A DNA stretch of 64,000 nucleotides. It comes from Spirosoma linguale DSM 74 (GTDB lineage Bacteria > Bacteroidota > Bacteroidia > Cytophagales > Spirosomataceae). The notes below the pieces were generated by a model, which worked only from the letters and a program-made list of their open reading frames with translations, ran no database searches and was not told where the DNA came from. The position numbers and the translations under genes were made by a program. Positions 1 to 64,000 of this stretch are shown here, piece by piece. The stretch lies in NCBI GenBank assembly GCA_000024525.1, contig CP001769.1, positions 2,528,001-2,592,000 of the forward strand. The letters run 5' to 3'. Each line of letters begins with the position of its first letter. Within the stretch, counting starts at the first letter, position 1.

Positions 1-429
1 TTGACATCCCCAAAGGAGGGCTGCTGCCAGCAAAAAACCAATAAATTTCATATACAGACAGTTTTATTTTAATAGAACAGACCCCGTCTCTGCTCTCATG
101 GTTGCAACACTTCTGTATACAATCTCTATATTGGAGGCACAGCGATAAGTCTATTCTAGTAGCATACAGACTGTTGGCTGCTTTTATCCTGAATATAAAT
201 CACCATTGCCCGGCCTCGGCCAGTAGTGGGTTTGCCGCCCGTTTTCGGCGTTGTTCTAATGGAAAAGAGGACTGTCTGTATGGCAATCTCCCTAATGAAA
301 GCGGTGTTTTCGATAAATTCTACATCTGACTGTTGAAACCAGTCCCTGGCTCCTTTTTCAACGGCCGCTCGACCGACGATGACATTTTTGCCGCCAAAAT
401 ACTTGATCACCTGGGGGCTATGCAATTGC
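1..429. other. Left edge, no supportable gene
   Basis: Open frames exist on both strands here but none shows a recognisable domain. The stretch just before the kinase relic probably once held the kinase N-terminus, since the downstream frame enters in the middle of a membrane domain. I see no promoter or RNA gene. Confidence 0.4.
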
Positions 430-1375
430 CCGCAGGCATTAGCCGTCTATCTCAATTTATACTACCTGATTCCGAAGTATCTGGCAAAAGTCGATTTATC
501 CTCTACATGGCTTACTTGATCGGATGTATAGGCGCGACTTCGCTACTGCTGGTTGCTGGTTATTATGCCAGCGCTTGGCTAACGGGGAAGACCCTGGATC
601 ACCTATTCGGTGGAGACTCCGAGCCAGGCCGATTTTCCACTTCTTTGCCACGGCCCTTCCCTCGACAATCGCCAGCATGACGCTGGCCATGAGTATCTAT
701 TTAACTAAGAATTGGATTCAAACCCGGCAACACCAACAACTCCTGGAAACAGAAAAGCTGGAAACCGAACTGAAATTTCTCCGACATCAGTTTAATCCTC
801 ACTTCCTCTTCAACACCATCAATTCGATCTTTTTTCTGATTCACAAAAATCCTAACCAGGCTTCAGCTTCGCTGGCCAACTTCTCCGAATTGCTGCGGTA
901 TCAATTGTACGAATGCAATGACCCGCAAATTCCTCTGAATAAAGGGATTGCTTACCTGGAAAACTTTATTGACTTGAAAAAGCTTCGTCAGAACAGGAAC
1001 GTAACGGTAACAATGGCGATTGAAACCGTTTATACCCCTCAAGTGGCGATAGCGCCTTTCATTCTGATGCCCTTCGTCGAAAACGCCTTTAAGCATGTGT
1101 CTAAATATAGCGACCGGCCTAACTGGATTACCATCCACTTGCAGGTAGAGGGGGCATATTTGCGGTTTGTAGTAGCAAACAGCTTTGCTCTGGATACCAC
1201 CTATGAATTCATTCACTACGGCGGCATTGGCTTAAGCAATGTGCAACGACGGCTCGATTTACTGTATCCAGCCCGCTACCAATTAAGGATTCAGCCAGAA
1301 GTAGATCAATTTAGGATAACCTTAGAGATCGGGCTTGACGATCTTGTATTAAGCCCCGTTAAACAATTTGCTTAA
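430..1375 (+). pseudogene. LytS-type sensor histidine kinase, frameshifted relic
   Basis: This is a relic of a Bacteroidota LytS/YehU-type membrane histidine kinase. Its kinase module is intact in one frame from about 640 on: the His-box FNPHFLFNTINSIFFLI (about 790-840) and an ATP-binding region with FVENAFKH and GGIGLSNVQRRL. The upstream membrane part is spread over three frames. VYLNLYYLIPKYLA (about 442-485) lies in one frame, AYLIGCIGATSLLLVAGYY (about 512-566) in a second, and FHFFATALPSTIAS in the third. The first break falls in the A-run near 486-489, where one extra A would restore the frame; the second lies near 605-640. No start codon is visible. The partner regulator begins 13 bp downstream and also carries an inactivating change. 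Sequencing error in homopolymers is an alternative for the kinase. Confidence 0.75.
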
Positions 1376-1388
1376 TTGATACACGGCT

Positions 1389-2144
1389 ATGATCAACTGT
1401 GTGATTATTGATGACGAACCTTTGGCTCGTGAAGGTCTAGCCAGTTACGTCGGCGAGGTTGACTTTTTAAGTTTGGTTGGTACGGGCGAAAATCCGCTTG
1501 AATTGATGGACTTACTGGACCAAACTAGGGCAGATCTAATCTTTTTGGACATTCAGATGCCTAAAATGAGTTGGATCGATTTTTAAAAAATCACCCATAA
1601 TCCCCCTTTGGTCATCCTCACAACCGCCTATCCCAATTATGCGTTGGAAGGCTTCCAGTTAAACGTATTTGACTATCTGCTCAAACCTATTACGTTTGAT
1701 CGGTTTGTCCAGTCGGCTAACAAAGCCAAAGACTATCACCGACTACTCCATCAATCGATGTCCGTAAGTTCGCCAAAAGCGGAAGTAGAAGCCGATTACT
1801 TTTTCATTAAATGCGACCTTAAATATGAAAAGCTCTTTTTTGAGGATATTTTGTACATCGAGGGGATGCAGAATTATGTGACCATTTTTACCTCTAAAAG
1901 GAAGTATATAACCCTGTTAACACTAAAAGCCTTAGTGCAGTATTTGAGTAGTCCCACCTTTATCCGCGGCCATAAGTCCTATCTTGTTTCCTCTAGCAAA
2001 ATTAAAGGGATTGATGGAAATGAAATTATTATCCAATCCCATCGTATTCCTATTAGCCGGAACTACCGAGATCAGGTGTTAGCGACCGTAGTATCGAATA
2101 GACTGTTAAAAAATAATAGATCAGTTCTGGTTCGAGGCTTGTAG
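1389..2144 (+). pseudogene. LytTR-family response regulator with internal stop
   Basis: This is a response regulator of the LytTR class, partner of the kinase just upstream. The receiver domain starts with the acidic pocket IIDDEPLAREG, and the phosphoacceptor is Asp54 in FLDIQMPKM. Then a TAA at 1584-1586 interrupts the frame. The same frame continues without a break through LVILTTAYPNYALEGFQ, the conserved lysine turn FDYLLKPITFDRFV, and a LytTR DNA-binding domain (FIKCDLKYEKLFFEDILYIEG ... SYLVSSSKI ... IPISRNYRD). A TTA leucine codon (expected DFLK) changed to TAA would explain the stop in one substitution. As read, only a 65-residue receiver stub is made; a separate downstream fragment could start at 1608. 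The gene is probably non-functional, like its kinase. Confidence 0.8.
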
Positions 2145-2199
2145 AAGAATGTTAAGGAAATGAAAAACGCCAAAAAAATATAGTGACTACCCTCTTAGT

Positions 2200-3010
2200 A
2201 GGCTTCACACCCAGAGGTTGGGCGGCTCCGCCTTCGCCCCGGATGCGTCCGCCGGTTTGGTGCAGCACGACCAACAGCCGGTCGCGTTCGAGCGATAACT
2301 TTTCCTGTTTGATGCTGCCTATCGTTTGTTGGCCAACGCTGTTTGGGTCAGCAGGTATCGGTGGGGCCATCGTTGATGATGACCGACTGCTGCACCACGT
2401 TTTCCAACTCCCGGATATTGCCCGGCCAGTGGTAGTGCATCAGTACCGACAGGGCGTTGTTGGCAATACCCCGAAACGGCTTACCCATCTGGCGGCAAAA
2501 CTTCCGGGCAAAATACATGGCCAGCAGTGGTATGTCGTCCCGGCGGTCGCGCAGCGGGGGCAGGTGAATGGGAAATACGCTCAGACGGTAAAACAGATCA
2601 AGCCGAAAACGGCCATCAGCCACTTCTTTTTCCAGATCGCGGTTGTTGACGACAATAATGCGGACATCGGTTTTGAGTAGTTTGTTGGGGCCTAACCGTT
2701 CGTACTCTTTTTCCTGCAATACGCGCAGCAATTTGGGTTGCAGTTCCAGCGGAATTTCGCCGATTTCGTCCAGAAACAGGGTGCCACCATTGGCCAATTC
2801 AAACTTGCCGATACGTTTATCGATGGCCCCCGTGAAGGCTACACGCTCGTGGCCGAATAGTTCCGACTCGATCAGGGTGGCCGACAGGGTGGCACAGTTC
2901 AGCTTGACCAGTACCTTGTCTTTGCGTGGAGAGCGGTTGTGCAGGGCGCGGGCAATGAGTTCTTTCCCCGTACCGCTTTCGCCGATAAACAACTCGTTGC
3001 TTCGCTGCAA
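2200..3010 (-). pseudogene. Sigma-54 activator AAA+ core, truncated relic
   Basis: This is a relic of an NtrC/FhlA-type sigma-54-dependent activator. Reading the minus strand from 3010, the Walker A GESGTGKE, the ELFGHE segment followed by AFTGA (sigma-54 contact loop, here [10 protein letters not shown] instead of the usual GHEKGAFTGA), Walker [12 protein letters not shown], and the sensor region [14 protein letters not shown] are all clear. Near 2355 the frame shifts. The following frame carries the Fis-type helix-turn-helix start TGGRIRGEGGAAQPLGVKPT, after which similarity stops abruptly at about 2200. The N-terminal sensory region and the end of the DNA-binding helix are both missing, so no working regulator is expected. 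Nothing nearby suggests its former target. Confidence 0.8.
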
Positions 3011-4154
3011 GCTCTTTTAGGAGATGCGTATCGTGTTCATTATCCGTGTCTCAGTCTGGCCCTGAGCTAAAACCGGTCGAATTGTTCTGAGCAAATTAAA
3101 AAAAAATAAGTGTGTCTGTCATTACAGAACCTGGTGCAAGCCGTTCGGGAGCAACTCAACATCTTCGAAAAAGAGCGGAAACTGATGCAGGCCATCTTCA
3201 GTAAAAACGTATTGGCCTCTTTATGGATTAATTCACGCATAAATAATAAACTGCCCTTAATACTGACTTAAAATAACTGTTTTCATTTTTCATTTATCAA
3301 TGGGTGATACACTCAATTCACTTTACTATAAAAATTATTTATCTGTTTTCATTAATTGTAATAAACCAAGCCTATAAACTAATTACCCATATTACTTGTA
3401 GCGAAGCCCGATCGTTGCACTGAAATAGTGTAGAAAATAAATTATAGTCTGTGCTTTCAGTTGTCTCTTCAACCAATTTACCTCCCTCCACAATAGTAGA
3501 TAAATAAATCAGTGGTACTTGAATGGAAGATATTCGTCGACATACTCCGATCTGGAGAATGTGAAAACAGGTTTATATCGGAAAACTTTGTGCTGAAAGT
3601 TAACGCTCGCTAAGAAGTGATCGGTTGTTACAAGCTATATATATTTTATCAAAAACCCACCATTTGGCTTAAAAAGGCATTTTTAATGACTCATGTAACA
3701 TGGCCAATTGAATCTGTAACACGGGCTTAGTACTTATTGCACTATGCTAATATATTTTTGACCTCGGTTAGCGAATGAGGTAGGCAACAGAGTGAATAAA
3801 ATAAGCTAATAAGGAGATATTATTAAATAATACCACTTCAGCCTAGCTCAAAAACTTCAACTACAGATAGCCTTTATGATTAATACGAAGCAAAAGGAAT
3901 CTATTAGACACGGCTAATCAGAATACACTGAAATGTCAAGTTAAGAGCAATAAAAATTCTTACAGGCACATAAAGAAAAAATCCTGACTCGTCAAATTTT
4001 TAACTATATAAACTTCCTAAACCTTTATCTACTTTATGAAAACATCCGTGGATCAGAATGCATTTATCGGAAAGAGAAAATGCAAAAAAGTAAAACGAAT
4101 ACAGTTAATCCAAACTGTGTGTTTTTATCATTAATGTGACTCAACGAAAGCGAA
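3011..4154. other. Long AT-rich non-coding stretch ahead of the xylan locus
   Basis: This 1.1-kb stretch has no convincing gene. A short coding-like patch at about 3122-3225 (plus strand, reads LQNLVQAVREQLNIFEKE in one frame) may be another relic. The rest is AT-rich and stop-dense, and presumably contains the promoter and upstream control region of the SusC operon. I could not assign a promoter with confidence. Confidence 0.4.
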
Positions 4155-7100
4155 ATGGTTAGAACTATACCTGGCTCAGGCCGATTTGCCAAAAGCGGAA
4201 TGAACGTTACCCGATTTGTCGGATTTTGGATTGTGTGGACATGCTTTTTATTAAGCAGTCAACCAGTTTTAGCGCAGGAAAGCCATACCGTAAAAGGATT
4301 GGTACTCGACGAAAACCAGAAACCGCTATTTGGTGCCTATGTGATCCTGAAGAACACAACAACCGGCACGACAACGGATGTCAATGGAGAATTTGCCCTG
4401 AAAGTACCCGCCGGTAAGCAAACGCTGGCCATCTCTTATCTTGGGTCGAAGCCACAGGACATTACGGTGGAAAAGGGGGGGAATGTTAAGGTTGTACTCT
4501 CGGGCGGTGATATTACCCTGGGCGAGACAGTCGTGGTGGGCTATGCGCAGCAAAAAAAGCAAAGCGTTGTGGGAGCCATCTCACAAACCACCGGGAAAGT
4601 ACTCGAACGAGCCGGTGGCGTATATAGTGTAGGGTCAGCACTGACCGGTAATGTGCCGGGGGTGATTACTACCTCCAGCACAGGCATGCCCGGCGAAGAA
4701 GATCCCCGCATTCTGATTCGGGGGTTAAGCTCCTGGAACAACAGCTCTCCGCTCATTCTGGTCGATGGGATCGAACGCCCCATGAACAGCGTTGACATTT
4801 CCTCGATCGAAACGATTTCTGTACTGAAAGATGCGTCCGCAACGGCTGTATTTGGCGTGAAGGGTGCCAACGGCGTTATTCTGATCACCACTAAACGGGG
4901 TAAGGAAGGTAAAGCGAACATCAGCATACGGGCCGACTACACCCTAAAGGCACCCTCTACCCTACCCAACAAGTATGACGCCTACGATGCCCGACGCATC
5001 CGTAACCAGGTCATCGAAAACGAATTAGGGCTGGAGTCGGCAGGCTGGGCAACCTACACGCCCTACGATATTCTAACGAAATACCGCAACCCGGCCAACC
5101 TGGCCGAAGCCGAGCGCTACCCGAACGTAAATTGGGCCAAAGAGATGTTCAAGCCGGTTACCCAAACGTATAGCGCCAACCTCAACGTATCGGGAGGAAC
5201 GTCGTTCGTCAAGTATTTCGCATCGGCCGACTTTCTGATGGATGGCGACATTTTTAAAGAGTGGGATAACAACCGGGGGTATCAGGCGGGCTACGGATTC
5301 AACCGGATCAACGTACGGACAAACCTTGATTTTCAGCTGACACCCACGACGTTGCTGGTCACCAACCTGTCCAGCTCAAACGGGGTCAAAAAGAGTCCCT
5401 GGGGGGCTACCGGTGGCGAATACGATATGTGGCAAGGTGCCTATGGCGTAGCGCCTGATGCCATGCTGCCCCGCTATTCCGACGGTACCTGGGGCTATTA
5501 TGCGCAGGACCCCGTGGCGGCTACCAACTCCATTCTGAATCTGGCCCGCAGTGGTATCATGAAGCGAACCACGAGCCGGATCACCACGGATTTTACGCTG
5601 AATCAGGATTTGAAATCAATTGCGAAAGGCCTAAGTACATCGGGCACCATTTCGTGGGATAATAGCTTTGTGGAGAGCCAACGCGGCATCAACGACCTCT
5701 ACAATGATCCGCAGACGAAGTGGATCGACCCCGCTACGGGGGAGTCGCGCTACCGGTTTACGTATGATGCCGCTAATATGTTCGACTTCCAGGAGGCTAT
5801 CCGCTGGGCACCACAGGCGGGTACAATGGATAACGGAGCGACTTATCGGCGATTATTTTACCAGCTCAAACTGAATTACAACAGGACCTGGAATAAGCAC
5901 ACGGGCTCGGCTATGGGGCTGTTCAGCCGCGAAGACCGGGCGTCGGGCAGCGAGATTCCCAATTATCGGGAAGACTGGGTGTTCCGTACCACCTACGATT
6001 ATGCCGGTAAGTACTTCGCCGAAGTCAACGGGGCCTATAACGGTTCCGAAAAGTTTGGTAAAGACAACCGCTTTCACTTTTTCTCGTCGGGTGCGGTGGG
6101 CTGGCTGCTATCGGAAGAGGCATTTTTCAAGCGGGCCAAGTTTCTGGATCTGCTCAAGCTGCGGGTGTCCTACGGAAAGATCGGTGATGACAACATCAAC
6201 CAGCGATGGCTCTATATGACTCAGTGGGGATATGACGGCCAGGCAAAAATAGGCGAGAACAACTCGGATGTCAGCCCCTATGTCTGGTATCGGGAGTCCT
6301 CGGTGGGTAACCCGTCGGTACACTGGGAAACGGTAACGAAAACGAACCTGGGAGCCGATTTCTCCCTGTTCAACGGGACTATTTCGGGTAGTGCGGATTA
6401 CTTCAACGACTACCGCACGGATATTCTCATTGCTGGTGGGTCGCGGGCTATTCCGTCTTACTATGGCACCAATGCCCCCGTTGCCAACCTGGGTAAAGTG
6501 CGGGTGAAAGGCTATGAGCTGGAAGTAAAGGTAAACCATCAGCTGACCAACGGCATCCGGCTCTGGGCCAACGCAAACATGACCCATGCCAAAGACCGGA
6601 TCATTGAAGCGGATAACCCAAGCCTGCTGCCCGACTACCGCAAGAGCGAGGGCAAGCAGATCGGACAGACCTATTCGTACGTTAGCCACGGCTACTACAA
6701 CAACTGGGATGAGCTGTATGGCAGCACCGAACAGAACACCAACGACCGGCAAAAGCTGCCGGGTAACTTCCAGATCGTTGATTATAACGGCGATGGCAAG
6801 ATCGACACTTACGACAATATCCCATATGGTTTCCCCGAGCGTCCGCAGAATACTTACAACGGTACGGTTGGTTTTGAGTGGAAAGGATTCAGCGCCTTCG
6901 CGCAGTTTTATGGCGTCAATAACGTAACCCGTCAGGTGGTGTTCACCAGCTTTGGCTCCCGAATGAACACTGTTTATAACCAGGGCGAGTACTGGACGAA
7001 AGACAATCCAACGGCGAATTCACCTCTGCCCCGTCTGATGACGGCCACCGACCCATCGACCTACGGCAACTTCTATATGTACGATGGCTCCTACGTGCGC

Positions 7101-7316
7101 CTGAAGAACGCCGAGGTCGCCTACACCTTCAACCGGGGCTGGATCGAACGGTTCGGGCTGCGCACGCTGCGAATCTACGCCAACGGGAACAACCTCTGGC
7201 TCTGGACCAAAATGCCCGACGACCGCGAATCGAATTTCGCGGGTACGGGCTGGGCCGCCCAGGGCGCTTACCCGACAGTGAAGCGGTACAATTTCGGCAT
7301 CAACATTACCCTGTAA
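4155..7316 (+). CDS. SusC/RagA-type TonB-linked outer-membrane transporter (first copy)
   Basis: This is a TonB-dependent outer-membrane importer of the SusC family, 1053 residues, normal for the family. A signal peptide ends near VLAQ (about residue 40); the second methionine (Met17, MNVTRFVGFW) could be the true start. A CarboxypepD_reg-like beta-sandwich follows (VKGLVLDENQKPLFGAYV, about 46-130). Next come the TonB-box-like ETVVVGYAQQKK, the plug (about 150-260, with IRGLSSW, PLILVDGIERP and ANGVILITTKRG), and a long beta-barrel ending in YNFGINITL. It is followed 14 bp later by its SusD partner. Together they would bind and import oligosaccharides, here probably xylan fragments, as inferred from the GH10 and GH43 genes downstream. 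It is the first gene of the operon. Confidence 0.95.
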   Translation: MVRTIPGSGRFAKSGMNVTRFVGFWIVWTCFLLSSQPVLAQESHTVKGLVLDENQKPLFGAYVILKNTTTGTTTDVNGEFALKVPAGKQTLAISYLGSKPQDITVEKGGNVKVVLSGGDITLGETVVVGYAQQKKQSVVGAISQTTGKVLERAGGVYSVGSALTGNVPGVITTSSTGMPGEEDPRILIRGLSSWNNSSPLILVDGIERPMNSVDISSIETISVLKDASATAVFGVKGANGVILITTKRGKEGKANISIRADYTLKAPSTLPNKYDAYDARRIRNQVIENELGLESAGWATYTPYDILTKYRNPANLAEAERYPNVNWAKEMFKPVTQTYSANLNVSGGTSFVKYFASADFLMDGDIFKEWDNNRGYQAGYGFNRINVRTNLDFQLTPTTLLVTNLSSSNGVKKSPWGATGGEYDMWQGAYGVAPDAMLPRYSDGTWGYYAQDPVAATNSILNLARSGIMKRTTSRITTDFTLNQDLKSIAKGLSTSGTISWDNSFVESQRGINDLYNDPQTKWIDPATGESRYRFTYDAANMFDFQEAIRWAPQAGTMDNGATYRRLFYQLKLNYNRTWNKHTGSAMGLFSREDRASGSEIPNYREDWVFRTTYDYAGKYFAEVNGAYNGSEKFGKDNRFHFFSSGAVGWLLSEEAFFKRAKFLDLLKLRVSYGKIGDDNINQRWLYMTQWGYDGQAKIGENNSDVSPYVWYRESSVGNPSVHWETVTKTNLGADFSLFNGTISGSADYFNDYRTDILIAGGSRAIPSYYGTNAPVANLGKVRVKGYELEVKVNHQLTNGIRLWANANMTHAKDRIIEADNPSLLPDYRKSEGKQIGQTYSYVSHGYYNNWDELYGSTEQNTNDRQKLPGNFQIVDYNGDGKIDTYDNIPYGFPERPQNTYNGTVGFEWKGFSAFAQFYGVNNVTRQVVFTSFGSRMNTVYNQGEYWTKDNPTANSPLPRLMTATDPSTYGNFYMYDGSYVRLKNAEVAYTFNRGWIERFGLRTLRIYANGNNLWLWTKMPDDRESNFAGTGWAAQGAYPTVKRYNFGINITL

Positions 7317-7330
7317 TACTCAGCTGACAA

Positions 7331-9184
7331 ATGAAACTATTTAGAAAAACGATTAGCTGGTTCGGATTGGCAGCAATGCTCTTTATGCTGCCATCGTGCA
7401 GCGAATATCTGGACAGACAGAATCAGTCAACGGTTTCACCAACCGATGCCTTCAAAAACTTTGTCAATTTTCAGGGCTTCGTGGAGGAGCTGTACTATTG
7501 CATTCCCGAAACGTCGAAGTTCTACTGGCAAAACTCGTTCAACTGGGGCGAAGACGAAATCATTGTGGCGGGTGCTACCTGGTTTTACGGCTACAAGATC
7601 GACAACGGTGATTTTTGGGGCTGGCAGCGCGAAAACGACGGCTGGGGCTCGGGCTGGATGGACGGCCCCGGCAGTACCCTCGACCGCGGAAACCGCTTCA
7701 ACAAACGGTTTTGGCCGCTGGCCTGGTACGGAATCCGGAAAGCCAACATGGGGCTTGAAAACATTGACCGGCTCACGGATGCAACACAGGAAGAGAAAAA
7801 TTTAATTAAAGGGCAGATGCTCTTTTTTCGGGGCTGGTTTCACTTCCAGCTGATGACCTATTTCGGCGGGCTGCCTTACATCGACAAGGTATTGCCAGCC
7901 GATCAAAAGCTCGACCTGCCCCGCCTGACGTATCAGGAAACGGCGCTCCGGGCGGCTGAAGATTTCAAGGCCGCTGCCGAACTGCTGCCCATCAACTGGG
8001 ACGAAACCGACGCGGGCAAACGCACACTTGGCAAAAATCAGCTGCGCATCAACAAGATCATGGCGTTGGGGTATCTCGGTAAAAACTACCTCTATGCCGC
8101 CAGTCCGCTGATGAACTGGGCGTCAACCGGTAGCAAAACGTATGATGCTGAGTTGTGCAAAAAGTCGGCGGAGGCTTTTGCTACGCTGCTCCAGATGAGC
8201 GAGACGGGCAAGACGGCCCACAAGCTGGCGAATTTCTCGGAGATGTCGAGCGTGTACTACACCCTGAATCAGGGCATGCGCATTCCCGGATTCCCGGAAG
8301 CCATCATGCAGTCGCCTGCCTACGATGGCGGTGCTACCCGCTGGGGCCTCAACGAGCAGTATGTTGCCGGGGTGTTGTTCAACGGGGGGAGCGTCTGCTT
8401 CTCGCCAACGGCCAACTACGTCAACTATTACGGCATGGCCAACGGTCTCCCCATCAAGAATGCCGAGCAGGCGGATTCGGAGTCTGGATATGACCCTACC
8501 GATCCGTGGAAAGGCCGCGACCCCCGTTTTTACAAAGACATTATCTACGACGGCGTAAAAATGATCCAGGGTATTTCGGCCACCCGCGAAGCGCACCGCT
8601 ATGCCAATCTGTATACCAAAGGCAGCTATCGCGACGAGAACAACGGCAGCCGAACGGGTTACCTGAACGGCAAATTCATTCCCCGGACCACGAACTACGA
8701 CGATAACGGCCACAACCAGTCGCACTTTATTCACCTGAGTTACATGCGCCTGGCCGATGTATACCTGATGTATGCCGAAGCGGCTTTGCATGGGTACGGG
8801 TCGCCAGCGGGAGGCTTTCCGGGCTACATTTCGGCTCAGGAGGCCGTCAATAAAATCCGTCGCCGGGCGGGGGTTGCCGATGTAAACGCCAAGTTCCTGG
8901 GGTCGAAGGACGCTTTCATGGGTGAGCTTATTCGGGAACGCGCCGTCGAGCTGGCTTTCGAAGGGCACCGTTTCAACGACCTGCGTCGTTGGCTGTTGCT
9001 GACGGAGCGGCCGTATACGCTGAAAACCGCCCACGATTTTGATCGGGCACCCGGCGGGAAGGTAGCCAACCTGAAAGAGCGCGTTATTCTGGAGCGTCGT
9101 TTCAACAGCAAGCACTACTGGCTACCCCTCAAGGTCGTCGATGTAAGCATGTATCTGGCTTTTCCTCAAAATCCAGGCTGGTAA
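7331..9184 (+). CDS. SusD/RagB-type surface glycan-binding lipoprotein (first copy)
   Basis: This is a 617-residue SusD-family lipoprotein that forms the lid of the SusC transporter and binds glycan on the cell surface. The signal peptide ends in a lipobox (LFMLPSC, Cys about residue 23). The SusD-like N-terminal TPR region includes WPLAWYGIRKANMGLENI and GQMLFFRGWFHFQLM. The C-terminal RagB/SusD domain has the family hallmarks YMRLADVYLMYAEAAL, AVNKIRRRAGV and ERAVELAFEGHRFNDLRRW. It lies 14 bp after SusC1. Family membership is certain; the xylan ligand is inferred from neighbours. Confidence 0.95.
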   Translation: MKLFRKTISWFGLAAMLFMLPSCSEYLDRQNQSTVSPTDAFKNFVNFQGFVEELYYCIPETSKFYWQNSFNWGEDEIIVAGATWFYGYKIDNGDFWGWQRENDGWGSGWMDGPGSTLDRGNRFNKRFWPLAWYGIRKANMGLENIDRLTDATQEEKNLIKGQMLFFRGWFHFQLMTYFGGLPYIDKVLPADQKLDLPRLTYQETALRAAEDFKAAAELLPINWDETDAGKRTLGKNQLRINKIMALGYLGKNYLYAASPLMNWASTGSKTYDAELCKKSAEAFATLLQMSETGKTAHKLANFSEMSSVYYTLNQGMRIPGFPEAIMQSPAYDGGATRWGLNEQYVAGVLFNGGSVCFSPTANYVNYYGMANGLPIKNAEQADSESGYDPTDPWKGRDPRFYKDIIYDGVKMIQGISATREAHRYANLYTKGSYRDENNGSRTGYLNGKFIPRTTNYDDNGHNQSHFIHLSYMRLADVYLMYAEAALHGYGSPAGGFPGYISAQEAVNKIRRRAGVADVNAKFLGSKDAFMGELIRERAVELAFEGHRFNDLRRWLLLTERPYTLKTAHDFDRAPGGKVANLKERVILERRFNSKHYWLPLKVVDVSMYLAFPQNPGW

Positions 9185-9277
9185 ACCGAAGGCTTGATCG
9201 CCTGATTGTCGAAAACTTTTCTAAGACGAGCCTAACCGCCGAACGTCTTCTGCGTGCTTCCTAAACGGTAGCACCCC

Positions 9278-9313
9278 GGGCCCTGCCATGTCTGCAAGCA
9301 CGCATGGCGGCCC
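9278..9313 (+). promoter_or_regulatory. Imperfect hairpin between the two SusCD pairs
   Basis: In the 169-bp gap between SusD1 and SusC2, GGGCC plus GCCATG pairs with CATGGC plus GGCCC across a 12-nt loop, with a small internal mismatch. No T-run follows, so it is not a classical terminator. It could attenuate transcription or stabilise mRNA within the operon. This is seen in the sequence only; function is unknown. Confidence 0.4.
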
Positions 9314-9353
9314 TTTCAGCAGGTGATGTAGGTCTGGTTATCAAATCAGAACC

Positions 9354-12254
9354 ATGAAACATATCGTTTTTACTACAAGAATATGTGCCCTTCTGACCCT
9401 ATCCACGCTAGGGGCAATGGCACAGACCAACCAGAAAGTAGAGGCCAGATCATCGGCCGAGGGCTACCAGGCCCCCGTGGCCGTGGCCGACACGAACAGG
9501 CAGGAGATCGTTCCGGTCGGGATCGAGGATAGGGCCAGTCTGGTAAACGTGGCCTTTCGAACGGTGTCCAGAAAAGACCTGCCGGGTGGGGTGTCGGCTA
9601 TTAATCTACCCGCCCTGTTGCAAAAGAACTACACAACCGGCGCACTGGACAACCTGAGTGCGTTTGTTGGTGGATTTAACGGCAACAACATCTGGGGTAT
9701 GGGCGAGTATATGGTCCTGATCGATGGGGTGCCCCGCAGTGCCACGACCGATATTCACCCAACAGAAATTGAGCAGATCACCGTATTGAAAGGGGTGGCA
9801 GCGCTGGCACTTTATGGCAGCCGGGCGGCTAAGGGGGTTATTCAGATTACCACCAAACGGGGCGTCGCCAATGAAAAACGGATCAACGTTCGGGTCAATA
9901 CAGGCTTGCACGTACCCAAAGGCTACCCCAATTATCTGGGCTCCGCCGAGTACATGACGCTGTACAACGAAGCCCGACAGAACGACGGCCTGACGCCCCT
10001 GTACAATCAGGAAACCATCTGGAACCACTATGCCGGTACAAACCCATACCGGTACCCGGACGTCAATTATTACTCGCCCGAGTACCTCCGGAAAGTCTAC
10101 AACCGAACGGACGCCATCACCGAAATATCCGGGGGCAACTCCCGCGCCCGGTTTTATACCAACATCGGGTTTACTCATTCAAACTCGTTACTTAAAGTTG
10201 GCGAAGCACAAAACGACAACAACACCCGGCTGAACGTTCGCGGAAACATTGATGTACGGCTCAACGATAACATCACGACCTCGATCGATGCGTCGGCTAT
10301 TTTTGGCAACAACCGCTTTGCGCACGGCAACTACTGGACCAATGCCGCTACGTTACGTCCCTACCGCTTTTCGCCCCTGATTCCGGTCAGCATGATCGAG
10401 GAAAGCGACCAGCCGTCGCAGCTACAGATTCAAAACAGCAATTACCTCATCGACGGTAAATACCTGCTAGGGGGTACGCAACAGCAGCTGACGAACCCCT
10501 TTGCCGACATGTATGCGGCCGGGTATAACAAGGGTACCACGCGGCAGTTTCAGTTTACCAACGTGATCAAAGTAGACCTGCGTAAGGCGCTGCCCGGCTT
10601 GTCTTTTTCCAGCCGCATTGGTGTAGATTATTCCACATCGTATAATCTGGCGTTCAATAACCAGTACGCGATCTATGCCCCGACCTGGAACAACTACGCG
10701 GGCACCGATCTGATCAGCAGCATGCAGAAGTTTGGCGAAGACCGCAAGAATGGGGCGCAGAACGTGAGCAATAGCTGGCGGCAACAGACGCTCTTTTTCT
10801 CGGGTCAGTTCAACTACCTGACCAGGATCAACGATGTGCACAACATCAGCGCTATACTGGTCGGTACCGGCCACCAGCGTTCCGAAACCAGCGCGTACCA
10901 CGCCACCCAAAGCCACGTTAACCTGGGTCTGCAACTGGGCTATAACTACCGGCAGAAATATTACCTTGATTTTAGCGGGGCGCTGCTGCATTCGGCCAAA
11001 CTACCTCCGGGCAACCGGCAGGCGTTTTCGCCAACGCTGTCGGCAGGCTGGCGCATCAGCGAAGAGGCCTTTCTGGCAGGTTCGTCCATTGTCAGCAGTC
11101 TGAAGCTAACGGCATCGGCCGGTATTCTGCATACCGACCTCGACATTCCCGGCTACTACCTGTACAAGGGCATCTTTACACAGTCCGACGGAACCTGGTA
11201 CAGCTGGCGCGATGGCACCCTGACCCGAACGACCGATTCGCGCCGTGGTGAAAACAACGATCTTTTCTTCGCCCAGCGTAAAGAGATCAGCGTCGGGGTT
11301 GACGGGTCGTTCTTTCAGCAACTGATTTCGGTGAATGCCAATTTCTTCATCAGCCGGATGAACGGTATCGTAACGCAGGCCGCTACCATTTATCCTAACT
11401 ACTTCGTGACAGGATTTCCCCAGAGCTCATTCATTCCCTACGTGAATTACAACAACGACCAGCGCAGCGGCCTCGATTTCAATCTGAGCCTGAACAAGCA
11501 GCTCGGACAGGTTGCCTGGACGGTCGGGATGGCCGGAACGGTCTACAGCTCGAAGGCCACCAGACGCGCGGAGAACTACGAGAATACCTATCAGAACCGC
11601 GTGGACAAGCCACTGGATGCCATTTTTGGCCTGCAAAGTAACGGACTCTTTGCCGATCAGAATGACATTGCCGCTAACGCTACGCAGTCGTTTGGTCAGG
11701 TGAAGCCCGGCGATATCAAGTACATAGATCAGAACGGCGATAACCTCATCGACAGCCGCGACGAGGTGTACCTGGGCCGGGCGGGCTGGAACGGGTCGCC
11801 GTTTTCGTTTGGGGTGCATGCAACGGCCCGATGGAAAAACCTGACCGTCTTTGCCATCGCCACCGGCAATCAGGGAGCCTACTCACAGAAGAACAGTTCG
11901 TATTTCTGGATTCGGGGGGATGATAAATATTCGGCGGCCGTTCGGGATCGCTGGACGCCCGAAACCGCAGCCACGGCAACCTACCCACGGCTCACCAGCC
12001 TGAACAACGACAACAACATCCGCACATCCGACTTCTGGCTCTACCGCAACAACCGGATCAATCTGGCCAAGGTACAGGTGACCTACGCGCTTCCGGGCAG
12101 GATGCTACCCGCTAAGTTCATTCGTGACCTGAACCTCTACGCCAGCGGTTCCGATCTGCTGACCATCGCCAAAGAACGGCAGATCATGGAAATGAATATT
12201 GGCGGGGCACCCCAGACCCGATTCTTCAACCTGGGCTTAAATGCAGCATTCTAA
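9354..12254 (+). CDS. SusC-like TonB-linked outer-membrane transporter (second copy, no N-terminal CarboxypepD_reg domain)
   Basis: This is a second SusC-family outer-membrane transporter, 966 residues. A signal peptide ends near AMAQ (about residue 24). Unlike the first copy there is no CarboxypepD_reg-like domain. About 70 residues of linker lead to LPGGVSAINLPALLQKNY and a plug with FVGGFNGNNIWGM, MVLIDGVPRSA and SRAAKGVIQITTKRG. The rest is barrel, ending FFNLGLNAAF. I do not see a clear TonB box in the linker, so how it couples to TonB is uncertain. Its SusD partner starts 32 bp downstream. Two different SusCD pairs in one locus are known from Bacteroides arabinoxylan loci, which suggests import of differently decorated or sized xylo-oligosaccharides. 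Confidence 0.93.
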   Translation: MKHIVFTTRICALLTLSTLGAMAQTNQKVEARSSAEGYQAPVAVADTNRQEIVPVGIEDRASLVNVAFRTVSRKDLPGGVSAINLPALLQKNYTTGALDNLSAFVGGFNGNNIWGMGEYMVLIDGVPRSATTDIHPTEIEQITVLKGVAALALYGSRAAKGVIQITTKRGVANEKRINVRVNTGLHVPKGYPNYLGSAEYMTLYNEARQNDGLTPLYNQETIWNHYAGTNPYRYPDVNYYSPEYLRKVYNRTDAITEISGGNSRARFYTNIGFTHSNSLLKVGEAQNDNNTRLNVRGNIDVRLNDNITTSIDASAIFGNNRFAHGNYWTNAATLRPYRFSPLIPVSMIEESDQPSQLQIQNSNYLIDGKYLLGGTQQQLTNPFADMYAAGYNKGTTRQFQFTNVIKVDLRKALPGLSFSSRIGVDYSTSYNLAFNNQYAIYAPTWNNYAGTDLISSMQKFGEDRKNGAQNVSNSWRQQTLFFSGQFNYLTRINDVHNISAILVGTGHQRSETSAYHATQSHVNLGLQLGYNYRQKYYLDFSGALLHSAKLPPGNRQAFSPTLSAGWRISEEAFLAGSSIVSSLKLTASAGILHTDLDIPGYYLYKGIFTQSDGTWYSWRDGTLTRTTDSRRGENNDLFFAQRKEISVGVDGSFFQQLISVNANFFISRMNGIVTQAATIYPNYFVTGFPQSSFIPYVNYNNDQRSGLDFNLSLNKQLGQVAWTVGMAGTVYSSKATRRAENYENTYQNRVDKPLDAIFGLQSNGLFADQNDIAANATQSFGQVKPGDIKYIDQNGDNLIDSRDEVYLGRAGWNGSPFSFGVHATARWKNLTVFAIATGNQGAYSQKNSSYFWIRGDDKYSAAVRDRWTPETAATATYPRLTSLNNDNNIRTSDFWLYRNNRINLAKVQVTYALPGRMLPAKFIRDLNLYASGSDLLTIAKERQIMEMNIGGAPQTRFFNLGLNAAF

Positions 12255-12286
12255 CCAGCTTCAATCCATCTGGCTAGCCAACACTT

Positions 12287-14032
12287 ATGAAAAAATACCT
12301 ACCTGTCCTGATCGCCACGAGCCTGTCCCTTACGGGCTGCGCTGATCTGCTGAAACCTGAGGTTGAAAATCTTCCGGGCAAGGAGGCCATGTATAAAGAG
12401 GTGACATTTGCCCAGGGGTTCCTGCTCAATGGGTATACCCGCCTGCCTGGCCTGTCATTCAACGATGTGGCCACCGACGATGCCGTCAGCAACGATAAAA
12501 ACAACGCTTTCCAGAAAGTCGCCACCGGCCAGTGGACGGCCAACTTTAACCCCGCCGACCAGTGGGTCAACAGTATGGCGGCCATTCAATACCTGAATAC
12601 CATGCTGGCGGAGGTCGATAAAGTAACCTGGGCCATCGACCCCAAAGCCGCCCAGATGTTCAGGGACCGGATCAAGGGCGAAGCCTACGGCCTGCGTGCG
12701 TTCTACATGTTTCAACTGCTGCGGGCCCACGGCGGCTGGTCGGGCGGGGGCGAGTTGCTGGGCGTTCCGATCCTGACCAAACCACAGGATACGAACTCCG
12801 ACTTCAACCAGCCCCGCGCCACCTTCGAAGCCTGTATGCAGCAGTTCTACAGCGACATAAAGCAAGCCGAAACCCTACTGCCACTCGATTACGAAGACGT
12901 ATCAACCGCTGGTCAGGTGCCATCTCAATATGCGGGTATCAGCCCGGAAGAATACACCCGGGTGTTCGGGCAGTATTCCCGGCTCCGGCTGACGGCCCGC
13001 ATTGCGAAAGCCATCCGAGCCCAGGCAGCCCTTCTGGCGGCAAGTCCGGCTTACAAGACCGGCACGACCACCACATGGGCCGATGCCGCCAATTATGCCG
13101 GTGAAGTCCTGAAACTCATTGGCGGGCCTGACCGACTGGCGGCCAATGGCGGAACCTGGTACGACAACCGTACCGAGATCAACAGCCTCGGCGCGGGTAT
13201 CAACCCGCCGGAGATTCTGTGGCGGGGCGACGCGTCGAACAGCCGGAATCTGGAAGAAGACAACTACCCACCGTCGCTCTTCGGCCGGGGGCGGATCAAC
13301 CCCACGCAGAACCTGGTCGATGCATTTCCAATGGCCAACGGATACCCCATTTCGGCATCGGCGAGTGAGTACAGAGCCCAGGCACCCTACACCAACCGCG
13401 ACCCTCGTCTGCAACGCTATGTAGTGACCAACGGCAGCACAATGGGGCCATCCAACACCGTTATCCGGACCGAAACGGGCGCTGGTAACGATGCCGTCAA
13501 TCAGATCGAAACATCGACGCGTACGGGCTATTACCTGCGAAAACTGCTCCGGGCTGACGTAAACCTAAACCCCATTGGGGCCAATGAGCAGCGGCATTAC
13601 ACGGCCCGCATCCGGTATACCGAGATCTTCCTGATCTACGCCGAAGCGGCCAACGAGGCCTGGGGTCCCGACGGACAGGGGACGTTTGGTTTCTCGGCAC
13701 GCGATGTGATCCGGGCGATCCGCAAACGGGCCGGCATCGGTACAACCAACAACGACGCCTACCTGACCTCGGTGCAGAGCCAGGCCGACATGCGTCAGCT
13801 GATCCGGAATGAACGTCGGCTGGAGCTGTGCTTCGAAGGATTCCGGTTCTGGGATCTGCGTCGCTGGAGCGAAAAACTAACCGAAACGGCCAACGGCATC
13901 CAGATCACGAACGGAAACTATGCCGTTATCCCGGTCGAAAACAGAGCGTTTGCGGCCTACATGAACCACGGCCCGATCCCATATGGCGAAATGCTCAAAT
14001 GGAAGGCACTCGTTCAAAACAAAGGCTGGTAA
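12287..14032 (+). CDS. SusD/RagB-type surface glycan-binding lipoprotein (second copy)
   Basis: This is the lipoprotein partner of the second transporter, 581 residues. The lipobox is SLTGC (Cys18). N-terminal SusD-like motifs include AAIQYLNTML and IKGEAYGLRAFYMFQLL. The C-terminal RagB/SusD segment shows IRYTEIFLIYAEAANEAWG, VIRAIRKRAGI and NERRLELCFEGFRFWDLRRW. It sits 32 bp after SusC2 and 28 bp before the DUF1735 gene, so all are probably one transcript. It is clearly diverged from the first SusD, which fits a distinct ligand preference; that last point is inference. Confidence 0.94.
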   Translation: MKKYLPVLIATSLSLTGCADLLKPEVENLPGKEAMYKEVTFAQGFLLNGYTRLPGLSFNDVATDDAVSNDKNNAFQKVATGQWTANFNPADQWVNSMAAIQYLNTMLAEVDKVTWAIDPKAAQMFRDRIKGEAYGLRAFYMFQLLRAHGGWSGGGELLGVPILTKPQDTNSDFNQPRATFEACMQQFYSDIKQAETLLPLDYEDVSTAGQVPSQYAGISPEEYTRVFGQYSRLRLTARIAKAIRAQAALLAASPAYKTGTTTTWADAANYAGEVLKLIGGPDRLAANGGTWYDNRTEINSLGAGINPPEILWRGDASNSRNLEEDNYPPSLFGRGRINPTQNLVDAFPMANGYPISASASEYRAQAPYTNRDPRLQRYVVTNGSTMGPSNTVIRTETGAGNDAVNQIETSTRTGYYLRKLLRADVNLNPIGANEQRHYTARIRYTEIFLIYAEAANEAWGPDGQGTFGFSARDVIRAIRKRAGIGTTNNDAYLTSVQSQADMRQLIRNERRLELCFEGFRFWDLRRWSEKLTETANGIQITNGNYAVIPVENRAFAAYMNHGPIPYGEMLKWKALVQNKGW

Positions 14033-14060
14033 CGTATCCCACAACTAATCAATCAAGAAG

Positions 14061-15092
14061 GTGAAGAAGCTACATACGCTCTTATTACTGGCAGGAATGA
14101 CGGTGTTTAGTTCCTGCAAGAACGAGGAATGGATTTTTCCGGACTTCGAATATACCACGGTCTATTTTGCCTATCAGTCGCCGGTACGTACGATCACGCT
14201 CGGCGAAGACCTCTACGATACCTCGCTCGACAATGCACGCAAGTGCAAAATTATGGCAACCAAAGGCGGGGCCTACACCAACAATACGGACATTACCGTC
14301 GATATTTCCGTGGACAACTCCCTGTGTGACAGGTTACTGTTCGGCAATAATGGTCAGAAGGTAATGCCCATGCCGACCAGCTACTACAGCCTGGCATCCA
14401 ACCAGATCGTCATTCCTAAAGGTAGTATTTCGGGCGGGGTAGAGGTGCAGCTGACCGACGCGTTCTTCGCCGATCCAGCCGCGATCAGAAACACGTACGT
14501 GATACCGGTGGTGATGAATAAGGCGCAAAATGCCGATTCGCTGCTTCGGGGTAAAACCACCCTGGCGGCTCCCCGCCGAACGGTAGGCAGCGACTGGGAT
14601 ATTACCCCGAAAGATTATATCCTTTACGCGGTGAAGTACGTGAACCCCTGGCACGCAACGTACCTGCGTCGCGGCAAGGATGTGATTACGGGAAAAGACG
14701 TCAATACAGCCATCAACAAGACGCAGGTGCGCCGGGGTGCCTACATCGAGAACAGCGAAGTCTGTAACCTGACAACCCGCTCGCTCCAGCAGGTCGTATT
14801 CACCAACGCCATCAAAGCCACCGATGGCCGCGACATGCCTTTTCGGCTCATCCTGAGTTTCGACGAAGTCAACAACTGCACCATCACCACCGATGCCACA
14901 GACTACACCGTGAAAGGAACCGGGAAGTTTGTGAAGAAAGGCGACCTCAAGAGCTGGGGCAATCAGGACCGCGATGTACTTCACCTCAACTACGAGGTTG
15001 ATTTCAAGGACGCACACCTGACCACCACCGATACGCTGGTTGTGCGAAACCGGGGCGTCGTGGCCGAAACCTTTATTCCGGTATACCAGTAA
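14061..15092 (+). CDS. DUF1735-type surface lipoprotein, probable auxiliary glycan-binding protein
   Basis: This 343-residue lipoprotein starts at GTG. The lipobox is TVFSSC (Cys about 19), followed by a BT_3987-like DUF1735 beta-sandwich (FPDFEYTTVYFAYQSPVRTI ... NQIVIPKGSISGGVEVQL ... NTYVIPVVMNKA). The second half (GSDWDITPKDYILYAVKYVN onward, about 175-343) looks like the DUF5627-type lipocalin-like domain often fused to it. Such proteins sit after SusD genes in xylan loci and are thought to be surface glycan-binding proteins. It lies 28 bp after SusD2 and 23 bp before the xylanase gene. The domain call is from memory of the family, and direct carbohydrate binding is inferred. Confidence 0.82.
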   Translation: MKKLHTLLLLAGMTVFSSCKNEEWIFPDFEYTTVYFAYQSPVRTITLGEDLYDTSLDNARKCKIMATKGGAYTNNTDITVDISVDNSLCDRLLFGNNGQKVMPMPTSYYSLASNQIVIPKGSISGGVEVQLTDAFFADPAAIRNTYVIPVVMNKAQNADSLLRGKTTLAAPRRTVGSDWDITPKDYILYAVKYVNPWHATYLRRGKDVITGKDVNTAINKTQVRRGAYIENSEVCNLTTRSLQQVVFTNAIKATDGRDMPFRLILSFDEVNNCTITTDATDYTVKGTGKFVKKGDLKSWGNQDRDVLHLNYEVDFKDAHLTTTDTLVVRNRGVVAETFIPVYQ

Positions 15093-15115
15093 GCCACCTT
15101 CAACCTCTTAGAACG

Positions 15116-16792
15116 ATGACATCTCTAAAAACGATAACCCTGCTAACGCTCCTCACGGCGCTGTCGGCGGCCTGTCGGACCGATAAAAGCGAGTTTGTGC
15201 TGGCTAAGCCCGAAAGCGTGGCCACGCTGGAACCGATCAATAAGTATGACGCACTGAAGACCTATCTCAACACGGGCGACAATCCCAACTTTAAGCTGGG
15301 GGCGGGCGTTGGATTGTCCGATTACCTGGCGAAGGGCGTGGTGTACCGGATGATCAACAGCAACTTTAACGACATCACCCTTGGTTACGAAATGAAGCAC
15401 GGGGCCGTTGTCAAAGCCGATGGTAAGCTGGATCTGACCAACGTGACCAACCTGCTCAAGGCCGCTCAGGCGGCTGGCGTTAGCGTGTATGGGCATACAC
15501 TCGCCTGGCACGCCAACCAGAACGCGTCCTACCTCAACAGCCTGTTGCTGACCGGTGTCGACTTCGACCCGGCAGATAAACGCGTGAATTATGCGAACGG
15601 CTCCTTCGAACAGAACCAGACTGGGTGGAACTCCTGGGGTGGCTCAAGCACCCGCGACATTATCAACACGGGGCTGGTGGGCACCAAAAGCCTGCGTTTT
15701 ACGCACACATCCAAAGCCAATCCCTGGGATGCCCAGATCGCCCTCGACTTCAGCCCGTCGCCAATACCCGTGGGCGAGTACACCCTGTCGTTCTTCGTCC
15801 GGTCCGATGCGCCCGGCAAATTCCGCTGCTCAACGGTGGGTAGCGGTGCCGACGTGCAGTACCAGCCCGACGTAATCACGACCACAACCTGGCAGTATGT
15901 GGAATGGGACATTAAATCGGCGGGTACCCTTTCGGCGCTACGCTACGACATGGGGACCACACCCGGAACGTATTACCTCGACGAGGTTCGGCTGAATCCT
16001 AAGTCAACCCTTTATAAAAAGCCCGTTATCCTTCAGCTGAGCGCAGACGAAAAAACGCGGATCATCGGGGGCGCGATGGACAAATGGATTTCGGAGATGG
16101 TGACCCAAACCAAGCCATATGTAAAGGCGTGGGACGTGGTCAATGAGCCTATGGACGATGCCAAACCCAGTACGCTGAAAACCGCAGCGGGTCGGGCTGC
16201 TCTGGCCACGGACGAATTTTACTGGCAGGATTACCTGGGCAAAGATTACGCCGTTCGGGCCTTTAAACTGGCTCGTCAGAATGGCAATGCAGACGATATA
16301 CTGTTTATCAATGACTATAACCTGGAATACGATCTGAACAAGTGCCAGGGATTGATCGACTACGTCAGGTACATTGAAGCCAACGGAGCTAAAGTAGACG
16401 GCATCGGCACGCAGATGCACATGAGCCTCGATACCAAACGGGAAAATATCGATCAGATGTTTCGGCTGCTGGCGGCCACGGGCAAAATGATCAAGATCTC
16501 TGAGATGGACATAGGTATTGGTACGGGAATCAAGACAGCCGCAGCTACGCCAGCCCAGTACAAAGCACAGGCCGAGTTATACGAGTACACGATCAAAAAG
16601 TACATGGAGCTCGTACCGGCCAAACAACGCTACGGCATCACGATGTGGAGCCCGATGGATAGCCCCGACGGGTCCTCGTGGCGGGCTGGTGAGCCAATTG
16701 GCCTCTGGAAACGCGATTACACCCGAAAACAGGCTTATGGTGGTTTCGCCAATGGGCTGGCGGGCCGGAATGTAAGCGCTGATTTTAAATAA
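15116..16792 (+). CDS. GH10 endo-1,4-beta-xylanase lipoprotein with inserted carbohydrate-binding module
   Basis: This is a glycoside hydrolase family 10 xylanase, which cuts internal beta-1,4-xylosidic bonds with retention. The N-terminal lipobox LTALSAAC (Cys20) puts it on the cell surface or outer-membrane leaflet. The catalytic barrel is split. The first part (about 40-150) carries GHTLAWH (126-132). A CBM4/22-like beta-sandwich (about 155-305, NGSFEQNQTGWNSWGG ... YYLDEVRLNP) is inserted. The barrel then resumes with WDVVNEPM, where Glu344 is the acid/base, and KISEMDIGI, where Glu463 is the nucleophile. This insertion layout matches gut Bacteroides Xyn10A-type xylanases, here with a single module. 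It ends the SusCD operon; a strong hairpin follows. Confidence 0.95.
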   Translation: MTSLKTITLLTLLTALSAACRTDKSEFVLAKPESVATLEPINKYDALKTYLNTGDNPNFKLGAGVGLSDYLAKGVVYRMINSNFNDITLGYEMKHGAVVKADGKLDLTNVTNLLKAAQAAGVSVYGHTLAWHANQNASYLNSLLLTGVDFDPADKRVNYANGSFEQNQTGWNSWGGSSTRDIINTGLVGTKSLRFTHTSKANPWDAQIALDFSPSPIPVGEYTLSFFVRSDAPGKFRCSTVGSGADVQYQPDVITTTTWQYVEWDIKSAGTLSALRYDMGTTPGTYYLDEVRLNPKSTLYKKPVILQLSADEKTRIIGGAMDKWISEMVTQTKPYVKAWDVVNEPMDDAKPSTLKTAAGRAALATDEFYWQDYLGKDYAVRAFKLARQNGNADDILFINDYNLEYDLNKCQGLIDYVRYIEANGAKVDGIGTQMHMSLDTKRENIDQMFRLLAATGKMIKISEMDIGIGTGIKTAAATPAQYKAQAELYEYTIKKYMELVPAKQRYGITMWSPMDSPDGSSWRAGEPIGLWKRDYTRKQAYGGFANGLAGRNVSADFK

Positions 16793-16827
16793 GAGCAGCG
16801 GTCCATAACCTAATGGGTCAATGAACG

Positions 16828-16867
16828 GCTTTTCGTCATTCTGCCATTAGCGTGGATGACGAAAAGC
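16828..16867 (+). terminator. Perfect 12-bp hairpin after the xylanase gene
   Basis: GCTTTTCGTCAT (16828-16839) pairs perfectly with ATGACGAAAAGC (16856-16867) across a 16-nt loop, 36 bp after the xylanase stop. There is no long T-run after it, so it may terminate the SusCD-GH10 transcript or protect its 3' end. It separates that operon from the regulator/GH43 unit. Confidence 0.6.
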
Positions 16868-17025
16868 TGCGTTTCGGAGAGTCAACATTTACTTGTACGA
16901 TTTTTAGAAAGAGTATAAATCCCCCTAAAAAGCATATGATCAGTGTGGCCGTAATCAGCGTCGTCCTTTCGGGCCGGTAAACGCCGATGCAGGCCACTCC
17001 CGTGTAACAACTCAACGTATCATAC

Positions 17026-20000
17026 ATGCTCTTTAAACGTTTACTAGTTCTCCTTTGGCTGTGGTGGCCATGCATCGTTTCAGGCCAGTCGGGTAAGCTG
17101 TTCACGGTCGAAACGGGCCTGTCGGGCAGTCTGGTCACGGACATCCATCAAGACCAGAGTGGCTTTGTCTGGATAGCCACCGAAGACGGATTGAACCGAT
17201 TCGACGGGATAAAATTCACGGTCTACCAGCACAGCAAAAAAGATACGACCAGCCTGCTGAACAACCAGATTCATGCGCTCTTTGCCGACAAAAGCGGGCG
17301 CATGTATGTTGGCTCCACCGAAGGGCTCCAATATTACGACCCGGCCACCGATGCCTTCCACACCATACCGCTAAAACTGCCCAACGGGCAATCGATCAAC
17401 GCCAGTGTGTCGACCCTGTGCCAGCGAAAAAATGGCGATGTGCTGGTGGGCACCTCCGGTCACGGCACCTTCAAACTAATCCGAAAGGGCCCCCTCTTGT
17501 TTGGCCGGAAAGTACTGGCAAATGCGCCCAGCGAAATAATTATCAGGATTCTGGAGGATACCGAGCAAAATCTCTGGGTATCGACGGAAGATAAGGGCCT
17601 CTATCGATTCAGCGGCCAGTCGGTGAACGCGTATTTCGTATCCAAGAAATCGCAGAACAACATCATCAGCAGCATCTGCCAGGATCGTTATGGACGGCTG
17701 TTTGTGGGCAACATGAGCAGTGGTTTGTACCGCTACGACCCGGCCAGTAACACCTTCCTGTCGATTCCTTACAACGGGCGCACCGACCTGCCGGTGGCCG
17801 ATCTGCTCGTCAATCGAAACAATCAGATCGTTGTGGCCACCAGCGGGAAAGGCATGAAGTATTTCGATCCGGTGTCCGACAAAATTCTGGACCTGGAATC
17901 CAGCGTGACCAGCTTCGATTTTTCGCGAACCAAAGTGAACACCATGCTGGAAGATCAGGCCGGTAACATCTGGCTTGGTATTTATCAGAAAGGCCTGCTG
18001 CTGCTGGCGGGTAACACCAACCGCTTCGGGTATATTGGCTACAAATCGGTGAGTCGCAAGTCGATTGGATCGAGTGCCGTTATGGCTCTGACGCAGGATA
18101 CGCAGGGAACCGTTTGGGTAGGCACCGACAGCGATGGCCTGTTTGCCTTACCGGCCACCAGCAACGCCAGTGTTCATTACCTGACGGATAAGGAAGGCGG
18201 TACGGCCCCATCGAACATTCTGACGATTCACGAGGACTCCCAAAAAAATCTGTGGCTCGGCTCGTACCTGACGGGCTTGTCCCGCTTCGATCGCAACACC
18301 GGGAAAAGCACCTACATCGACAAGCTGGTCGATAAACGGGGCGACAACGTACAGCGTGTGTTCAGTATTAAGGAAGATGCCCGCCAACGGCTTTGGATCG
18401 GCACGATGGGTTCCGGTGTTTTCCAGCTGGACCTACGGTCGGGGGCGGTCAAAAACTTTGAAGCCTTACCCGGCAAGCTCTACCGGCCCGAACTCAACTA
18501 CATTCCGAACAGCTGGATCAACTGCCTGCTCGTTACGAAAGACAATAAACTATTCATCGGCACCTTCGACGGGCTGGGCTGTCTGGACCTCGACACCGAA
18601 AATTTCGTATCTACGCTGGGTACGAATCGGTTGATGGCCGGTACCGTCGTGTACTCACTCTACGAAGACAATAAGGGCAATTTGTGGATAGGCACGTCGC
18701 AGGGACTGAAAAAAATGAACCGTTCGACGAAGGAAATCACCTCGTTCGACGCGGACCAGGGCTTACCCGGCAACTTCATCTGGGCCATACAAGGTGATAA
18801 GATGGGCGATCTCTGGCTCAGCACCAACCGGGGACTTTCGAAGATGGATGTCGACTCCAGCACGTTCACTAATTTCTATTCCTCGGATGGGCTGCAGGGG
18901 AATGAATTTAGTCGGGGAGCCTCGCTCAACACCAGCAGCGGGGAGTTGTTTTTCGGTGGCGTGAACGGCATTTCCTATTTCAAGCCCGACGAAGTCCGCG
19001 TTGCCAACAAGCGGCTGACGGTGCGAATCGTTGACCTGTTTATCCGAGACAAACCCGTTAAGAAGGGAATGCTGTCGGGCAGTTTCCAAGTGGTCGATAC
19101 CACCGTTACGAACGCTACCGAATTTAATCTGGCTCACCATGATAACTCGTTTACGCTGGAATTCTCGACCATGGATTTCATCGATGCTGAGCGGGTAGCC
19201 TACCAATATTCAATAAACAACAACGATTGGGAGGAATTAAGACCCGGTTCTAACCGGCTAACCTTCGATAATCTGTCGCCGGGCCGGTACGAATTTCAGC
19301 TACGGGCAAAATTCAACAGCGCCGTTTCAGAGATTCGGCAGGTAACGGTCATCGTCCATCCGGTCTGGTATTTATCGACCTGGGCTAAACTTGTTTACGC
19401 GCTACTCTTCCTGTTGCTGGGTATACTGATTGCCCGAATTATCAAAAACCGGCGACAGGCAAAAGCGGAATTTCTGGCGCACCAGCGTCAGGAAGAAATC
19501 AACGAAGCCAAGCTTCAGTTTTTCATAAACATCGCCCATGAGATACGGACTCCCCTAACGCTGGTGGTCAGTCCGCTGCAAAAACTCATTACTACCGATC
19601 AGAACGAGGAACGCGGCCATCTGTACGACATTATGGGGCGTAACACAAAACGAATACTGGATCTGGTGAACCAGCTCATGGACATCCGGAAAATTGAGAA
19701 GGGGCAGATGACGCTGCAACTCGCCCAGATTGAGATGACCCGGTTTACGAAAGAAGTTTGTCAGCTTTTTGAGGAACAGATTCTTTCGAAACAAATTCAG
19801 TTTATCCTGGACGTTCCGCCAGAGCGGATTTTTGCCCGCATCGACCCGCAGAATTTCGACAAAGTACTGATCAATGTATTGTCCAATGCGTTCAAATTTA
19901 CCCCTTCTGGCGGCACGATCCGGGTGGCGCTGACCGTGGGCCATTCTGAAACGGCGGATAGTCAACCCGATTTAGCGATTGCCATCGAAGATTCGGGACA

Positions 20001-21075
20001 TTGCATCAGTGAGCCGGAGACCGAACGAATATTCGAATGTTTTTATCAATCCGAAGAACACCGGGGGTATAATCAGCAGGGTACGGGCATTGGTCTCCAT
20101 CTGGTAAAGCAACTGGTTGAGTTGCACGGGGGCAGCATCAAAGCCGAAAATATGGACCCGGTCGGTTGTCGTTTTCTGATCACCTTACCGCTCGAATCGG
20201 CTGTTGACGAGACAGCGGCACCGGTGGCAGGATTGCCTGTCGGCCATCACCAATTGCCGGAGTTGGCAGAGAATGGCCAGACCGAAGTGAAATCCCGGAA
20301 GAAAGCCCGTCGTATCGTTATTGCCGACGACGACACGGAGATCTGCCATTACCTCACGGATGAATTATCGGGCGAGTACACGATTTTTGCCTATGCCAAT
20401 GGCGAGGATGCGTATAAAGGAATCGTGAGAGAAAAACCCGATCTGGTGGTCAGTGACGTCATGATGCCGGTAATGGACGGAATGGCCCTCTGCCGAAAGT
20501 TGCGGGCAAATCCACTGGTTAACCACATACCCGTTATTCTGCTGACGGCCAAAACGGAGGAGTCGAGTAATGCACTGGGATTTGAATTAGGAGCCGACGC
20601 TTACATCACCAAACCGTTCAACATCGACATACTGTCGAAAACAATTAAAAGCCTGATCCGAAATCGGCAGATCATCCTGAACAATGAAAGCGAGCAGCAG
20701 TATCAGGAGGAGTTCATTTCGAAGGTCAGTATCAAATCCGCCGATACAAAGCTCCTGGAAAAAGTACACGCCCTGATCAATAAAAACCTGTCTAACCCCG
20801 ACTTAAGTGTCGAGATGATTGCCGGTGAAATTGGTATAAGCCGGGTACACCTTCATCGGAAATTAAAAGAGTTGACAAACTCGACAACGCGGGATTTAAT
20901 CAGGCATATCCGACTAAAACAGGCGGCTGATCTGCTGACTACGAAGGGATTGACGGTTTCGGAAGTCGCCTTTGCCACGGGCTTTGCGAATGTGAATAAC
21001 TTTTCGGTGTCCTTCAAAGAATTGTACGGTGTATCGCCCGCTCACTATGCCGAACAACAGTTGGTAAAACATTGA
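17026..21075 (+). CDS. Hybrid two-component system sensor/AraC regulator of the xylan locus
   Basis: This 1349-residue HTCS protein combines sensor, kinase, receiver and transcription factor. A signal sequence/first membrane helix is followed by a periplasmic two-domain propeller of reg_prop repeats (about 30-700, repeated patterns such as GNIWLGIYQKGL, GNLWIGTSQGLKK). A Y_Y_Y domain (about 715-775) and one membrane helix (KLVYALLFLLLGILIARII) come next. The HisKA domain has FFINIAHEIRTPL (His838), followed by an HATPase with GTGIGLHLVKQLVELHGG. The receiver has its phosphoacceptor at Asp1144 in VVSDVMMPVMDG, and a C-terminal AraC helix-turn-helix ends in VSPAHYAEQQ. In the N-box region DSGHCISEPE has Cys-Ile where Gly-Ile is usual. 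By family precedent the propeller senses a xylan oligosaccharide and the AraC end activates the SusCD operon. GH43 follows 26 bp later. Confidence 0.95.
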   Translation: MLFKRLLVLLWLWWPCIVSGQSGKLFTVETGLSGSLVTDIHQDQSGFVWIATEDGLNRFDGIKFTVYQHSKKDTTSLLNNQIHALFADKSGRMYVGSTEGLQYYDPATDAFHTIPLKLPNGQSINASVSTLCQRKNGDVLVGTSGHGTFKLIRKGPLLFGRKVLANAPSEIIIRILEDTEQNLWVSTEDKGLYRFSGQSVNAYFVSKKSQNNIISSICQDRYGRLFVGNMSSGLYRYDPASNTFLSIPYNGRTDLPVADLLVNRNNQIVVATSGKGMKYFDPVSDKILDLESSVTSFDFSRTKVNTMLEDQAGNIWLGIYQKGLLLLAGNTNRFGYIGYKSVSRKSIGSSAVMALTQDTQGTVWVGTDSDGLFALPATSNASVHYLTDKEGGTAPSNILTIHEDSQKNLWLGSYLTGLSRFDRNTGKSTYIDKLVDKRGDNVQRVFSIKEDARQRLWIGTMGSGVFQLDLRSGAVKNFEALPGKLYRPELNYIPNSWINCLLVTKDNKLFIGTFDGLGCLDLDTENFVSTLGTNRLMAGTVVYSLYEDNKGNLWIGTSQGLKKMNRSTKEITSFDADQGLPGNFIWAIQGDKMGDLWLSTNRGLSKMDVDSSTFTNFYSSDGLQGNEFSRGASLNTSSGELFFGGVNGISYFKPDEVRVANKRLTVRIVDLFIRDKPVKKGMLSGSFQVVDTTVTNATEFNLAHHDNSFTLEFSTMDFIDAERVAYQYSINNNDWEELRPGSNRLTFDNLSPGRYEFQLRAKFNSAVSEIRQVTVIVHPVWYLSTWAKLVYALLFLLLGILIARIIKNRRQAKAEFLAHQRQEEINEAKLQFFINIAHEIRTPLTLVVSPLQKLITTDQNEERGHLYDIMGRNTKRILDLVNQLMDIRKIEKGQMTLQLAQIEMTRFTKEVCQLFEEQILSKQIQFILDVPPERIFARIDPQNFDKVLINVLSNAFKFTPSGGTIRVALTVGHSETADSQPDLAIAIEDSGHCISEPETERIFECFYQSEEHRGYNQQGTGIGLHLVKQLVELHGGSIKAENMDPVGCRFLITLPLESAVDETAAPVAGLPVGHHQLPELAENGQTEVKSRKKARRIVIADDDTEICHYLTDELSGEYTIFAYANGEDAYKGIVREKPDLVVSDVMMPVMDGMALCRKLRANPLVNHIPVILLTAKTEESSNALGFELGADAYITKPFNIDILSKTIKSLIRNRQIILNNESEQQYQEEFISKVSIKSADTKLLEKVHALINKNLSNPDLSVEMIAGEIGISRVHLHRKLKELTNSTTRDLIRHIRLKQAADLLTTKGLTVSEVAFATGFANVNNFSVSFKELYGVSPAHYAEQQLVKH

Positions 21076-21101
21076 TTTTTTAGATTTCCAGTACGTCAAC
21101 T

Positions 21102-23054
21102 ATGAACCGTTACTTTAGCTTATTTCTTATCCTGAGCACCTTGCTCTCGGGAGCCCCAGCTGTCCATGCACAGCAGACGTCCAACTACACCCAGGTCAAC
21201 ACCTACGTCAACCCGGTACTTCCCGGCGATCATCCAGACCCAACCATGCTGCGCGTGGGGGATGACTTTTACCATTGCGGGTCGAGTTTTCATTTCACGC
21301 CCTATCTGCCCATCTATCATTCCAAAGACATGGTGCATTGGGAGGTTATCAGCCGCGTAGTGCCGCCCACCGCTAGTTTTGTCTCCGACAGGCCTTCGGC
21401 GGGTATCTGGCAAGGGGCCATTACCTATTTCTACGGGTCGTACTGGATTTACTTCTCGGCCAACGGGCAATGGTTTTCCAAAGCCAGCAGCCCCAAAGGA
21501 CCGTGGTCGGAGCCGGTGCGGGTGAAAGGTGATCCCAAAACGGGGCCACTGGGCTACGACAATTCGATCTTTGTCGACGACGATGGCAAGCCGTACATGG
21601 TGATCAAGAATGGTCAGAAAACCAACCGATTGCAGGAGCTGGGACGGGATGGCCAGCTGACGGCCTCGGCCATTGATCTCGACTGGGTCAACGCCAAACT
21701 ACAATATAGCTGGGCGGAGGGGCCGGTGATGTGCAAGCGGAATGGCTACTACTACTATTTCCCGGCGGGCGACGTGTCGGGCGGGCAATATGCCATGCGG
21801 GGCAAAGCCCTCACCGCCGACTCGACTCAATGGGAACGGCTCGGCGATTTCTTCAAACCCATCACCGATCCTAAAACGGGATTCCGTCGGCCCAACCACA
21901 TTTCGGCCCCGATTCAGTTGGCCGATGGCACCTGGTGGACAATTGGCCAAAGCTATGAAAAGCCGCTTGAAGGAGCCGATTGGTCGGGCATGGGCAGGCA
22001 AACGGGCCTGTATCAGGTTATTTGGGAAGGAGACCGTCCGTGGGGCCTAGCGCCCACCACCAAACCAGTGGCACGACCCAATCTGCCCCAGTCGGGTATT
22101 CTGTGGCGAAGCGCACAGTCAGACCGGTTCGATAGCGACGTGCTTTCGCCGAACTGGCATTTTTTGAGCAAACGGGTAGCAGACCGGTATTCGTTGTCGG
22201 CGCGTAAAGGCTGGGTACGTCTCTCACCCGACACCGCCCGTGTGCACCTGATGCAGAAAGAAACGGATCATTATTATACCGCCGTCACCCGTGTCGACCT
22301 CAACGCCGACGATCCCGCTGCAAAAGCCGGTATCTATTTGACCAATGGCAATCAGAAGGTGTTTGCCCAACTCTACAGTGGGTTCGATACGGGTAAAAAG
22401 ATCGTTTTCAGACTCGATACGGCCATCCGCACGGTGCCCAATTCAGTCGGCAGCGTTGTCTGGCTGAAAGTGGAACGGAACGAGCACCAGCTGACCGGCT
22501 ACTACAGCCGTGATGGAACGAAATGGACCGCCGTTGGGCCTCCCATCAGTTCGGTAAGTCTGGACAAGGCCCAACCCAATTTCAATTCGTGGGTGGGTAC
22601 CAGTATAGGTTTATTTGCCGAAGGCAAACCCGCCGACTTTGATTTTTTCATCTGTAAAGACGGCTTTTCCAGCCTTCCGGCCGTGGGTTACAGCAATTAT
22701 TATGGCGTCGAAAAAACAGGGGTCACTGCCGGGTCTGGCGTTACCAATGACTCCAGTCAGGGCGGCTGGTTTATGCTGTCGGGCGTTGATTTAGGCATGG
22801 GTAACGACGCAGCTAAACAGGTTCAGCTCCAGGTATCGACTACTATGGAAGGAACGCTTGAGCTATGGCTCGACGATTTAAGTAACGGGAAAAAGATCGC
22901 CACCATCCCGTTTAAATCAACTACTGGCAAAGCGACCTCGAAAACGGTAAGCCAATCCGTCAAAGGGGTTTCAGGGCATCACGATGTCTTTGTGAAATTT
23001 CCAGCTGGAAAAGCTAATATCGTTACGGTGAAAGCGTTGCAATTTCAAAAGTAG
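21102..23054 (+). CDS. GH43 beta-xylosidase/alpha-L-arabinofuranosidase with C-terminal CBM6-like domain
   Basis: This is a 650-residue exported glycoside hydrolase family 43 enzyme (inverting). A signal peptide ends near VHAQ. The five-blade propeller carries the three catalytic acids: base Asp46 in DHPDPTML, pKa-modulating Asp153 in GYDNSIFVDDDG, and acid Glu206 in WAEGPVM. A GH43 C-terminal beta-sandwich follows (about 345-520, FDSDVLSPNWHFL ... AGIYLTNGNQ ... SIGLFAEG). A CBM6-like domain ends the protein (about 545-650, GGWFMLSGVDLGMG ... GHHDVFVKFPAG). It would remove xylose or arabinose from xylo-oligosaccharides released by the GH10. It is the last plus-strand gene of the locus and is probably co-transcribed with the HTCS gene. 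Confidence 0.92.
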   Translation: MNRYFSLFLILSTLLSGAPAVHAQQTSNYTQVNTYVNPVLPGDHPDPTMLRVGDDFYHCGSSFHFTPYLPIYHSKDMVHWEVISRVVPPTASFVSDRPSAGIWQGAITYFYGSYWIYFSANGQWFSKASSPKGPWSEPVRVKGDPKTGPLGYDNSIFVDDDGKPYMVIKNGQKTNRLQELGRDGQLTASAIDLDWVNAKLQYSWAEGPVMCKRNGYYYYFPAGDVSGGQYAMRGKALTADSTQWERLGDFFKPITDPKTGFRRPNHISAPIQLADGTWWTIGQSYEKPLEGADWSGMGRQTGLYQVIWEGDRPWGLAPTTKPVARPNLPQSGILWRSAQSDRFDSDVLSPNWHFLSKRVADRYSLSARKGWVRLSPDTARVHLMQKETDHYYTAVTRVDLNADDPAAKAGIYLTNGNQKVFAQLYSGFDTGKKIVFRLDTAIRTVPNSVGSVVWLKVERNEHQLTGYYSRDGTKWTAVGPPISSVSLDKAQPNFNSWVGTSIGLFAEGKPADFDFFICKDGFSSLPAVGYSNYYGVEKTGVTAGSGVTNDSSQGGWFMLSGVDLGMGNDAAKQVQLQVSTTMEGTLELWLDDLSNGKKIATIPFKSTTGKATSKTVSQSVKGVSGHHDVFVKFPAGKANIVTVKALQFQK

Positions 23055-23227
23055 GCACCTTTATAGTTGCAAAAAAAGAAAGTACATGTCGTGTGCGACG
23101 GATTAGGTTGAACAGATATTAAAAAATAATTGTCTCACAATTCGCTCCTGCCTGAGACGACCGGAGCTTGATGGATCAGCTTCTTAACTGGGGCGTATAT
23201 TGTAGCACTTTCTAGAGGCACAGGGTA

Positions 23228-24493
23228 TTATTTCTTCGTTGTTGGCGCCGGGGTGGCCCGATTTAAAAGAGCCGTCAGCTTTTTCCGCGTTGCGGGTGTT
23301 TCTTTCAGCGAAAGAGATTTCTGAAAATTTGTGATAGCACTGAGGGTGTCTTTTTTGGCCATAAAGTAATCGCCATACGAGTCATAAGCGTTGAAACTGG
23401 CTGGGTAAGTCGCCACATTGAGTTTGAACAGACTTTCGGCTTTTGTAAACTTCTTCTGGGATACCATGAAAGAGCCCAGTTCATTGACTAGACTTTCCGG
23501 GGGCTTCACCTGATAGCCCAACTGCCGGGTGGCGGCCCTAAAATGGGTTGTCAGTTTATCGGCTAACCCGGTATTATCTTCCTCATAGTCTTGGTCGGTC
23601 AGCTTTAACCGGTAGGAAGCAAAAATGAAATGGAGTGCGTCGTATTCGGCGATGAGTGGCACCGAGCTATGGTCATCCAGGCCGTAGTATTTCCCCTGGT
23701 AGCGTAAGCCGGTTTGTCCATTGGCTTTTAGTAAGCGATTCAAGGCTAAGATGGAGCGGATGTGTTGGGTAGAGCCACTCGTATCCGCCTGTACCCCCAA
23801 GGTATCCATCCCCGACTCCATCGTGTTGGCGATACCAACAAACAGGGCTTTGCCCGCATACGTCTGGCTGGCAATAACCTGCTTAGCGGTATGGAGCAGC
23901 TTTTGATTAGCCCACCACATACTCGGGTCGATGGCCACGTAGGCGTTGAACAGGTTCGGGTGATGAATCAACGTATTAATGACCATCAGCCCACCCAGCG
24001 AATGGCCGATGAATACTTTGTAGGGCTCAGTGGGATACAGGGAGTCCATGTGAGGAATCAGTTCGCCTTCGATGAAGGCGGTGAATTTCTCCCCTCCGCC
24101 CGAGTTTTTCAGTCTTGTACTGTCGGCAGCCGATGGAATCATTCCGCCCCCTGGTGTGGGTGTCAGATCCCGCAGCCTATTGGTATTGGGAATCCCCACC
24201 ACGATCATCTCCGGGCAGATCGTATTGCCATTGGCGGTGCTTAGTTGGTGGATCATCCCCACCACCGAGCGAAAGTGGCTCTCGCCATCCAGCAGATAGA
24301 CCACCGGATACCGTCGTTTGGATGCCCCTTCCTGTCTATAACTGTCTGGTACATGCACCCAAAGTTTACGCTTCTCCTGGAGGATTTTTGAGTCTAGGCT
24401 ATCAATCTGCCCGATGACAATTTGCTTCGTCGATTGAGATCGTGTTAGTAGGGGTAAGAGAACAGATAGGGTCAGTAGAAACCATTTTTTCAT
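23228..24493 (-). CDS. Exported Fes/IroE-type alpha/beta-hydrolase esterase with C-terminal TPR-like tail
   Basis: This is a 421-residue putative esterase (COG2819 / esterase-D-like). The start is set at the Met of MKKWFLLTLSVLLPLL, which gives a clean signal peptide; an in-frame upstream start adds 17 residues that do not look like one. The alpha/beta-hydrolase core has RYPVVYLLDGESHF, the oxyanion/nucleophile elbow FIGHSLGG (Ser165), and a histidine in GLDDHSSVPL. The last 90 residues form TPR-like helices (FTKAESLFKLNVATYP, AITNFQKSLSLKE). It converges on the xylan locus, so removal of acetyl or feruloyl groups is plausible. However, the same fold covers siderophore esterases, so the substrate is not proven. 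Confidence 0.82.
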   Translation of the reverse strand: MKKWFLLTLSVLLPLLTRSQSTKQIVIGQIDSLDSKILQEKRKLWVHVPDSYRQEGASKRRYPVVYLLDGESHFRSVVGMIHQLSTANGNTICPEMIVVGIPNTNRLRDLTPTPGGGMIPSAADSTRLKNSGGGEKFTAFIEGELIPHMDSLYPTEPYKVFIGHSLGGLMVINTLIHHPNLFNAYVAIDPSMWWANQKLLHTAKQVIASQTYAGKALFVGIANTMESGMDTLGVQADTSGSTQHIRSILALNRLLKANGQTGLRYQGKYYGLDDHSSVPLIAEYDALHFIFASYRLKLTDQDYEEDNTGLADKLTTHFRAATRQLGYQVKPPESLVNELGSFMVSQKKFTKAESLFKLNVATYPASFNAYDSYGDYFMAKKDTLSAITNFQKSLSLKETPATRKKLTALLNRATPAPTTKK

Positions 24494-24827
24494 AGCGTTC
24501 AGGGAAGAGGATGATTGATGGCGTACAAGGGCACAAGCCAACACCTAAAAGACATAAGCCCATTAGTAAGGACTCAATGGGTTGAGTACAATCGTTTATT
24601 TTATAATAAGTTAGCGCTATTCACAGCCGTGTTGTCTAACCAGCTATGGTTTAGCTAAAGTACGAAAAACGTTAAACTAACTACGCATGGATTCTTCGTC
24701 TCAATAATCGCTCCTATATGAGACGAAGCGTAATATACTGAATTCCAATCCTCCCAATCTGACTACAACATTTACTGATCTGACTACTTTTGGCCCTGGT
24801 CTGATTGAGACCTTTGCCTAAAACAAA
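24494..24827. other. Divergent intergenic region between esterase and SDR genes
   Basis: This 334-bp gap lies between divergently transcribed genes and must hold both promoters. I see no strong hairpin, repeat or assignable operator. Confidence 0.35.
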
Positions 24828-25577
24828 TTGAAGCGTATGCAAAAGCAAGTTTTGGATAAGGTAGTTGCTATTACGGGTGCTGGAAGTGGTATTGGTAAGG
24901 CCATCGCGATCGAGTTGGCCAGGTATGGAGCCAAGGTAGTGGTAGGCTCCCGCACGGAAGCGGCATTGATTGAGGTGGTCGAGCAAATAAAACAAGCGGG
25001 CGGAGAAGCCGTACATGTAGTGACCAATGTAAAGAATAAAGAAGACCTACTCCGGTTAGTTAATACCGCTGTCGACACCTATGGCAGGTTGGATGTCATG
25101 GTCAATAATGCTGGTGTCGCGCATATTAGCCCTATTGATGAGCTGGACCTGAACGAATGGGAAGAGATGATCGACAGTAACTTGAAAGGCGTTTTGTATG
25201 GCATGGCAGCCGCCATCCCTATTTTCAAACAGCAGCTGTCCGGTCACATCATCAACATTATTTCCACCTCGGGCTTAAAGATAGTGCCAACCCAGGGTGT
25301 GTATGCCGCCACTAAAAATGCCGTGCGAACCCTGACCGAAGCATTCCGCCAGGAGTCGGACGGCACCATTCGCATCACGGGTATTTCGCCGGGTTATGTA
25401 AAAACAAACCTGGTCAATACCGTAAAAGATGAAGCAAAACGCCAACAGGTAATACAAGCAATGGAGCAATTAGGACTACCTCCGGTTGCGGTGGCCAATG
25501 CTGTAATCTATGCGGTCAGTCAGCCAGCCCATGTAGAAGTAGGCGACATTGTCATTCGGCCGGCAAAACAGAATTGA
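24828..25577 (+). CDS. Short-chain dehydrogenase/reductase
   Basis: This is a classical SDR oxidoreductase of 249 residues. It has the NAD(P)-binding glycine motif TGAGSGIGKA near the N-terminus, NNAG, and the catalytic triad with Ser146, Tyr159 and Lys163 (STSG ... VYAATK). The ISPGYVKTNL segment is typical of the family. A basic residue in the SRTEA loop after the second strand favours NADP(H). The gene precedes an AraC regulator by 27 bp on the same strand; such SDR-AraC pairs are frequent in soil Bacteroidota. Substrate unknown. Met1 or Met4 could be the start. Confidence 0.92.
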   Translation: MKRMQKQVLDKVVAITGAGSGIGKAIAIELARYGAKVVVGSRTEAALIEVVEQIKQAGGEAVHVVTNVKNKEDLLRLVNTAVDTYGRLDVMVNNAGVAHISPIDELDLNEWEEMIDSNLKGVLYGMAAAIPIFKQQLSGHIINIISTSGLKIVPTQGVYAATKNAVRTLTEAFRQESDGTIRITGISPGYVKTNLVNTVKDEAKRQQVIQAMEQLGLPPVAVANAVIYAVSQPAHVEVGDIVIRPAKQN

Positions 25578-25604
25578 GCCGGAAAAGATCATGTTAGGAC
25601 GCAT

Positions 25605-26519
25605 ATGAAAGATAGTAGCCATACATACCATTTTAGCAGTATTTCCCAACTCCTGAAGCATGGGGGACATCGTCCACCTTTACATCCTTTGATTGCGCTA
25701 ATCGATTATAGCAAGACTGGTTTTGACGTCTTAAAAACAGGCGAGAAAATTATACTTGACTTTTATAAAGTGTCTTTTAAAAAGGACTTTAAAGGTCGGG
25801 TGAGGTACGGGCAAGGCTCTTATGATTTTGAGGAAGGGGGCCTTGCTTTTTTAAAGCCAAACCAGGTTGTTTTTACTTCTGATGATAGTAGCCAGTACGA
25901 AGGCTATGCGCTATATGTTCATCCTGACTTTCTTAGAGGCTATCCCTTAAGCAAGTCCATCCACCGCTATGGTTTTTTCTCCTATGCCGTTAATGAAGCA
26001 CTTTTCTTGTCGGCAAAGGAAAAAGAGATCGTCAGCCACCTGTTTGATGCCATACAAAGCGAACTGGAAACCAATATAGATGCATTCAGTCAGGATGTAT
26101 TGGTATCACAGCTCGAGGTGTTGCTCAACTATAGCCACCGCTTTTACAATCGACAGTTTCTTACGCGAAAGGCAGTAAACCACGATATCCTCTCGTCAAT
26201 GGACAACTTGCTGGATCAGTATTTTGAGGAGCGCAAAGGCCATCAAACCGGTTTACCATCGGTGCAGTACGTCAGCTTACAGCTCGATGTATCTGCTCGT
26301 TACCTGAGCGACATGCTTCGTTCGCTCACGGGGCAGACTACGCAGCAGTATATTCAACAGGCGGTTATCGAAAGGTCGAAAGATTTATTAAGTGCTGGCC
26401 CCCTTTCCATTGCCGAAATCGCTTATCAACTTGGGTTTGAGCACCCGCAGTCGTTCAGCAAGCTCTTTAAGAGGAAGACCAACTTCTCTCCGCTAGAATT
26501 TAGGCGATCGTTCAGTTAG
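25605..26519 (+). CDS. AraC-family transcriptional regulator
   Basis: This 304-residue regulator has an N-terminal cupin-like ligand region (GRVRYGQGSYDFEEGGLAFL) and a C-terminal pair of helix-turn-helix motifs (VSLQLDVSARYLSDMLRSLT, then IAEIAYQLGFEHPQSFSKLF) ending FSPLEFRRSFS. It follows the SDR gene with a 27-bp gap and probably controls it. It is complete; an IS1182-family element lies 164 bp downstream and does not interrupt it. Confidence 0.92.
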   Translation: MKDSSHTYHFSSISQLLKHGGHRPPLHPLIALIDYSKTGFDVLKTGEKIILDFYKVSFKKDFKGRVRYGQGSYDFEEGGLAFLKPNQVVFTSDDSSQYEGYALYVHPDFLRGYPLSKSIHRYGFFSYAVNEALFLSAKEKEIVSHLFDAIQSELETNIDAFSQDVLVSQLEVLLNYSHRFYNRQFLTRKAVNHDILSSMDNLLDQYFEERKGHQTGLPSVQYVSLQLDVSARYLSDMLRSLTGQTTQQYIQQAVIERSKDLLSAGPLSIAEIAYQLGFEHPQSFSKLFKRKTNFSPLEFRRSFS

Positions 26520-26683
26520 CCTACCCACCAATTCGACAACGTTACCCGCAGTTTGGGGTACGTTAGACGCCCTATTGCCCTGTACCTCAAGTCGGACGCG
26601 ACTTCGAGTTGGATTGTACCTCTACGGGTCATATGAAAACTTTCAAAAATAGCAGTCCGGCCATTTTCTCAAAAAACGCTGGT

Positions 26684-26702
26684 GGCTGTTGCACAACTCT
26701 GC
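26684..26702 (+). repeat. Left terminal inverted repeat of IS1182 element
   Basis: A 19-bp sequence GGCTGTTGCACAACTCTGC that matches perfectly the complement of the right end. Confidence 0.9.
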
Positions 26703-26725
26703 CAGTGCCTAAAACTGCATGATAG

Positions 26726-28292
26726 ATGGAGTTTTTGTACCTTCAGCTATCTATGCAAGGCAGAAAACACGACCGCGAAAAACTCATCACCTCTTTCCAC
26801 CTTTCCAGCCGCATTCCGAAAGATAATTTCTACCGTCGGCTGAAGGAGACGCTCGATCTGACGTTCCTGTATGAACACACCGAAGCCTGTTATGGCTCGA
26901 CAGGCAATCCCTCGATTGACCCAGTTGTCTTCTTCAAGTTCATGCTCATCAGCTACCTGGAGAATATTACCTCTGACCGTAAGCTGATTGAGCACTGCTC
27001 CATGCGCATGGATATGCTGTATTTCCTGGGCTACAACATTGATGAACCGCTTCCCTGGCACTCTACGTTGAGCCGTACCCGTCAACTTTACCCAGAAGCA
27101 CTTTTTGAGCTACTATTTGACAAGGTATTCAGCCTGTGCGTGGCCAATAATATGGTAGCTGGTCGGCGAGTAGCTATCGACTCAGCCCCTGTCAAAGCCA
27201 ATGCGTCGATGGAACGACTGCTCGAAAAACAACCTAATCTACCTGGTCCCAGGCTGGTCCAGTCGGCGGAGGATCAGCCCGGGACTTCCATAGCTACCCT
27301 CAGTCCCCGGCAAGCTGCGCCAGTGATTACCGCTGCCGATCATCAGCTAAGACAGTTAAAAAAGCGCCAGCAAAACTTGAAGCATGCACCAACAACGCTA
27401 GGAGCTGGCAACGAAAAGGCAAAGTTATTGAGTAACAAAACCCATTACAGTCCTGCCGATCCCGATGCTCGTATTTCGATCAAGCCGGGTAAAGCCCGCA
27501 AACTCAACTACAATTGCAGCTTGGCAGTGGATACCGCTCAAGGGGTCATCAGTCATGTGCAGGCCGATTTTGCCGATGGTCGGGATAGCCAGTCGCTACC
27601 CGATATTACGCTGAAGCTTCAGCAGCGGTTGGCCAATAATGAACTGCGTCTAGAGGAGATACTGGCTGATTCTGGGTACTCCAATGGGAGTAACTACGCC
27701 TTGCTGGAGCAATGGAATATCACGGCCGGGCCGCCGGTGCGGATGGATACCCGTCTTCGGCCAATACAAGCCCCAAATCGAAGGCTTTCCCTATGCCCCT
27801 GAAAGCGATCACTTTACCTGCTCGCAGGGTAAGCGTTTAGTGTTTAAGACGTTTGACAAGACCGCGGATGGCGGCTGGCTAAAAGTCTACCGGGCGGATT
27901 ATCAAGACTGCCGACAATGCCCACTCAAACCCACCTGTGTGCCCAAGAGTCAGTGTCGACAGATTACTCGGACGGCCTATGATCCCTTTTATCGGCGAGC
28001 TTTGGCGCGTCAGCAAAGTCGGCGAGGCAAGCGTATGAAACGGCTTCGCCACCAGACGGTTGAGCCGGTCTTAGGGAGTTTAGTGGAGCACTACGGCATA
28101 CGCAAACTAAATGTACGCGGCAAAGCCGGGGCTCACAAGGTGATGCTAATGGCGGCTATTGCCTTCAATCTGAAGAAGTATATGAAGTTCACGCCCAAGT
28201 CTATTGTCAGCCAGGCCATAGCCCTAAAGGTGGACTGGTCATTGGCTTCTGGGGACACTTTTCTGGGCTTTGGCGTGCTTTTTCTCAACTAA
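26726..28292 (+). pseudogene. IS1182-family DDE transposase, frameshifted
   Basis: This is the transposase of the surrounding element. The first frame (26726-27802) has the DUF772-type N-terminus (FFKFMLISYLENITSDRKLIEHC) and the DDE core start (RRVAIDSAPVKANASMERL; DPDARISIKPGK; EEILADSGYSNGSNYALLEQ). From about 27740-27790 the reading continues in another frame with FGQYKPQIEGFPYAPE, the cysteine-bearing DCRQCPLKPTC and the C-terminal GLU-type segment RLRHQTVEPVLGSL ... MLMAAIAFNLKKYMKF. In relatives these are one 500-residue protein, so a single indel has split it. Autonomous transposition is unlikely unless the shift is programmed or a sequencing error. Confidence 0.85.
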
Positions 28293-28356
28293 GCAGGGTA
28301 GACAATGGTAGAAAATCTCATTCGCCAATTCAGCCGCTGAAAAATCGATGTTGGAA

Positions 28357-28375
28357 GCAGAGTTGTGCAACAGCC
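28357..28375 (-). repeat. Right terminal inverted repeat of IS1182 element
   Basis: A 19-bp complement of the left repeat, followed directly by ACGCT. Confidence 0.9.
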
Positions 28376-28424
28376 ACGCTCCCTCTTATGAGCCAAGTCC
28401 GTCTCTAGTCCATTGATTAAATAA

Positions 28425-28456
28425 AATAAGTCGACAACTTTATATTGTCGACTTAT
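28425..28456 (-). terminator. Rho-independent terminator of the low-complexity protein gene
   Basis: ATAAGTCGACAA (28425-28436) pairs with TTGTCGACTTAT (28445-28456). On the minus strand the stem is followed by a TTTTATTTAA run, about 80 bp after the stop of the upstream minus-strand gene. Confidence 0.75.
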
Positions 28457-28538
28457 AGCCATTGATACTAAATCAAAAAAAATAATCCTTTTAGCCAGGC
28501 CGGATAAACCTTTCATTGATGGGGTTCCAACTCGTGAA

Positions 28539-28988
28539 CTAATTGTTAGGTGGAGTAGTACCAGTAGATCCAGAGGAAGAAGAACTACTGCCCTGACTGC
28601 CACTCATACTTTTCGATCGGCGGCCGCTACGACCTTGTGCTGAGCCTTGAGAACTCGAACTTCCAGTGCTAGTGGTCGTACCACTGCTCGAACCGTCATT
28701 CATCGTTCCGTTACTGGATGAGTTTGTGCCCATCGTTGACCGGCGTCCTGACCGATTCCGATTCATCTTGCCATTGCCCGACGAGCCTGAAGCGTTGTCG
28801 GAACTAGTCCCCATCGTTGACCCATTACTGGTACCACTACTGGTGGTTGTGCCATTTTGATTAGCCGACCCATTGGTTCCGTTGCCGTTGCCGCTATTTG
28901 ATGTTGTTCCATTAGTCGATGATTGCGCCTGGGCGCTGAACGAGACTACTGCCAATAGCATAGCCCCCATTAATACGATTTTTTTCAT
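28539..28988 (-). CDS. Small secreted Ser/Gly/Asn/Thr-rich low-complexity protein
   Basis: This 149-residue protein has a clean signal peptide (MKKIVLMGAMLLAVVSFSAQAQ, about 1-22) used here to set the start. The rest is almost only Ser, Gly, Asn and Thr, interrupted by two near-identical basic patches, RNRSGRRSTMGT and QGRSGRRSKSMSG. It ends TGTTPPNN. No enzyme fold is expected; it should be disordered and exported to the periplasm or beyond. Similar Ser/Gly-rich exported proteins are common in Spirosoma-like bacteria but have no known role that I can name. It is monocistronic, with its own terminator. Confidence 0.75.
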   Translation of the reverse strand: MKKIVLMGAMLLAVVSFSAQAQSSTNGTTSNSGNGNGTNGSANQNGTTTSSGTSNGSTMGTSSDNASGSSGNGKMNRNRSGRRSTMGTNSSSNGTMNDGSSSGTTTSTGSSSSQGSAQGRSGRRSKSMSGSQGSSSSSSGSTGTTPPNN

Positions 28989-29243
28989 AGCCTTGAGTAT
29001 GTTATTTGTAATCAACCATTTAGTTGAGTGGTAGCATAACTCTATGTATCGACTCAAGGTTATCGTTTTATGAATAAATCATCAAGTTTAATAATGTTAA
29101 TATTTTGCACTATATCGTAAAGCGTATGTGAACAGTGGCGCTTGAGAAATAGTAATAAATCGATGTCCCACAAAACGCTCTATTAATTGAAAAGGCAGTT
29201 TTTACCATTTGTCAATTCTATTCCGTAGCATTCGGTCATGTTC

Positions 29244-29726
29244 CTAGGGCTTTGCTCTCCCAATAAATCGACCATTTCCTAACAAGAAATTTATAGCTCT
29301 GCCAACGTTTCGGTCGATGCTTTCCTGGCTTTTCAACTTAGTTATGTAGCGCACGATCTCGTGTTGCAGCGAAGGGCGTAAGCTTTCAAAAATTGCCTTG
29401 GCTGGTGGGTTTGCCTGCAGCGCTTCTCTTAACTGAGGGTGAAGTTCCAGGCGTCGGTCGGTGGGGTCAACCTCGATGGTAATCTCGAGGGTCTCACCAA
29501 TTCGTTTGGGCGAATTTTTCAGCATCCTGGTGTTGATGTAAAGCCGCCAATCGCCACTGTATTTGACTAATGTCTGTTGGTAGGGCAGTTGGTTGATTGT
29601 GCCACGTACCGGAATTTTCCCTTTTTGGTTGCTGGCGTGGTTAAGAATTGGCTGCAAAATCTCTTGGGGTACAAACACAAAAGGGTTCACGCCGATTATG
29701 TTGAGGTTAGCAGTAAAGTTGTACAT
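29244..29726 (-). CDS. YdeI/OmpD-associated family protein (DUF1905 plus YdeI-type C-terminus)
   Basis: This 160-residue cytosolic protein starts at MYNFTANLNIIG; a longer in-frame start adds 14 unlikely residues. The N-terminal half is a DUF1905 beta-barrel (NPFVFVPQEILQPI ... GDWRLYINTRMLK ... GETLEITIEVDP). The C-terminal half is the YdeI/OmpD-associated helical segment (LREALQANPPAKAIFESL, HEIVRYITKLKSQESIDRNV). Relatives are linked to bacteriocin or peptide protection in enterobacteria, but the biochemical role is unknown. It is flanked by non-coding DNA on both sides. Confidence 0.85.
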   Translation of the reverse strand: MYNFTANLNIIGVNPFVFVPQEILQPILNHASNQKGKIPVRGTINQLPYQQTLVKYSGDWRLYINTRMLKNSPKRIGETLEITIEVDPTDRRLELHPQLREALQANPPAKAIFESLRPSLQHEIVRYITKLKSQESIDRNVGRAINFLLGNGRFIGRAKP

Positions 29727-30078
29727 GAGATTTTTTCTTGTAAATGGACAAAGCGGCTTAGGATGCAACTTAGGAGTAAGATTTTATCAGGCTAATATGC
29801 GACTTAGACTGTATCTGAAAACGCTCCAAATTGAAACGGAAAGGAGCGTCCATGGATAGGCTGTTTGCAGAGAAGGTAAAGATAAGACGTTGTAGTAAGA
29901 TCCGTCGTTATCTGAAGAAAACCAATGGCCATTGGCATGTTGAGGGGCATTTACCTGGCCGAGAAAGCATGTAAGATCGGGGCACCGGCAGAGCTGTTAA
30001 AAATAAACCAGCTAGTTGGCTACTTCTGTTAAATTGACATAATGTTTTAATATAACCCGAACCAGTAGGGCAAAACGA
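29727..30078. other. Intergenic region with one small stem-loop
   Basis: No gene is supported. ACGCTCC (29821-29827) pairs with GGAGCGT (29843-29849) over a 15-nt loop. The stretch presumably contains the promoters of the divergent neighbours. Confidence 0.35.
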
Positions 30079-30954
30079 ATGGCTGTAAAAACAAAAGCTA
30101 TACCAGTTAATAGGATGACTGACGATCTGGGCACAGGGATTACCATTGAAAAAATAGCCTTTCAGCAGTTACCTCCCATCGATAATGCAGATACCGGTGA
30201 AGAAGATCGGTTAGCCCACCGACACAACACGCATACATTTCACCTGCTCCAACAAGGAACCGTAGCAATTGACATTGATTTCCAACACTACAACATGGAG
30301 CCCTCCTCGATTATCTACATTCACCCTCATCAGGTACATCGTACAACAGCTCTTAGCGAAATAACCGTTGTGAGTCTGGCAATAACAAACGAAAATTTGA
30401 ACCCCGAATACCTGAACCTGCTGGAAAGTATGGCCCCCGTGAAACCCTTACTCTTGCCCTCCGAATCGTTCACCCTCCTTGACCAAGCCGTATCCCTTTG
30501 CCTGAATGTGTTTGGGAGAAAAGCCGATAAACTGTATCATTCCCTGCTGAAAGATGCTTGCAACGCCCTGGTAGCCCTCATTTTATCAGTCTATTTAGAA
30601 CAAACCCAATCGACCAGTAAGCTATCACGGTTTGAACTGATCACTCAGGCGTTCAGAGAGCACCTGGAGCGAAACTATACGACAGTCAAACGTCCAGCCG
30701 ACTACGCCCAGAAACTAAATATAACGACTGCTTACCTCAACGAATGTGTTAAACACACCACTGGCTATTCGGTTTCTCAGCAGATACAGCAACGAATCAT
30801 TCTGGAAGCCAAGCGGCTGCTCTACCATTCCGATCAATCGGTGAAAGAAATTGCCGCTGAGTTAGGCTACGACGATTACCCGTATTTCTGCCGGCTCTTT
30901 ACCAAATCGACCGGCATGAGTGCTTTAGCCTTTCGAACGAAAAACCATTATTAG
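30079..30954 (+). CDS. AraC-family transcriptional regulator
   Basis: This 291-residue AraC regulator has an N-terminal cupin sensing domain (HRHNTHTFHLLQQGTVAIDI, then IIYIHPHQVHRT) and a C-terminal double helix-turn-helix (PADYAQKLNITTAYLNECVK; VKEIAAELGYDDYPYFCRLF). It ends FRTKNHY. It precedes the FAD monooxygenase gene on the same strand by 44 bp, which suggests it controls that enzyme. The ligand is unknown. Confidence 0.92.
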   Translation: MAVKTKAIPVNRMTDDLGTGITIEKIAFQQLPPIDNADTGEEDRLAHRHNTHTFHLLQQGTVAIDIDFQHYNMEPSSIIYIHPHQVHRTTALSEITVVSLAITNENLNPEYLNLLESMAPVKPLLLPSESFTLLDQAVSLCLNVFGRKADKLYHSLLKDACNALVALILSVYLEQTQSTSKLSRFELITQAFREHLERNYTTVKRPADYAQKLNITTAYLNECVKHTTGYSVSQQIQQRIILEAKRLLYHSDQSVKEIAAELGYDDYPYFCRLFTKSTGMSALAFRTKNHY

Positions 30955-30998
30955 TCCAATACTTACCCTGTCGGCGTATTTCCTGTCTTGGTTGGGCG

Positions 30999-32153
30999 AT
31001 GTTCCTTTGTGCCATGAAGAAAATCGCCAACACAATGGACTTTATACAAGGAAAAGACGTGCTCGTTTCAGGAGCCAGTATAGCCGGCCTTAGCGCTGCC
31101 TGGTGGATGAATCAGTTAGGCTATCGGGTAACGGTGGTCGAAATGGCCCCGCAACCCCGTGTTCATGGGGCGGCCGTTGATTTTAAAGGCGATACCATAA
31201 CCGTTTTGAAACGCATGGGTCTGTATGAGCCGTTGACAAAACACCGCTTACACGTCGACTTGGTGGAGTTTAAGAATGCCGACGATCTGACGGAGAGCTC
31301 GATACAGCTAGACGACAAAGCCTCTGATGAGCTAGAGATCGAGCGAGATGCCTTTATCGGTATTTTATTCAATACGTTGAAAAACCAGGTTACCTTTTTG
31401 TTTAACGACAGCATTACAGCCCTTGACGAGATTGAGCAAGAAATTGTTGTGCACTTCAAACAGGGCTCACCACGCTCTTTTGATTTGGTGCTGGGCTGCG
31501 ATGGGGTTCACTCAGGGGTAAGAAGGCTTTGGTTTGGTGAGGAAGCTACGTATGCCCATTTTTTGAATGCATATGGCTCGCTCACTATTTTGCCTAAGTT
31601 GCTGATTAACCAAAGCACGATGCAGCTGTACCGAGTGCCGGGTAAGTCCATTACCCTCAATGCCTACAATGATAAGACGGATGTTATATTCAGTTTCGTT
31701 TCAGACACTGAAATTGCTTATGATTATCGCAATAAGGAGCAGCAAAGACAGCTGATTCTTGACCAGTTTGCCGGGCAAAGCTGGCGTACGGCCGAACTGT
31801 TGCAAGAAGTGCAGCAGTCGGATAACTTCTACTTTGTTGACTTCTATCAGATCAAAATGCCGTTCTGGTCAAAAGGTAGAGTGGCCTTAGTGGGTGATGC
31901 GGCCTATTGTGCTTCTCCGGCTTCGGGTATGGGCGGTTCACTGGCTGTAAGCGGTGCTGCGGCCTTGGCCGACGCTTTGCAAAAACACGATGGTAACTAT
32001 GCATTAGCCTTCAGGGATTATAACACGAACTTTCGTCCGTTTATTGAAAGTGTGCAGGCTGAAGCACAACAAAACCTGAGCACGGTTTTTCTTCCCCGAA
32101 CCGAAGCAGGTATTCAGCAAGGTAATGCACAAACAACCCCTTTTTATGGGTAG
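30999..32153 (+). CDS. FAD-dependent monooxygenase (PheA/TfdB- and TetX-like aromatic hydroxylase family)
   Basis: This flavoprotein hydroxylase is up to 384 residues long; the true start may be Met6 or Met13, just before GKDVLVSGASIAGL. It shows the Rossmann dinucleotide motif SGASIAGLSAAWW, a DG motif (LGCDGVHSGVRRLWFG), and the FAD-binding GD motif GRVALVGDAAYC followed by SPASGMGGSLAVSGA. These are the hallmarks of group A flavin monooxygenases using NAD(P)H and O2. TetX-type enzymes share this layout, so antibiotic modification is possible, but no substrate can be read from sequence. It is paired with the AraC gene upstream. Confidence 0.9.
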   Translation: MFLCAMKKIANTMDFIQGKDVLVSGASIAGLSAAWWMNQLGYRVTVVEMAPQPRVHGAAVDFKGDTITVLKRMGLYEPLTKHRLHVDLVEFKNADDLTESSIQLDDKASDELEIERDAFIGILFNTLKNQVTFLFNDSITALDEIEQEIVVHFKQGSPRSFDLVLGCDGVHSGVRRLWFGEEATYAHFLNAYGSLTILPKLLINQSTMQLYRVPGKSITLNAYNDKTDVIFSFVSDTEIAYDYRNKEQQRQLILDQFAGQSWRTAELLQEVQQSDNFYFVDFYQIKMPFWSKGRVALVGDAAYCASPASGMGGSLAVSGAAALADALQKHDGNYALAFRDYNTNFRPFIESVQAEAQQNLSTVFLPRTEAGIQQGNAQTTPFYG

Positions 32154-32352
32154 TCTATAAGCCTGTTAATCGCTACAAACCTGTTTTAGAACCGGGTTGA
32201 CGGAGCAGAAACACCCATAAGCACAATGCCTCCTGTTCTACCCTATGATTACAACTCATAGGATAACGCTCCCCCAAATGAGATTTATGATCCGCTTAAA
32301 GGTCAGTGGATGCTGCCGGTTGGCTGGCTACTTTGCCAATAGCCTGTGTAAG

Positions 32353-32411
32353 CAGTGCTATTCTCAGAAATCGTTTGCGAGAACCGTCAACTGTTCCTAT
32401 GAATAGCACTG
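32353..32411. repeat. 11-bp inverted repeat upstream of the toxin-antitoxin operon
   Basis: CAGTGCTATTC (32353-32363) and GAATAGCACTG (32401-32411) are perfect complements, 37 nt apart, about 90 bp before the antitoxin start. They lie within a 347-bp gene-free gap (32154-32500). It could be an operator for the autoregulated antitoxin or a terminator of the monooxygenase gene; neither is shown. Confidence 0.45.
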
Positions 32412-32500
32412 ATTTATTATCCGTAACTAGTTTCGTGTTGCAAAAATGAACGACTCTCGGCATATTGCAGTTGTAGTAATGAAAAAAGGCACTACTTGGT

Positions 32501-32911
32501 ATGGCATTCGCAACACTCCCTCCACAAACAGCGGTATATACCCCCTACACCCTGATTGATAAATCCCGTCAGGGCATGATGCGCTCAGAGGCCGATCAGG
32601 TAGCTCAGTTAGCCAGCTTGACCGATGTTGAACTGGCTCGCATTTTGAACATGTCGATTCGAAACCTGCACCGGCTCAAAGCCGAGGATAAATTGACCCG
32701 GGATGCCTCCGAGCGGCTTCTCTTACTGACCAATCTGTTACGACATGGTTTGGACGTCTTCGATGAGGATGCCCAGACCCTGGCCGAGTGGCTTCGTTCT
32801 CCTATTCGGGAACTCAATACCCAATCGCCCTTATCTCTGCTCGATACAACCACCGGGTTTGGGCTAGTGGACGATGTGTTGGGCCGCATCGAGCACGGTA
32901 TTGTCGGCTAA
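32501..32911 (+). CDS. ParS/Xre-MbcA-type antitoxin (DUF2384) of a RES toxin pair
   Basis: This 136-residue antitoxin has an N-terminal helix-turn-helix-like region (LTDVELARILNMSIRNLHRLK) and the C-terminal DUF2384 toxin-binding domain (GLDVFDEDAQTLAEWLRSPI ... SPLSLLDTTTGFGLVDDVL), which ends RIEHGIVG. In this family the antitoxin neutralises the RES toxin and represses the operon. The toxin gene starts 17 bp downstream. Length and order match the family. Confidence 0.92.
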   Translation: MAFATLPPQTAVYTPYTLIDKSRQGMMRSEADQVAQLASLTDVELARILNMSIRNLHRLKAEDKLTRDASERLLLLTNLLRHGLDVFDEDAQTLAEWLRSPIRELNTQSPLSLLDTTTGFGLVDDVLGRIEHGIVG

Positions 32912-32927
32912 TTACCCTGCTCTCTGG

Positions 32928-33404
32928 ATGTTAACTGTTTACCGAACCGTCAAAGCAAAGTACATCGACGAACCCTTAGCCACCGAAGGCGCGCGGCTGT
33001 TTGGGGGCCGGTGGAACCCGAAAGGCTACCCCTTGCTTTATACTACCTCCTCCCCGGCCTTAGCCTTGGTCGAATCGTTGGTACACCAACCTCGAGTCCA
33101 GTACGACAAGTTACCCAAGCTCTTTCTATTTACCCTAGAGGTGCCTGATGACTCGTTAACCACTTGGTCGCTGGAGGACTTGCCGACTTACTGGAACGAA
33201 GAGAGTTATGAACGAACCCAGTGGCTGTTGAGGAATTGGCTGGATGAGCCCAGCACGCTAGTGGCGGCAGTGCCCTCGGTGGTAGTGCCGATGTCTTACA
33301 ACTATTTGCTTCATCCTTCTCATCGGGCTTTTAACCAGATACGGGTTATCGAACAAGCGCCTTTTCCGATTGAACGTCGGCTCTGGCAGTCGGATACTCC
33401 TTGA
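32928..33404 (+). CDS. RES-domain toxin (NAD+-targeting)
   Basis: This 158-residue toxin has a RES domain. The start is set at MLTVYRTVKAKY, after the antitoxin stop; a longer frame overlaps the antitoxin. Family residues are visible: Arg in VYRTVKAKY, the GGRWNPKGYPLLYTTSSPALALVESLVH region with the Arg and Glu of the active site (written here only as a region, about 30-56), and the C-terminal VVPMSYNYLLHPSH with the conserved Ser and His. RES toxins (ParT/MbcT) degrade NAD+ or modify enzymes by ADP-ribosyl transfer. It is immediately followed, 31 bp later, by the IS21 element. Confidence 0.92.
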   Translation: MLTVYRTVKAKYIDEPLATEGARLFGGRWNPKGYPLLYTTSSPALALVESLVHQPRVQYDKLPKLFLFTLEVPDDSLTTWSLEDLPTYWNEESYERTQWLLRNWLDEPSTLVAAVPSVVVPMSYNYLLHPSHRAFNQIRVIEQAPFPIERRLWQSDTP

Positions 33405-33435
33405 GTCGGCGGCTATCGTTAAGTGAAACGTTCAC

Positions 33436-33488
33436 TATGTATTCCGGACAAAGTGACCCAGGCGTTTCGGAGCAAACTGACCCACCCC
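33436..33488 (+). repeat. IS21 left end with two transposase-binding repeats
   Basis: Two tandem copies of a motif, ATTCCGGACAAAGTGACCCA and TTTCGGAGCAAACTGACCCA, start at the left terminus. Confidence 0.85.
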
Positions 33489-33523
33489 GCCTGTGGGTAG
33501 GAACCGCTCAAAGTTAGTACACT

Positions 33524-34267
33524 TTATTTCTCAGCCGCAAGACTTTGCTTGCGTCGCATCGATTCACCCTTCAACTCCATCCGATGAGCCTTGTGAGTTA
33601 GCCGGTCCAGGATGGCATCGGCCAAGGTAGGATCGTCGATGTATTCGTGCCATTTACTCACCGGCAGTTGCGAGGTGATGATCGTAGCGGCCTTGCCATG
33701 CCGGTCCTCCATGATCTGTAACAGGGCCAATCGGCCATTCTGATCAAGGGGTTGTAAGCCCCAGTCATCCAGAATGAGCAGGTGTTGCCGCTCCAGACGA
33801 CTCATCTCCCGCTGGTAGGAGCCGTCGGCTTTAGCCAGTTGCAGTCGCTGTATGAGCCGGATCAGATTGTGATAACCCACCCGATACCCCAGCTGACAGG
33901 CCTGATAGCCCAGGGCCGAAGCCACGTAACTTTTGCCGCAGCCAGTTGATCCCGTCAGGAAGATATTCTCGGCTCGATCGATGAAGCGGCAGTCGGCCAA
34001 ACGAAGCACCAGCGTCTTATCCAGGTTGCGGCCAGGGCCGTAGTGCAACTCTTCCAGCGAGGCCTGATAGCGAAAGCGGGCCGCCCGGATGGCCATCTGG
34101 GTGCGTCGGTGTTGACGGTACTCATGTTCAGCTTCAGTAAGCTGGGCCAGCAGTTCGTCGGCAGGCGGTTGCTGGTGAAGGGGTAGGCGAAGCAGGGTCT
34201 CGAAGGCCTGATACATGCCCACCAGTTTAAGGTCCCGTAGTCGGTCAAGTGTCGCTTGGTTATTCAT
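33524..34267 (-). CDS. istB: IstB-like ATP-binding helper of IS21
   Basis: This is the 247-residue AAA+ ATPase that helps the IS21 transposase choose and activate target DNA. It shows Walker A FLTGSTGCGKSYVASALG, Walker B LLILDDWGLQPLD, and the family C-terminus HEYIDDPTLADAILDRLTHK. It follows istA by 48 bp on the minus strand, the standard IS21 order. It is full length. Confidence 0.94.
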   Translation of the reverse strand: MNNQATLDRLRDLKLVGMYQAFETLLRLPLHQQPPADELLAQLTEAEHEYRQHRRTQMAIRAARFRYQASLEELHYGPGRNLDKTLVLRLADCRFIDRAENIFLTGSTGCGKSYVASALGYQACQLGYRVGYHNLIRLIQRLQLAKADGSYQREMSRLERQHLLILDDWGLQPLDQNGRLALLQIMEDRHGKAATIITSQLPVSKWHEYIDDPTLADAILDRLTHKAHRMELKGESMRRKQSLAAEK

Positions 34268-34315
34268 ACTTTTTATTCCCTTTTGTAGTTGGTACGTGTG
34301 TTGATTGGCTCGGCT

Positions 34316-35857
34316 TTACTGGTAGGCTGATGCGCCCCGGATGTTTTCATGGCTGGGTACTGAGCTGACAGGACTGGCATCGGAGAGCGTATCCAGCCCG
34401 CGTTCGATGATGGATCGGATGACTTTGTAGCTCACGCTCTGGTAGCACAACGCCCGTTGGCAGGCCCGCTCCAGACGTTCTCTACCCACTTTCTTTTCCA
34501 GACTTAGTACACCCTGGCACGACTTATAAGCCTGTTCGGGATGCGCCCGGCTCGTTAGGATGGCTTCGACGGCCTGCCGGGTTTGGGGGCCAATGCGGTC
34601 GGCCCGACGGACGAACGTCTCCGGGCTCCAGTCACTGATCCACTGATGGGCTGGGGGCAAATGCTCTTTGAGTGTCGAGTAATGGTACTGTCCCTGTAAT
34701 CGCTGGTGAGTCGCAATACGCTGGTGCTGGCAGTAGACTTCAACGCTTGACGCCGTGTAGATCAGCCGTACCCACTGGCCGATGTAGCGATAGGGTACGC
34801 TGTAATAATGCTTGTCTTCTGACAGCAGTACATGGCCGTTTTTCTGAACCCGGCTCCCCGCATAGTGTTTGATGAGATAAGCCGTGTTGGGCAACCCCAT
34901 CAAGTGCATTCGCTCCCGCTCCTCGAACTGCGACTGCCGACTATGGCCCCGGTTCTGAAAGCGCATTTGGTTGTGGGCGTCGAGTAAGGGGCGGATAGCC
35001 GCATTGAGATCGTCAAGTCGATGAAAGACCTCATTGCGCAGGGGAGCGTAGATGCGTCGATAGAGGATGTTGACGGCTCCTTCGACCAGAGCTTTGTCGC
35101 GGGGCTTACCGCTCCGGGCCGGCAGGATCGTCGTTTGATAATGGAGCGCAAAGTCAGCCAGCGTCTCATTGATCTGGGGTTCATAGCGATCCGAGCGAAT
35201 CACAGCCGCTTTGAGGTTATCGGGCACGATGGCCGCTGGTACGCCCCCGAAGTAATGCAGGGCGTTTTGCAGGGCGGTGATGAAGTCCTCCTTGCGCTGA
35301 GTAGCCACTACCTGGGCGTAAGTGAGCTGACTGCAACCCAGCACGGCCACGAAGAACTCGACCGGCCTAACCTCCCCTGTTGTCTGGTCGACCAGCGAGA
35401 GCCGCTTGCCCGCAAAGTCGACGAAGAGTTTGTCGCCCGCTTTGTGCTCAATGTGCATGCTGGTCTGCTGCCGCTGGCTCCAAAGCTGATAATAGTGGCA
35501 GAACTGCGTATACTGATAGCCGTTGGGATGTTCGGCTTTGTAATCCAGCCAAAGACTATACCGGGTAACGCCGGGTCGGGTCAGTTCGCGGTCAATCTGA
35601 GCGAATCGTTGTTGAAGAATAGTTAGGGGGGCGTCGGGTGAGGGCGCAGGCGGACGACTTTGTACCAGCTCATCCAACTGTTGGTCGGAGAGTTGCGGGA
35701 GGGAAAGCGTTGCCGGATCGGGAAGCATGCGCAGGTAGCCCCGGACGGTATTGCGAGCCAGGCCTAGCGAACGGGCAATATCCCGGATAGACTTATGTTG
35801 CTGCTGGAGAAGCAGAATCTGACGGAGTAGGTGCATAGGAAGACGCTGGTTGGCCAT
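34316..35857 (-). CDS. istA: IS21-family transposase IstA
   Basis: This 513-residue transposase has an N-terminal helix-turn-helix (KSIRDIARSLGLARNTVRGY) and an rve-type DDE integrase core (HKAGDKLFVDFAGKRLSLVD for the first Asp; GGVPAAIVPDNLKAAVIRSD for the second; KPRDKALVEGAVNILYRRIY for the Glu). A Mu-transposase-like C-terminal beta-barrel (HVLLSEDKHYYSVPYRYIG) follows. It is uninterrupted, and its start lies inside the right terminal repeat region. Confidence 0.94.
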   Translation of the reverse strand: MANQRLPMHLLRQILLLQQQHKSIRDIARSLGLARNTVRGYLRMLPDPATLSLPQLSDQQLDELVQSRPPAPSPDAPLTILQQRFAQIDRELTRPGVTRYSLWLDYKAEHPNGYQYTQFCHYYQLWSQRQQTSMHIEHKAGDKLFVDFAGKRLSLVDQTTGEVRPVEFFVAVLGCSQLTYAQVVATQRKEDFITALQNALHYFGGVPAAIVPDNLKAAVIRSDRYEPQINETLADFALHYQTTILPARSGKPRDKALVEGAVNILYRRIYAPLRNEVFHRLDDLNAAIRPLLDAHNQMRFQNRGHSRQSQFEERERMHLMGLPNTAYLIKHYAGSRVQKNGHVLLSEDKHYYSVPYRYIGQWVRLIYTASSVEVYCQHQRIATHQRLQGQYHYSTLKEHLPPAHQWISDWSPETFVRRADRIGPQTRQAVEAILTSRAHPEQAYKSCQGVLSLEKKVGRERLERACQRALCYQSVSYKVIRSIIERGLDTLSDASPVSSVPSHENIRGASAYQ

Positions 35858-35863
35858 AGGTTC

Positions 35864-35996
35864 GGAGGGTCAATTTGTTCCGAAACTACGGTGATTAGGC
35901 GGCTCCTGCTCAGCGGGCGGGGTGGGTCAGTTTGGCCCGAAATGGGTGGGTCAACTACATCCGAAACAGGTGGGTCAGTTTACTCCGAAATACACA
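35864..35996 (-). repeat. IS21 right end with multiple transposase-binding repeats
   Basis: On the minus strand, three clear copies begin TTTCGGAGTAAACTGACCCA, TTTCGGATGTAGTTGACCCA and TTTCGGGCCAAACTGACCCA, spaced about 25 bp. A fourth weaker copy lies at about 35864-35887. Confidence 0.85.
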
Positions 35997-36143
35997 TTCA
36001 CAAAGTGAGACGAAGGAACAGTCATGTTTTTGCTTCAAAAAATGGGCGTTTAATGGGAAGGCCTGATTCAACAACTGTCAAATTCTATCTGTCGCATACG
36101 GACCGAAAGTCCTTTTTCGTTAGCTTGTCGTCTAAATAAAAAA

Positions 36144-36198
36144 AGCCTCCTCTCTTGCTATGGCGTCGGACTGATGCTCAAAGTTAAGAAAGGAAGCT
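36144..36198 (-). terminator. Probable terminator of the SdrD/SpvB-like operon
   Basis: AGCCTCCTCTCTT (36144-36156) and AAGAAAGGAAGCT (36186-36198) pair at 11 of 13 positions. An A-run precedes the stem on the plus strand, so transcripts from the minus strand end in a T-run about 100 bp after the stop of the 1837-residue gene. Confidence 0.6.
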
Positions 36199-36258
36199 CT
36201 GTTTTGTCAAAACTGAAAATTCGGGATGATTTAGGTTTATGTATATTCCCGATTTTTT

Positions 36259-39200
36259 CTATGGAGCGGTTAATGTTACAACATTAGCAAGAGTAGTAAT
36301 GGAGCTTGAGTTTGTGGTAACAATAGCATAAAAGCGATAGGTACCTGTGTTGAGCGGGTAATAACTCCATTTGCCAGTAGTTGTCCCTTCAGTAGCTGAT
36401 AAGATGTATACGCCTGGACGACTACTATCAACTGCTGCATAACCCATCCGATTTGCAAAGCTGCCATCGGGCAGGGATGCCCAAACTTCCACCTGAGTGA
36501 TGGTGGTGCCGCTGGGGGCACAGGTGGTCACGCTCAAGGCTGTGGTGACCTTGCCTGTTCCCGGTTGAGTAGTACTGGCTGTTCCCACCAGAGTGGCGCT
36601 GTTGGCCGGGCTAAGCACACTGGCCGTCAGAGCGGTGCAACCGGTGGTACCCGCCGGGGCTGTCAGGGTGACCACATTTTCAGTGGTGGTCATTGAGCCG
36701 GTGCCCGTGGTCACCACCGCATAGAAGCGGTAGGTGCCTGGATCCAGGTAAGCAACCGGCCACTTGCCGTTGGCCGTTCCCTCACTGGCTGACAGGGTGT
36801 AGGTCCCTGGTCGACTGGCATCAGCCACAGCATAGCCCATCCGGTTGGGGAAAGTGCCCGCCGAAGTCTTGGCCCAGATTTCCACTTGAGTGATGGTGGT
36901 GCCGCTGGGAGCGCAGGTGGTCACACTGACCGGGCAGATCACCCGACCCGCCGTCACCGTACTGGCCGTGCCCACCAGGGTAGCACTGTTGGCCGGGCTA
37001 AGCACACTGGCCGTCAGAGCGGTGCAACCGGTGGTACCCGCCGGGGCTGTCAGGGTGACCACATTTTCAGTGGTGGTCATTGAGCCGGTGCCCGTGGTCA
37101 CCACCGCATAGAAGCGGTAGGTGCCTGGATCCAGGTAAGCAACCGGCCACTTGCCGTTGGCCGTTCCCTCACTGGCTGACAGGGTGTAGGTCCCTGGTCG
37201 ACTGGCATCAGCCACAGCATAGCCCATCCGGTTGGGGAAAGTGCCCGCCGAAGTCTTGGCCCAGATTTCCACTTGAGTGATGGTGGTGCCGCTGGGAGCG
37301 CAGGTGGTCACACTGACCGGGCAGATCACCCGACCCGCCGTCACCGTACTGGCCGTGCCCACCAGGGTAGCACTGTTGGCCGGGCTAAGCACACTGGCCG
37401 TCAGAGCGGTGCAACTCGATCCCAGATCCAAACCTGCAAAGTTTTGAAGACCAGGGCCTGTACCCTGCCAAAAAGTTGCTCCTACCTGCCCATCAAAAGC
37501 CACATTAAAGCTGTAGTTAGTTTGATCGTTGTTAAAAGCAGTTGTAGAGCCAAATTTTGAACCAACTAATTTCACACTACCATTATAAAACTCTAGTTCT
37601 TTTAGATCTCCATAGCAATTTGGGCCAGCTAAAAAACGTAAGTACCGCCAAGAGGTAGTTGTTCGCACAGAATAGTCATTCCAACCAACAATTGGCGTTT
37701 CATTAATCGTGGTTAACGTAGTCCATGAACTAGGATTTGTGATATCATTTGACCCTTGGATAACACTACCAACTATACGGTCAATACAGCAATCCGTACG
37801 TGGGTATAGGCGGACTTTGGTTATATTACCACCTACGTTTGATGCTAAATTTGTGTTTCGAACTTTGCTCCATATCCGATCCGCTATCTCTAGCATGCCA
37901 GCGTCGCCTGGATGTCGATCACCGGTATTATTAGGAAAGGCCGCCAAGGTAACGGGGTCATTTCCTGCCAAAAAAACAGGGTTGGATATCATATCACTCA
38001 AGTCCACGAATGGAAAACCACGTTCGTTGGCTACTTCCTGGATTTTAACGTTGGCCAACGGTTGATCTGGCCACATTGAATTAGTTAAAATTACCTTAGC
38101 TCCTGGAGTGCTCACTTCCATGACTTTATTAATTAAAGTATTTAATGCTCCTTTAAAATTATTCGGCTCAACTTGAGAGTTAACCACATTTTCTCCTAAC
38201 CGAATAATAATCAAATCCGGTTTACTTGGAGAGGCACTAAATCCATTTGCAATACGGGTTTGAAGAGCAGAATAGTCATATGTTAGCCATCCTGCCGGGT
38301 TATTATTAATATAATCCCGTTCGAAGGGCGCTTCCCACAATGGTAAAACCTGCGCGTTGGGATTGAGTTGTTTGAAGCGGCTTTCAAGAATATGGGCAAA
38401 ATCTTTCGCTTGCGTTGAAGACGCTCGGCCCCAGCCCCCTGCAGCAGTAAGAGCTGGTGACTGCCAGCCATCCGAACCGGACTGAGCTACCAATTTGGTA
38501 ATACTATTCCCAACAATCAGTACCCGAGAGTATTGTCCAATAGCAGAAAGAAATGGAGTAATAAGTGGCTCAGCTGCTAATTTAGGTGTACTACAACCTG
38601 AACTATTAACCAAATTATATGAATTTGATTGAAGTAAGTTGTTCCAATTGTCCTTAACTGTGAGCAACCTGTTAAATCCATCGTATTCATACAAAGTGTT
38701 AATATTATTAGGGTCTTTTACTGAACTTATTCCTACTAAGGGTTTATAATCGTATACCGTAGTCTGAGAATTAATAGTCTTAGAAGCAATTAGACCTATT
38801 TTGGATCCTCCATAGTAAGTTATGGATGTAATTAGATTGTTATTGTCTGTAAATTTAATCGGCTCTCCTCGAACTGTATATGCATTAATAGGATCATCGA
38901 ACTTCACAACAACCTTTTTATAATCTGGATCGTAATTAAAAATATAACCTGAGCCATTCGAAGAGATTGATGAAGTGATTACGCTAGTGTTAGACGTTAA
39001 AACAGCGTATTGCAACGTTTTTTCTGGCTTAATATTTACATAACCGCTTGTTGCAGAATATGATCGATATAAATTTATAAAACCATCTACCATTCCCAAT
39101 GTTCCATTATCATTACTCCATATTTGCTGTTCGATTAACATTCCTGTCATGTTATTCGATTGCATCAAGCGAATAGCTTTACTAGGTTCATCGACAGTTG

Positions 39201-41772
39201 CGATAGTTCCAGATAATGGATAGTCAATTGAATACTTATTCTTAGTAACTGTAATTTTTGAATTTCTTGTTGATTTGATTTCAGTAGGTAATCCTATTGA
39301 ATTGTAAGCAATATATTCTATTCTATCTGCTGCATTTTGGCTTTGGCCTTGAGTGTAAGTGTAAACTTCTTCTCTATCAAGTTTATATTGATACGTGTAA
39401 ATACGATAAGGAAAACCAGAACATCCAAAACGGCCAGAACCAGGACATACAGCAATACTATTTCTGTACATACCTTCAACAAACTCATTAGACAAAGCAC
39501 GATATGTATTGACCTTTCTTAAAACAGGTCTCTGCTGAGCATCATACGATTCCTCGCTCAAAAGTAACCCTCGCTCGAATGATTTATCAATAAAAGGCTC
39601 ATACCGACTAGCATCACTGCCTTCAATACGTAAAGCAGTCGCTACCGGTAAATCTAAATGAGTAGACCCGTCCGGAGACTCGTAATTTGTGTACGTATAC
39701 ACTTTATAGCTATTATCACTATTTTTTTCGACTACTCTACTGTATCCAATGTGTGTTCCATGTGAATTCACACTTGTTGGCAAAAGACTTTGTAGTGAAT
39801 AAATATCCATTGTAATTGAACCTGTCTCATTGCAAACAGACATTTTGTGAGCGCCTGTACCATAAACCGGTTTGCCAGATGAGATACCACTAGATGATCC
39901 ATCTGAAAGCAAATAATTATACTGCTTAGTTGATAAAACTGCGTTACTATTTTCTTTATTAGTTATTGTTTTAATGCGAATTCCACCTACTACCTGAGTT
40001 GAATCGGTAAGCAAGTTGATGCTTGCATCCCGATTTATAGCTTGATACTTTTTTGAGGTATGTTTTTCAAAATCGAATTCAGTATATCCACCAGTTGGAT
40101 ATGTTATTTTCTTCAAACTACCACTTCGGAGCAATTGAATATTAGTAGATGAAGCTTTTTGTGTTTCATAATACGAGAAACCAGTAGTTGGTAATGTATT
40201 AATATTATATTCACGACCATTGAAAAATCCCCAATGATCCGTTTTATCTAATGAATCTAAGTAATTAGGCAAAGAATAATCTGTATAATAATCAAAATCG
40301 TATTTATTCATGCAGTTGGCATCATTATTTGACAAGTACTTCACTCTGTTAAGAGTGAGCCTTTTGGTATTGTCATTGCTGTATTCAAAATTTATCTTAT
40401 TAACAATTAATCCATCTTTATTAGTGACTTTAATTTGATCCAATTGTTTCCATACAAGCCTGTCTAATAAAGCTCTTATTCGGCCTTCAGGAGTAGTTGT
40501 AGAATTGCCTAAAACACCATTATAATTTAAAAACGGGAAAATAGATGTAGGAACATTACTTAAACCACCCCCTGGTTGATTGAAGTATGATTTTAGTATT
40601 CTTGCTTCATATTTAAGCTCATTTGTACTCGAGCGCGTAAAACTAATAGAGGCTTTATCACTCGTTATATTATCCAAATATACCGGCCTTGTTAACACGC
40701 CGGCAACATAACCACTAGGTGAACCTAATGAATATCCTGAACAACCCGAAGTCAGATTAAGGAATCCTGGATTACCTGAATTACTATTAAAATATCCTGT
40801 GATGTATGAATTATAGAAAGAAGCAACAAACTTTCCGCTACTACAAGCATCTGCGCTGTAGTTAAAAACTATTTCTTGCCCTTGTGGAGTTATTATTTGT
40901 TTTAGATACCACGTGTTAGCCGTCCAAATATCTTTCACTTGAGGTGATTGTGAAAAGCTTTGTCCAAAAAAGGTCATTGAATACTCTATTGCATTGGTTG
41001 TTCCGCCAAAAATGTATCGAGTTCCGTCTGCTGTAGTTAAAGTAAATTTGCCAAAAGTCTTAGGATTATGGCCTGTTGGAGTTTGGAAAGTAACATCAAA
41101 AAAATCAGCATCACAGGTTTTTTCAAGATCTGGAGGAACATCCATTAAATTACTGTCAACAGTAACGCTAATCTTTGAGTCAGACCGAACTGCCCAATTT
41201 CCTTTTGCATTTAAATAAAAGCTTCCTGATAGTCCCATGAAGTTAAAATTAAACTCATCGGGATCAGTGTCTGTAGCGTATTGGACAATCTGTTTTGCAT
41301 ACTCTTTAGTCTCCCAGTTAGGTCCATTTAGAATATCATGGTTAAAATAATAACCAGCAATACCACTCTGATTAAATTCATCTAATACCCCTTTCATCTT
41401 ACGGGTAATAGCCCCGCCAGCGTTGAGGTTCCAATTTAGGCCTACCCATCCTGGATGTTGGTTCACACGTACACCCGAAGCATGGTAACTTAATGTGATA
41501 GGGACATTAATCTTTCCTTCCTGTATAGTATACAATGGAATGTCGATATTCGGTGTGCCAGTATATAGCGAAACAGGCACCTCACCATATAAACCTAAAC
41601 TAGCAGCATTTGGACTAGGTAACGATACATCTGGTCTTTGAAATTGTGCCCACAATGTACCACCTGAGTTAAATAAAAACAGGTAGAAAATACCCATATA
41701 GATAATAAATTGATCAATTCTACTTTGTAAAGGCACAAAGGAATCCCTAGAAGGCACATTTAAGGCTTTCAT
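36259..41772 (-). CDS. Giant secreted SpvB/RHS-front-like protein with SGNH hydrolase, discoidin-like domain and Ig-like repeats
   Basis: This is an 1837-residue secreted protein. A signal-anchor-like stretch ends near LWAQ (about 43); the start may be Met26. The N-terminal 1,050 residues resemble the SpvB/TcB front half of RHS shells in Bacteroidota (EVPVSLYTGTPNIDIPLYTI, ITLSYHASGVRVNQHPGWVG, LNWNLNAGGAITRKMKG) and end in YD-like repeats (LYEYDGFNRLLTVKDNWNN). A complete SGNH hydrolase follows (about 1080-1295: VGNSIT with the nucleophile Ser, LGENV, and DRHPGDAGM with the catalytic Asp/His). After it come a discoidin-like region (about 1300-1450) and three 129-residue Ig-like repeats. The first two repeats are identical. 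It is the second gene of an operon, 43 bp after the SdrD-B gene. Repeats are GC-rich; the rest is AT-rich, a mosaic. Confidence 0.8.
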   Translation of the reverse strand: MKALNVPSRDSFVPLQSRIDQFIIYMGIFYLFLFNSGGTLWAQFQRPDVSLPSPNAASLGLYGEVPVSLYTGTPNIDIPLYTIQEGKINVPITLSYHASGVRVNQHPGWVGLNWNLNAGGAITRKMKGVLDEFNQSGIAGYYFNHDILNGPNWETKEYAKQIVQYATDTDPDEFNFNFMGLSGSFYLNAKGNWAVRSDSKISVTVDSNLMDVPPDLEKTCDADFFDVTFQTPTGHNPKTFGKFTLTTADGTRYIFGGTTNAIEYSMTFFGQSFSQSPQVKDIWTANTWYLKQIITPQGQEIVFNYSADACSSGKFVASFYNSYITGYFNSNSGNPGFLNLTSGCSGYSLGSPSGYVAGVLTRPVYLDNITSDKASISFTRSSTNELKYEARILKSYFNQPGGGLSNVPTSIFPFLNYNGVLGNSTTTPEGRIRALLDRLVWKQLDQIKVTNKDGLIVNKINFEYSNDNTKRLTLNRVKYLSNNDANCMNKYDFDYYTDYSLPNYLDSLDKTDHWGFFNGREYNINTLPTTGFSYYETQKASSTNIQLLRSGSLKKITYPTGGYTEFDFEKHTSKKYQAINRDASINLLTDSTQVVGGIRIKTITNKENSNAVLSTKQYNYLLSDGSSSGISSGKPVYGTGAHKMSVCNETGSITMDIYSLQSLLPTSVNSHGTHIGYSRVVEKNSDNSYKVYTYTNYESPDGSTHLDLPVATALRIEGSDASRYEPFIDKSFERGLLLSEESYDAQQRPVLRKVNTYRALSNEFVEGMYRNSIAVCPGSGRFGCSGFPYRIYTYQYKLDREEVYTYTQGQSQNAADRIEYIAYNSIGLPTEIKSTRNSKITVTKNKYSIDYPLSGTIATVDEPSKAIRLMQSNNMTGMLIEQQIWSNDNGTLGMVDGFINLYRSYSATSGYVNIKPEKTLQYAVLTSNTSVITSSISSNGSGYIFNYDPDYKKVVVKFDDPINAYTVRGEPIKFTDNNNLITSITYYGGSKIGLIASKTINSQTTVYDYKPLVGISSVKDPNNINTLYEYDGFNRLLTVKDNWNNLLQSNSYNLVNSSGCSTPKLAAEPLITPFLSAIGQYSRVLIVGNSITKLVAQSGSDGWQSPALTAAGGWGRASSTQAKDFAHILESRFKQLNPNAQVLPLWEAPFERDYINNNPAGWLTYDYSALQTRIANGFSASPSKPDLIIIRLGENVVNSQVEPNNFKGALNTLINKVMEVSTPGAKVILTNSMWPDQPLANVKIQEVANERGFPFVDLSDMISNPVFLAGNDPVTLAAFPNNTGDRHPGDAGMLEIADRIWSKVRNTNLASNVGGNITKVRLYPRTDCCIDRIVGSVIQGSNDITNPSSWTTLTTINETPIVGWNDYSVRTTTSWRYLRFLAGPNCYGDLKELEFYNGSVKLVGSKFGSTTAFNNDQTNYSFNVAFDGQVGATFWQGTGPGLQNFAGLDLGSSCTALTASVLSPANSATLVGTASTVTAGRVICPVSVTTCAPSGTTITQVEIWAKTSAGTFPNRMGYAVADASRPGTYTLSASEGTANGKWPVAYLDPGTYRFYAVVTTGTGSMTTTENVVTLTAPAGTTGCTALTASVLSPANSATLVGTASTVTAGRVICPVSVTTCAPSGTTITQVEIWAKTSAGTFPNRMGYAVADASRPGTYTLSASEGTANGKWPVAYLDPGTYRFYAVVTTGTGSMTTTENVVTLTAPAGTTGCTALTASVLSPANSATLVGTASTTQPGTGKVTTALSVTTCAPSGTTITQVEVWASLPDGSFANRMGYAAVDSSRPGVYILSATEGTTTGKWSYYPLNTGTYRFYAIVTTNSSSITTLANVVTLTAP
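36599..37415 (-). repeat. Perfect 387-bp tandem duplication inside the giant gene
   Basis: Two adjacent 387-bp units (36599-36985 and 36986-37372) and the first 43 bp of a third (to 37415) appear identical base for base. They encode two identical 129-residue Ig-like repeats, each beginning CTALTASVLSPANSATL. The neighbouring C-terminal copy (36259 to about 36598) is clearly diverged. The perfect match points to recent expansion or gene conversion. Confidence 0.93.
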
Positions 41773-41815
41773 GACAGATAAAATAAAAATTAGTGGAGAC
41801 TAGATGAGTATTAGT

Positions 41816-44494
41816 CTATCGCTTGATGATAGTTTGACTAACTTTAACATTGCCATCCTGAATAGCAATTATGTAATTACCCAGTGGCTTTTGACTTAGA
41901 TTAAATTGGGTTTGGTAGCGTCCCTGTTTCAAGTCGACACGCTGATTAAGTAAAGGTCGTCCCTGAATATCCGTCAAAAGAAGTTGAATACTGCCCTGTA
42001 TATTTTTGCTCTGGTAGCGAATTAGAACATAGTCAGAGGTAGGGTTAGGTGAAATAACGAGACCTTGGACTTCCTCCGTTCTAGCAGAATGGTCACAGCC
42101 TACAACATCACTCTGCTTTACATAGACGTCGCTATAACAGCCGTTTTTATTGAAGACACGAAGGGTGATGTCTTCCGGCCAATTAACGAATCGGTCGCTT
42201 AGGATCTTTCCGCTAATCGGCATTAAACTAGCTTGTTCAAATTGAGCATTCCCTGTATAAGTACGGTCAGCTGTTAAATCGAACCGATCAGTTGGCTGCT
42301 GACCAGTTAAAGTCAGCGTGGCAATTTGTCCCTGGCAGGTTATATTAGCGGTTACCTGTGGCTTATCCAGGCAACGAAAACCAAAATCTAGATTGTGAAT
42401 ATTCTCGCCCGGGGCAGTTGTTATAAGTTTTATAACAGCATAACCATCAATTAATGTGGCGTCATTATCAATTTCAGAGTTACTGCCCTGTCTGATGCCA
42501 GTTAGTTTTAATTCAGAATACCCAGCCTGTTTAGTCGCAACCCGAAGTTCATACGTAGTTTGATGTTTTATACCTCCTTTAATCAGCGCGTCTGTGAAGA
42601 TATATCGCCCTTCGCTATTCGTTGTTGAGGTGGCTAGTAATGAACCGTTTTGGTACAACCCTACTACTATGCCAGGCAATGCAGTCTCATCTGCGTCCTG
42701 AATTCCGTCTTCATCGCAGTCTAGCCAAATACGATCCCCTATTTCCGTCGGTGGTACTTCGGTAATTAATTCTATGTCCCCTACGTTGTTGGCTTTACCA
42801 AATGGATTAGTTTGGTTTTTAGGTAATATCGATAAGCCTTTTTCTGCCGCCCCAGTACGGTTGTTGAACCATTTTACACCTCCGCCTAGAAACCCCCCTT
42901 GCTCGGGCTCCCGGGAGGCTACCAATACTTGATCCTGATCTGGCAGCAGGGCTAGCCCACCTGCCGTAGTTTCGTGGTGCCAGGTGATACCATTGGCTTT
43001 AAAAGCGTCATCAAAGTAAAATTCCCCGCCCTGAGGCCCCTCCCCATTACCTTGACCGGCAGATGTGCGGTCCCCAGCCTGACCGTTATGCTCTAATTCA
43101 TAGCGGCTATTTCCGTGCTCGCTGTTGCGGTAAGCAACGCGAAGTACATCACCCCCTGCTAAACCGCGAATTTGCTGTAGTTGGTGGATGCCTTTGGGTC
43201 GGAATAACTGCCCCTCACCCGTTTGATGACCCAATCGATCCATTAGGCCCAGAATCATCGAACCATCGGTATCAAATTCAATATCAGCTAGAATTGGTTG
43301 GGGATATATCATCCACCCGTTATTGTTTGCTGATATCGTTTTTTGGTAATCATCAGTCCAAGGACGCCAGCCTGATACACCATAATCAAGCGTTCCCCTT
43401 GGATAATTAAGAGCCATACTAAATACTTCCTCGAATTTCTCGCGACTTGGGTCGAAAGCCAACACTGTAGCGCGTAAATCGGCAAGCGTTGCTTTTTCGT
43501 CGGTGGCATCGCTAACTACGCCAACATAAACCTTCCCCCCATAGAATTTCACAGCAAAAGGTCTCGTTACTCCCCGACGACCGACTGAAGGGACAGTAAA
43601 GCCTGTAACGTCGGCCGCCGTCGGTGTTTGACCATTACCAATAAGATCAATTTTGTAGAGTTTCCGGTCAAATAAATTCATGACCCATAGATGTCGTCCA
43701 TCGTCGGAGACGTCAAGCCCCCCTAAACCAACTTTACCTACTAGTGAAAACATTAAGGAGTCATGGGTGAAAGTGGCATCTTTACTAGGCGGATCGCGCT
43801 GATAATTGGCCGGAGTTGTTTGAATGCCCAAGGTCGATAGATCGACAAATGGATTTACATCTCGCTCTTTTGTGTAAGTGACGTAAATACCACCTAGTCC
43901 CAGGGGACCGACTGGGCTATGTCGCTTAGCAAATGCAGCCGTAAAGAGTCGCCCGCTAACGCGCTCATATGCAATTCCCCATACAGCACCTACTTGAGAT
44001 GAAGTTGCAAGGGGCGTTGCCTTCAGTCCTGCCAAATCGCTTGCGTGATAGCCTACCAAAGCAGGCGATTCGCCTGTGTTTTTTAAGTGATTACTTGTGT
44101 AAAGTGATTGTACAGCCAAGGCACCGGTGCCAACAAATTGACCAGGTTGCCATAAGCTCAGATTGAGCTTAGCAGGGCTGCTAACGAACTTTACCCTAGT
44201 TTGTCCAGGTGCAGGGCTAAAGCCTTGTGGTAATTGATCAAACTCAAGCCGAACGCGTTTACCAGTTGGTAAATTGAGATTGTAATACCCAGTAGCGTCG
44301 GAAGTAGCGGAAGTAAGTAAAACGCCTTGAGCATCATAGGCTCTGACACTCACTTTTGTGAAACCACCAATAGTATTATTTCCTGAAAGATTAAGAGGCG
44401 AGTACCGCTGAATATAGCCTGATACTTGGCTAAATACAGGATTTTGTGATGCCAGACCAATACTGGCTAGGACGAATAAATACAACTGTTTCAT
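41816..44494 (-). CDS. Type IX-secreted SdrD B-like domain surface protein
   Basis: This 892-residue exported protein has a signal peptide ending near VFSQ (about 22). Next comes a carboxypeptidase-regulatory/SdrD-like beta domain (about 24-115: RYSPLNLSGNNTIGGFTKVS, SDATGYYNLNLPTGKRVRLE). A large beta-propeller-like central region follows (VGAVWGIAYERVSGRLFTAA; GGLDVSDDGRHLWVMNLFDR). A typical SdrD B domain comes after it (IGDRIWLDCDEDGIQDADET ... LPGIVVGLYQNGSLLATSTT). The C-terminus is a type IX sorting signal (GLVISPNPTSDYVLIRYQSK ... GNYIIAIQDGNVKVSQTIIK). It should be exported by the T9SS and anchored at the surface or released. It heads an operon with the giant protein, downstream of a dedicated terminator and a three-box promoter motif. 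Confidence 0.88.
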   Translation of the reverse strand: MKQLYLFVLASIGLASQNPVFSQVSGYIQRYSPLNLSGNNTIGGFTKVSVRAYDAQGVLLTSATSDATGYYNLNLPTGKRVRLEFDQLPQGFSPAPGQTRVKFVSSPAKLNLSLWQPGQFVGTGALAVQSLYTSNHLKNTGESPALVGYHASDLAGLKATPLATSSQVGAVWGIAYERVSGRLFTAAFAKRHSPVGPLGLGGIYVTYTKERDVNPFVDLSTLGIQTTPANYQRDPPSKDATFTHDSLMFSLVGKVGLGGLDVSDDGRHLWVMNLFDRKLYKIDLIGNGQTPTAADVTGFTVPSVGRRGVTRPFAVKFYGGKVYVGVVSDATDEKATLADLRATVLAFDPSREKFEEVFSMALNYPRGTLDYGVSGWRPWTDDYQKTISANNNGWMIYPQPILADIEFDTDGSMILGLMDRLGHQTGEGQLFRPKGIHQLQQIRGLAGGDVLRVAYRNSEHGNSRYELEHNGQAGDRTSAGQGNGEGPQGGEFYFDDAFKANGITWHHETTAGGLALLPDQDQVLVASREPEQGGFLGGGVKWFNNRTGAAEKGLSILPKNQTNPFGKANNVGDIELITEVPPTEIGDRIWLDCDEDGIQDADETALPGIVVGLYQNGSLLATSTTNSEGRYIFTDALIKGGIKHQTTYELRVATKQAGYSELKLTGIRQGSNSEIDNDATLIDGYAVIKLITTAPGENIHNLDFGFRCLDKPQVTANITCQGQIATLTLTGQQPTDRFDLTADRTYTGNAQFEQASLMPISGKILSDRFVNWPEDITLRVFNKNGCYSDVYVKQSDVVGCDHSARTEEVQGLVISPNPTSDYVLIRYQSKNIQGSIQLLLTDIQGRPLLNQRVDLKQGRYQTQFNLSQKPLGNYIIAIQDGNVKVSQTIIKR

Positions 44495-44615
44495 ATAAAG
44501 AACACAGATTTATTTAGAAATTAAAATGTAAAAACAGTTTATTAAATAGCTTCATCTTTCTAGCTTTATCACCAATGACACTAACTGTTTAGTGATAATA
44601 CTTGATCTTATCTTG

Positions 44616-44682
44616 ACAAAATTGATGTTTACAAACTGCTTAAAAAATACTCCTTTGGGGTTAATTTAGGAGTATATTGGGG
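44616..44682 (-). promoter_or_regulatory. Three-box CCC motif and TTTGT element upstream of the SdrD-B operon
   Basis: On the minus strand, ACCCCAATATACTCCTAAAT followed by TAACCCC places C-rich boxes at 44679-44682, about 44668-44671 and 44657-44660, near one helical turn apart. TTTGT begins at 44620, 37 bp after the last box. The same layout occurs upstream of the RHS gene and the LuxR-type gene. The start codon of the gene is 163 bp from the last box. Confidence 0.55.
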
Positions 44683-44703
44683 TGAGAGTGCTAACACAAA
44701 TTA

Positions 44704-44745
44704 AAATGGCCCAAGGATACATTTAAATGCGTCCTTGGGCCATTT
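44704..44745 (-). terminator. Strong bidirectional rho-independent terminator
   Basis: AAATGGCCCAAGGA (44704-44717) pairs perfectly with TCCTTGGGCCATTT (44732-44745) with a 14-nt loop, and T-runs lie on both sides. It ends the RHS/small membrane protein transcript and insulates the SdrD-B promoter. No gene lies in 44495-45005. Confidence 0.88.
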
Positions 44746-45005
44746 TTCGAGCCGAAACAATCGTATATCCCTAATTATGATCAGACATAAAAGGTATAAA
44801 ATTATATAGAATAAATTTATAATGTCTTCGCATATTCAGTAAGAAAAGGGACTATAGACCAGTAAATCTGCAAAGAAAAAATCATCATTACACGTATAAT
44901 TCACTACTCTAGTTTCCTAAGATTTGAATAATCTCTTAAAACCAAGAAGATAAGACTACTATCCCTACTCCATTCTAATAACAAACCACTAGTTATAAAC
45001 GTTTT

Positions 45006-45362
45006 TTATTGATGATTTTTTGAGTGATAAAACAAAAAACCAATTGAAAGTAAAAAGTAAAATAACGTCACCAGTATTGTTATCCCTTTGGAAAAAGGTA
45101 TGTACTCTTCATATACACTTTGTTTTATTCCGAAAATATATTTATTTACAACCCACAAAATTAATCCTGAAAGTAATCTGATTACCCACTTATTGCCTAA
45201 TTCTTCAGAAGTAGGAATATGAAACCTAAAGATGGCAGAAAAGCATAGTATCATCATAGATTCAATCAAAATAAAAATCAACATTACATATATATCAGAG
45301 TCATCATTCCTACGATAAAACTGACTTAATCCGTTTAAATATCTAAATATTATAGTTCTCAT
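45006..45362 (-). CDS. Small membrane protein overlapping the RHS gene, candidate immunity protein
   Basis: This 118-residue protein has three likely membrane helices ([58 protein letters not shown]) and a basic N-terminus. Its ATG overlaps the RHS stop by 4 nt (ATGA), which indicates translational coupling. It has no recognised domain. Position directly after a variable RHS tail, small size and coupling fit an immunity protein, and the RHS tail itself has membrane-like segments, so a membrane-acting pair is plausible. This is inference from context. Confidence 0.7.
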
Positions 45363-48300
45363 TCTTTCTTTTCCACAAAATTAGTTGCATTGGTTTTGTC
45401 ATAATCATGCCAGAGGTCATCTTCGTAAACAGAATAAACAACTCCTACCGCAATTGCGCCAAGAACAACAGGTGCTCCAAATGTACCTGCGACTAACCCA
45501 AACGCACCTATACCTATTGAAGTCGCTGAATGTTCCCACGTAATATTACCTGCATAGCCTTTGCTAATATTGTCTACAACTCCCATCGCCATCGTTATTC
45601 CTCCAGCTACCTTCAACCCTTTTGCTACTTTGAGTGCCAGATCCCTTGGTAAGGCAACATTTCTAAGAATATTTATAGGTCGTTTTTGAATAAGTGGTTG
45701 TCTAAAAATAGCTTTGGCATCTACTTCTTTTTGACTTAGTACAGAATTTGGATAACGGAAAGTACCGTCCCATTTTGCTACTTGTTCAATTTTATTACCT
45801 AATTGCAATTCTGATAGGCCAATAGGCAAATCTGCTTGCCAAGGCCAACCAAAAGTAGGAGCTTCTGTAGGTTGTATTCTTTTTGCAGTTACTGTTGCAC
45901 CTTTTCCATCCCCATTTAGGATAACACCTGTTCCTTTGTCATAGGTATAAAGTGATTTACTGTCCCTGTATTTGCTATATTCTTCTCCACTTGGGCAAGT
46001 TGGACAAACTGCTATGTTTTCTGAAGACTCGGCATAAAGACCATACTTATCTGTAAATAAAGTAGGATTGTTTACCGCATAACTATAATATGAAGTACTT
46101 GGAAAAATCTCCGTCAACGGATCAATCACCATCCATCGTCCAATACTCGGATCATACATACGGGCTCCATAATCTAGCCACTCAGTCTCAGGCTGTTTTT
46201 CCTTGCCGTTGTAAAGATATTTATTTTTATCACTTCCACTACGCTGAATTGGTAAACCAAAAGCATAGTATTCTGTCTCCTGTATTACAGTGCCGACCTC
46301 ATCCAGTACTGAGCGGACATTTCCTAGATGATCCCTTAAATAGTAATGCGCTAAGTAATTAGTATCTTTCTTTACGAGTTGCCCTTCCTCTAAACCGATA
46401 CGAAGTAAGCTGTTTTCTGCTTTGTACTCGAACATCCCTGCGTAGTACGTATTGACATTATCTGGCGCTTCACTTTTAAGTTTTATTCCGCTAGCATCGT
46501 ACGTATAAAGTACCGTACGCCCATTACGGATCACGGTGCGAGGCAGGTTCTGTACGTTGTAATAAATGCCATCTGTAGTGGCACTTCCAACGCCCCGATT
46601 GAAATCCCTTACCAAATTTCCGTTGCCGTCGTAGATTAGCTCATCATCGATGTTAGTTCCGTTAATAAATCCTTTAACCGCTTGGCTCTGATTATCTTGC
46701 GCGTCGTCGTTTACCCTATGAAGTTGGTTGCCGTGATACTGGTAGCTCAACTGGTCAATGACTGTATTGTTGTACTTACGAGTCAGGCTTTCTAAGTTAC
46801 CATTGCTATCGTAATTGATTGGTGACTCATTATAGCCTCCAAAATTACCACTACCTACTGCTCCAATTAATCTGCTCGACTTGTCGTAGGTTAACCCCAT
46901 TCCTCCACTGTAACTTTTGGTTATCCACGACAGGCTATCAATGTTACCATTAGCTTTGTAACTTAGACCTAACGTGAAAGGCTGACCTGTACTTGTTTGA
47001 TTATTGCCTAGCCAGCCCCGTGGAGTGTACTTATAGCCTAGAATTTGCACACCTGTATGCAGGGATTTGGTCGCCAGTTGACCTACTTCATTGTAAAGTT
47101 GCTCCATGTGGGTGTATGATTTTTTCTGAACACCTCCTTCATAGAGTATATGGTTAATTTTACTCAGCCGGTTGGCATGGTCGTACGTGAAAGTCTTGGT
47201 TAGCTTGTAGCTCACACTGCCAGTCTCCTGAGTAATCCACTCCTGCTCGGGCTTGCCATCGAATGCTAACTGCAGGCTCACGCGCTCAAATGCATTACTG
47301 CTGAATCCGTACAACTGACGCAACGTCTGAATTACTCTTTGCTTGTCATCGTAATAGATCACCGTTTGCAACCACTGTCCATAATCGCCATTAGGTAGCA
47401 GCACCCTGGCAGCCTGACCGGTCTTCAAGTTAGTACGGTTGACCATAGGAGTATTCGCAAAGGCAACTCCGGTTAAGCCTGGCTCAGCTTCGTAATTTCG
47501 GAAAGGGGTAAACCCATAATTATCGTAATAGGTCTTCAACAGGGGCTCTGGGGTATCACAGTTGCCATTTTTGCACAGACCCATCTCGGTCTGGCGATTA
47601 AGATTATCGTAGAGGTAATAAAACTTCTGGCCACGTCCATCTGTACTACTTTTCGGCAGATCTGTAGTAATGTAATACTCCATTTGCGACGCGTTGCTGC
47701 CAGGCAACTTCTTTTCCACTAAACGTCCATATTCATCATACCGATAGAGAAAGGCATTCCGGTTTAAGTCTGTTTCGTTCTGATAATTTGGTTGAAGGAC
47801 CGCCCGCAATTGACTTTTCTCATCATAAACATAGTATGTGTCTAAATTAACATCCAGGCCATTTTTGCTAGTGAGTACGCGCTTAAGGACTATCCGATTG
47901 AGACGGTCCAGATACTGAGTCACGGCACCACCGGCTTCATCAGTGGTACGCACATAAGTCAACTCACCTGCCTCATAAGTACCAACCAATTGAATACTTG
48001 CTAGCCCTGCAGCACTGCTTCGAAAGTATTTAACATCATTTATGGCGTTCACCCCATGGAATTGAGTGGAATTGCCAGTGGCTCCCGGGGCTTTCTGGCT
48101 CGTGACCCGGTTAAGCGGTGTGTTTTCGTAGAAAGTTTGAGTTGCTAAGACCTCTATAGGAGCAGTAGTATTAATAGGAGCTGAAACTTTTGCGACGTCC
48201 GTATAATATGTCTTTGCTTTTATTTTGAGATCACCATTCGCTTGAAGCAGTCCACCATTTGCGTTTATTGGAGTGGGTAAAAATGTCTGAACGGGTCGCT

Positions 48301-48580
48301 GTAGAGCATCATATTCAATTAACGTAACGATGTCAGCTTTGGACCCCGCCCCGAAAGCCATCACCTGCTGAATAGGCTTCCCCAATCCATCGAAGTAGGA
48401 GACTTGACTAGTGGCCTGTTGAGCTGTTGCTGTAAAGCCCGATCCAGTCAAGTTTTCGCTAATGTTAGCCTGTTTATAGGTTCGGCTGATTGTGTAGTTA
48501 GTGCCGGGCGTTTGTGCCAGACTAGGCAAGAAAGTAGTGAGCAGACAGCCTATGGCCAGCCACTGGTAGAGTTGATTCAT
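45359..48580 (-). CDS. RHS-repeat protein (DUF6443 N-terminus, RHS core, variable C-terminal tail)
   Basis: This 1073-residue secreted RHS protein has a signal peptide ending near SLAQ (about 23). The N-terminus is of DUF6443 type ([31 protein letters not shown]). Many YD repeats follow ([39 protein letters not shown]). The RHS core ([16 protein letters not shown] ... [20 protein letters not shown] ... [16 protein letters not shown]) ends at about residue 865. After it a 200-residue tail differs from the core. It has basic and hydrophobic, Gly-rich stretches ([35 protein letters not shown]) and no domain I recognise. In RHS systems such tails are toxins released from the shell. The coupled small membrane gene downstream is the candidate immunity. 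Confidence 0.9.
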
Positions 48581-48652
48581 AAAATAGCCTCACTTTAAAA
48601 GGTGAACAGTATCACTAGTACCAGCCCAGCGTTGGCTGACACATTATTAATG

Positions 48653-48719
48653 ACAAAGTTGAGCTACCTCATGAAGGGTTTCAATAACCCGGCAGGGGCA
48701 AGTTAGGGGTGTTTTGGGG
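48653..48719 (-). promoter_or_regulatory. Three-box CCC motif and TTTGT element upstream of the RHS gene
   Basis: On the minus strand, ACCCCAAAACACCCCTAACT and then GCCCC place CCCC boxes at 48716-48719, 48706-48709 and 48695-48698, 10 and 11 bp apart. TTTGT begins at 48657, 38 bp after the last box. The RHS start codon is 115 bp from the last box. Confidence 0.6.
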
Positions 48720-48846
48720 TAAGTATTAGGAGATAGAGAAGCAACGATATCCGCCTGATCAGCAATGTGAGACTATAATGCTCCCCAAAAACTAGACAGG
48801 TAGTATAACTCGAACTCTAAAGCGTTCAGCAACAAAATGTCTAATT

Positions 48847-48906
48847 ATGATCAAGTCCCCACGTCGTGTTCACGACTCAGCTTTCAAGACAAAGGTGGTC
48901 CCGGAA
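48847..48906 (+). pseudogene. IS3-family orfA, N-terminal fragment
   Basis: From ATG at 48847 the frame reads IKSPRRVHDSAFKTKVV, the typical start of an IS3-family orfA with its helix-turn-helix. It is cut at about 48907 by the IS1182-like element. The rest of orfA is absent. Confidence 0.65.
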
Positions 48907-50712
48907 GGTGTTCTTCTTCCAAACGGATACTGTTGTTGAATTCAGTTTAGGCCGTTATTTGAGGTATTAATCGCTCAAAAGCCGCTTGACGTGTCTTGGC
49001 CAATGGCACTTCATTGAGCCAATCGACAATGCGCCACAGGTTCATTGCCGTGGCAATAAAGACATTTTGTAGATGCGTCTTGGCTAAACCAATGTAACGC
49101 GAACGACGCATGCCAAAGCCACGCAACCCTTGCGAAATCGTGCCTTCAATCCCTGCTCGGTGATTATTAAGAAGAGACCAGTTCGCTTGACTGTCTCGTT
49201 GTCGGGCAGCTTGTAAAGCTTGATAATGGTTGTCGGCTCGAAGCTTAATACCATGACGTTTCATGCGGGTACAATTGTAGCGAACTGGACAAGGCACACA
49301 GTGCTTTCGCGAGAACTTGATAAACACGCGGGGATGGCCGTTTTCTAACGTGTTGAACCAGGACTGCGAGGTATGCCCTTGGGGACAGGTGGCCTGGTGA
49401 TTGCTCCAATCTATGTTGAAATCCGCAGCGGCATAATCCGCACCCGCCATGGCTTGCCATTTCTGGTCTTTACGAGCGGGGCCCACTAAATCCACATGAT
49501 AGGTCATAGGTCTCCTGGTTCTGTACCCTTAGATTCGCGCTCATATAATCGGTGTCGACTAGGTGCTGAGACGGTAGCAAAGACTTATCAGCCATTCCCT
49601 GATGAATCTGCGGTAAGGTATCTGAATCCCCATCGGTACTGACTGTAGTGGCTACATCGGTAATCAAATGCGGATGATTGTCTTCGCAGGTTTCACTTAA
49701 ATGGACTTTATAGCCGACCCATGTCGTGACACGTTTACGACTAAAACGAGCTTCTAAATCGTATGGAGAGCTGATAATCTGAGCCGAGGGAGGTAATTCG
49801 TCCTGATTCTCAACTCGCCAAATAAGTTGCCCCTCTACTACTCGAAATTATTGAATCCATACCCGACGCAGAATGTCAACCGCCGGTATCTGCCAAAAGT
49901 GAGCCGCCTGTTGATCCATCTCCATTCGTTCCATAAGCCAAAAACCATCTTCACCAATTTGCTGCGCATACGCTAGCCGTTTGGCTTTTGTATACGGCAG
50001 GCTGTAGGCATCGGCGTGCCGGCCGTACCGACTGGCCCACTCGGGTTGTAGATGCCTAGCTAACCAGTCGGGTACGAGTCCGGACAGGCTATCGAGGGTG
50101 AACCTTATGGTCTCAATGACGCACTCTAATCGATTGGTGGCCCGAAGGCGTGCTAAAACATGGGTCGAGTCGGTTCGCTGTTTGGTGGCTGCTTTCAGCC
50201 ATTTATGTTCCTGACAACATACCAGAAGGTGATTTAGTAAGCGTTCTTCCGCATGGCCAGCTAATAACGACTGGCGGAATTCAGACAAAATGCTAAAATC
50301 AAACAGCGCCTACTGACCGGCCTGGATCGGTTAACTCTTAACCCAGCATGTACTTCCAATCAATCCGGCTCCGGACCGCATCGGCGGCTTGTCGGTCCGA
50401 GAGGTTTTGGGCAAACTGCATCAGCGTCACCAGCGCTAACTGCCAGGGAGACTGAGCTGGCTGTCAGCGTTGGGGAAACAGATCGGCGAAGAGTGTATCA
50501 TCGTAAAGCGTGCCGAGAGTATCTCGTAGTTGCATATACCGATTGCCTTGGGGAAATGCCGCTTAGGCTACCTGCTGTGTTTGGGGAGGCACTGGAGCGA
50601 TAGACTGGGATTGCAAGCTCATGGGTAGTCGGGTTTATGATGCTTGCTGAAACTACCCTTTTTAACCCACAAACCGAATTCGCCAACAGTATCCATTTGA
50701 AGAAGAACACCG
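48907..50712 (-). mobile_element. Decayed IS1182-family element nested in the IS3 relic
   Basis: Imperfect terminal inverted repeats flank it. GGTGTTCTTCTTCCAAACGG and onward at 48907-48943 matches the complement of 50676-50712 (GGTGTTCTTCTTCAAATGGA and onward, both ending ...TACTGTTG..GAATTC). The transposase inside has several stops and frameshifts. It is unrelated in sequence to the IS1182 copy at 26.7 kb. Confidence 0.75.
48947..50622 (-). pseudogene. IS1182-family transposase, multiply broken
   Basis: On the minus strand from ATG at 50622 the frame starts MSLQSQSIAPVPPQTQQVA, hits a stop, and continues AAFPQGNRYMQLRDTLGTLY, another stop, then QPAQSPWQLALVTLMQFAQN. Later segments in other frames show HVLARLRATNRLECVIETIR, RFSRKRVTTWVGYKVHLSET, and the C-terminal CVPCPVRYNCTRMKRHG and HRAGIEGTISQGLRGFGMRR. 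The order and total length (about 558 codons) match a full IS1182 transposase with at least two internal stops near the N-terminus and frameshifts near 49500 and 49850. It is dead. Confidence 0.85.
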
Positions 50713-50722
50713 TCAAATGTAG

Positions 50723-51386
50723 CAAGCTCATACAGCCCGGCCAGAGATGGGGGTTAGACGTATGTATTACGAGCTAAACACGCCAGCCGACCAGATCAAT
50801 ACCAAGCGAGTACAGCGATTGATGCGTTTAATAGGGCTGGAAGCGATTGGGCTAAAACCCACCCTGTCGAAACCCAAACAGGACCACACCATCTATCCCT
50901 ATCTGGTGAAAGGGGTGGTGATTGATCGGCCTAACTACGTCTGGTCAACTGACATCACGTATGTGCCGATGTCCAATGTTTTTTGTACCTGTGCGCTGCC
51001 ATCGACTGGTTCAGCCACTACATTCTGAACTGGCGACTGAGCAACACGTTGTTGGCCAACTTCTGCGTGGATGCCCTTGAAGAAGCTCTGCTTCGGTGGG
51101 GCAAACCGCAGATTTTCAACACGGATCAGGGCAGTCAGTTCACTAGCCATGACTTCCTTAAGCCACTGATAAGCAACGATATAGCGGTGAGTGTGGATTC
51201 AAAAGGTCGTGCCTTGGATAATATTTTCATCGAACGATTAAGTATGAGCACCTTTATTTGTGAGCCTACTCAGATGGTCACAGTCTGCATCAGGGATTAA
51301 CCGAATACTTTCGCTTCTACAACTACGATCGTAAACATCAGTCCTTAGATTATCAGACGTCGGCAGTATGGTACGAAGGGGACTAG
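50723..51386 (+). pseudogene. IS3-family orfB (DDE integrase-type) relic
   Basis: The first frame reads QAHTARPEMGVRRMYYELNT, KRVQRLMRLIGLEAIG and RPNYVWSTDITYVPMSN (first catalytic Asp). A frameshift near 50980 leads to MYLCAAIDWFSHYILNWRLS and PQIFNTDQGSQFTSHDF (second Asp region). A further shift near 51260-51295 leads to the C-terminal LTEYFRFYNYDRKHQSLDYQ. It lacks the N-terminal part because the IS1182 relic lies there, and cannot work. Confidence 0.8.
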
Positions 51387-51564
51387 AAGGGAAAGAAAAA
51401 GTACAATTTTTTGGCTTCATCTAACAAGCCCGAAAACGCCAAAATCCTGCCCAACAATTGGGGGGGGGGCATAGTCTACTCCACAAACGGGGCAACACCG
51501 CACGAGCGGCTATGTATGATTTATTCCAAATTTAATTCTTATTTATGAATTTTGACAACTAACA

Positions 51565-51912
51565 ACGGGAGAAGGTGTCAATCTAAAAGGCTTGTTTCTA
51601 AATGTTGACCAAAGTTTTGATTCCGTCAATTTTTTAGCAGCCTGTGCACATGAAGAGAACATCGCTAATGGGAAAGCTAATCCCAGGAATTCAGCTAATT
51701 CAGAGCCACCCGTTTATCAACATGGCATTCATGTTTTTGATGACCAACTTTACTAGGATCGTTCAACCATTGAACATGCTAATGCTTGGATTAACGGTTA
51801 TAAAGCTCTTTCAGTGCTGTTTAAATTTTTGGTCAAAAATTGGAAGAATCTCCATTTTATGGCATTTTCAGTCATTTTCTTACGGAAAGTCAATCGAAAA
51901 CGTAAAGTTTAA
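51565..51912 (+). pseudogene. C-terminal relic of an IS5-like DDE transposase
   Basis: In one frame this stretch reads EGVNLKGLFLNVDQSFDSVN, then HVFDDQLY, an in-frame TAG, then DRSTIEHANAWINGYKALSV and LHFMAFSVIFLRKVNRKRKV before a stop. That is the typical end of a DDE transposase of an IS5-like group in Bacteroidota. The N-terminus is missing. An overlapping 94-codon open frame in another phase is a shadow. The exact IS family is uncertain. Confidence 0.6.
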
Positions 51913-52529
51913 ACCGCTTCCACGTTAGAATAATATAATTTTAAATATTTGGTAGAATATTTCTGCAGGAGTAAAAGTAGTAATGTTTAATATCTAAAGA
52001 CAATCTATACAATAACTTATGAATAGGTTTAATCTAAAAAAAGATGAGGTCTACTTTCAAACAAGGATATTTAAGTAGACAATAAAACAAAAATTATTTA
52101 CACAATTAATTTAGGAAGGTTATCAATAAGTGAGTTTTTGTTCGTTAAGTTAATCATTCTAGAAAGGGATAATTACCTAAGATAGACTCTTCATAGCCTA
52201 CTTTATTTTAACAAAAAAGCAACTGGTGATTTTTTTGATAAGTTAAAGTAGATAAATGATTTAATTAACTATTGGACAAAGCTGGCAAATATCTATAATT
52301 CTCTAAAAAGACATTAAGGCTAACCCTAAAATACCCCTAAAGTGACCCTTAAGGGTAATTGATAATGGATTCACATAGATGCAATTTTGTTTATAACCAA
52401 TACGCGCAAACACTACATTATAAAGATTAAAATTCCTCAATAAGTAAGATTATTTTTATCAATATAGAGATTGGTGAAAATAGAAGAAGTTCGCTAATTC
52501 CTTCTGTTTACATTTAATTTAATCAAAGT
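51913..52529. other. AT-rich leader of the LuxR-type gene
   Basis: There is no gene in these 617 bp. The only structured part is the three-box CCC motif and the adjacent ACCCTTAAGGGT palindrome near 52324-52356, followed by TTTGT at 52386. The long 5' region suggests complex control. Confidence 0.5.
52324..52390 (+). promoter_or_regulatory. Three-box CCC motif, palindrome and TTTGT element upstream of the LuxR-type gene
   Basis: ACCCTAAAATACCCCTAAAG followed by TGACCCTT has C-boxes at 52324-52326, 52334-52337 and 52346-52348, 10-12 bp apart. The last box is part of the perfect palindrome ACCCTTAAGGGT (52345-52356). TTTGT starts at 52386, 38 bp after the last box. The layout matches the RHS and SdrD-B promoters, which suggests shared control, possibly by the LuxR-type protein itself. 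Confidence 0.6.
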
Positions 52530-52814
52530 ATGAGTATCAGATCTTTAATGCCTCAATTTAATTTACCAACCTCTGATGAAGTCGGAGCACTTGAGCAACT
52601 AACACAACAAGAGCGTAAAGTATTATTAATGACACTTAACGATTATTCTTGTAAAGAAATTGCTAATGTGTTAAGCATTGCGCCGGAAACCGTTAAACGT
52701 CACCGGAAAAATATTATTCGGAAGCTAGATGTAAAAGGCAAAACAGAATTTCGGCGGTTATTATACATGTGGACCGTAAAATCCATAGCCAGTATAAAAA
52801 CAGTTGCTCAATAG
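52530..52814 (+). CDS. Small LuxR/NarL-type DNA-binding regulator without receiver domain
   Basis: This 94-residue protein is little more than a GerE/LuxR helix-turn-helix: LTQQERKVLLMTLNDYSCKE, IANVLSIAPETVKRHRKNI and IRKLDVKGKTEFRRLLYMW. There is no receiver or sensor domain, so activity may be set by expression level or a partner. Its own promoter carries the three-box CCC motif found upstream of the RHS gene and the SdrD-B operon, which makes autoregulation and control of those genes a reasonable hypothesis. It stands alone, with a palindrome about 150 bp downstream. Confidence 0.88.
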   Translation: MSIRSLMPQFNLPTSDEVGALEQLTQQERKVLLMTLNDYSCKEIANVLSIAPETVKRHRKNIIRKLDVKGKTEFRRLLYMWTVKSIASIKTVAQ

Positions 52815-52967
52815 AAGGGGAGTAAGAACTGACTGAAAGTATGTGTTTTTAAGGTTTGAATTCACAAACTACCTATTCATTTCAAATACACGTGGCCTAG
52901 ACATGCAAAATATATGCACAGTGACTACATGAGCTATTGACAATAGAGTGTGAATATGGTTGTACTA

Positions 52968-52994
52968 TTTGTAGCTTGCATTGCAAGCTACAAA
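52968..52994. repeat. 27-nt near-perfect palindrome downstream of the LuxR-type gene
   Basis: TTTGTAGCTTGCA (52968-52980) and TGCAAGCTACAAA (52982-52994) are perfect complements separated by one T. It could act as a terminator or as a binding site for a dimeric protein. A smaller palindrome (AGGTAGG, TAAT, CCTACCT) lies at 53079-53096. The rest of 52815-53340 holds no gene. Confidence 0.6.
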
Positions 52995-53340
52995 TAAACT
53001 TATTAAAACGTTGCCTCTCTACAGTATAACTTAAAAAACAAAACAAGCTGCCATTGCTTAGACCCATAACTAATTAAAAGGTAGGTAATCCTACCTGTTT
53101 CCAAAATTTACAGCATAAACAATACGTTTTAGTCTGGAACACTTGCTGTGAATTAAGTTGACGGTTAGTAATCCTGCCACCTTCTCCTACTCAAACAAAA
53201 ATGTAGTCAAATTTTAAATATAGGTTGCCTGGATGGGAATAATAAATCAGTGCTTATCCCCTTTTCAAGTTAATCCAAGAGCTTTAGACTACCTTCCTTC
53301 ATCAAGTATGGATGAAGATACTACCTTATAATGAGCTTTA

Positions 53341-53381
53341 AATAAGAATTGGCTATCAATTGTTAATAGCCAATTCTTATT
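53341..53381 (-). terminator. Terminator of the C10 protease operon
   Basis: AATAAGAATTGGCTA (53341-53355) pairs perfectly with TAGCCAATTCTTATT (53367-53381) over an 11-nt loop. It lies 14 bp after the stop of the minus-strand lipoprotein gene, in an AT-rich setting. Confidence 0.82.
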
Positions 53382-53394
53382 TAAATATATCTTG

Positions 53395-53940
53395 TTACTG
53401 TTTAATAACCTCTAATAGTCTGCGAAATTGCCCATTACCCCAATCTACGTAGGAAGGCGCGGTGTTCACATCATACATCAGTTTCCCATTGTACCATATT
53501 TTTGAAGTAAGAATGTTGGAGGTATTAGGCTTTGCTATTTGTGTCTGAATTGTGTCCTCTAAACCTGAGCGCCACTGTATATATGTTGTAATTTTTTCTT
53601 TTTCAACGGAAGCATCACTTTGAAAGATACGAATGAAGTATTCATTATTGCCTTCATTTTTAGTAATTTTAAATCCACGGGGAGAATCTAAATTTGGATT
53701 ATAGACTTCAACTTTCTTTCCATTTTGGCCGTAATAGATACGTATTTGGTCAGGGTTGAAATAACCAAGAGTATTGGGATTCAATAAATTATGGCCATTA
53801 TTGTTTTTTACGAATAGATCGAAATATGTGTCAATAGTGACCCCGGTGATTGCTTCAGGATGAGCGCACGAAATAAACATCGAAAACGATAAAATTAACA
53901 AACTTAACTTCCCTAAAACCTTTAATGCGTACATGATCAT
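53395..53940 (-). CDS. Hypothetical lipoprotein downstream of the C10 protease, possible inhibitor or partner
   Basis: This lipoprotein is up to 181 residues, with a lipobox at LILSFSMFISC (Cys about 25). Met1 or Met3 could be the start. The mature part is a small beta-rich protein (TYFDLFVKNNNGHNLLNPNT ... IRIYYGQNGKKVEVYN ... WYNGKLMYDVNTAPSYVDWG) with no domain I can name. It begins 11 bp after the protease stop, so they share a transcript. In streptococci and some Bacteroides the C10 protease is followed by a dedicated inhibitor; similarity to those inhibitors is not evident by eye, so that role is speculative. Confidence 0.75.
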   Translation of the reverse strand: MIMYALKVLGKLSLLILSFSMFISCAHPEAITGVTIDTYFDLFVKNNNGHNLLNPNTLGYFNPDQIRIYYGQNGKKVEVYNPNLDSPRGFKITKNEGNNEYFIRIFQSDASVEKEKITTYIQWRSGLEDTIQTQIAKPNTSNILTSKIWYNGKLMYDVNTAPSYVDWGNGQFRRLLEVIKQ

Positions 53941-53951
53941 ACCCGTGAAAA

Positions 53952-55178
53952 TTAATGAGTTATTCCCGTTACCATTTCTCTATATGAATTGAAAGCGTAG
54001 CCACTTGGATTGAAGTTGTTAGCACTATACCAGCCATTATAACTATTACCCCACCCCCAATTCATATGTAGGCCAGCATCGTAGCCTGTATATACTGCGA
54101 TCTTTTCCCCGGGTGTATTTGGGTCTGGCTGGCAAGAATAATAGTCCCAGTGCCTTACACCATCACAGACCCAAGCATGGGCATCTGAATTACTCTGACC
54201 TTTAAGAATGACAGGTCTACTATAATTTTGGAGTTCATACTTTACTGTAAAATAATTATAACTTGAAAGTGAGGGTGTAGAATAGCCAAAGTGACTAAAA
54301 GTCGTCGGGATATTGGACATGGGGGCAGAAGTACTGTTACATCCATAACTTGCATTTAGATTGGCTGAGGTACCCAAATCGCGCATTAAGACTGCAGTGG
54401 CGTTAGTTCCATAATTATTAGGCATGCTTGACCAGCTATAACTTGTAGGATATGCGTGGTACTTCATAATTTGGGCTACTGCAGTTGCTACACAACCAGT
54501 TAATACTTTCCCATTAGCAGTTGTCGTGCAACTCGAATAACTGAGTGCATCATTATATCCATCAGCTTGATCCCATGTGGTAGTCACAAATGGGCCAAAC
54601 TCAAAATACACTTTCATGGAAGGATCGGTATTACAATCGCCTTCCACTGTTATTAGCCGACCATTAGCAGATTGTTGTATAAATTTATCCCATACTCGTT
54701 TAACGGTTTTATCTTGCTCCTGATTATCCTTACGAATTCTCTTAATGACTTGTTCAACACTAGAAAACCAATCTTTGAGCCCTGAAGGCATATTGTCGGT
54801 TTTGTTGATAAAAGAATTATTATCGGAATAAGCTAAAACCGGTGTGATACGGTTGTCTCCAGAAACTATGATAAACCCTCCTTCTTTATAGGTAATAATG
54901 TAAAGTAGTGGATTCTTATATTCATCATATTTGGTGAACGTTTCTTGGGTTTTTTTAGATGATCCAATCCGTGCTTGACTATTCGCGTTTTTAGGATTAA
55001 CTATTTGTGGAGCTGTGCTAGCAACTTTATTAGCTTGTTCAATCGAAACTATATTCGAATTTATCTGAGGGTCTGAAGGCTCTAATAAGCCCGATTTCTG
55101 ACAAGATGCCACTCCGAATATAATTAAGAATGACAACAGACGTGTAAGTGTAAAATAATTTACATTCATAAGATTCAC
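53952..55178 (-). CDS. C10-family (streptopain-like) cysteine protease lipoprotein
   Basis: This 408-residue secreted cysteine protease has a lipobox at IIFGVASC (Cys26). A propeptide follows (Spi_C10-like, about 40-170, including YIITYKEGGFIIVSGDNRIT and PVLAYSDNNSF). The catalytic domain starts near TTTWDQADGYND. The nucleophile is Cys229 in LTGCVATAVAQIMKYHAYP and the catalytic His is His334 in SDAHAWVCDG. The HMNWGWGNSYNGWY motif supplies the conserved Trp and Asn. By family the propeptide blocks the site until cleavage. It is likely surface-bound and may digest extracellular protein or act on other cells. Confidence 0.92.
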   Translation of the reverse strand: MNLMNVNYFTLTRLLSFLIIFGVASCQKSGLLEPSDPQINSNIVSIEQANKVASTAPQIVNPKNANSQARIGSSKKTQETFTKYDEYKNPLLYIITYKEGGFIIVSGDNRITPVLAYSDNNSFINKTDNMPSGLKDWFSSVEQVIKRIRKDNQEQDKTVKRVWDKFIQQSANGRLITVEGDCNTDPSMKVYFEFGPFVTTTWDQADGYNDALSYSSCTTTANGKVLTGCVATAVAQIMKYHAYPTSYSWSSMPNNYGTNATAVLMRDLGTSANLNASYGCNSTSAPMSNIPTTFSHFGYSTPSLSSYNYFTVKYELQNYSRPVILKGQSNSDAHAWVCDGVRHWDYYSCQPDPNTPGEKIAVYTGYDAGLHMNWGWGNSYNGWYSANNFNPSGYAFNSYREMVTGITH

Positions 55179-56040
55179 AGGTTTGTTTATAGTGAAATAT
55201 CAAACTTCTTCAGTACAAGCGATTCGGATGTAAATACATTAAAATGAAATTCCCATATTTTTTTACGTACGTTTTATTATCCTATGAGTCAATTATGTTT
55301 CCATTTCATTTAAAATGCTTATCTGACAATTTCATGGCCTCGAAATACAACCTTAACCAATGTTCTTATCTTGTTATAATATTCTATATCGTATAAAAAC
55401 AAAGTCAAGGTATTATTTATTATATATCGTAAAGTAAAATAAGTCATGTCAATTATGCTAAAATTTTTAGAAACAATGTACACTTCGATACAAAGGATTA
55501 ATTAATTCGCTCTAATCGTTTATTAACTCATGAAAGGTAATGACATATTCTGAATCCTAATTAAAGTTCTAATCAACAATTGCAGAACACCTTACTTGCA
55601 ATAACTTAACGAAAGAACCTGGAGTATGAAAAGTACTTTCATTAAAAGAAAGATTACTACTTTTTGAAGTTCAATTCACTGATCAATCTTGTAAATTTAT
55701 GAGGTAATAATTGGCTGGATCACAGTCATTCTAATATTCCTACAGTAAAGCTCAGCAAGCTTACTATCCGAAAATTGATTTATCAAAAAAAATAGACAAA
55801 GAGCATTGCAAAATTGACGAAGCGTATTTTGGAATAGACGAAGGAAGATTAAGATAGCTTATATATTTTTATGTCATTAACTCACAGTGGATTTATACTG
55901 CTCTTGTCCACTTTGTCGGGCTAATTAATTATTCAGATAAGAGGTTGCTCTTTAGTGGATAGGGATAGGTCCGTTTCTGTTAATACTATGACAGTTGTAG
56001 TATTCTGATTATCTGCTTATTGAGTACATGCAAGAGCCGC
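55179..56040. other. AT-rich gap between the protease and the ISL3 relic
   Basis: No intact gene is found. A short frame at about 55810-55855 reads KIDEAYFGIDEGRLR and might be another IS fragment (weak). Otherwise stop-dense, AT-rich DNA that must include the protease promoter. Confidence 0.35.
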
Positions 56041-56513
56041 TTCTTGGATGGTTCCAGAGCTAAGTTTCCAGCGTTTTACCCTCTCGAACAGTCAACAAAT
56101 CAATAGGCGTATGCTTGTCTAGATCAATCAGAATCGTACCATAGTTCCGTCCTTCCTTAAATGCAAAGTCATCAACGCCTTATCGCTTGGGCATTTCGAT
56201 CGCTGGTGGTGGGGTTTTACGGAGATATTCTGTACAGGCGAGGTACTGACGGACTAGCCTATTATGGTATGATATAAGCGAGTTCTCTGCTTGGCACCGG
56301 TCTGTAAGACTATGGCCTTGATTCGTTGATCCGCTCTGAGGAGTCTTCGAGCATAGGGTTTGCAGACTTTTGGGTAAATACTTTGCGAGGGCAGTCTGCC
56401 AGTGAGCAGAAAAACTTGCGTAGCCGCACCTGAATCTTGATACGTTCACCACTCATAGGTAGGTTAGCTAAGGTGCGTTGGCAGGAACTAAGCACTCGGT
56501 TGGTGGGCGTCAA
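56041..56513 (-). pseudogene. ISL3-family transposase fragment
   Basis: Minus-strand pieces in several frames match an ISL3-type transposase: the zinc-finger/HTH region SSCQRTLANLPMSGERIKIQ and VRLRKFFCSLADCPRKVF, then RLVRQYLACTEYLRKTPPP, and the DDE domain start [20 protein letters not shown] followed by [13 protein letters not shown]. After that a TAG stands where relatives have Trp. The N-terminus and most of the DDE domain are missing. It lies 56 bp after the LanB stop, at the point where further lanthipeptide genes might be expected. Confidence 0.72.
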
Positions 56514-56569
56514 ACAGATAAATTAGCATTTGCTATGGCACTGCTATCATTGAAATCGACATAACTTTC

Positions 56570-59500
56570 TTATTTGTTTTGCGCTAGTTGGGATTTATAG
56601 AAACGAGCTAGATGATGATAAACAAGTACTTCGTAACTTCGTTGGTGTTGATCGAATAATCGGTTTATAAACAAGTGTATCAAACTCGCGATATAAGGTT
56701 GCAATTGATCGTTTGTAAAAATGGGAGACAGCATAAAGGGCTTAGCCCGGTGACTACGATTATAAAATATTAAATGGTGAAGTTCATCTGTCAGGCTTGG
56801 TGATTCTGCCTTAGTCATTAGCTTGATCAATATTGACTGGTTTTGCCGATAAAGATTAGCCAATTGTTTTTTTAAACTGGATTGTGCACCTTCTTGGTTA
56901 AATAAGGCCTGAAACCCCTTTAGACAAAAAGTACTTTTATCTACAAGATTTAAACCAAAATCTGTAAGATAGCGGTCAGTCCCTAAAAGTGCAGCCCCAA
57001 GTAGGGCTTGCTCAGCATCCTCGTTTTGACGTATGGTTAAAACAGCATCACTATCAGTCCAAAAAATCCACTCTGTGTTTTCTATACGTTCCACACCGTA
57101 GCGTTCCAGTTCTCGCTGGTATGTATCTAACTGAACTCGGTGTATTTCACCAGTATTGATCCAGACTTGCAACTGCCGTTGACAGGCCGAAAGAAGACTT
57201 GTATAGTTGTTCTTATCCGTTAAATGGAAACGAAATCGAAGATGGGGTTCAGGATCTTCGTATCGTATAAAAAACCAATGACTGATTGTACCCGCTCGAA
57301 TCGATGAGCGGGCAAGTTTGCCTAGTTTTATTAGCAATTGTTTACACACCTGCGGTCCGCCATAAACTTTAAGAAAAAGCCAATCCGAACCGGGTATAAA
57401 CGTTCGCTCTATAGAAAGGTTACTAATTTTGACGGGAGGGGATGCGAGAGAGGATCTGCGTTGGACAAAGGGTAGAATGACTTCATGAGTTAATGGGCCC
57501 TGAGGTCCATGCACACAACACTGATCGGGCGTTTGCAGCCATTCGAATACGTATAGGGGGGTTAATCGACGAAGCGTACTGACCAGTAGTTTTTGGCAGT
57601 CCGAATTATCCATATCCAAAAACAACTCCTGATCGGCCTGAATTAAGGCGACAAAGCGAGGCCATTGCCATAACTGGCGCCAGCGGGCCACATTTTCAGC
57701 ATCGGTTATTGAGTTGTCAATGTCTGCCTGATCGAGTCGCCACCGTGCTTCCTGCAAAATAATTTGGCGATACTCAACCCTTGGTAAGTAACGAAAGGTA
57801 CTCAAACTGCCCCAGGGCCACTGTACCATCAGCGGGCTTTCCTGCTGTTGGAGATCACAAAGAAATCGGTACGTGGGCAAGCCGGACAGGTAATTATGGG
57901 CCGTAGTAAGGCGGGGTACAATTTGCTTATTTAAGCGCCTGGAGCGGAGAATGACCCGCTCGCCGTTGGGTACGGAAACCCATAGATCAGTGATTGGTAT
58001 TTGCTTTTCGGGAGGTAAAGTCGACAAGCCCAGATAAGGAATCTCATACTCACTCAAGTGAGGACGTTGCACGACATTGCCCACAGCAATTGATGGTAAG
58101 TGCACAATTTCTGCATAAATGCGGTCAGTGTTTTGTTTTTGTAGTTGCTGATAAGCCCCTTGAACCTGTTTATTTAACTCTTTATCGGCCCTGCAGAAAC
58201 GACCCAGCAACGAAAAAGCAGAAGGGCCTGCCATAACTTTACTTCGAAATTTATAGCGACCTGTATCTAGGTCTTTTGACGAAGCTGCCAGAAAGTAGCC
58301 CAGTACATAATAGCTTTCCGGAATTGAGATGGGAGAATCGGACCAGCCAGTTAGGTCAGCATTGGTCAACTCAAGAACAGGCTTGCTCTGCGTTTGCCAA
58401 CTCTCGTATCGTTTTAGTAGCCATTTGTCCCAAGCAGGATTAAGCGGGGTCGATTCCTGCTGGTTTAAACCCAATAAGCTGGCTGCCATTAGCGTTTCCA
58501 TAATGGGTGTATCACCGGCTACGGGCTGGTTTCCGTAGCCAATGCCCGACTCGGCATCCAAGGCTACGGATAAAGGAATTTCCTGGTCTCCATACCGGGC
58601 GTAAAAAGCTTTTTTGAAAGAAACAAGGGCCTCTGCTGGGCGTAATGCCGCGTAAAGGCAAAATAGGTTTTGTAGACTTTTTTGAAGACCGCGCAGCAGG
58701 GAAGCGCTCAACTGATGCCCCTGACCAGTGAACAGGGTATCACCTTGTAGGAGGGGTATCGGGGGCAGCACGAGTCCAAACTGCTCTTGAAACAAGGTAC
58801 GAATGGCCGCATTCTTCGTTTTAAGACAGGCCCTTTGAGCAAGTAGGCTGCTTAGTTGATTGAGGCTTGCCCAAATGGTTTTTCCTTCTGGAAGATGTTG
58901 AAGAACCTCGTTGAGTCGATCGAGTGCATCAGCCCCGGTAACATTCAGTGACAACTCACTAACCAGAACCTGGTCAGCAATCAACTGATCAACAAAAGCC
59001 TGGCTTTCGCATGCCTCATACCCCAGTTGGGTTAATTCCTTTACGTAAGTCTGAAAGGGAGTTGACTGACGGGCCAGTCGAAGCACACAGCGTAAGGCGG
59101 GGTTGCCCTGTAGCTGGCTGGTAAAGAAACGGGCCGGGGAATCGGACGCATCAACTTCCAGATAGCGATATACCTTACCAACCGGGTACAGGCTCGTGTT
59201 CACCTGATACCTAAGGGAATGCCGAAGCGAAGAGTTCGTATTCAAATAGTTTAACAACTCACCCAGTATCGGTGCACTTAAGCGGTAATGACAGTTTACC
59301 TGACGGTCCAATACCTCCAAGCTGGTTACTGGTCCTACATGACCTAACCAACACCCAGCAAACAGGCCAAAGGGCGTCGACCGACTGCCCATTCGTAACA
59401 CATACTTGAGGACAGTTTGCCGTAATTTATCATTTCGTAACTGCGGATCGGATTGAATCTGTTCATAAAGCGTGGGCGAAGCTAAGAAGATGGCTTCGCC

Positions 59501-59611
59501 CACCACGGGTTGTTGGACAAAGGTCACTAAATCTCCCCTGTCGAGCAGATCCAGCAGTTGAGAGAAAGAAATTAAAGGCGTACGCAGGTAATAAAAAGCA
59601 AGCTGCTGCAT
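56570..59611 (-). CDS. Class I lanthipeptide dehydratase (LanB)
   Basis: This 1013-residue LanB-type enzyme dehydrates Ser/Thr of a precursor peptide using glutamyl-tRNA. The N-terminal glutamylation domain (about 1-700) carries the family hallmark RSTPFGLFAGCWLG near residue 78. The C-terminal SpaB_C elimination domain (about 740-1005) carries WLFLKVYGGPQVCKQLL and the conserved SHWFFIRYEDPEPHLRFRFH, which marks a complete, unsplit LanB. A short Thr-rich ORF ends 45 bp upstream and is the likely substrate gene. No LanC cyclase, protease or transporter lies in the window; downstream there is only an ISL3 relic, so the cluster may be truncated, or the partners may lie elsewhere. It is intact over its whole length. 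Confidence 0.9.
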   Translation of the reverse strand: MQQLAFYYLRTPLISFSQLLDLLDRGDLVTFVQQPVVGEAIFLASPTLYEQIQSDPQLRNDKLRQTVLKYVLRMGSRSTPFGLFAGCWLGHVGPVTSLEVLDRQVNCHYRLSAPILGELLNYLNTNSSLRHSLRYQVNTSLYPVGKVYRYLEVDASDSPARFFTSQLQGNPALRCVLRLARQSTPFQTYVKELTQLGYEACESQAFVDQLIADQVLVSELSLNVTGADALDRLNEVLQHLPEGKTIWASLNQLSSLLAQRACLKTKNAAIRTLFQEQFGLVLPPIPLLQGDTLFTGQGHQLSASLLRGLQKSLQNLFCLYAALRPAEALVSFKKAFYARYGDQEIPLSVALDAESGIGYGNQPVAGDTPIMETLMAASLLGLNQQESTPLNPAWDKWLLKRYESWQTQSKPVLELTNADLTGWSDSPISIPESYYVLGYFLAASSKDLDTGRYKFRSKVMAGPSAFSLLGRFCRADKELNKQVQGAYQQLQKQNTDRIYAEIVHLPSIAVGNVVQRPHLSEYEIPYLGLSTLPPEKQIPITDLWVSVPNGERVILRSRRLNKQIVPRLTTAHNYLSGLPTYRFLCDLQQQESPLMVQWPWGSLSTFRYLPRVEYRQIILQEARWRLDQADIDNSITDAENVARWRQLWQWPRFVALIQADQELFLDMDNSDCQKLLVSTLRRLTPLYVFEWLQTPDQCCVHGPQGPLTHEVILPFVQRRSSLASPPVKISNLSIERTFIPGSDWLFLKVYGGPQVCKQLLIKLGKLARSSIRAGTISHWFFIRYEDPEPHLRFRFHLTDKNNYTSLLSACQRQLQVWINTGEIHRVQLDTYQRELERYGVERIENTEWIFWTDSDAVLTIRQNEDAEQALLGAALLGTDRYLTDFGLNLVDKSTFCLKGFQALFNQEGAQSSLKKQLANLYRQNQSILIKLMTKAESPSLTDELHHLIFYNRSHRAKPFMLSPIFTNDQLQPYIASLIHLFINRLFDQHQRSYEVLVYHHLARFYKSQLAQNK

Positions 59612-59656
59612 ACCGGTAAAGTCGCCAGAGTAAGAATAACAGATGTGGTTAATGAG

Positions 59657-59812
59657 TTAGGTCTGATTTAGGCCATTAAGGCCGGTACTTGTTAACGTCG
59701 TACAGACATCGGTTGTAATGGTTTGATTTCCTTTCCCCTGGTGGAGTTGTTGAGATAGATGAACTTGCAGACGTACTTTCTGATACGTTAATCGTTTAGC
59801 TACGGGTTTCAT
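59657..59812 (-). CDS. Candidate class I lanthipeptide precursor peptide
   Basis: This 51-residue ORF starts ATG at 59812 and stops TAA at 59657, 45 bp before LanB on the same strand. The N-terminal half is a charged, leader-like stretch (MKPVAKRLTYQKVRLQVHLS). It is followed by a QGKGNQ spacer and a core rich in Thr with one Cys, TITTDVCTTLTSTGLNG, ending LNQT. The core has eight Thr (T31, T33, T34, T38, T39, T41, T43, T51), one Ser (S42) and Cys37. One Cys would allow one (methyl)lanthionine ring; the remaining residues could stay dehydrated. Size, position, leader style and composition all fit a LanB substrate. Cleavage site unknown. No similarity search was possible. Confidence 0.65.
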   Translation of the reverse strand: MKPVAKRLTYQKVRLQVHLSQQLHQGKGNQTITTDVCTTLTSTGLNGLNQT

Positions 59813-59947
59813 GAACAATAAAGAGGAAGGAGAACGTTTATGGTGGTTTATTAAGTCCTAAAGCTATTTGTCTTGGTGGCAAAACCTTTGTTTTTTCGAC
59901 TAAAGTGCAGCCAGAATAGACAGAAAAGCGTTCTGCATAGATAAAGC

Positions 59948-60718
59948 TTATAGCAGAACGGAAATATGTTTTTTTAATTCTTCCCGATAAAGCGGCCCCA
60001 TTGCAAGCTGCTTCCCATTGGTTAGCGTGATGGTGTTGCCATCGATAAGTCGAATGGCCGACAAGAGGACAATGAACGAGCGGTGGACACGCACGAATTG
60101 TGGGGGAGCAAACAACTTCTCGGCTTTGCCCAAATTCATATGAGTGACAATGACTTGATGCTGCAGGTGAACTTTCACGTAGTCCTTCAGGCCTTCAACG
60201 TAAAGAATTTCTTGGTATGGTATTTGAAGCAGTCGCTTTTCCTCTCGTAACCAGATGGAGTTTGATTCGGGCAGGGGAACCCCATCGGTTCGAGGCTGAC
60301 CAGACGCCGGGCTTTCTTCGATGGGGTACCAACCCACGGGTGGAGAGGCCGGTTGCCGTTTTTCCCGAAACTTAACGATAGCTCTGATAAACCGATCGAA
60401 GGCAATGGGCTTAACCAGATAGTCCAGTACCGAAAATTCGTAACTGGTCAGGGCGTATTGGGGATAGGCCGTTGTCAGAATAATCTCCGGGCGTGGTGTT
60501 AGTGGCAGCTTCATGAGGTCTAAACCCGTCATTTCGGGCATCTGTATATCCAGAAACAACAGATCAGGCTTTAGATCCTGAATGGCCTGCAAGCCCTGGA
60601 TGGCGTTTGAACAACTGGCCACGCATTGCAGATCCGGCAGCTGGCTGACAAAGGTCTCGATGAGATCCCTGGCGGGGGGCTCATCATCCAGGATAATGAC
60701 GCGATAAGTCGGTTTCAT
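59948..60718 (-). CDS. LytTR-family response regulator
   Basis: This 256-residue response regulator has a receiver domain with VIILDDEPPARDL and phosphoacceptor Asp57 in LLFLDIQMPEMTGLDL. The conserved Lys follows in SVLDYLVKPIAFDRFI. The C-terminal LytTR DNA-binding domain contains IPYQEILYVEGLKDYVKVHL, FVRVHRSFIVLLSAIRLIDG and GPLYREELKKH. Its start overlaps the 3' end of the kinase gene by 35 nt, so they are translated together. The lanthipeptide precursor starts 135 bp downstream on the same strand; the pair may control the lanthipeptide genes, as LytTR systems do for other bacterial peptides. Confidence 0.93.
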   Translation of the reverse strand: MKPTYRVIILDDEPPARDLIETFVSQLPDLQCVASCSNAIQGLQAIQDLKPDLLFLDIQMPEMTGLDLMKLPLTPRPEIILTTAYPQYALTSYEFSVLDYLVKPIAFDRFIRAIVKFREKRQPASPPVGWYPIEESPASGQPRTDGVPLPESNSIWLREEKRLLQIPYQEILYVEGLKDYVKVHLQHQVIVTHMNLGKAEKLFAPPQFVRVHRSFIVLLSAIRLIDGNTITLTNGKQLAMGPLYREELKKHISVLL

Positions 60719-61847
60719 GAAGATGGAGAGATAGATGGACAGAAAACTGATCAGGGGTTGACACTATATCCAGCGTATGCAAATTTGGATAATAAAAAGC
60801 GAGTCTCTTTTGCACGTTGAGCAGGCCAATACCAGCTGGCCCAGCAGCTTTTCGTTCAGGTCGGCTATTTTCTACCGACAAGGTAACGGCTGCCGGCTGG
60901 ATATGGAGCTGGATGTCGACCCAGGAAGCCTGCGCCGTGGACTGGATACCATGTTTGAAGGCATTTTCGATAAAGCTGATAAACAGAAGCGGAGGCACCT
61001 GCTGATTGGTTGACTCTCCGGTTACGGAAAAGCGAATGGAAACATGGTCATCATGCCGAATTCGTTCCAGATCTACATAGCTGGTCAGAAAGGCAATCTC
61101 TTTACTGAGCAGGACCCGTTCTTCGTTGGTTTCGTAGAGGGTATAGCGCATCAGGTCCGAGAGCTTAAGGATCGAGCCAGCCACCCGCTCCGGCGAACGA
61201 ATGGCAAACGAATAGATATTGTTGAGCGTATTAAACAGGAAGTGAGGATTGACCTGAGCTTTAAGGAAATCAAATTCCAATCGCAGATTTTCCTTTTCCA
61301 GCTCAACACGTTGCAGCTGACTGGTGAATAAGTCTTTAAACACCTTTAGTCCAATCGCATAGAGCAAATAATTGTACACCAGCGAAAAGGAAAACAGCCA
61401 GACGATGATGGCATCAAAGGGCGCCAGCCAGAAGGGCAGCTGCTGGATATGGTCTGCGTGGGCCGCATAAAAGCGGGGGAGTTTGGTAAGCGGAAAAAGC
61501 GCGTAAACGAGACGAAAATGAGCCAGGACTAATTCAGCGGCCACCAGGTGTACGCCCAATATGGCCAGCAGAAAATAATTGAGCTTAAAGCGGAGGAGTA
61601 AATTTTGGTGAATTTGCCACGTAATAAGCCAGTAGATGCCGATAATTAACGTACTGACAAATGCTGTTGACGACAAGCTATAGAGTAGGGCTGTTTGTGG
61701 AGAGGTATCGGGTATGGATGTAGCGATAAATCGAAAGCCTCGATAAACCAGCAGGATGGCCGTTATCCACAATAACGCATGACGAATCAGACGAAAACGG
61801 ATAGCAGGGCTAACCAGCACCTGCAAAAAAAACAGTTTATAGCCCAT
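60684..61847 (-). CDS. LytS-type membrane sensor histidine kinase
   Basis: This 387-residue membrane kinase has several N-terminal helices (for example HALLWITAILLVYRGFRFIA, TAFVSTLIIGIYWLITWQIH, YFLLAILGVHLVAAELVLAH, FDAIIVWLFSFSLVYNYLLY). A His_kinase domain follows with the phosphoacceptor region KAQVNPHFLFNTLNNIYSFA, then an ATPase with FISFIENAFKHG and GIGLLNVQKRLAFYYPN. There is no large extracytoplasmic domain, so the signal is probably membrane-associated. It is intact, unlike the decayed kinase at the left edge, and is coupled by overlap to its regulator. Confidence 0.93.
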   Translation of the reverse strand: MGYKLFFLQVLVSPAIRFRLIRHALLWITAILLVYRGFRFIATSIPDTSPQTALLYSLSSTAFVSTLIIGIYWLITWQIHQNLLLRFKLNYFLLAILGVHLVAAELVLAHFRLVYALFPLTKLPRFYAAHADHIQQLPFWLAPFDAIIVWLFSFSLVYNYLLYAIGLKVFKDLFTSQLQRVELEKENLRLEFDFLKAQVNPHFLFNTLNNIYSFAIRSPERVAGSILKLSDLMRYTLYETNEERVLLSKEIAFLTSYVDLERIRHDDHVSIRFSVTGESTNQQVPPLLFISFIENAFKHGIQSTAQASWVDIQLHIQPAAVTLSVENSRPERKAAGPAGIGLLNVQKRLAFYYPNLHTLDIVSTPDQFSVHLSLHLHETDLSRHYPG

Positions 61848-62476
61848 TAGTTCACTAAATTATCACCCGGGTAACGAATGTACCTAAAGTCAATTCAATC
61901 AACAGCTGTCTGTACGGTCATTTACTACACTCAATGTCCATATGCATCTTAAGTAAGAGCAATTGAAGTTTTCAGGGTAAAGTAAAGTTGGTATTTAGGA
62001 GTTGCTTTGTTAACTAGCCAAATAGCATGGTTTTGACCAATTAACCAACTTTTTTCGATTAAAGCAGGTCAACAATAGACCTAGGGGGCGATTTCCAAGA
62101 TGAATCATTCGTTAACTGGTATTCGACAACACGATTGAAGAATTTGAATGCATATACCATGGATGGTACCAAAAAATATTAAAAAGTTAATGTCCACAAA
62201 TCGTCCGATTTATGGGTATGTCATAAGTCTCAGATGAGAGCGATTTAGGGAACAGCAATACGACAGTAGGTAGCTTGACGGGCCATACCTTCAACGAGCT
62301 AACAGCCCTTCTAAACCAGGGTTAACCTTCGTTTTACCGTTTACTAAGGCAATTTCAGTACTAGCTACTCTATCACCCATATTTGAGTACATGAATGCCT
62401 GAACAGCTGATCCGCTTAGCTGCATGCATAACGTAAAAGCCCACTGACCGCTTTTCGCTCAAAACCAAACACATGC
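61848..62476. other. Gene-free region upstream of the kinase
   Basis: These 629 bp lie between divergent genes. I find no coding potential of note, no obvious second precursor ORF, and no strong hairpin. Confidence 0.4.
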
Positions 62477-62932
62477 ATGCTACGCTACTTACTTCTTTAT
62501 GGGCTTCTGCTGACGGCTTTAGTCTGCCAGGCTCAGCCCAAAGCCGATATAGAAAAAACCATTCAGTCCCTTGAGCAGATCGGGTTGAAAGGCATCTTGA
62601 CCACTGATACAAGCTTACTGGCCCAAATTTGGGCTCCTGAATTTATAGTCACCACGCCCCGCAATACCATAGCCCCGAATCGAGGGGCCGTCTTCAACAA
62701 TCAACAGCAAGGCTTAATTGATTACAGCTCCTTTGAGCGAGTCATTGAAAACAGGCAAGTACAGGAGAACCTGGTTATTACCATGGGTTACGAATTGTTT
62801 GTGGCCAAGCATCACCTGCAGGAAGCAAAGGCGGGCCAACCGACCAAACGCCAGTTCCCCAATGTGTAGATGAAGCAAAATGGGCAGCGGTTACAGATCG
62901 GCAGGCATGCCTCGATCATTTGTTCGCCCTAG
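62477..62932 (+). pseudogene. NTF2/SnoaL-like exported protein with internal stop
   Basis: A signal peptide (MLRYLLLYGLLLTALVCQAQ) leads an NTF2-like (DUF4440) domain with LLAQIWAPEFIVTTPRN and NLVITMGYELFVAKH. TAG at 62867-62869 stops the frame within the last strand pair. The same frame then continues MKQNGQRLQIGRHASIICSP to a stop at 62932. In relatives this place reads W-M/K-K-x-N-G and then RHASII, so TGG changed to TAG. The product as read lacks the last two beta strands and is probably non-functional. The substrate of such proteins is usually unknown. Confidence 0.75.
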
Positions 62933-63157
62933 CCCACCTTGTGGTAAAGCGAGTAGAATAGGTTTTAAACTGACCAGGCCCAAGGCTAGATTAATACAAT
63001 GGCCCTATTGACTGGTTTAGTCCACCCGCTTAAGAAACAAATCGGTACAGACTACTCTATCGCAAGTGGGAGCGGATAGGAGCCATTCATTGTTTACTAG
63101 TTGTCAAACGCAAGCCATCGCCTTCGTGGCGATGCACGACTGCCCTTACACAGATTT

Positions 63158-64000
63158 ATGAAACAAGCCTTACTGCTTACCTGGCTCCTGGTCGCCTTAA
63201 CGACCACCGCCCAGCAACTGCCCGTTGCGCCTATTCGCCCGGTCGTAGACGAGTACTTCGGTACAAAAATTACTGATCCCTACCGTTGGATGGAGAAGTC
63301 GTCGAACCCCAAACTGGAGCAGTATCTAAAAGTACAGGGCGACCACGCCAGGGCAACGCTCGACGGCCTGCCACGCCGGAAAGAGTTACTCAAGCACATC
63401 GTTAGCTTAGACGCCGACGCACCCTCGCCCGTTGGCCGGGTAGAGCGGTTAGTTGGTGATAAGTACCTGTACCTGAAATCGCTGCCGGGCCAACAAACGC
63501 CGTGTCTGTTTCTACGCAAAGGATTGCAGGGGGCGGAAACCTTGCTGGTCGACCCCAGCCGCTTTAACACTAGCATGGAGCGCTACAGTATCAGCTATTT
63601 TGTGTCCTCGCCCGACGATACCTACATTGCCTACGCCATTGCGGCTAACGGTTCTGAAAAGCCGATCCTGCACATTCTCAACGTAGGCACGCGGCAGGAT
63701 TTGCCCGAAACCATTGACCGCATGGATTGGGAATATGCCCGGCCGGAATGGCACCCCGATGGCCACTCGTTCTTTTATACCCGGATGCGCCAGTTGGCCG
63801 CCGATGCACCTGCCACTGAATACTAGAAAAAGAAGCAGGTATTCCGTCACGTGCTGAATACTGACCCGGCCACCGATTCGTTTGTTCTCGGCTTCGGTGC
63901 ATCGCCTGCCGTTGCCATCGACGAAGCCGATACACCGATCATACTAACGCTGACCCACACACCTTCGTCGTATATTTTGGCGCATATCAAACACGGTGAT
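63158..64000 (+). pseudogene. Prolyl oligopeptidase (S9A) with internal stop, cut by window edge
   Basis: The start is set at MKQALLLTWLLVALTTTAQQ, a clean signal peptide. The peptidase_S9_N propeller follows with DEYFGTKITDPYRWME, the typical opening of the family, then YSISYFVSSPDDTYIAYAIA. TAG at 63824-63826 follows APATEY, and the same frame continues KKKQVFRHVLNTDPATDSFV with clear family similarity to the end of the window. So one codon, probably Tyr or Gln in relatives, became a stop. The catalytic hydrolase domain lies beyond the window, so its state cannot be judged. Sequencing error is possible but needs a substitution, not an indel. Confidence 0.78.

Follow-up and report, generated by a model that had tools for sequence, protein, structure and literature searches.

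In class I lanthipeptide systems (LanA-LanB-LanC), a short precursor is encoded together with a LanB dehydratase and a LanC cyclase. Thiopeptide and goadsporin pathways contain LanB and yield products that are not lanthipeptides, and agr and ComDE are LytTR-regulated peptide systems. The locus described here shares features with all three. As in a class I cluster, a full-length LanB with both domains is preceded closely by a short precursor gene, and the core of this precursor (type A, below) contains Ser/Thr and Cys; in contrast to a class I cluster, no LanC was found near LanB, no transporter or protease holds a fixed place, and the type-A leader is matched by no model of a recognised leader family. 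As in agr and ComDE, a histidine kinase (HK) and an adjacent LytTR response regulator (RR) adjoin a short peptide gene, and paired repeats about two helical turns apart stand ahead of the promoter; however, the modifying enzyme is a LanB, and a dedicated exporter or processing protease was not seen. The use of a dehydratase without a LanC cyclase recalls thiopeptide and goadsporin pathways, from which the locus differs in having a single full-length LanB and no extra modifying enzyme that recurs across most loci.

The window (the whole 64-kb stretch of DNA analysed) carries the cassette on its minus strand, in the order histidine kinase, LytTR response regulator, precursor, LanB:

60684..61847, minus strand: histidine kinase with a PF06580 domain and some four hydrophobic segments
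59948..60718, minus strand: response regulator with a receiver and a LytTR DNA-binding domain
59896..59942, minus strand: three RTCKA direct repeats with an exact 21-bp period, proposed LytTR sites
59859..59866, minus strand: TAGCTTTA, proposed -7 element, 34 nt past the start of the last box
59657..59812, minus strand: precursor peptide gene, 51 aa from ATG, identified by its ORF, homologues, profile and codon positions
precursor residues 8-15, minus strand: proposed leader motif LTYQKVRL
59681..59725, minus strand: proposed core QTITTDVCTTLTSTG, residues 30-44, containing one Cys, seven Thr and one Ser, from the alignment of 4 homologues, with a putative leader/core boundary
56570..59611, minus strand: LanB, 1013 aa, with glutamylation and elimination domains

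We interpret these genes as a four-gene, regulator-switched RiPP cassette in which LanB would dehydrate Thr/Ser and rings number at most one and are not obligatory (probability about 0.72). Genes, conservation and promoter anatomy all point to such a regulated dehydratase. This interpretation is favoured because the type-A precursor occurs solely beside its LanB, with coding-type substitution, and because of the HK/RR loci without LanC, the LanB-bearing Spirosoma genomes in which LanC was not found, the grouping of the LanBs in trees, the upstream repeats, the Cys-free relatives and the presence, apart from D121, of the tabulated NisB-type catalytic residues in the window LanB. Counting against it are a changed residue at the position of NisB D121, the LanCs of the window's own genome, which could act in trans, a weak LanC-like ORF in G033, the lack of a fixed exporter or protease, the Dyadobacter outliers, precursors without repeats, and the LanCs near 7 of 49 Spirosoma LanBs. 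Stimulation of the kinase would lead to phosphorylation of the regulator, which would bind the 21-bp-spaced repeats and switch on precursor and LanB. LanB would then bind the basic leader in the LTYQKVRL region and, with glutamyl-tRNA, turn several Thr/Ser of QTITTDVCTTLTSTG into dehydrobutyrine/dehydroalanine. Even without a dedicated cyclase, the lone Cys may join Thr34 in a four-residue ring (T-D-V-C), or it may stay free; a ring is not what defines the family. The product could be a peptide signal or an antimicrobial made on demand. If this is true, these LanBs would be stand-alone dehydratases in a regulated peptide system found in six genera, outside thioether chemistry. More cassettes can be sought by means of the leader motif, the 21-bp repeats and the gene order of the cassette.

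The original prediction placed a short ORF 45 bp upstream of a full-length LanB on the same strand, and the coordinates bear this out (45 bp from the precursor end to the LanB start at 59611; the ORF would have 53 aa if an upstream TTG were used as start). When the fetched loci were searched with the 51-mer (tblastn), homologues were obtained in G032, G008 and G033 (S. terrae), with E-values of 1e-12, 1e-11 and 4e-5. In these other Spirosoma genomes the type-A homologues precede the three LanBs closest to the window LanB (57, 55 and 45% identical), in the same relative position, 55, 57 and 47 bp from LanB when measured from the aligned start. The absence of a homologous ORF beside related LanBs had been named in advance as the refuting outcome; this search was run and the homologues are present. 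Their shared position, next to the nearest LanBs of three further genomes, puts the ORF beyond chance. Homologues and alignment likewise agree with the predicted single-Cys, Thr-rich precursor beside LanB and show it to be conserved. The Cys and the T-D-x-C spacing are conserved in all four peptides, the shared single-Cys motif is TTDxCT, and the residues invariant in the alignment of four include L8, Y10, K12, V13, R14, T33, T34, D35, C37, T38, T41, T43 and G44. Besides its single Cys, TITTDVCTTLTSTG contains seven Thr and one Ser. The core had been credited with eight Thr; TITTDVCTTLTSTGLNG has seven, plus one Ser.

Short ORFs that precede the 49 Spirosoma LanBs were clustered; type A accounted for 4 loci, a second type (type B, with an RLxLKKERIVCLT-like leader) for 21, two more types for 5 and 4, and GG-leader precursors for 3. 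Clustering alone was rejected as proof of coding, since ORFs on the opposite strand cluster too (up to 13 loci), as do ORFs in other frames; by our reading the opposite-strand clusters are antisense shadows of coding genes. At E 0.001 type B has matches, some of them partial, in 39 of the 222 genomes of the family, spread over 6 of its 36 genera. Nineteen further loci (17 from other genera and two from Spirosoma genomes G015 and G018) contained LanB in 18 cases, and a receiver-like gene followed the precursor position in 18, L228 being the exception; L227 has RR, HK, type-B precursor and receiver-like gene with no LanB match in the stretch, and no precursor ORF was found in L231. A shared leader for types A and B was considered and dropped: the profile comparison was weak (probability 19) and homology is not claimed. 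Between the type-B precursor and LanB lies a stand-alone receiver-like protein of ~120 aa (L051, L045, L047, L050, L058 and most of L213-L231), for which type-A cassettes have no room. It matches the receivers of the regulators in profile comparison (probability 98.1), and the acidic pair, phospho-Asp and Lys are missing in most or all of nine aligned.

In the window cassette the receiver of the response regulator keeps its acidic pair, phospho-Asp and Lys. The kinase ORF overlaps the regulator ORF, both upstream of the precursor on the same strand, and has no Pfam domain besides PF06580 above cut-off. The RTCKA boxes start at 59942, 59921 and 59900; three such boxes at 21-bp steps lie between the regulator stop and the precursor in all four type-A loci, and the triple pattern occurs once in the 64-kb window against 0.01 expected. 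The kinase, the LytTR regulator and the repeats had no place in the original prediction of a lanthipeptide locus. Repeats were counted in 22 of 25 upstream regions, the near-copies L055, L067 and L070 having been removed. A 21-bp pair was found upstream of 21 of these 22 non-redundant type-A/B precursors (control, 0.9% of 1420 tiles) and a 22-bp pair upstream of 10; other spacings from 11 to 35 bp gave 0-2. In a later set of 18 type-B precursors, 21- or 22-bp pairs were present in 11 and absent in 7, and in two further precursor groups RTCKA repeats were not found (0/6 loci). The Bacteroidota -7 consensus is TAnnTTTG. A TAnnTT(T/C)G or TAnnTTTA element, a loose pattern with no separate control, follows the repeats in 20 of 21 upstream regions. 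Measured from where the last box in the 21-bp series begins, the distance is 34-35 nt in 11 of them and 56-57 nt in nine; by eye, these nine have an extra box 22 bp on.

This arrangement raises an extension compatible with the regulated-dehydratase cassette, namely that the peptide, once modified, is exported and then detected by the neighbouring kinase, making the cassette autoinducing. A kinase without a recognised sensor domain, a LytTR regulator and a short peptide gene with upstream repeats are consistent with such a pheromone, and the layout is like that of agr and ComDE. However, the cassette has no exporter or protease that recurs at a fixed place. We hold a pheromone role, attractive but unproven, as a tentative possibility with the odds somewhat against it. 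If the peptides served as signals, this would amount to a quorum system of Bacteroidota based on modified peptides. A broader proposal, somewhat less probable still, is a Bacteroidota signalling system spanning the family, in which a dehydroamino-acid peptide made by LanB, not a lanthipeptide, would be the ligand of its own kinase/LytTR pair, with the type-B receiver-like protein, its phosphorylation residues lost, coupling both.

Export was surveyed in 50 loci chosen for HK and RR (near-copies L055, L070 and L086, together with L044 and L049, having been dropped). Neither an exporter nor a protease was found at a fixed place across them, C39-type ABC ORFs were present in nine at varying places, and no further modifying enzyme recurs in most of the 50. 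In the stretch around the window cassette, no exporter or processing enzyme was seen. At L043 and L053, HK-RR-precursor-LanB cassettes are followed by a radical-SAM-like protein, suggesting extra modification. The S. terrae type-A cassette (L041:6467-18939, L179) extends further: it includes another LanB, ORFs that by eye are ATP-grasp-like and SPASM-like, an ABC transporter of C39 type and a weak LanC-like ORF. A small divergent HTH-like regulator (XRE-type by eye) lies upstream of the cassette in 16 of the 50 loci, in L045 ~3 kb from LanB.

No LanC was found near the window LanB (PF05147 search). Across the 36 genus genomes PF05147 identified LanC in 17 and PF04738 identified LanB in 31, a frequency with which the original remark that Bacteroidota class I lanthipeptides are few is a misfit as far as LanB genes are concerned; comparison of the two lists gave no LanC match in 16 of the 31 LanB-bearing Spirosoma genomes. 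LanC was not found anywhere in G008 (99% complete, one contig) or G032 (94% complete), two of the three other type-A genomes, both carrying the type-A cassette. The prediction of a lanthipeptide locus is only partly borne out: LanB and precursor are there, and no LanC was found, nearby or, in these two genomes with the same cassette, anywhere. The tblastn screen can detect LanC, having placed one no more than 6 kb from 36 of the 58 LanBs of named records. A LanC hidden nearby was sought with PF05147 across the 36 genomes and rejected; three low-scoring matches (20-41 bits; L180, L181 and L182) come from ORFs that in the alignment lack the tryptophan-cysteine and CHG zinc-ligand motifs and adjoin a sister LanB subclade. 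The motifs are present in six of seven other genus LanCs (not LanC7) and absent from the weak L179 ORF. L180:12239-13318, L181:6664-7725 and L182:5320-6402 are possible dead LanCs. At the G033 type-A locus, a weak LanC-like ORF (28 bits) lies ~11 kb off, with a C39-type ABC gene nearby.

One alternative is an ordinary class I lanthipeptide, its single Cys being cyclised by a LanC from another part of the genome. Two LanCs are present in the window's own genome, and alignment identified the zinc-ligand motifs in both (WCYG/WCHG plus CHG); the T-D-x-C spacing, kept in all four type-A peptides, is compatible with one ring. However, both of these LanCs belong to other loci, each having its own LanB or LanB-like gene, the same cassette exists in the two genomes where LanC was not found, and Cys-free precursors occur in the wider family; we consider the alternative unlikely. 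After the leader motif, 39 type-B peptides (21 + 18, near-copies included) have no Cys in 19 cases, one in 19 and two in one, so that, in contrast to class I cores, at most one Cys is present in 38 of 39; nine of the 39 have no Cys whatever. (The script motif missed five of the 39 type-B and one of the four type-A peptides, which were counted by hand.) True lantibiotics require a Cys, and the use of Cys-free precursors by related cassettes does not suit the originally predicted ordinary lanthipeptide locus. One tested type-B leader resembles the L1a leader of class I systems, below cut-off (E 0.011; NCBIfam NF038153/NF038158 leaders).

The distribution of neighbouring genes favours the regulated-dehydratase reading. 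The distance limits for scoring a neighbour of LanB were 3.5 kb for HK, 4 kb for RR and 6 kb for LanC. By these limits, HK and RR without LanC were found at 34 of the 49 LanB loci of Spirosoma and at 5 of the 58 named-record LanBs, four of these five being from Dyadobacter or Rudanella. The other Spirosoma loci had LanC only (5), both (2) or neither (8), so that LanC is near 7 of the 49 and HK and RR together are near 36. Excluded were LanB rows with <850 query residues covered or with stops, and the duplicates L087, L088 and L109; LanBs G006:C41 and G027:C14, the split LanBs of G011 and G032 C3, and short or divergent LanB-like genes were left out as loci, and G000's was fetched solely in L044. 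In a FastTree of 107 LanBs, a 45-row side (support 99) holds 38 of the 39 HK/RR rows without LanC, the remainder being five scored 'neither' and two scored 'LanC near': L042_1, where LanC belongs to an adjoining opposite-strand cluster, and L078, with a motif-less LanC-like ORF. L068 was scored 'neither' despite an upstream RR, and loci at contig ends may miss neighbours. In a quick IQ-TREE run on 58 chosen rows, 29 of the 31 group members share a 30-row branch (98) with L068, and the main group excludes two Dyadobacter rows that have HK/RR. Neither run is a careful tree, and one relatives step kept the best 80 of 333. The window LanB falls within this group of LanBs from HK/RR cassettes mostly without LanC.

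Both LanB domains are full (Lant_dehydr_N, E 3.3e-141; Lant_dehydr_C, E 3.8e-55), and the nearest solved structures by sequence are LanB-type dehydratases, including NisB (4wd9). For the catalytic residues the NisB list and roles were used, with positions counted along the alignment to NisB. Among 49 Spirosoma LanBs, equivalents of R83, R87, T89, E823 and H961 are present in all, and those of R784, R786 and R826 in 48; at the K79 position 40 have Lys and 8 have Arg. The equivalent of D121, a residue important for glutamylation, is Asp in 45; the window LanB and L056 have Ser here, and those of G032 and G008 have Asn. Ser/Asn at this position could alter LanB activity and is the main chemical doubt.

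A LanB that solely adds glutamate, or is inactive, in a decaying cassette would account for Ser/Asn at the D121 position in three of the four type-A LanBs, for the S. telluris kinase appearing as two ORFs (L039:4662-5827) and for a possible ISL3-type transposase zinc-ribbon remnant downstream (3') of LanB (window 56310-56513; E 0.011, under the cut-off). Against decay, all four type-A LanBs have their full length (identity of the other three, 45-57%), all tabulated NisB-type catalytic residues save D121 are kept in the window LanB, and the precursor is under coding constraint. We regard decay as quite improbable.

The proposed search against precursor families was run, and no NCBIfam or Pfam model matched the 51-mer; in a leader-family test two type-A peptides had no NCBIfam match and three GG-leader control peptides exceeded the cut-off. 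A profile built from the four type-A sequences, and therefore recovering its own members, scored the four at E 1e-25 to 3e-28 across the 36 genus genomes, the next match being at 0.05; in 222 family genomes (E 0.001) it recovered the four and no fifth. In three pairwise comparisons among the window, G032 and G008, differences at codon positions 1/2/3 were 20/14/33 (51 codons), 22/12/33 (49) and 11/3/24 (49), most substitutions in the type-A precursor genes thus being at third positions. A chance ORF or untranslated leader, with which the missing family match would agree, is ruled out to near certainty by the positional homologues in four genomes, the protein-level conservation and profile result, and the third-position bias. 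On this sequence evidence ORF 59657-59812 is confirmed as a genuine gene and is likely the substrate gene of the neighbouring full-length LanB. Elsewhere in the window, 53952-55178 encodes a C10-family peptidase with a Spi inhibitor-like propeptide.
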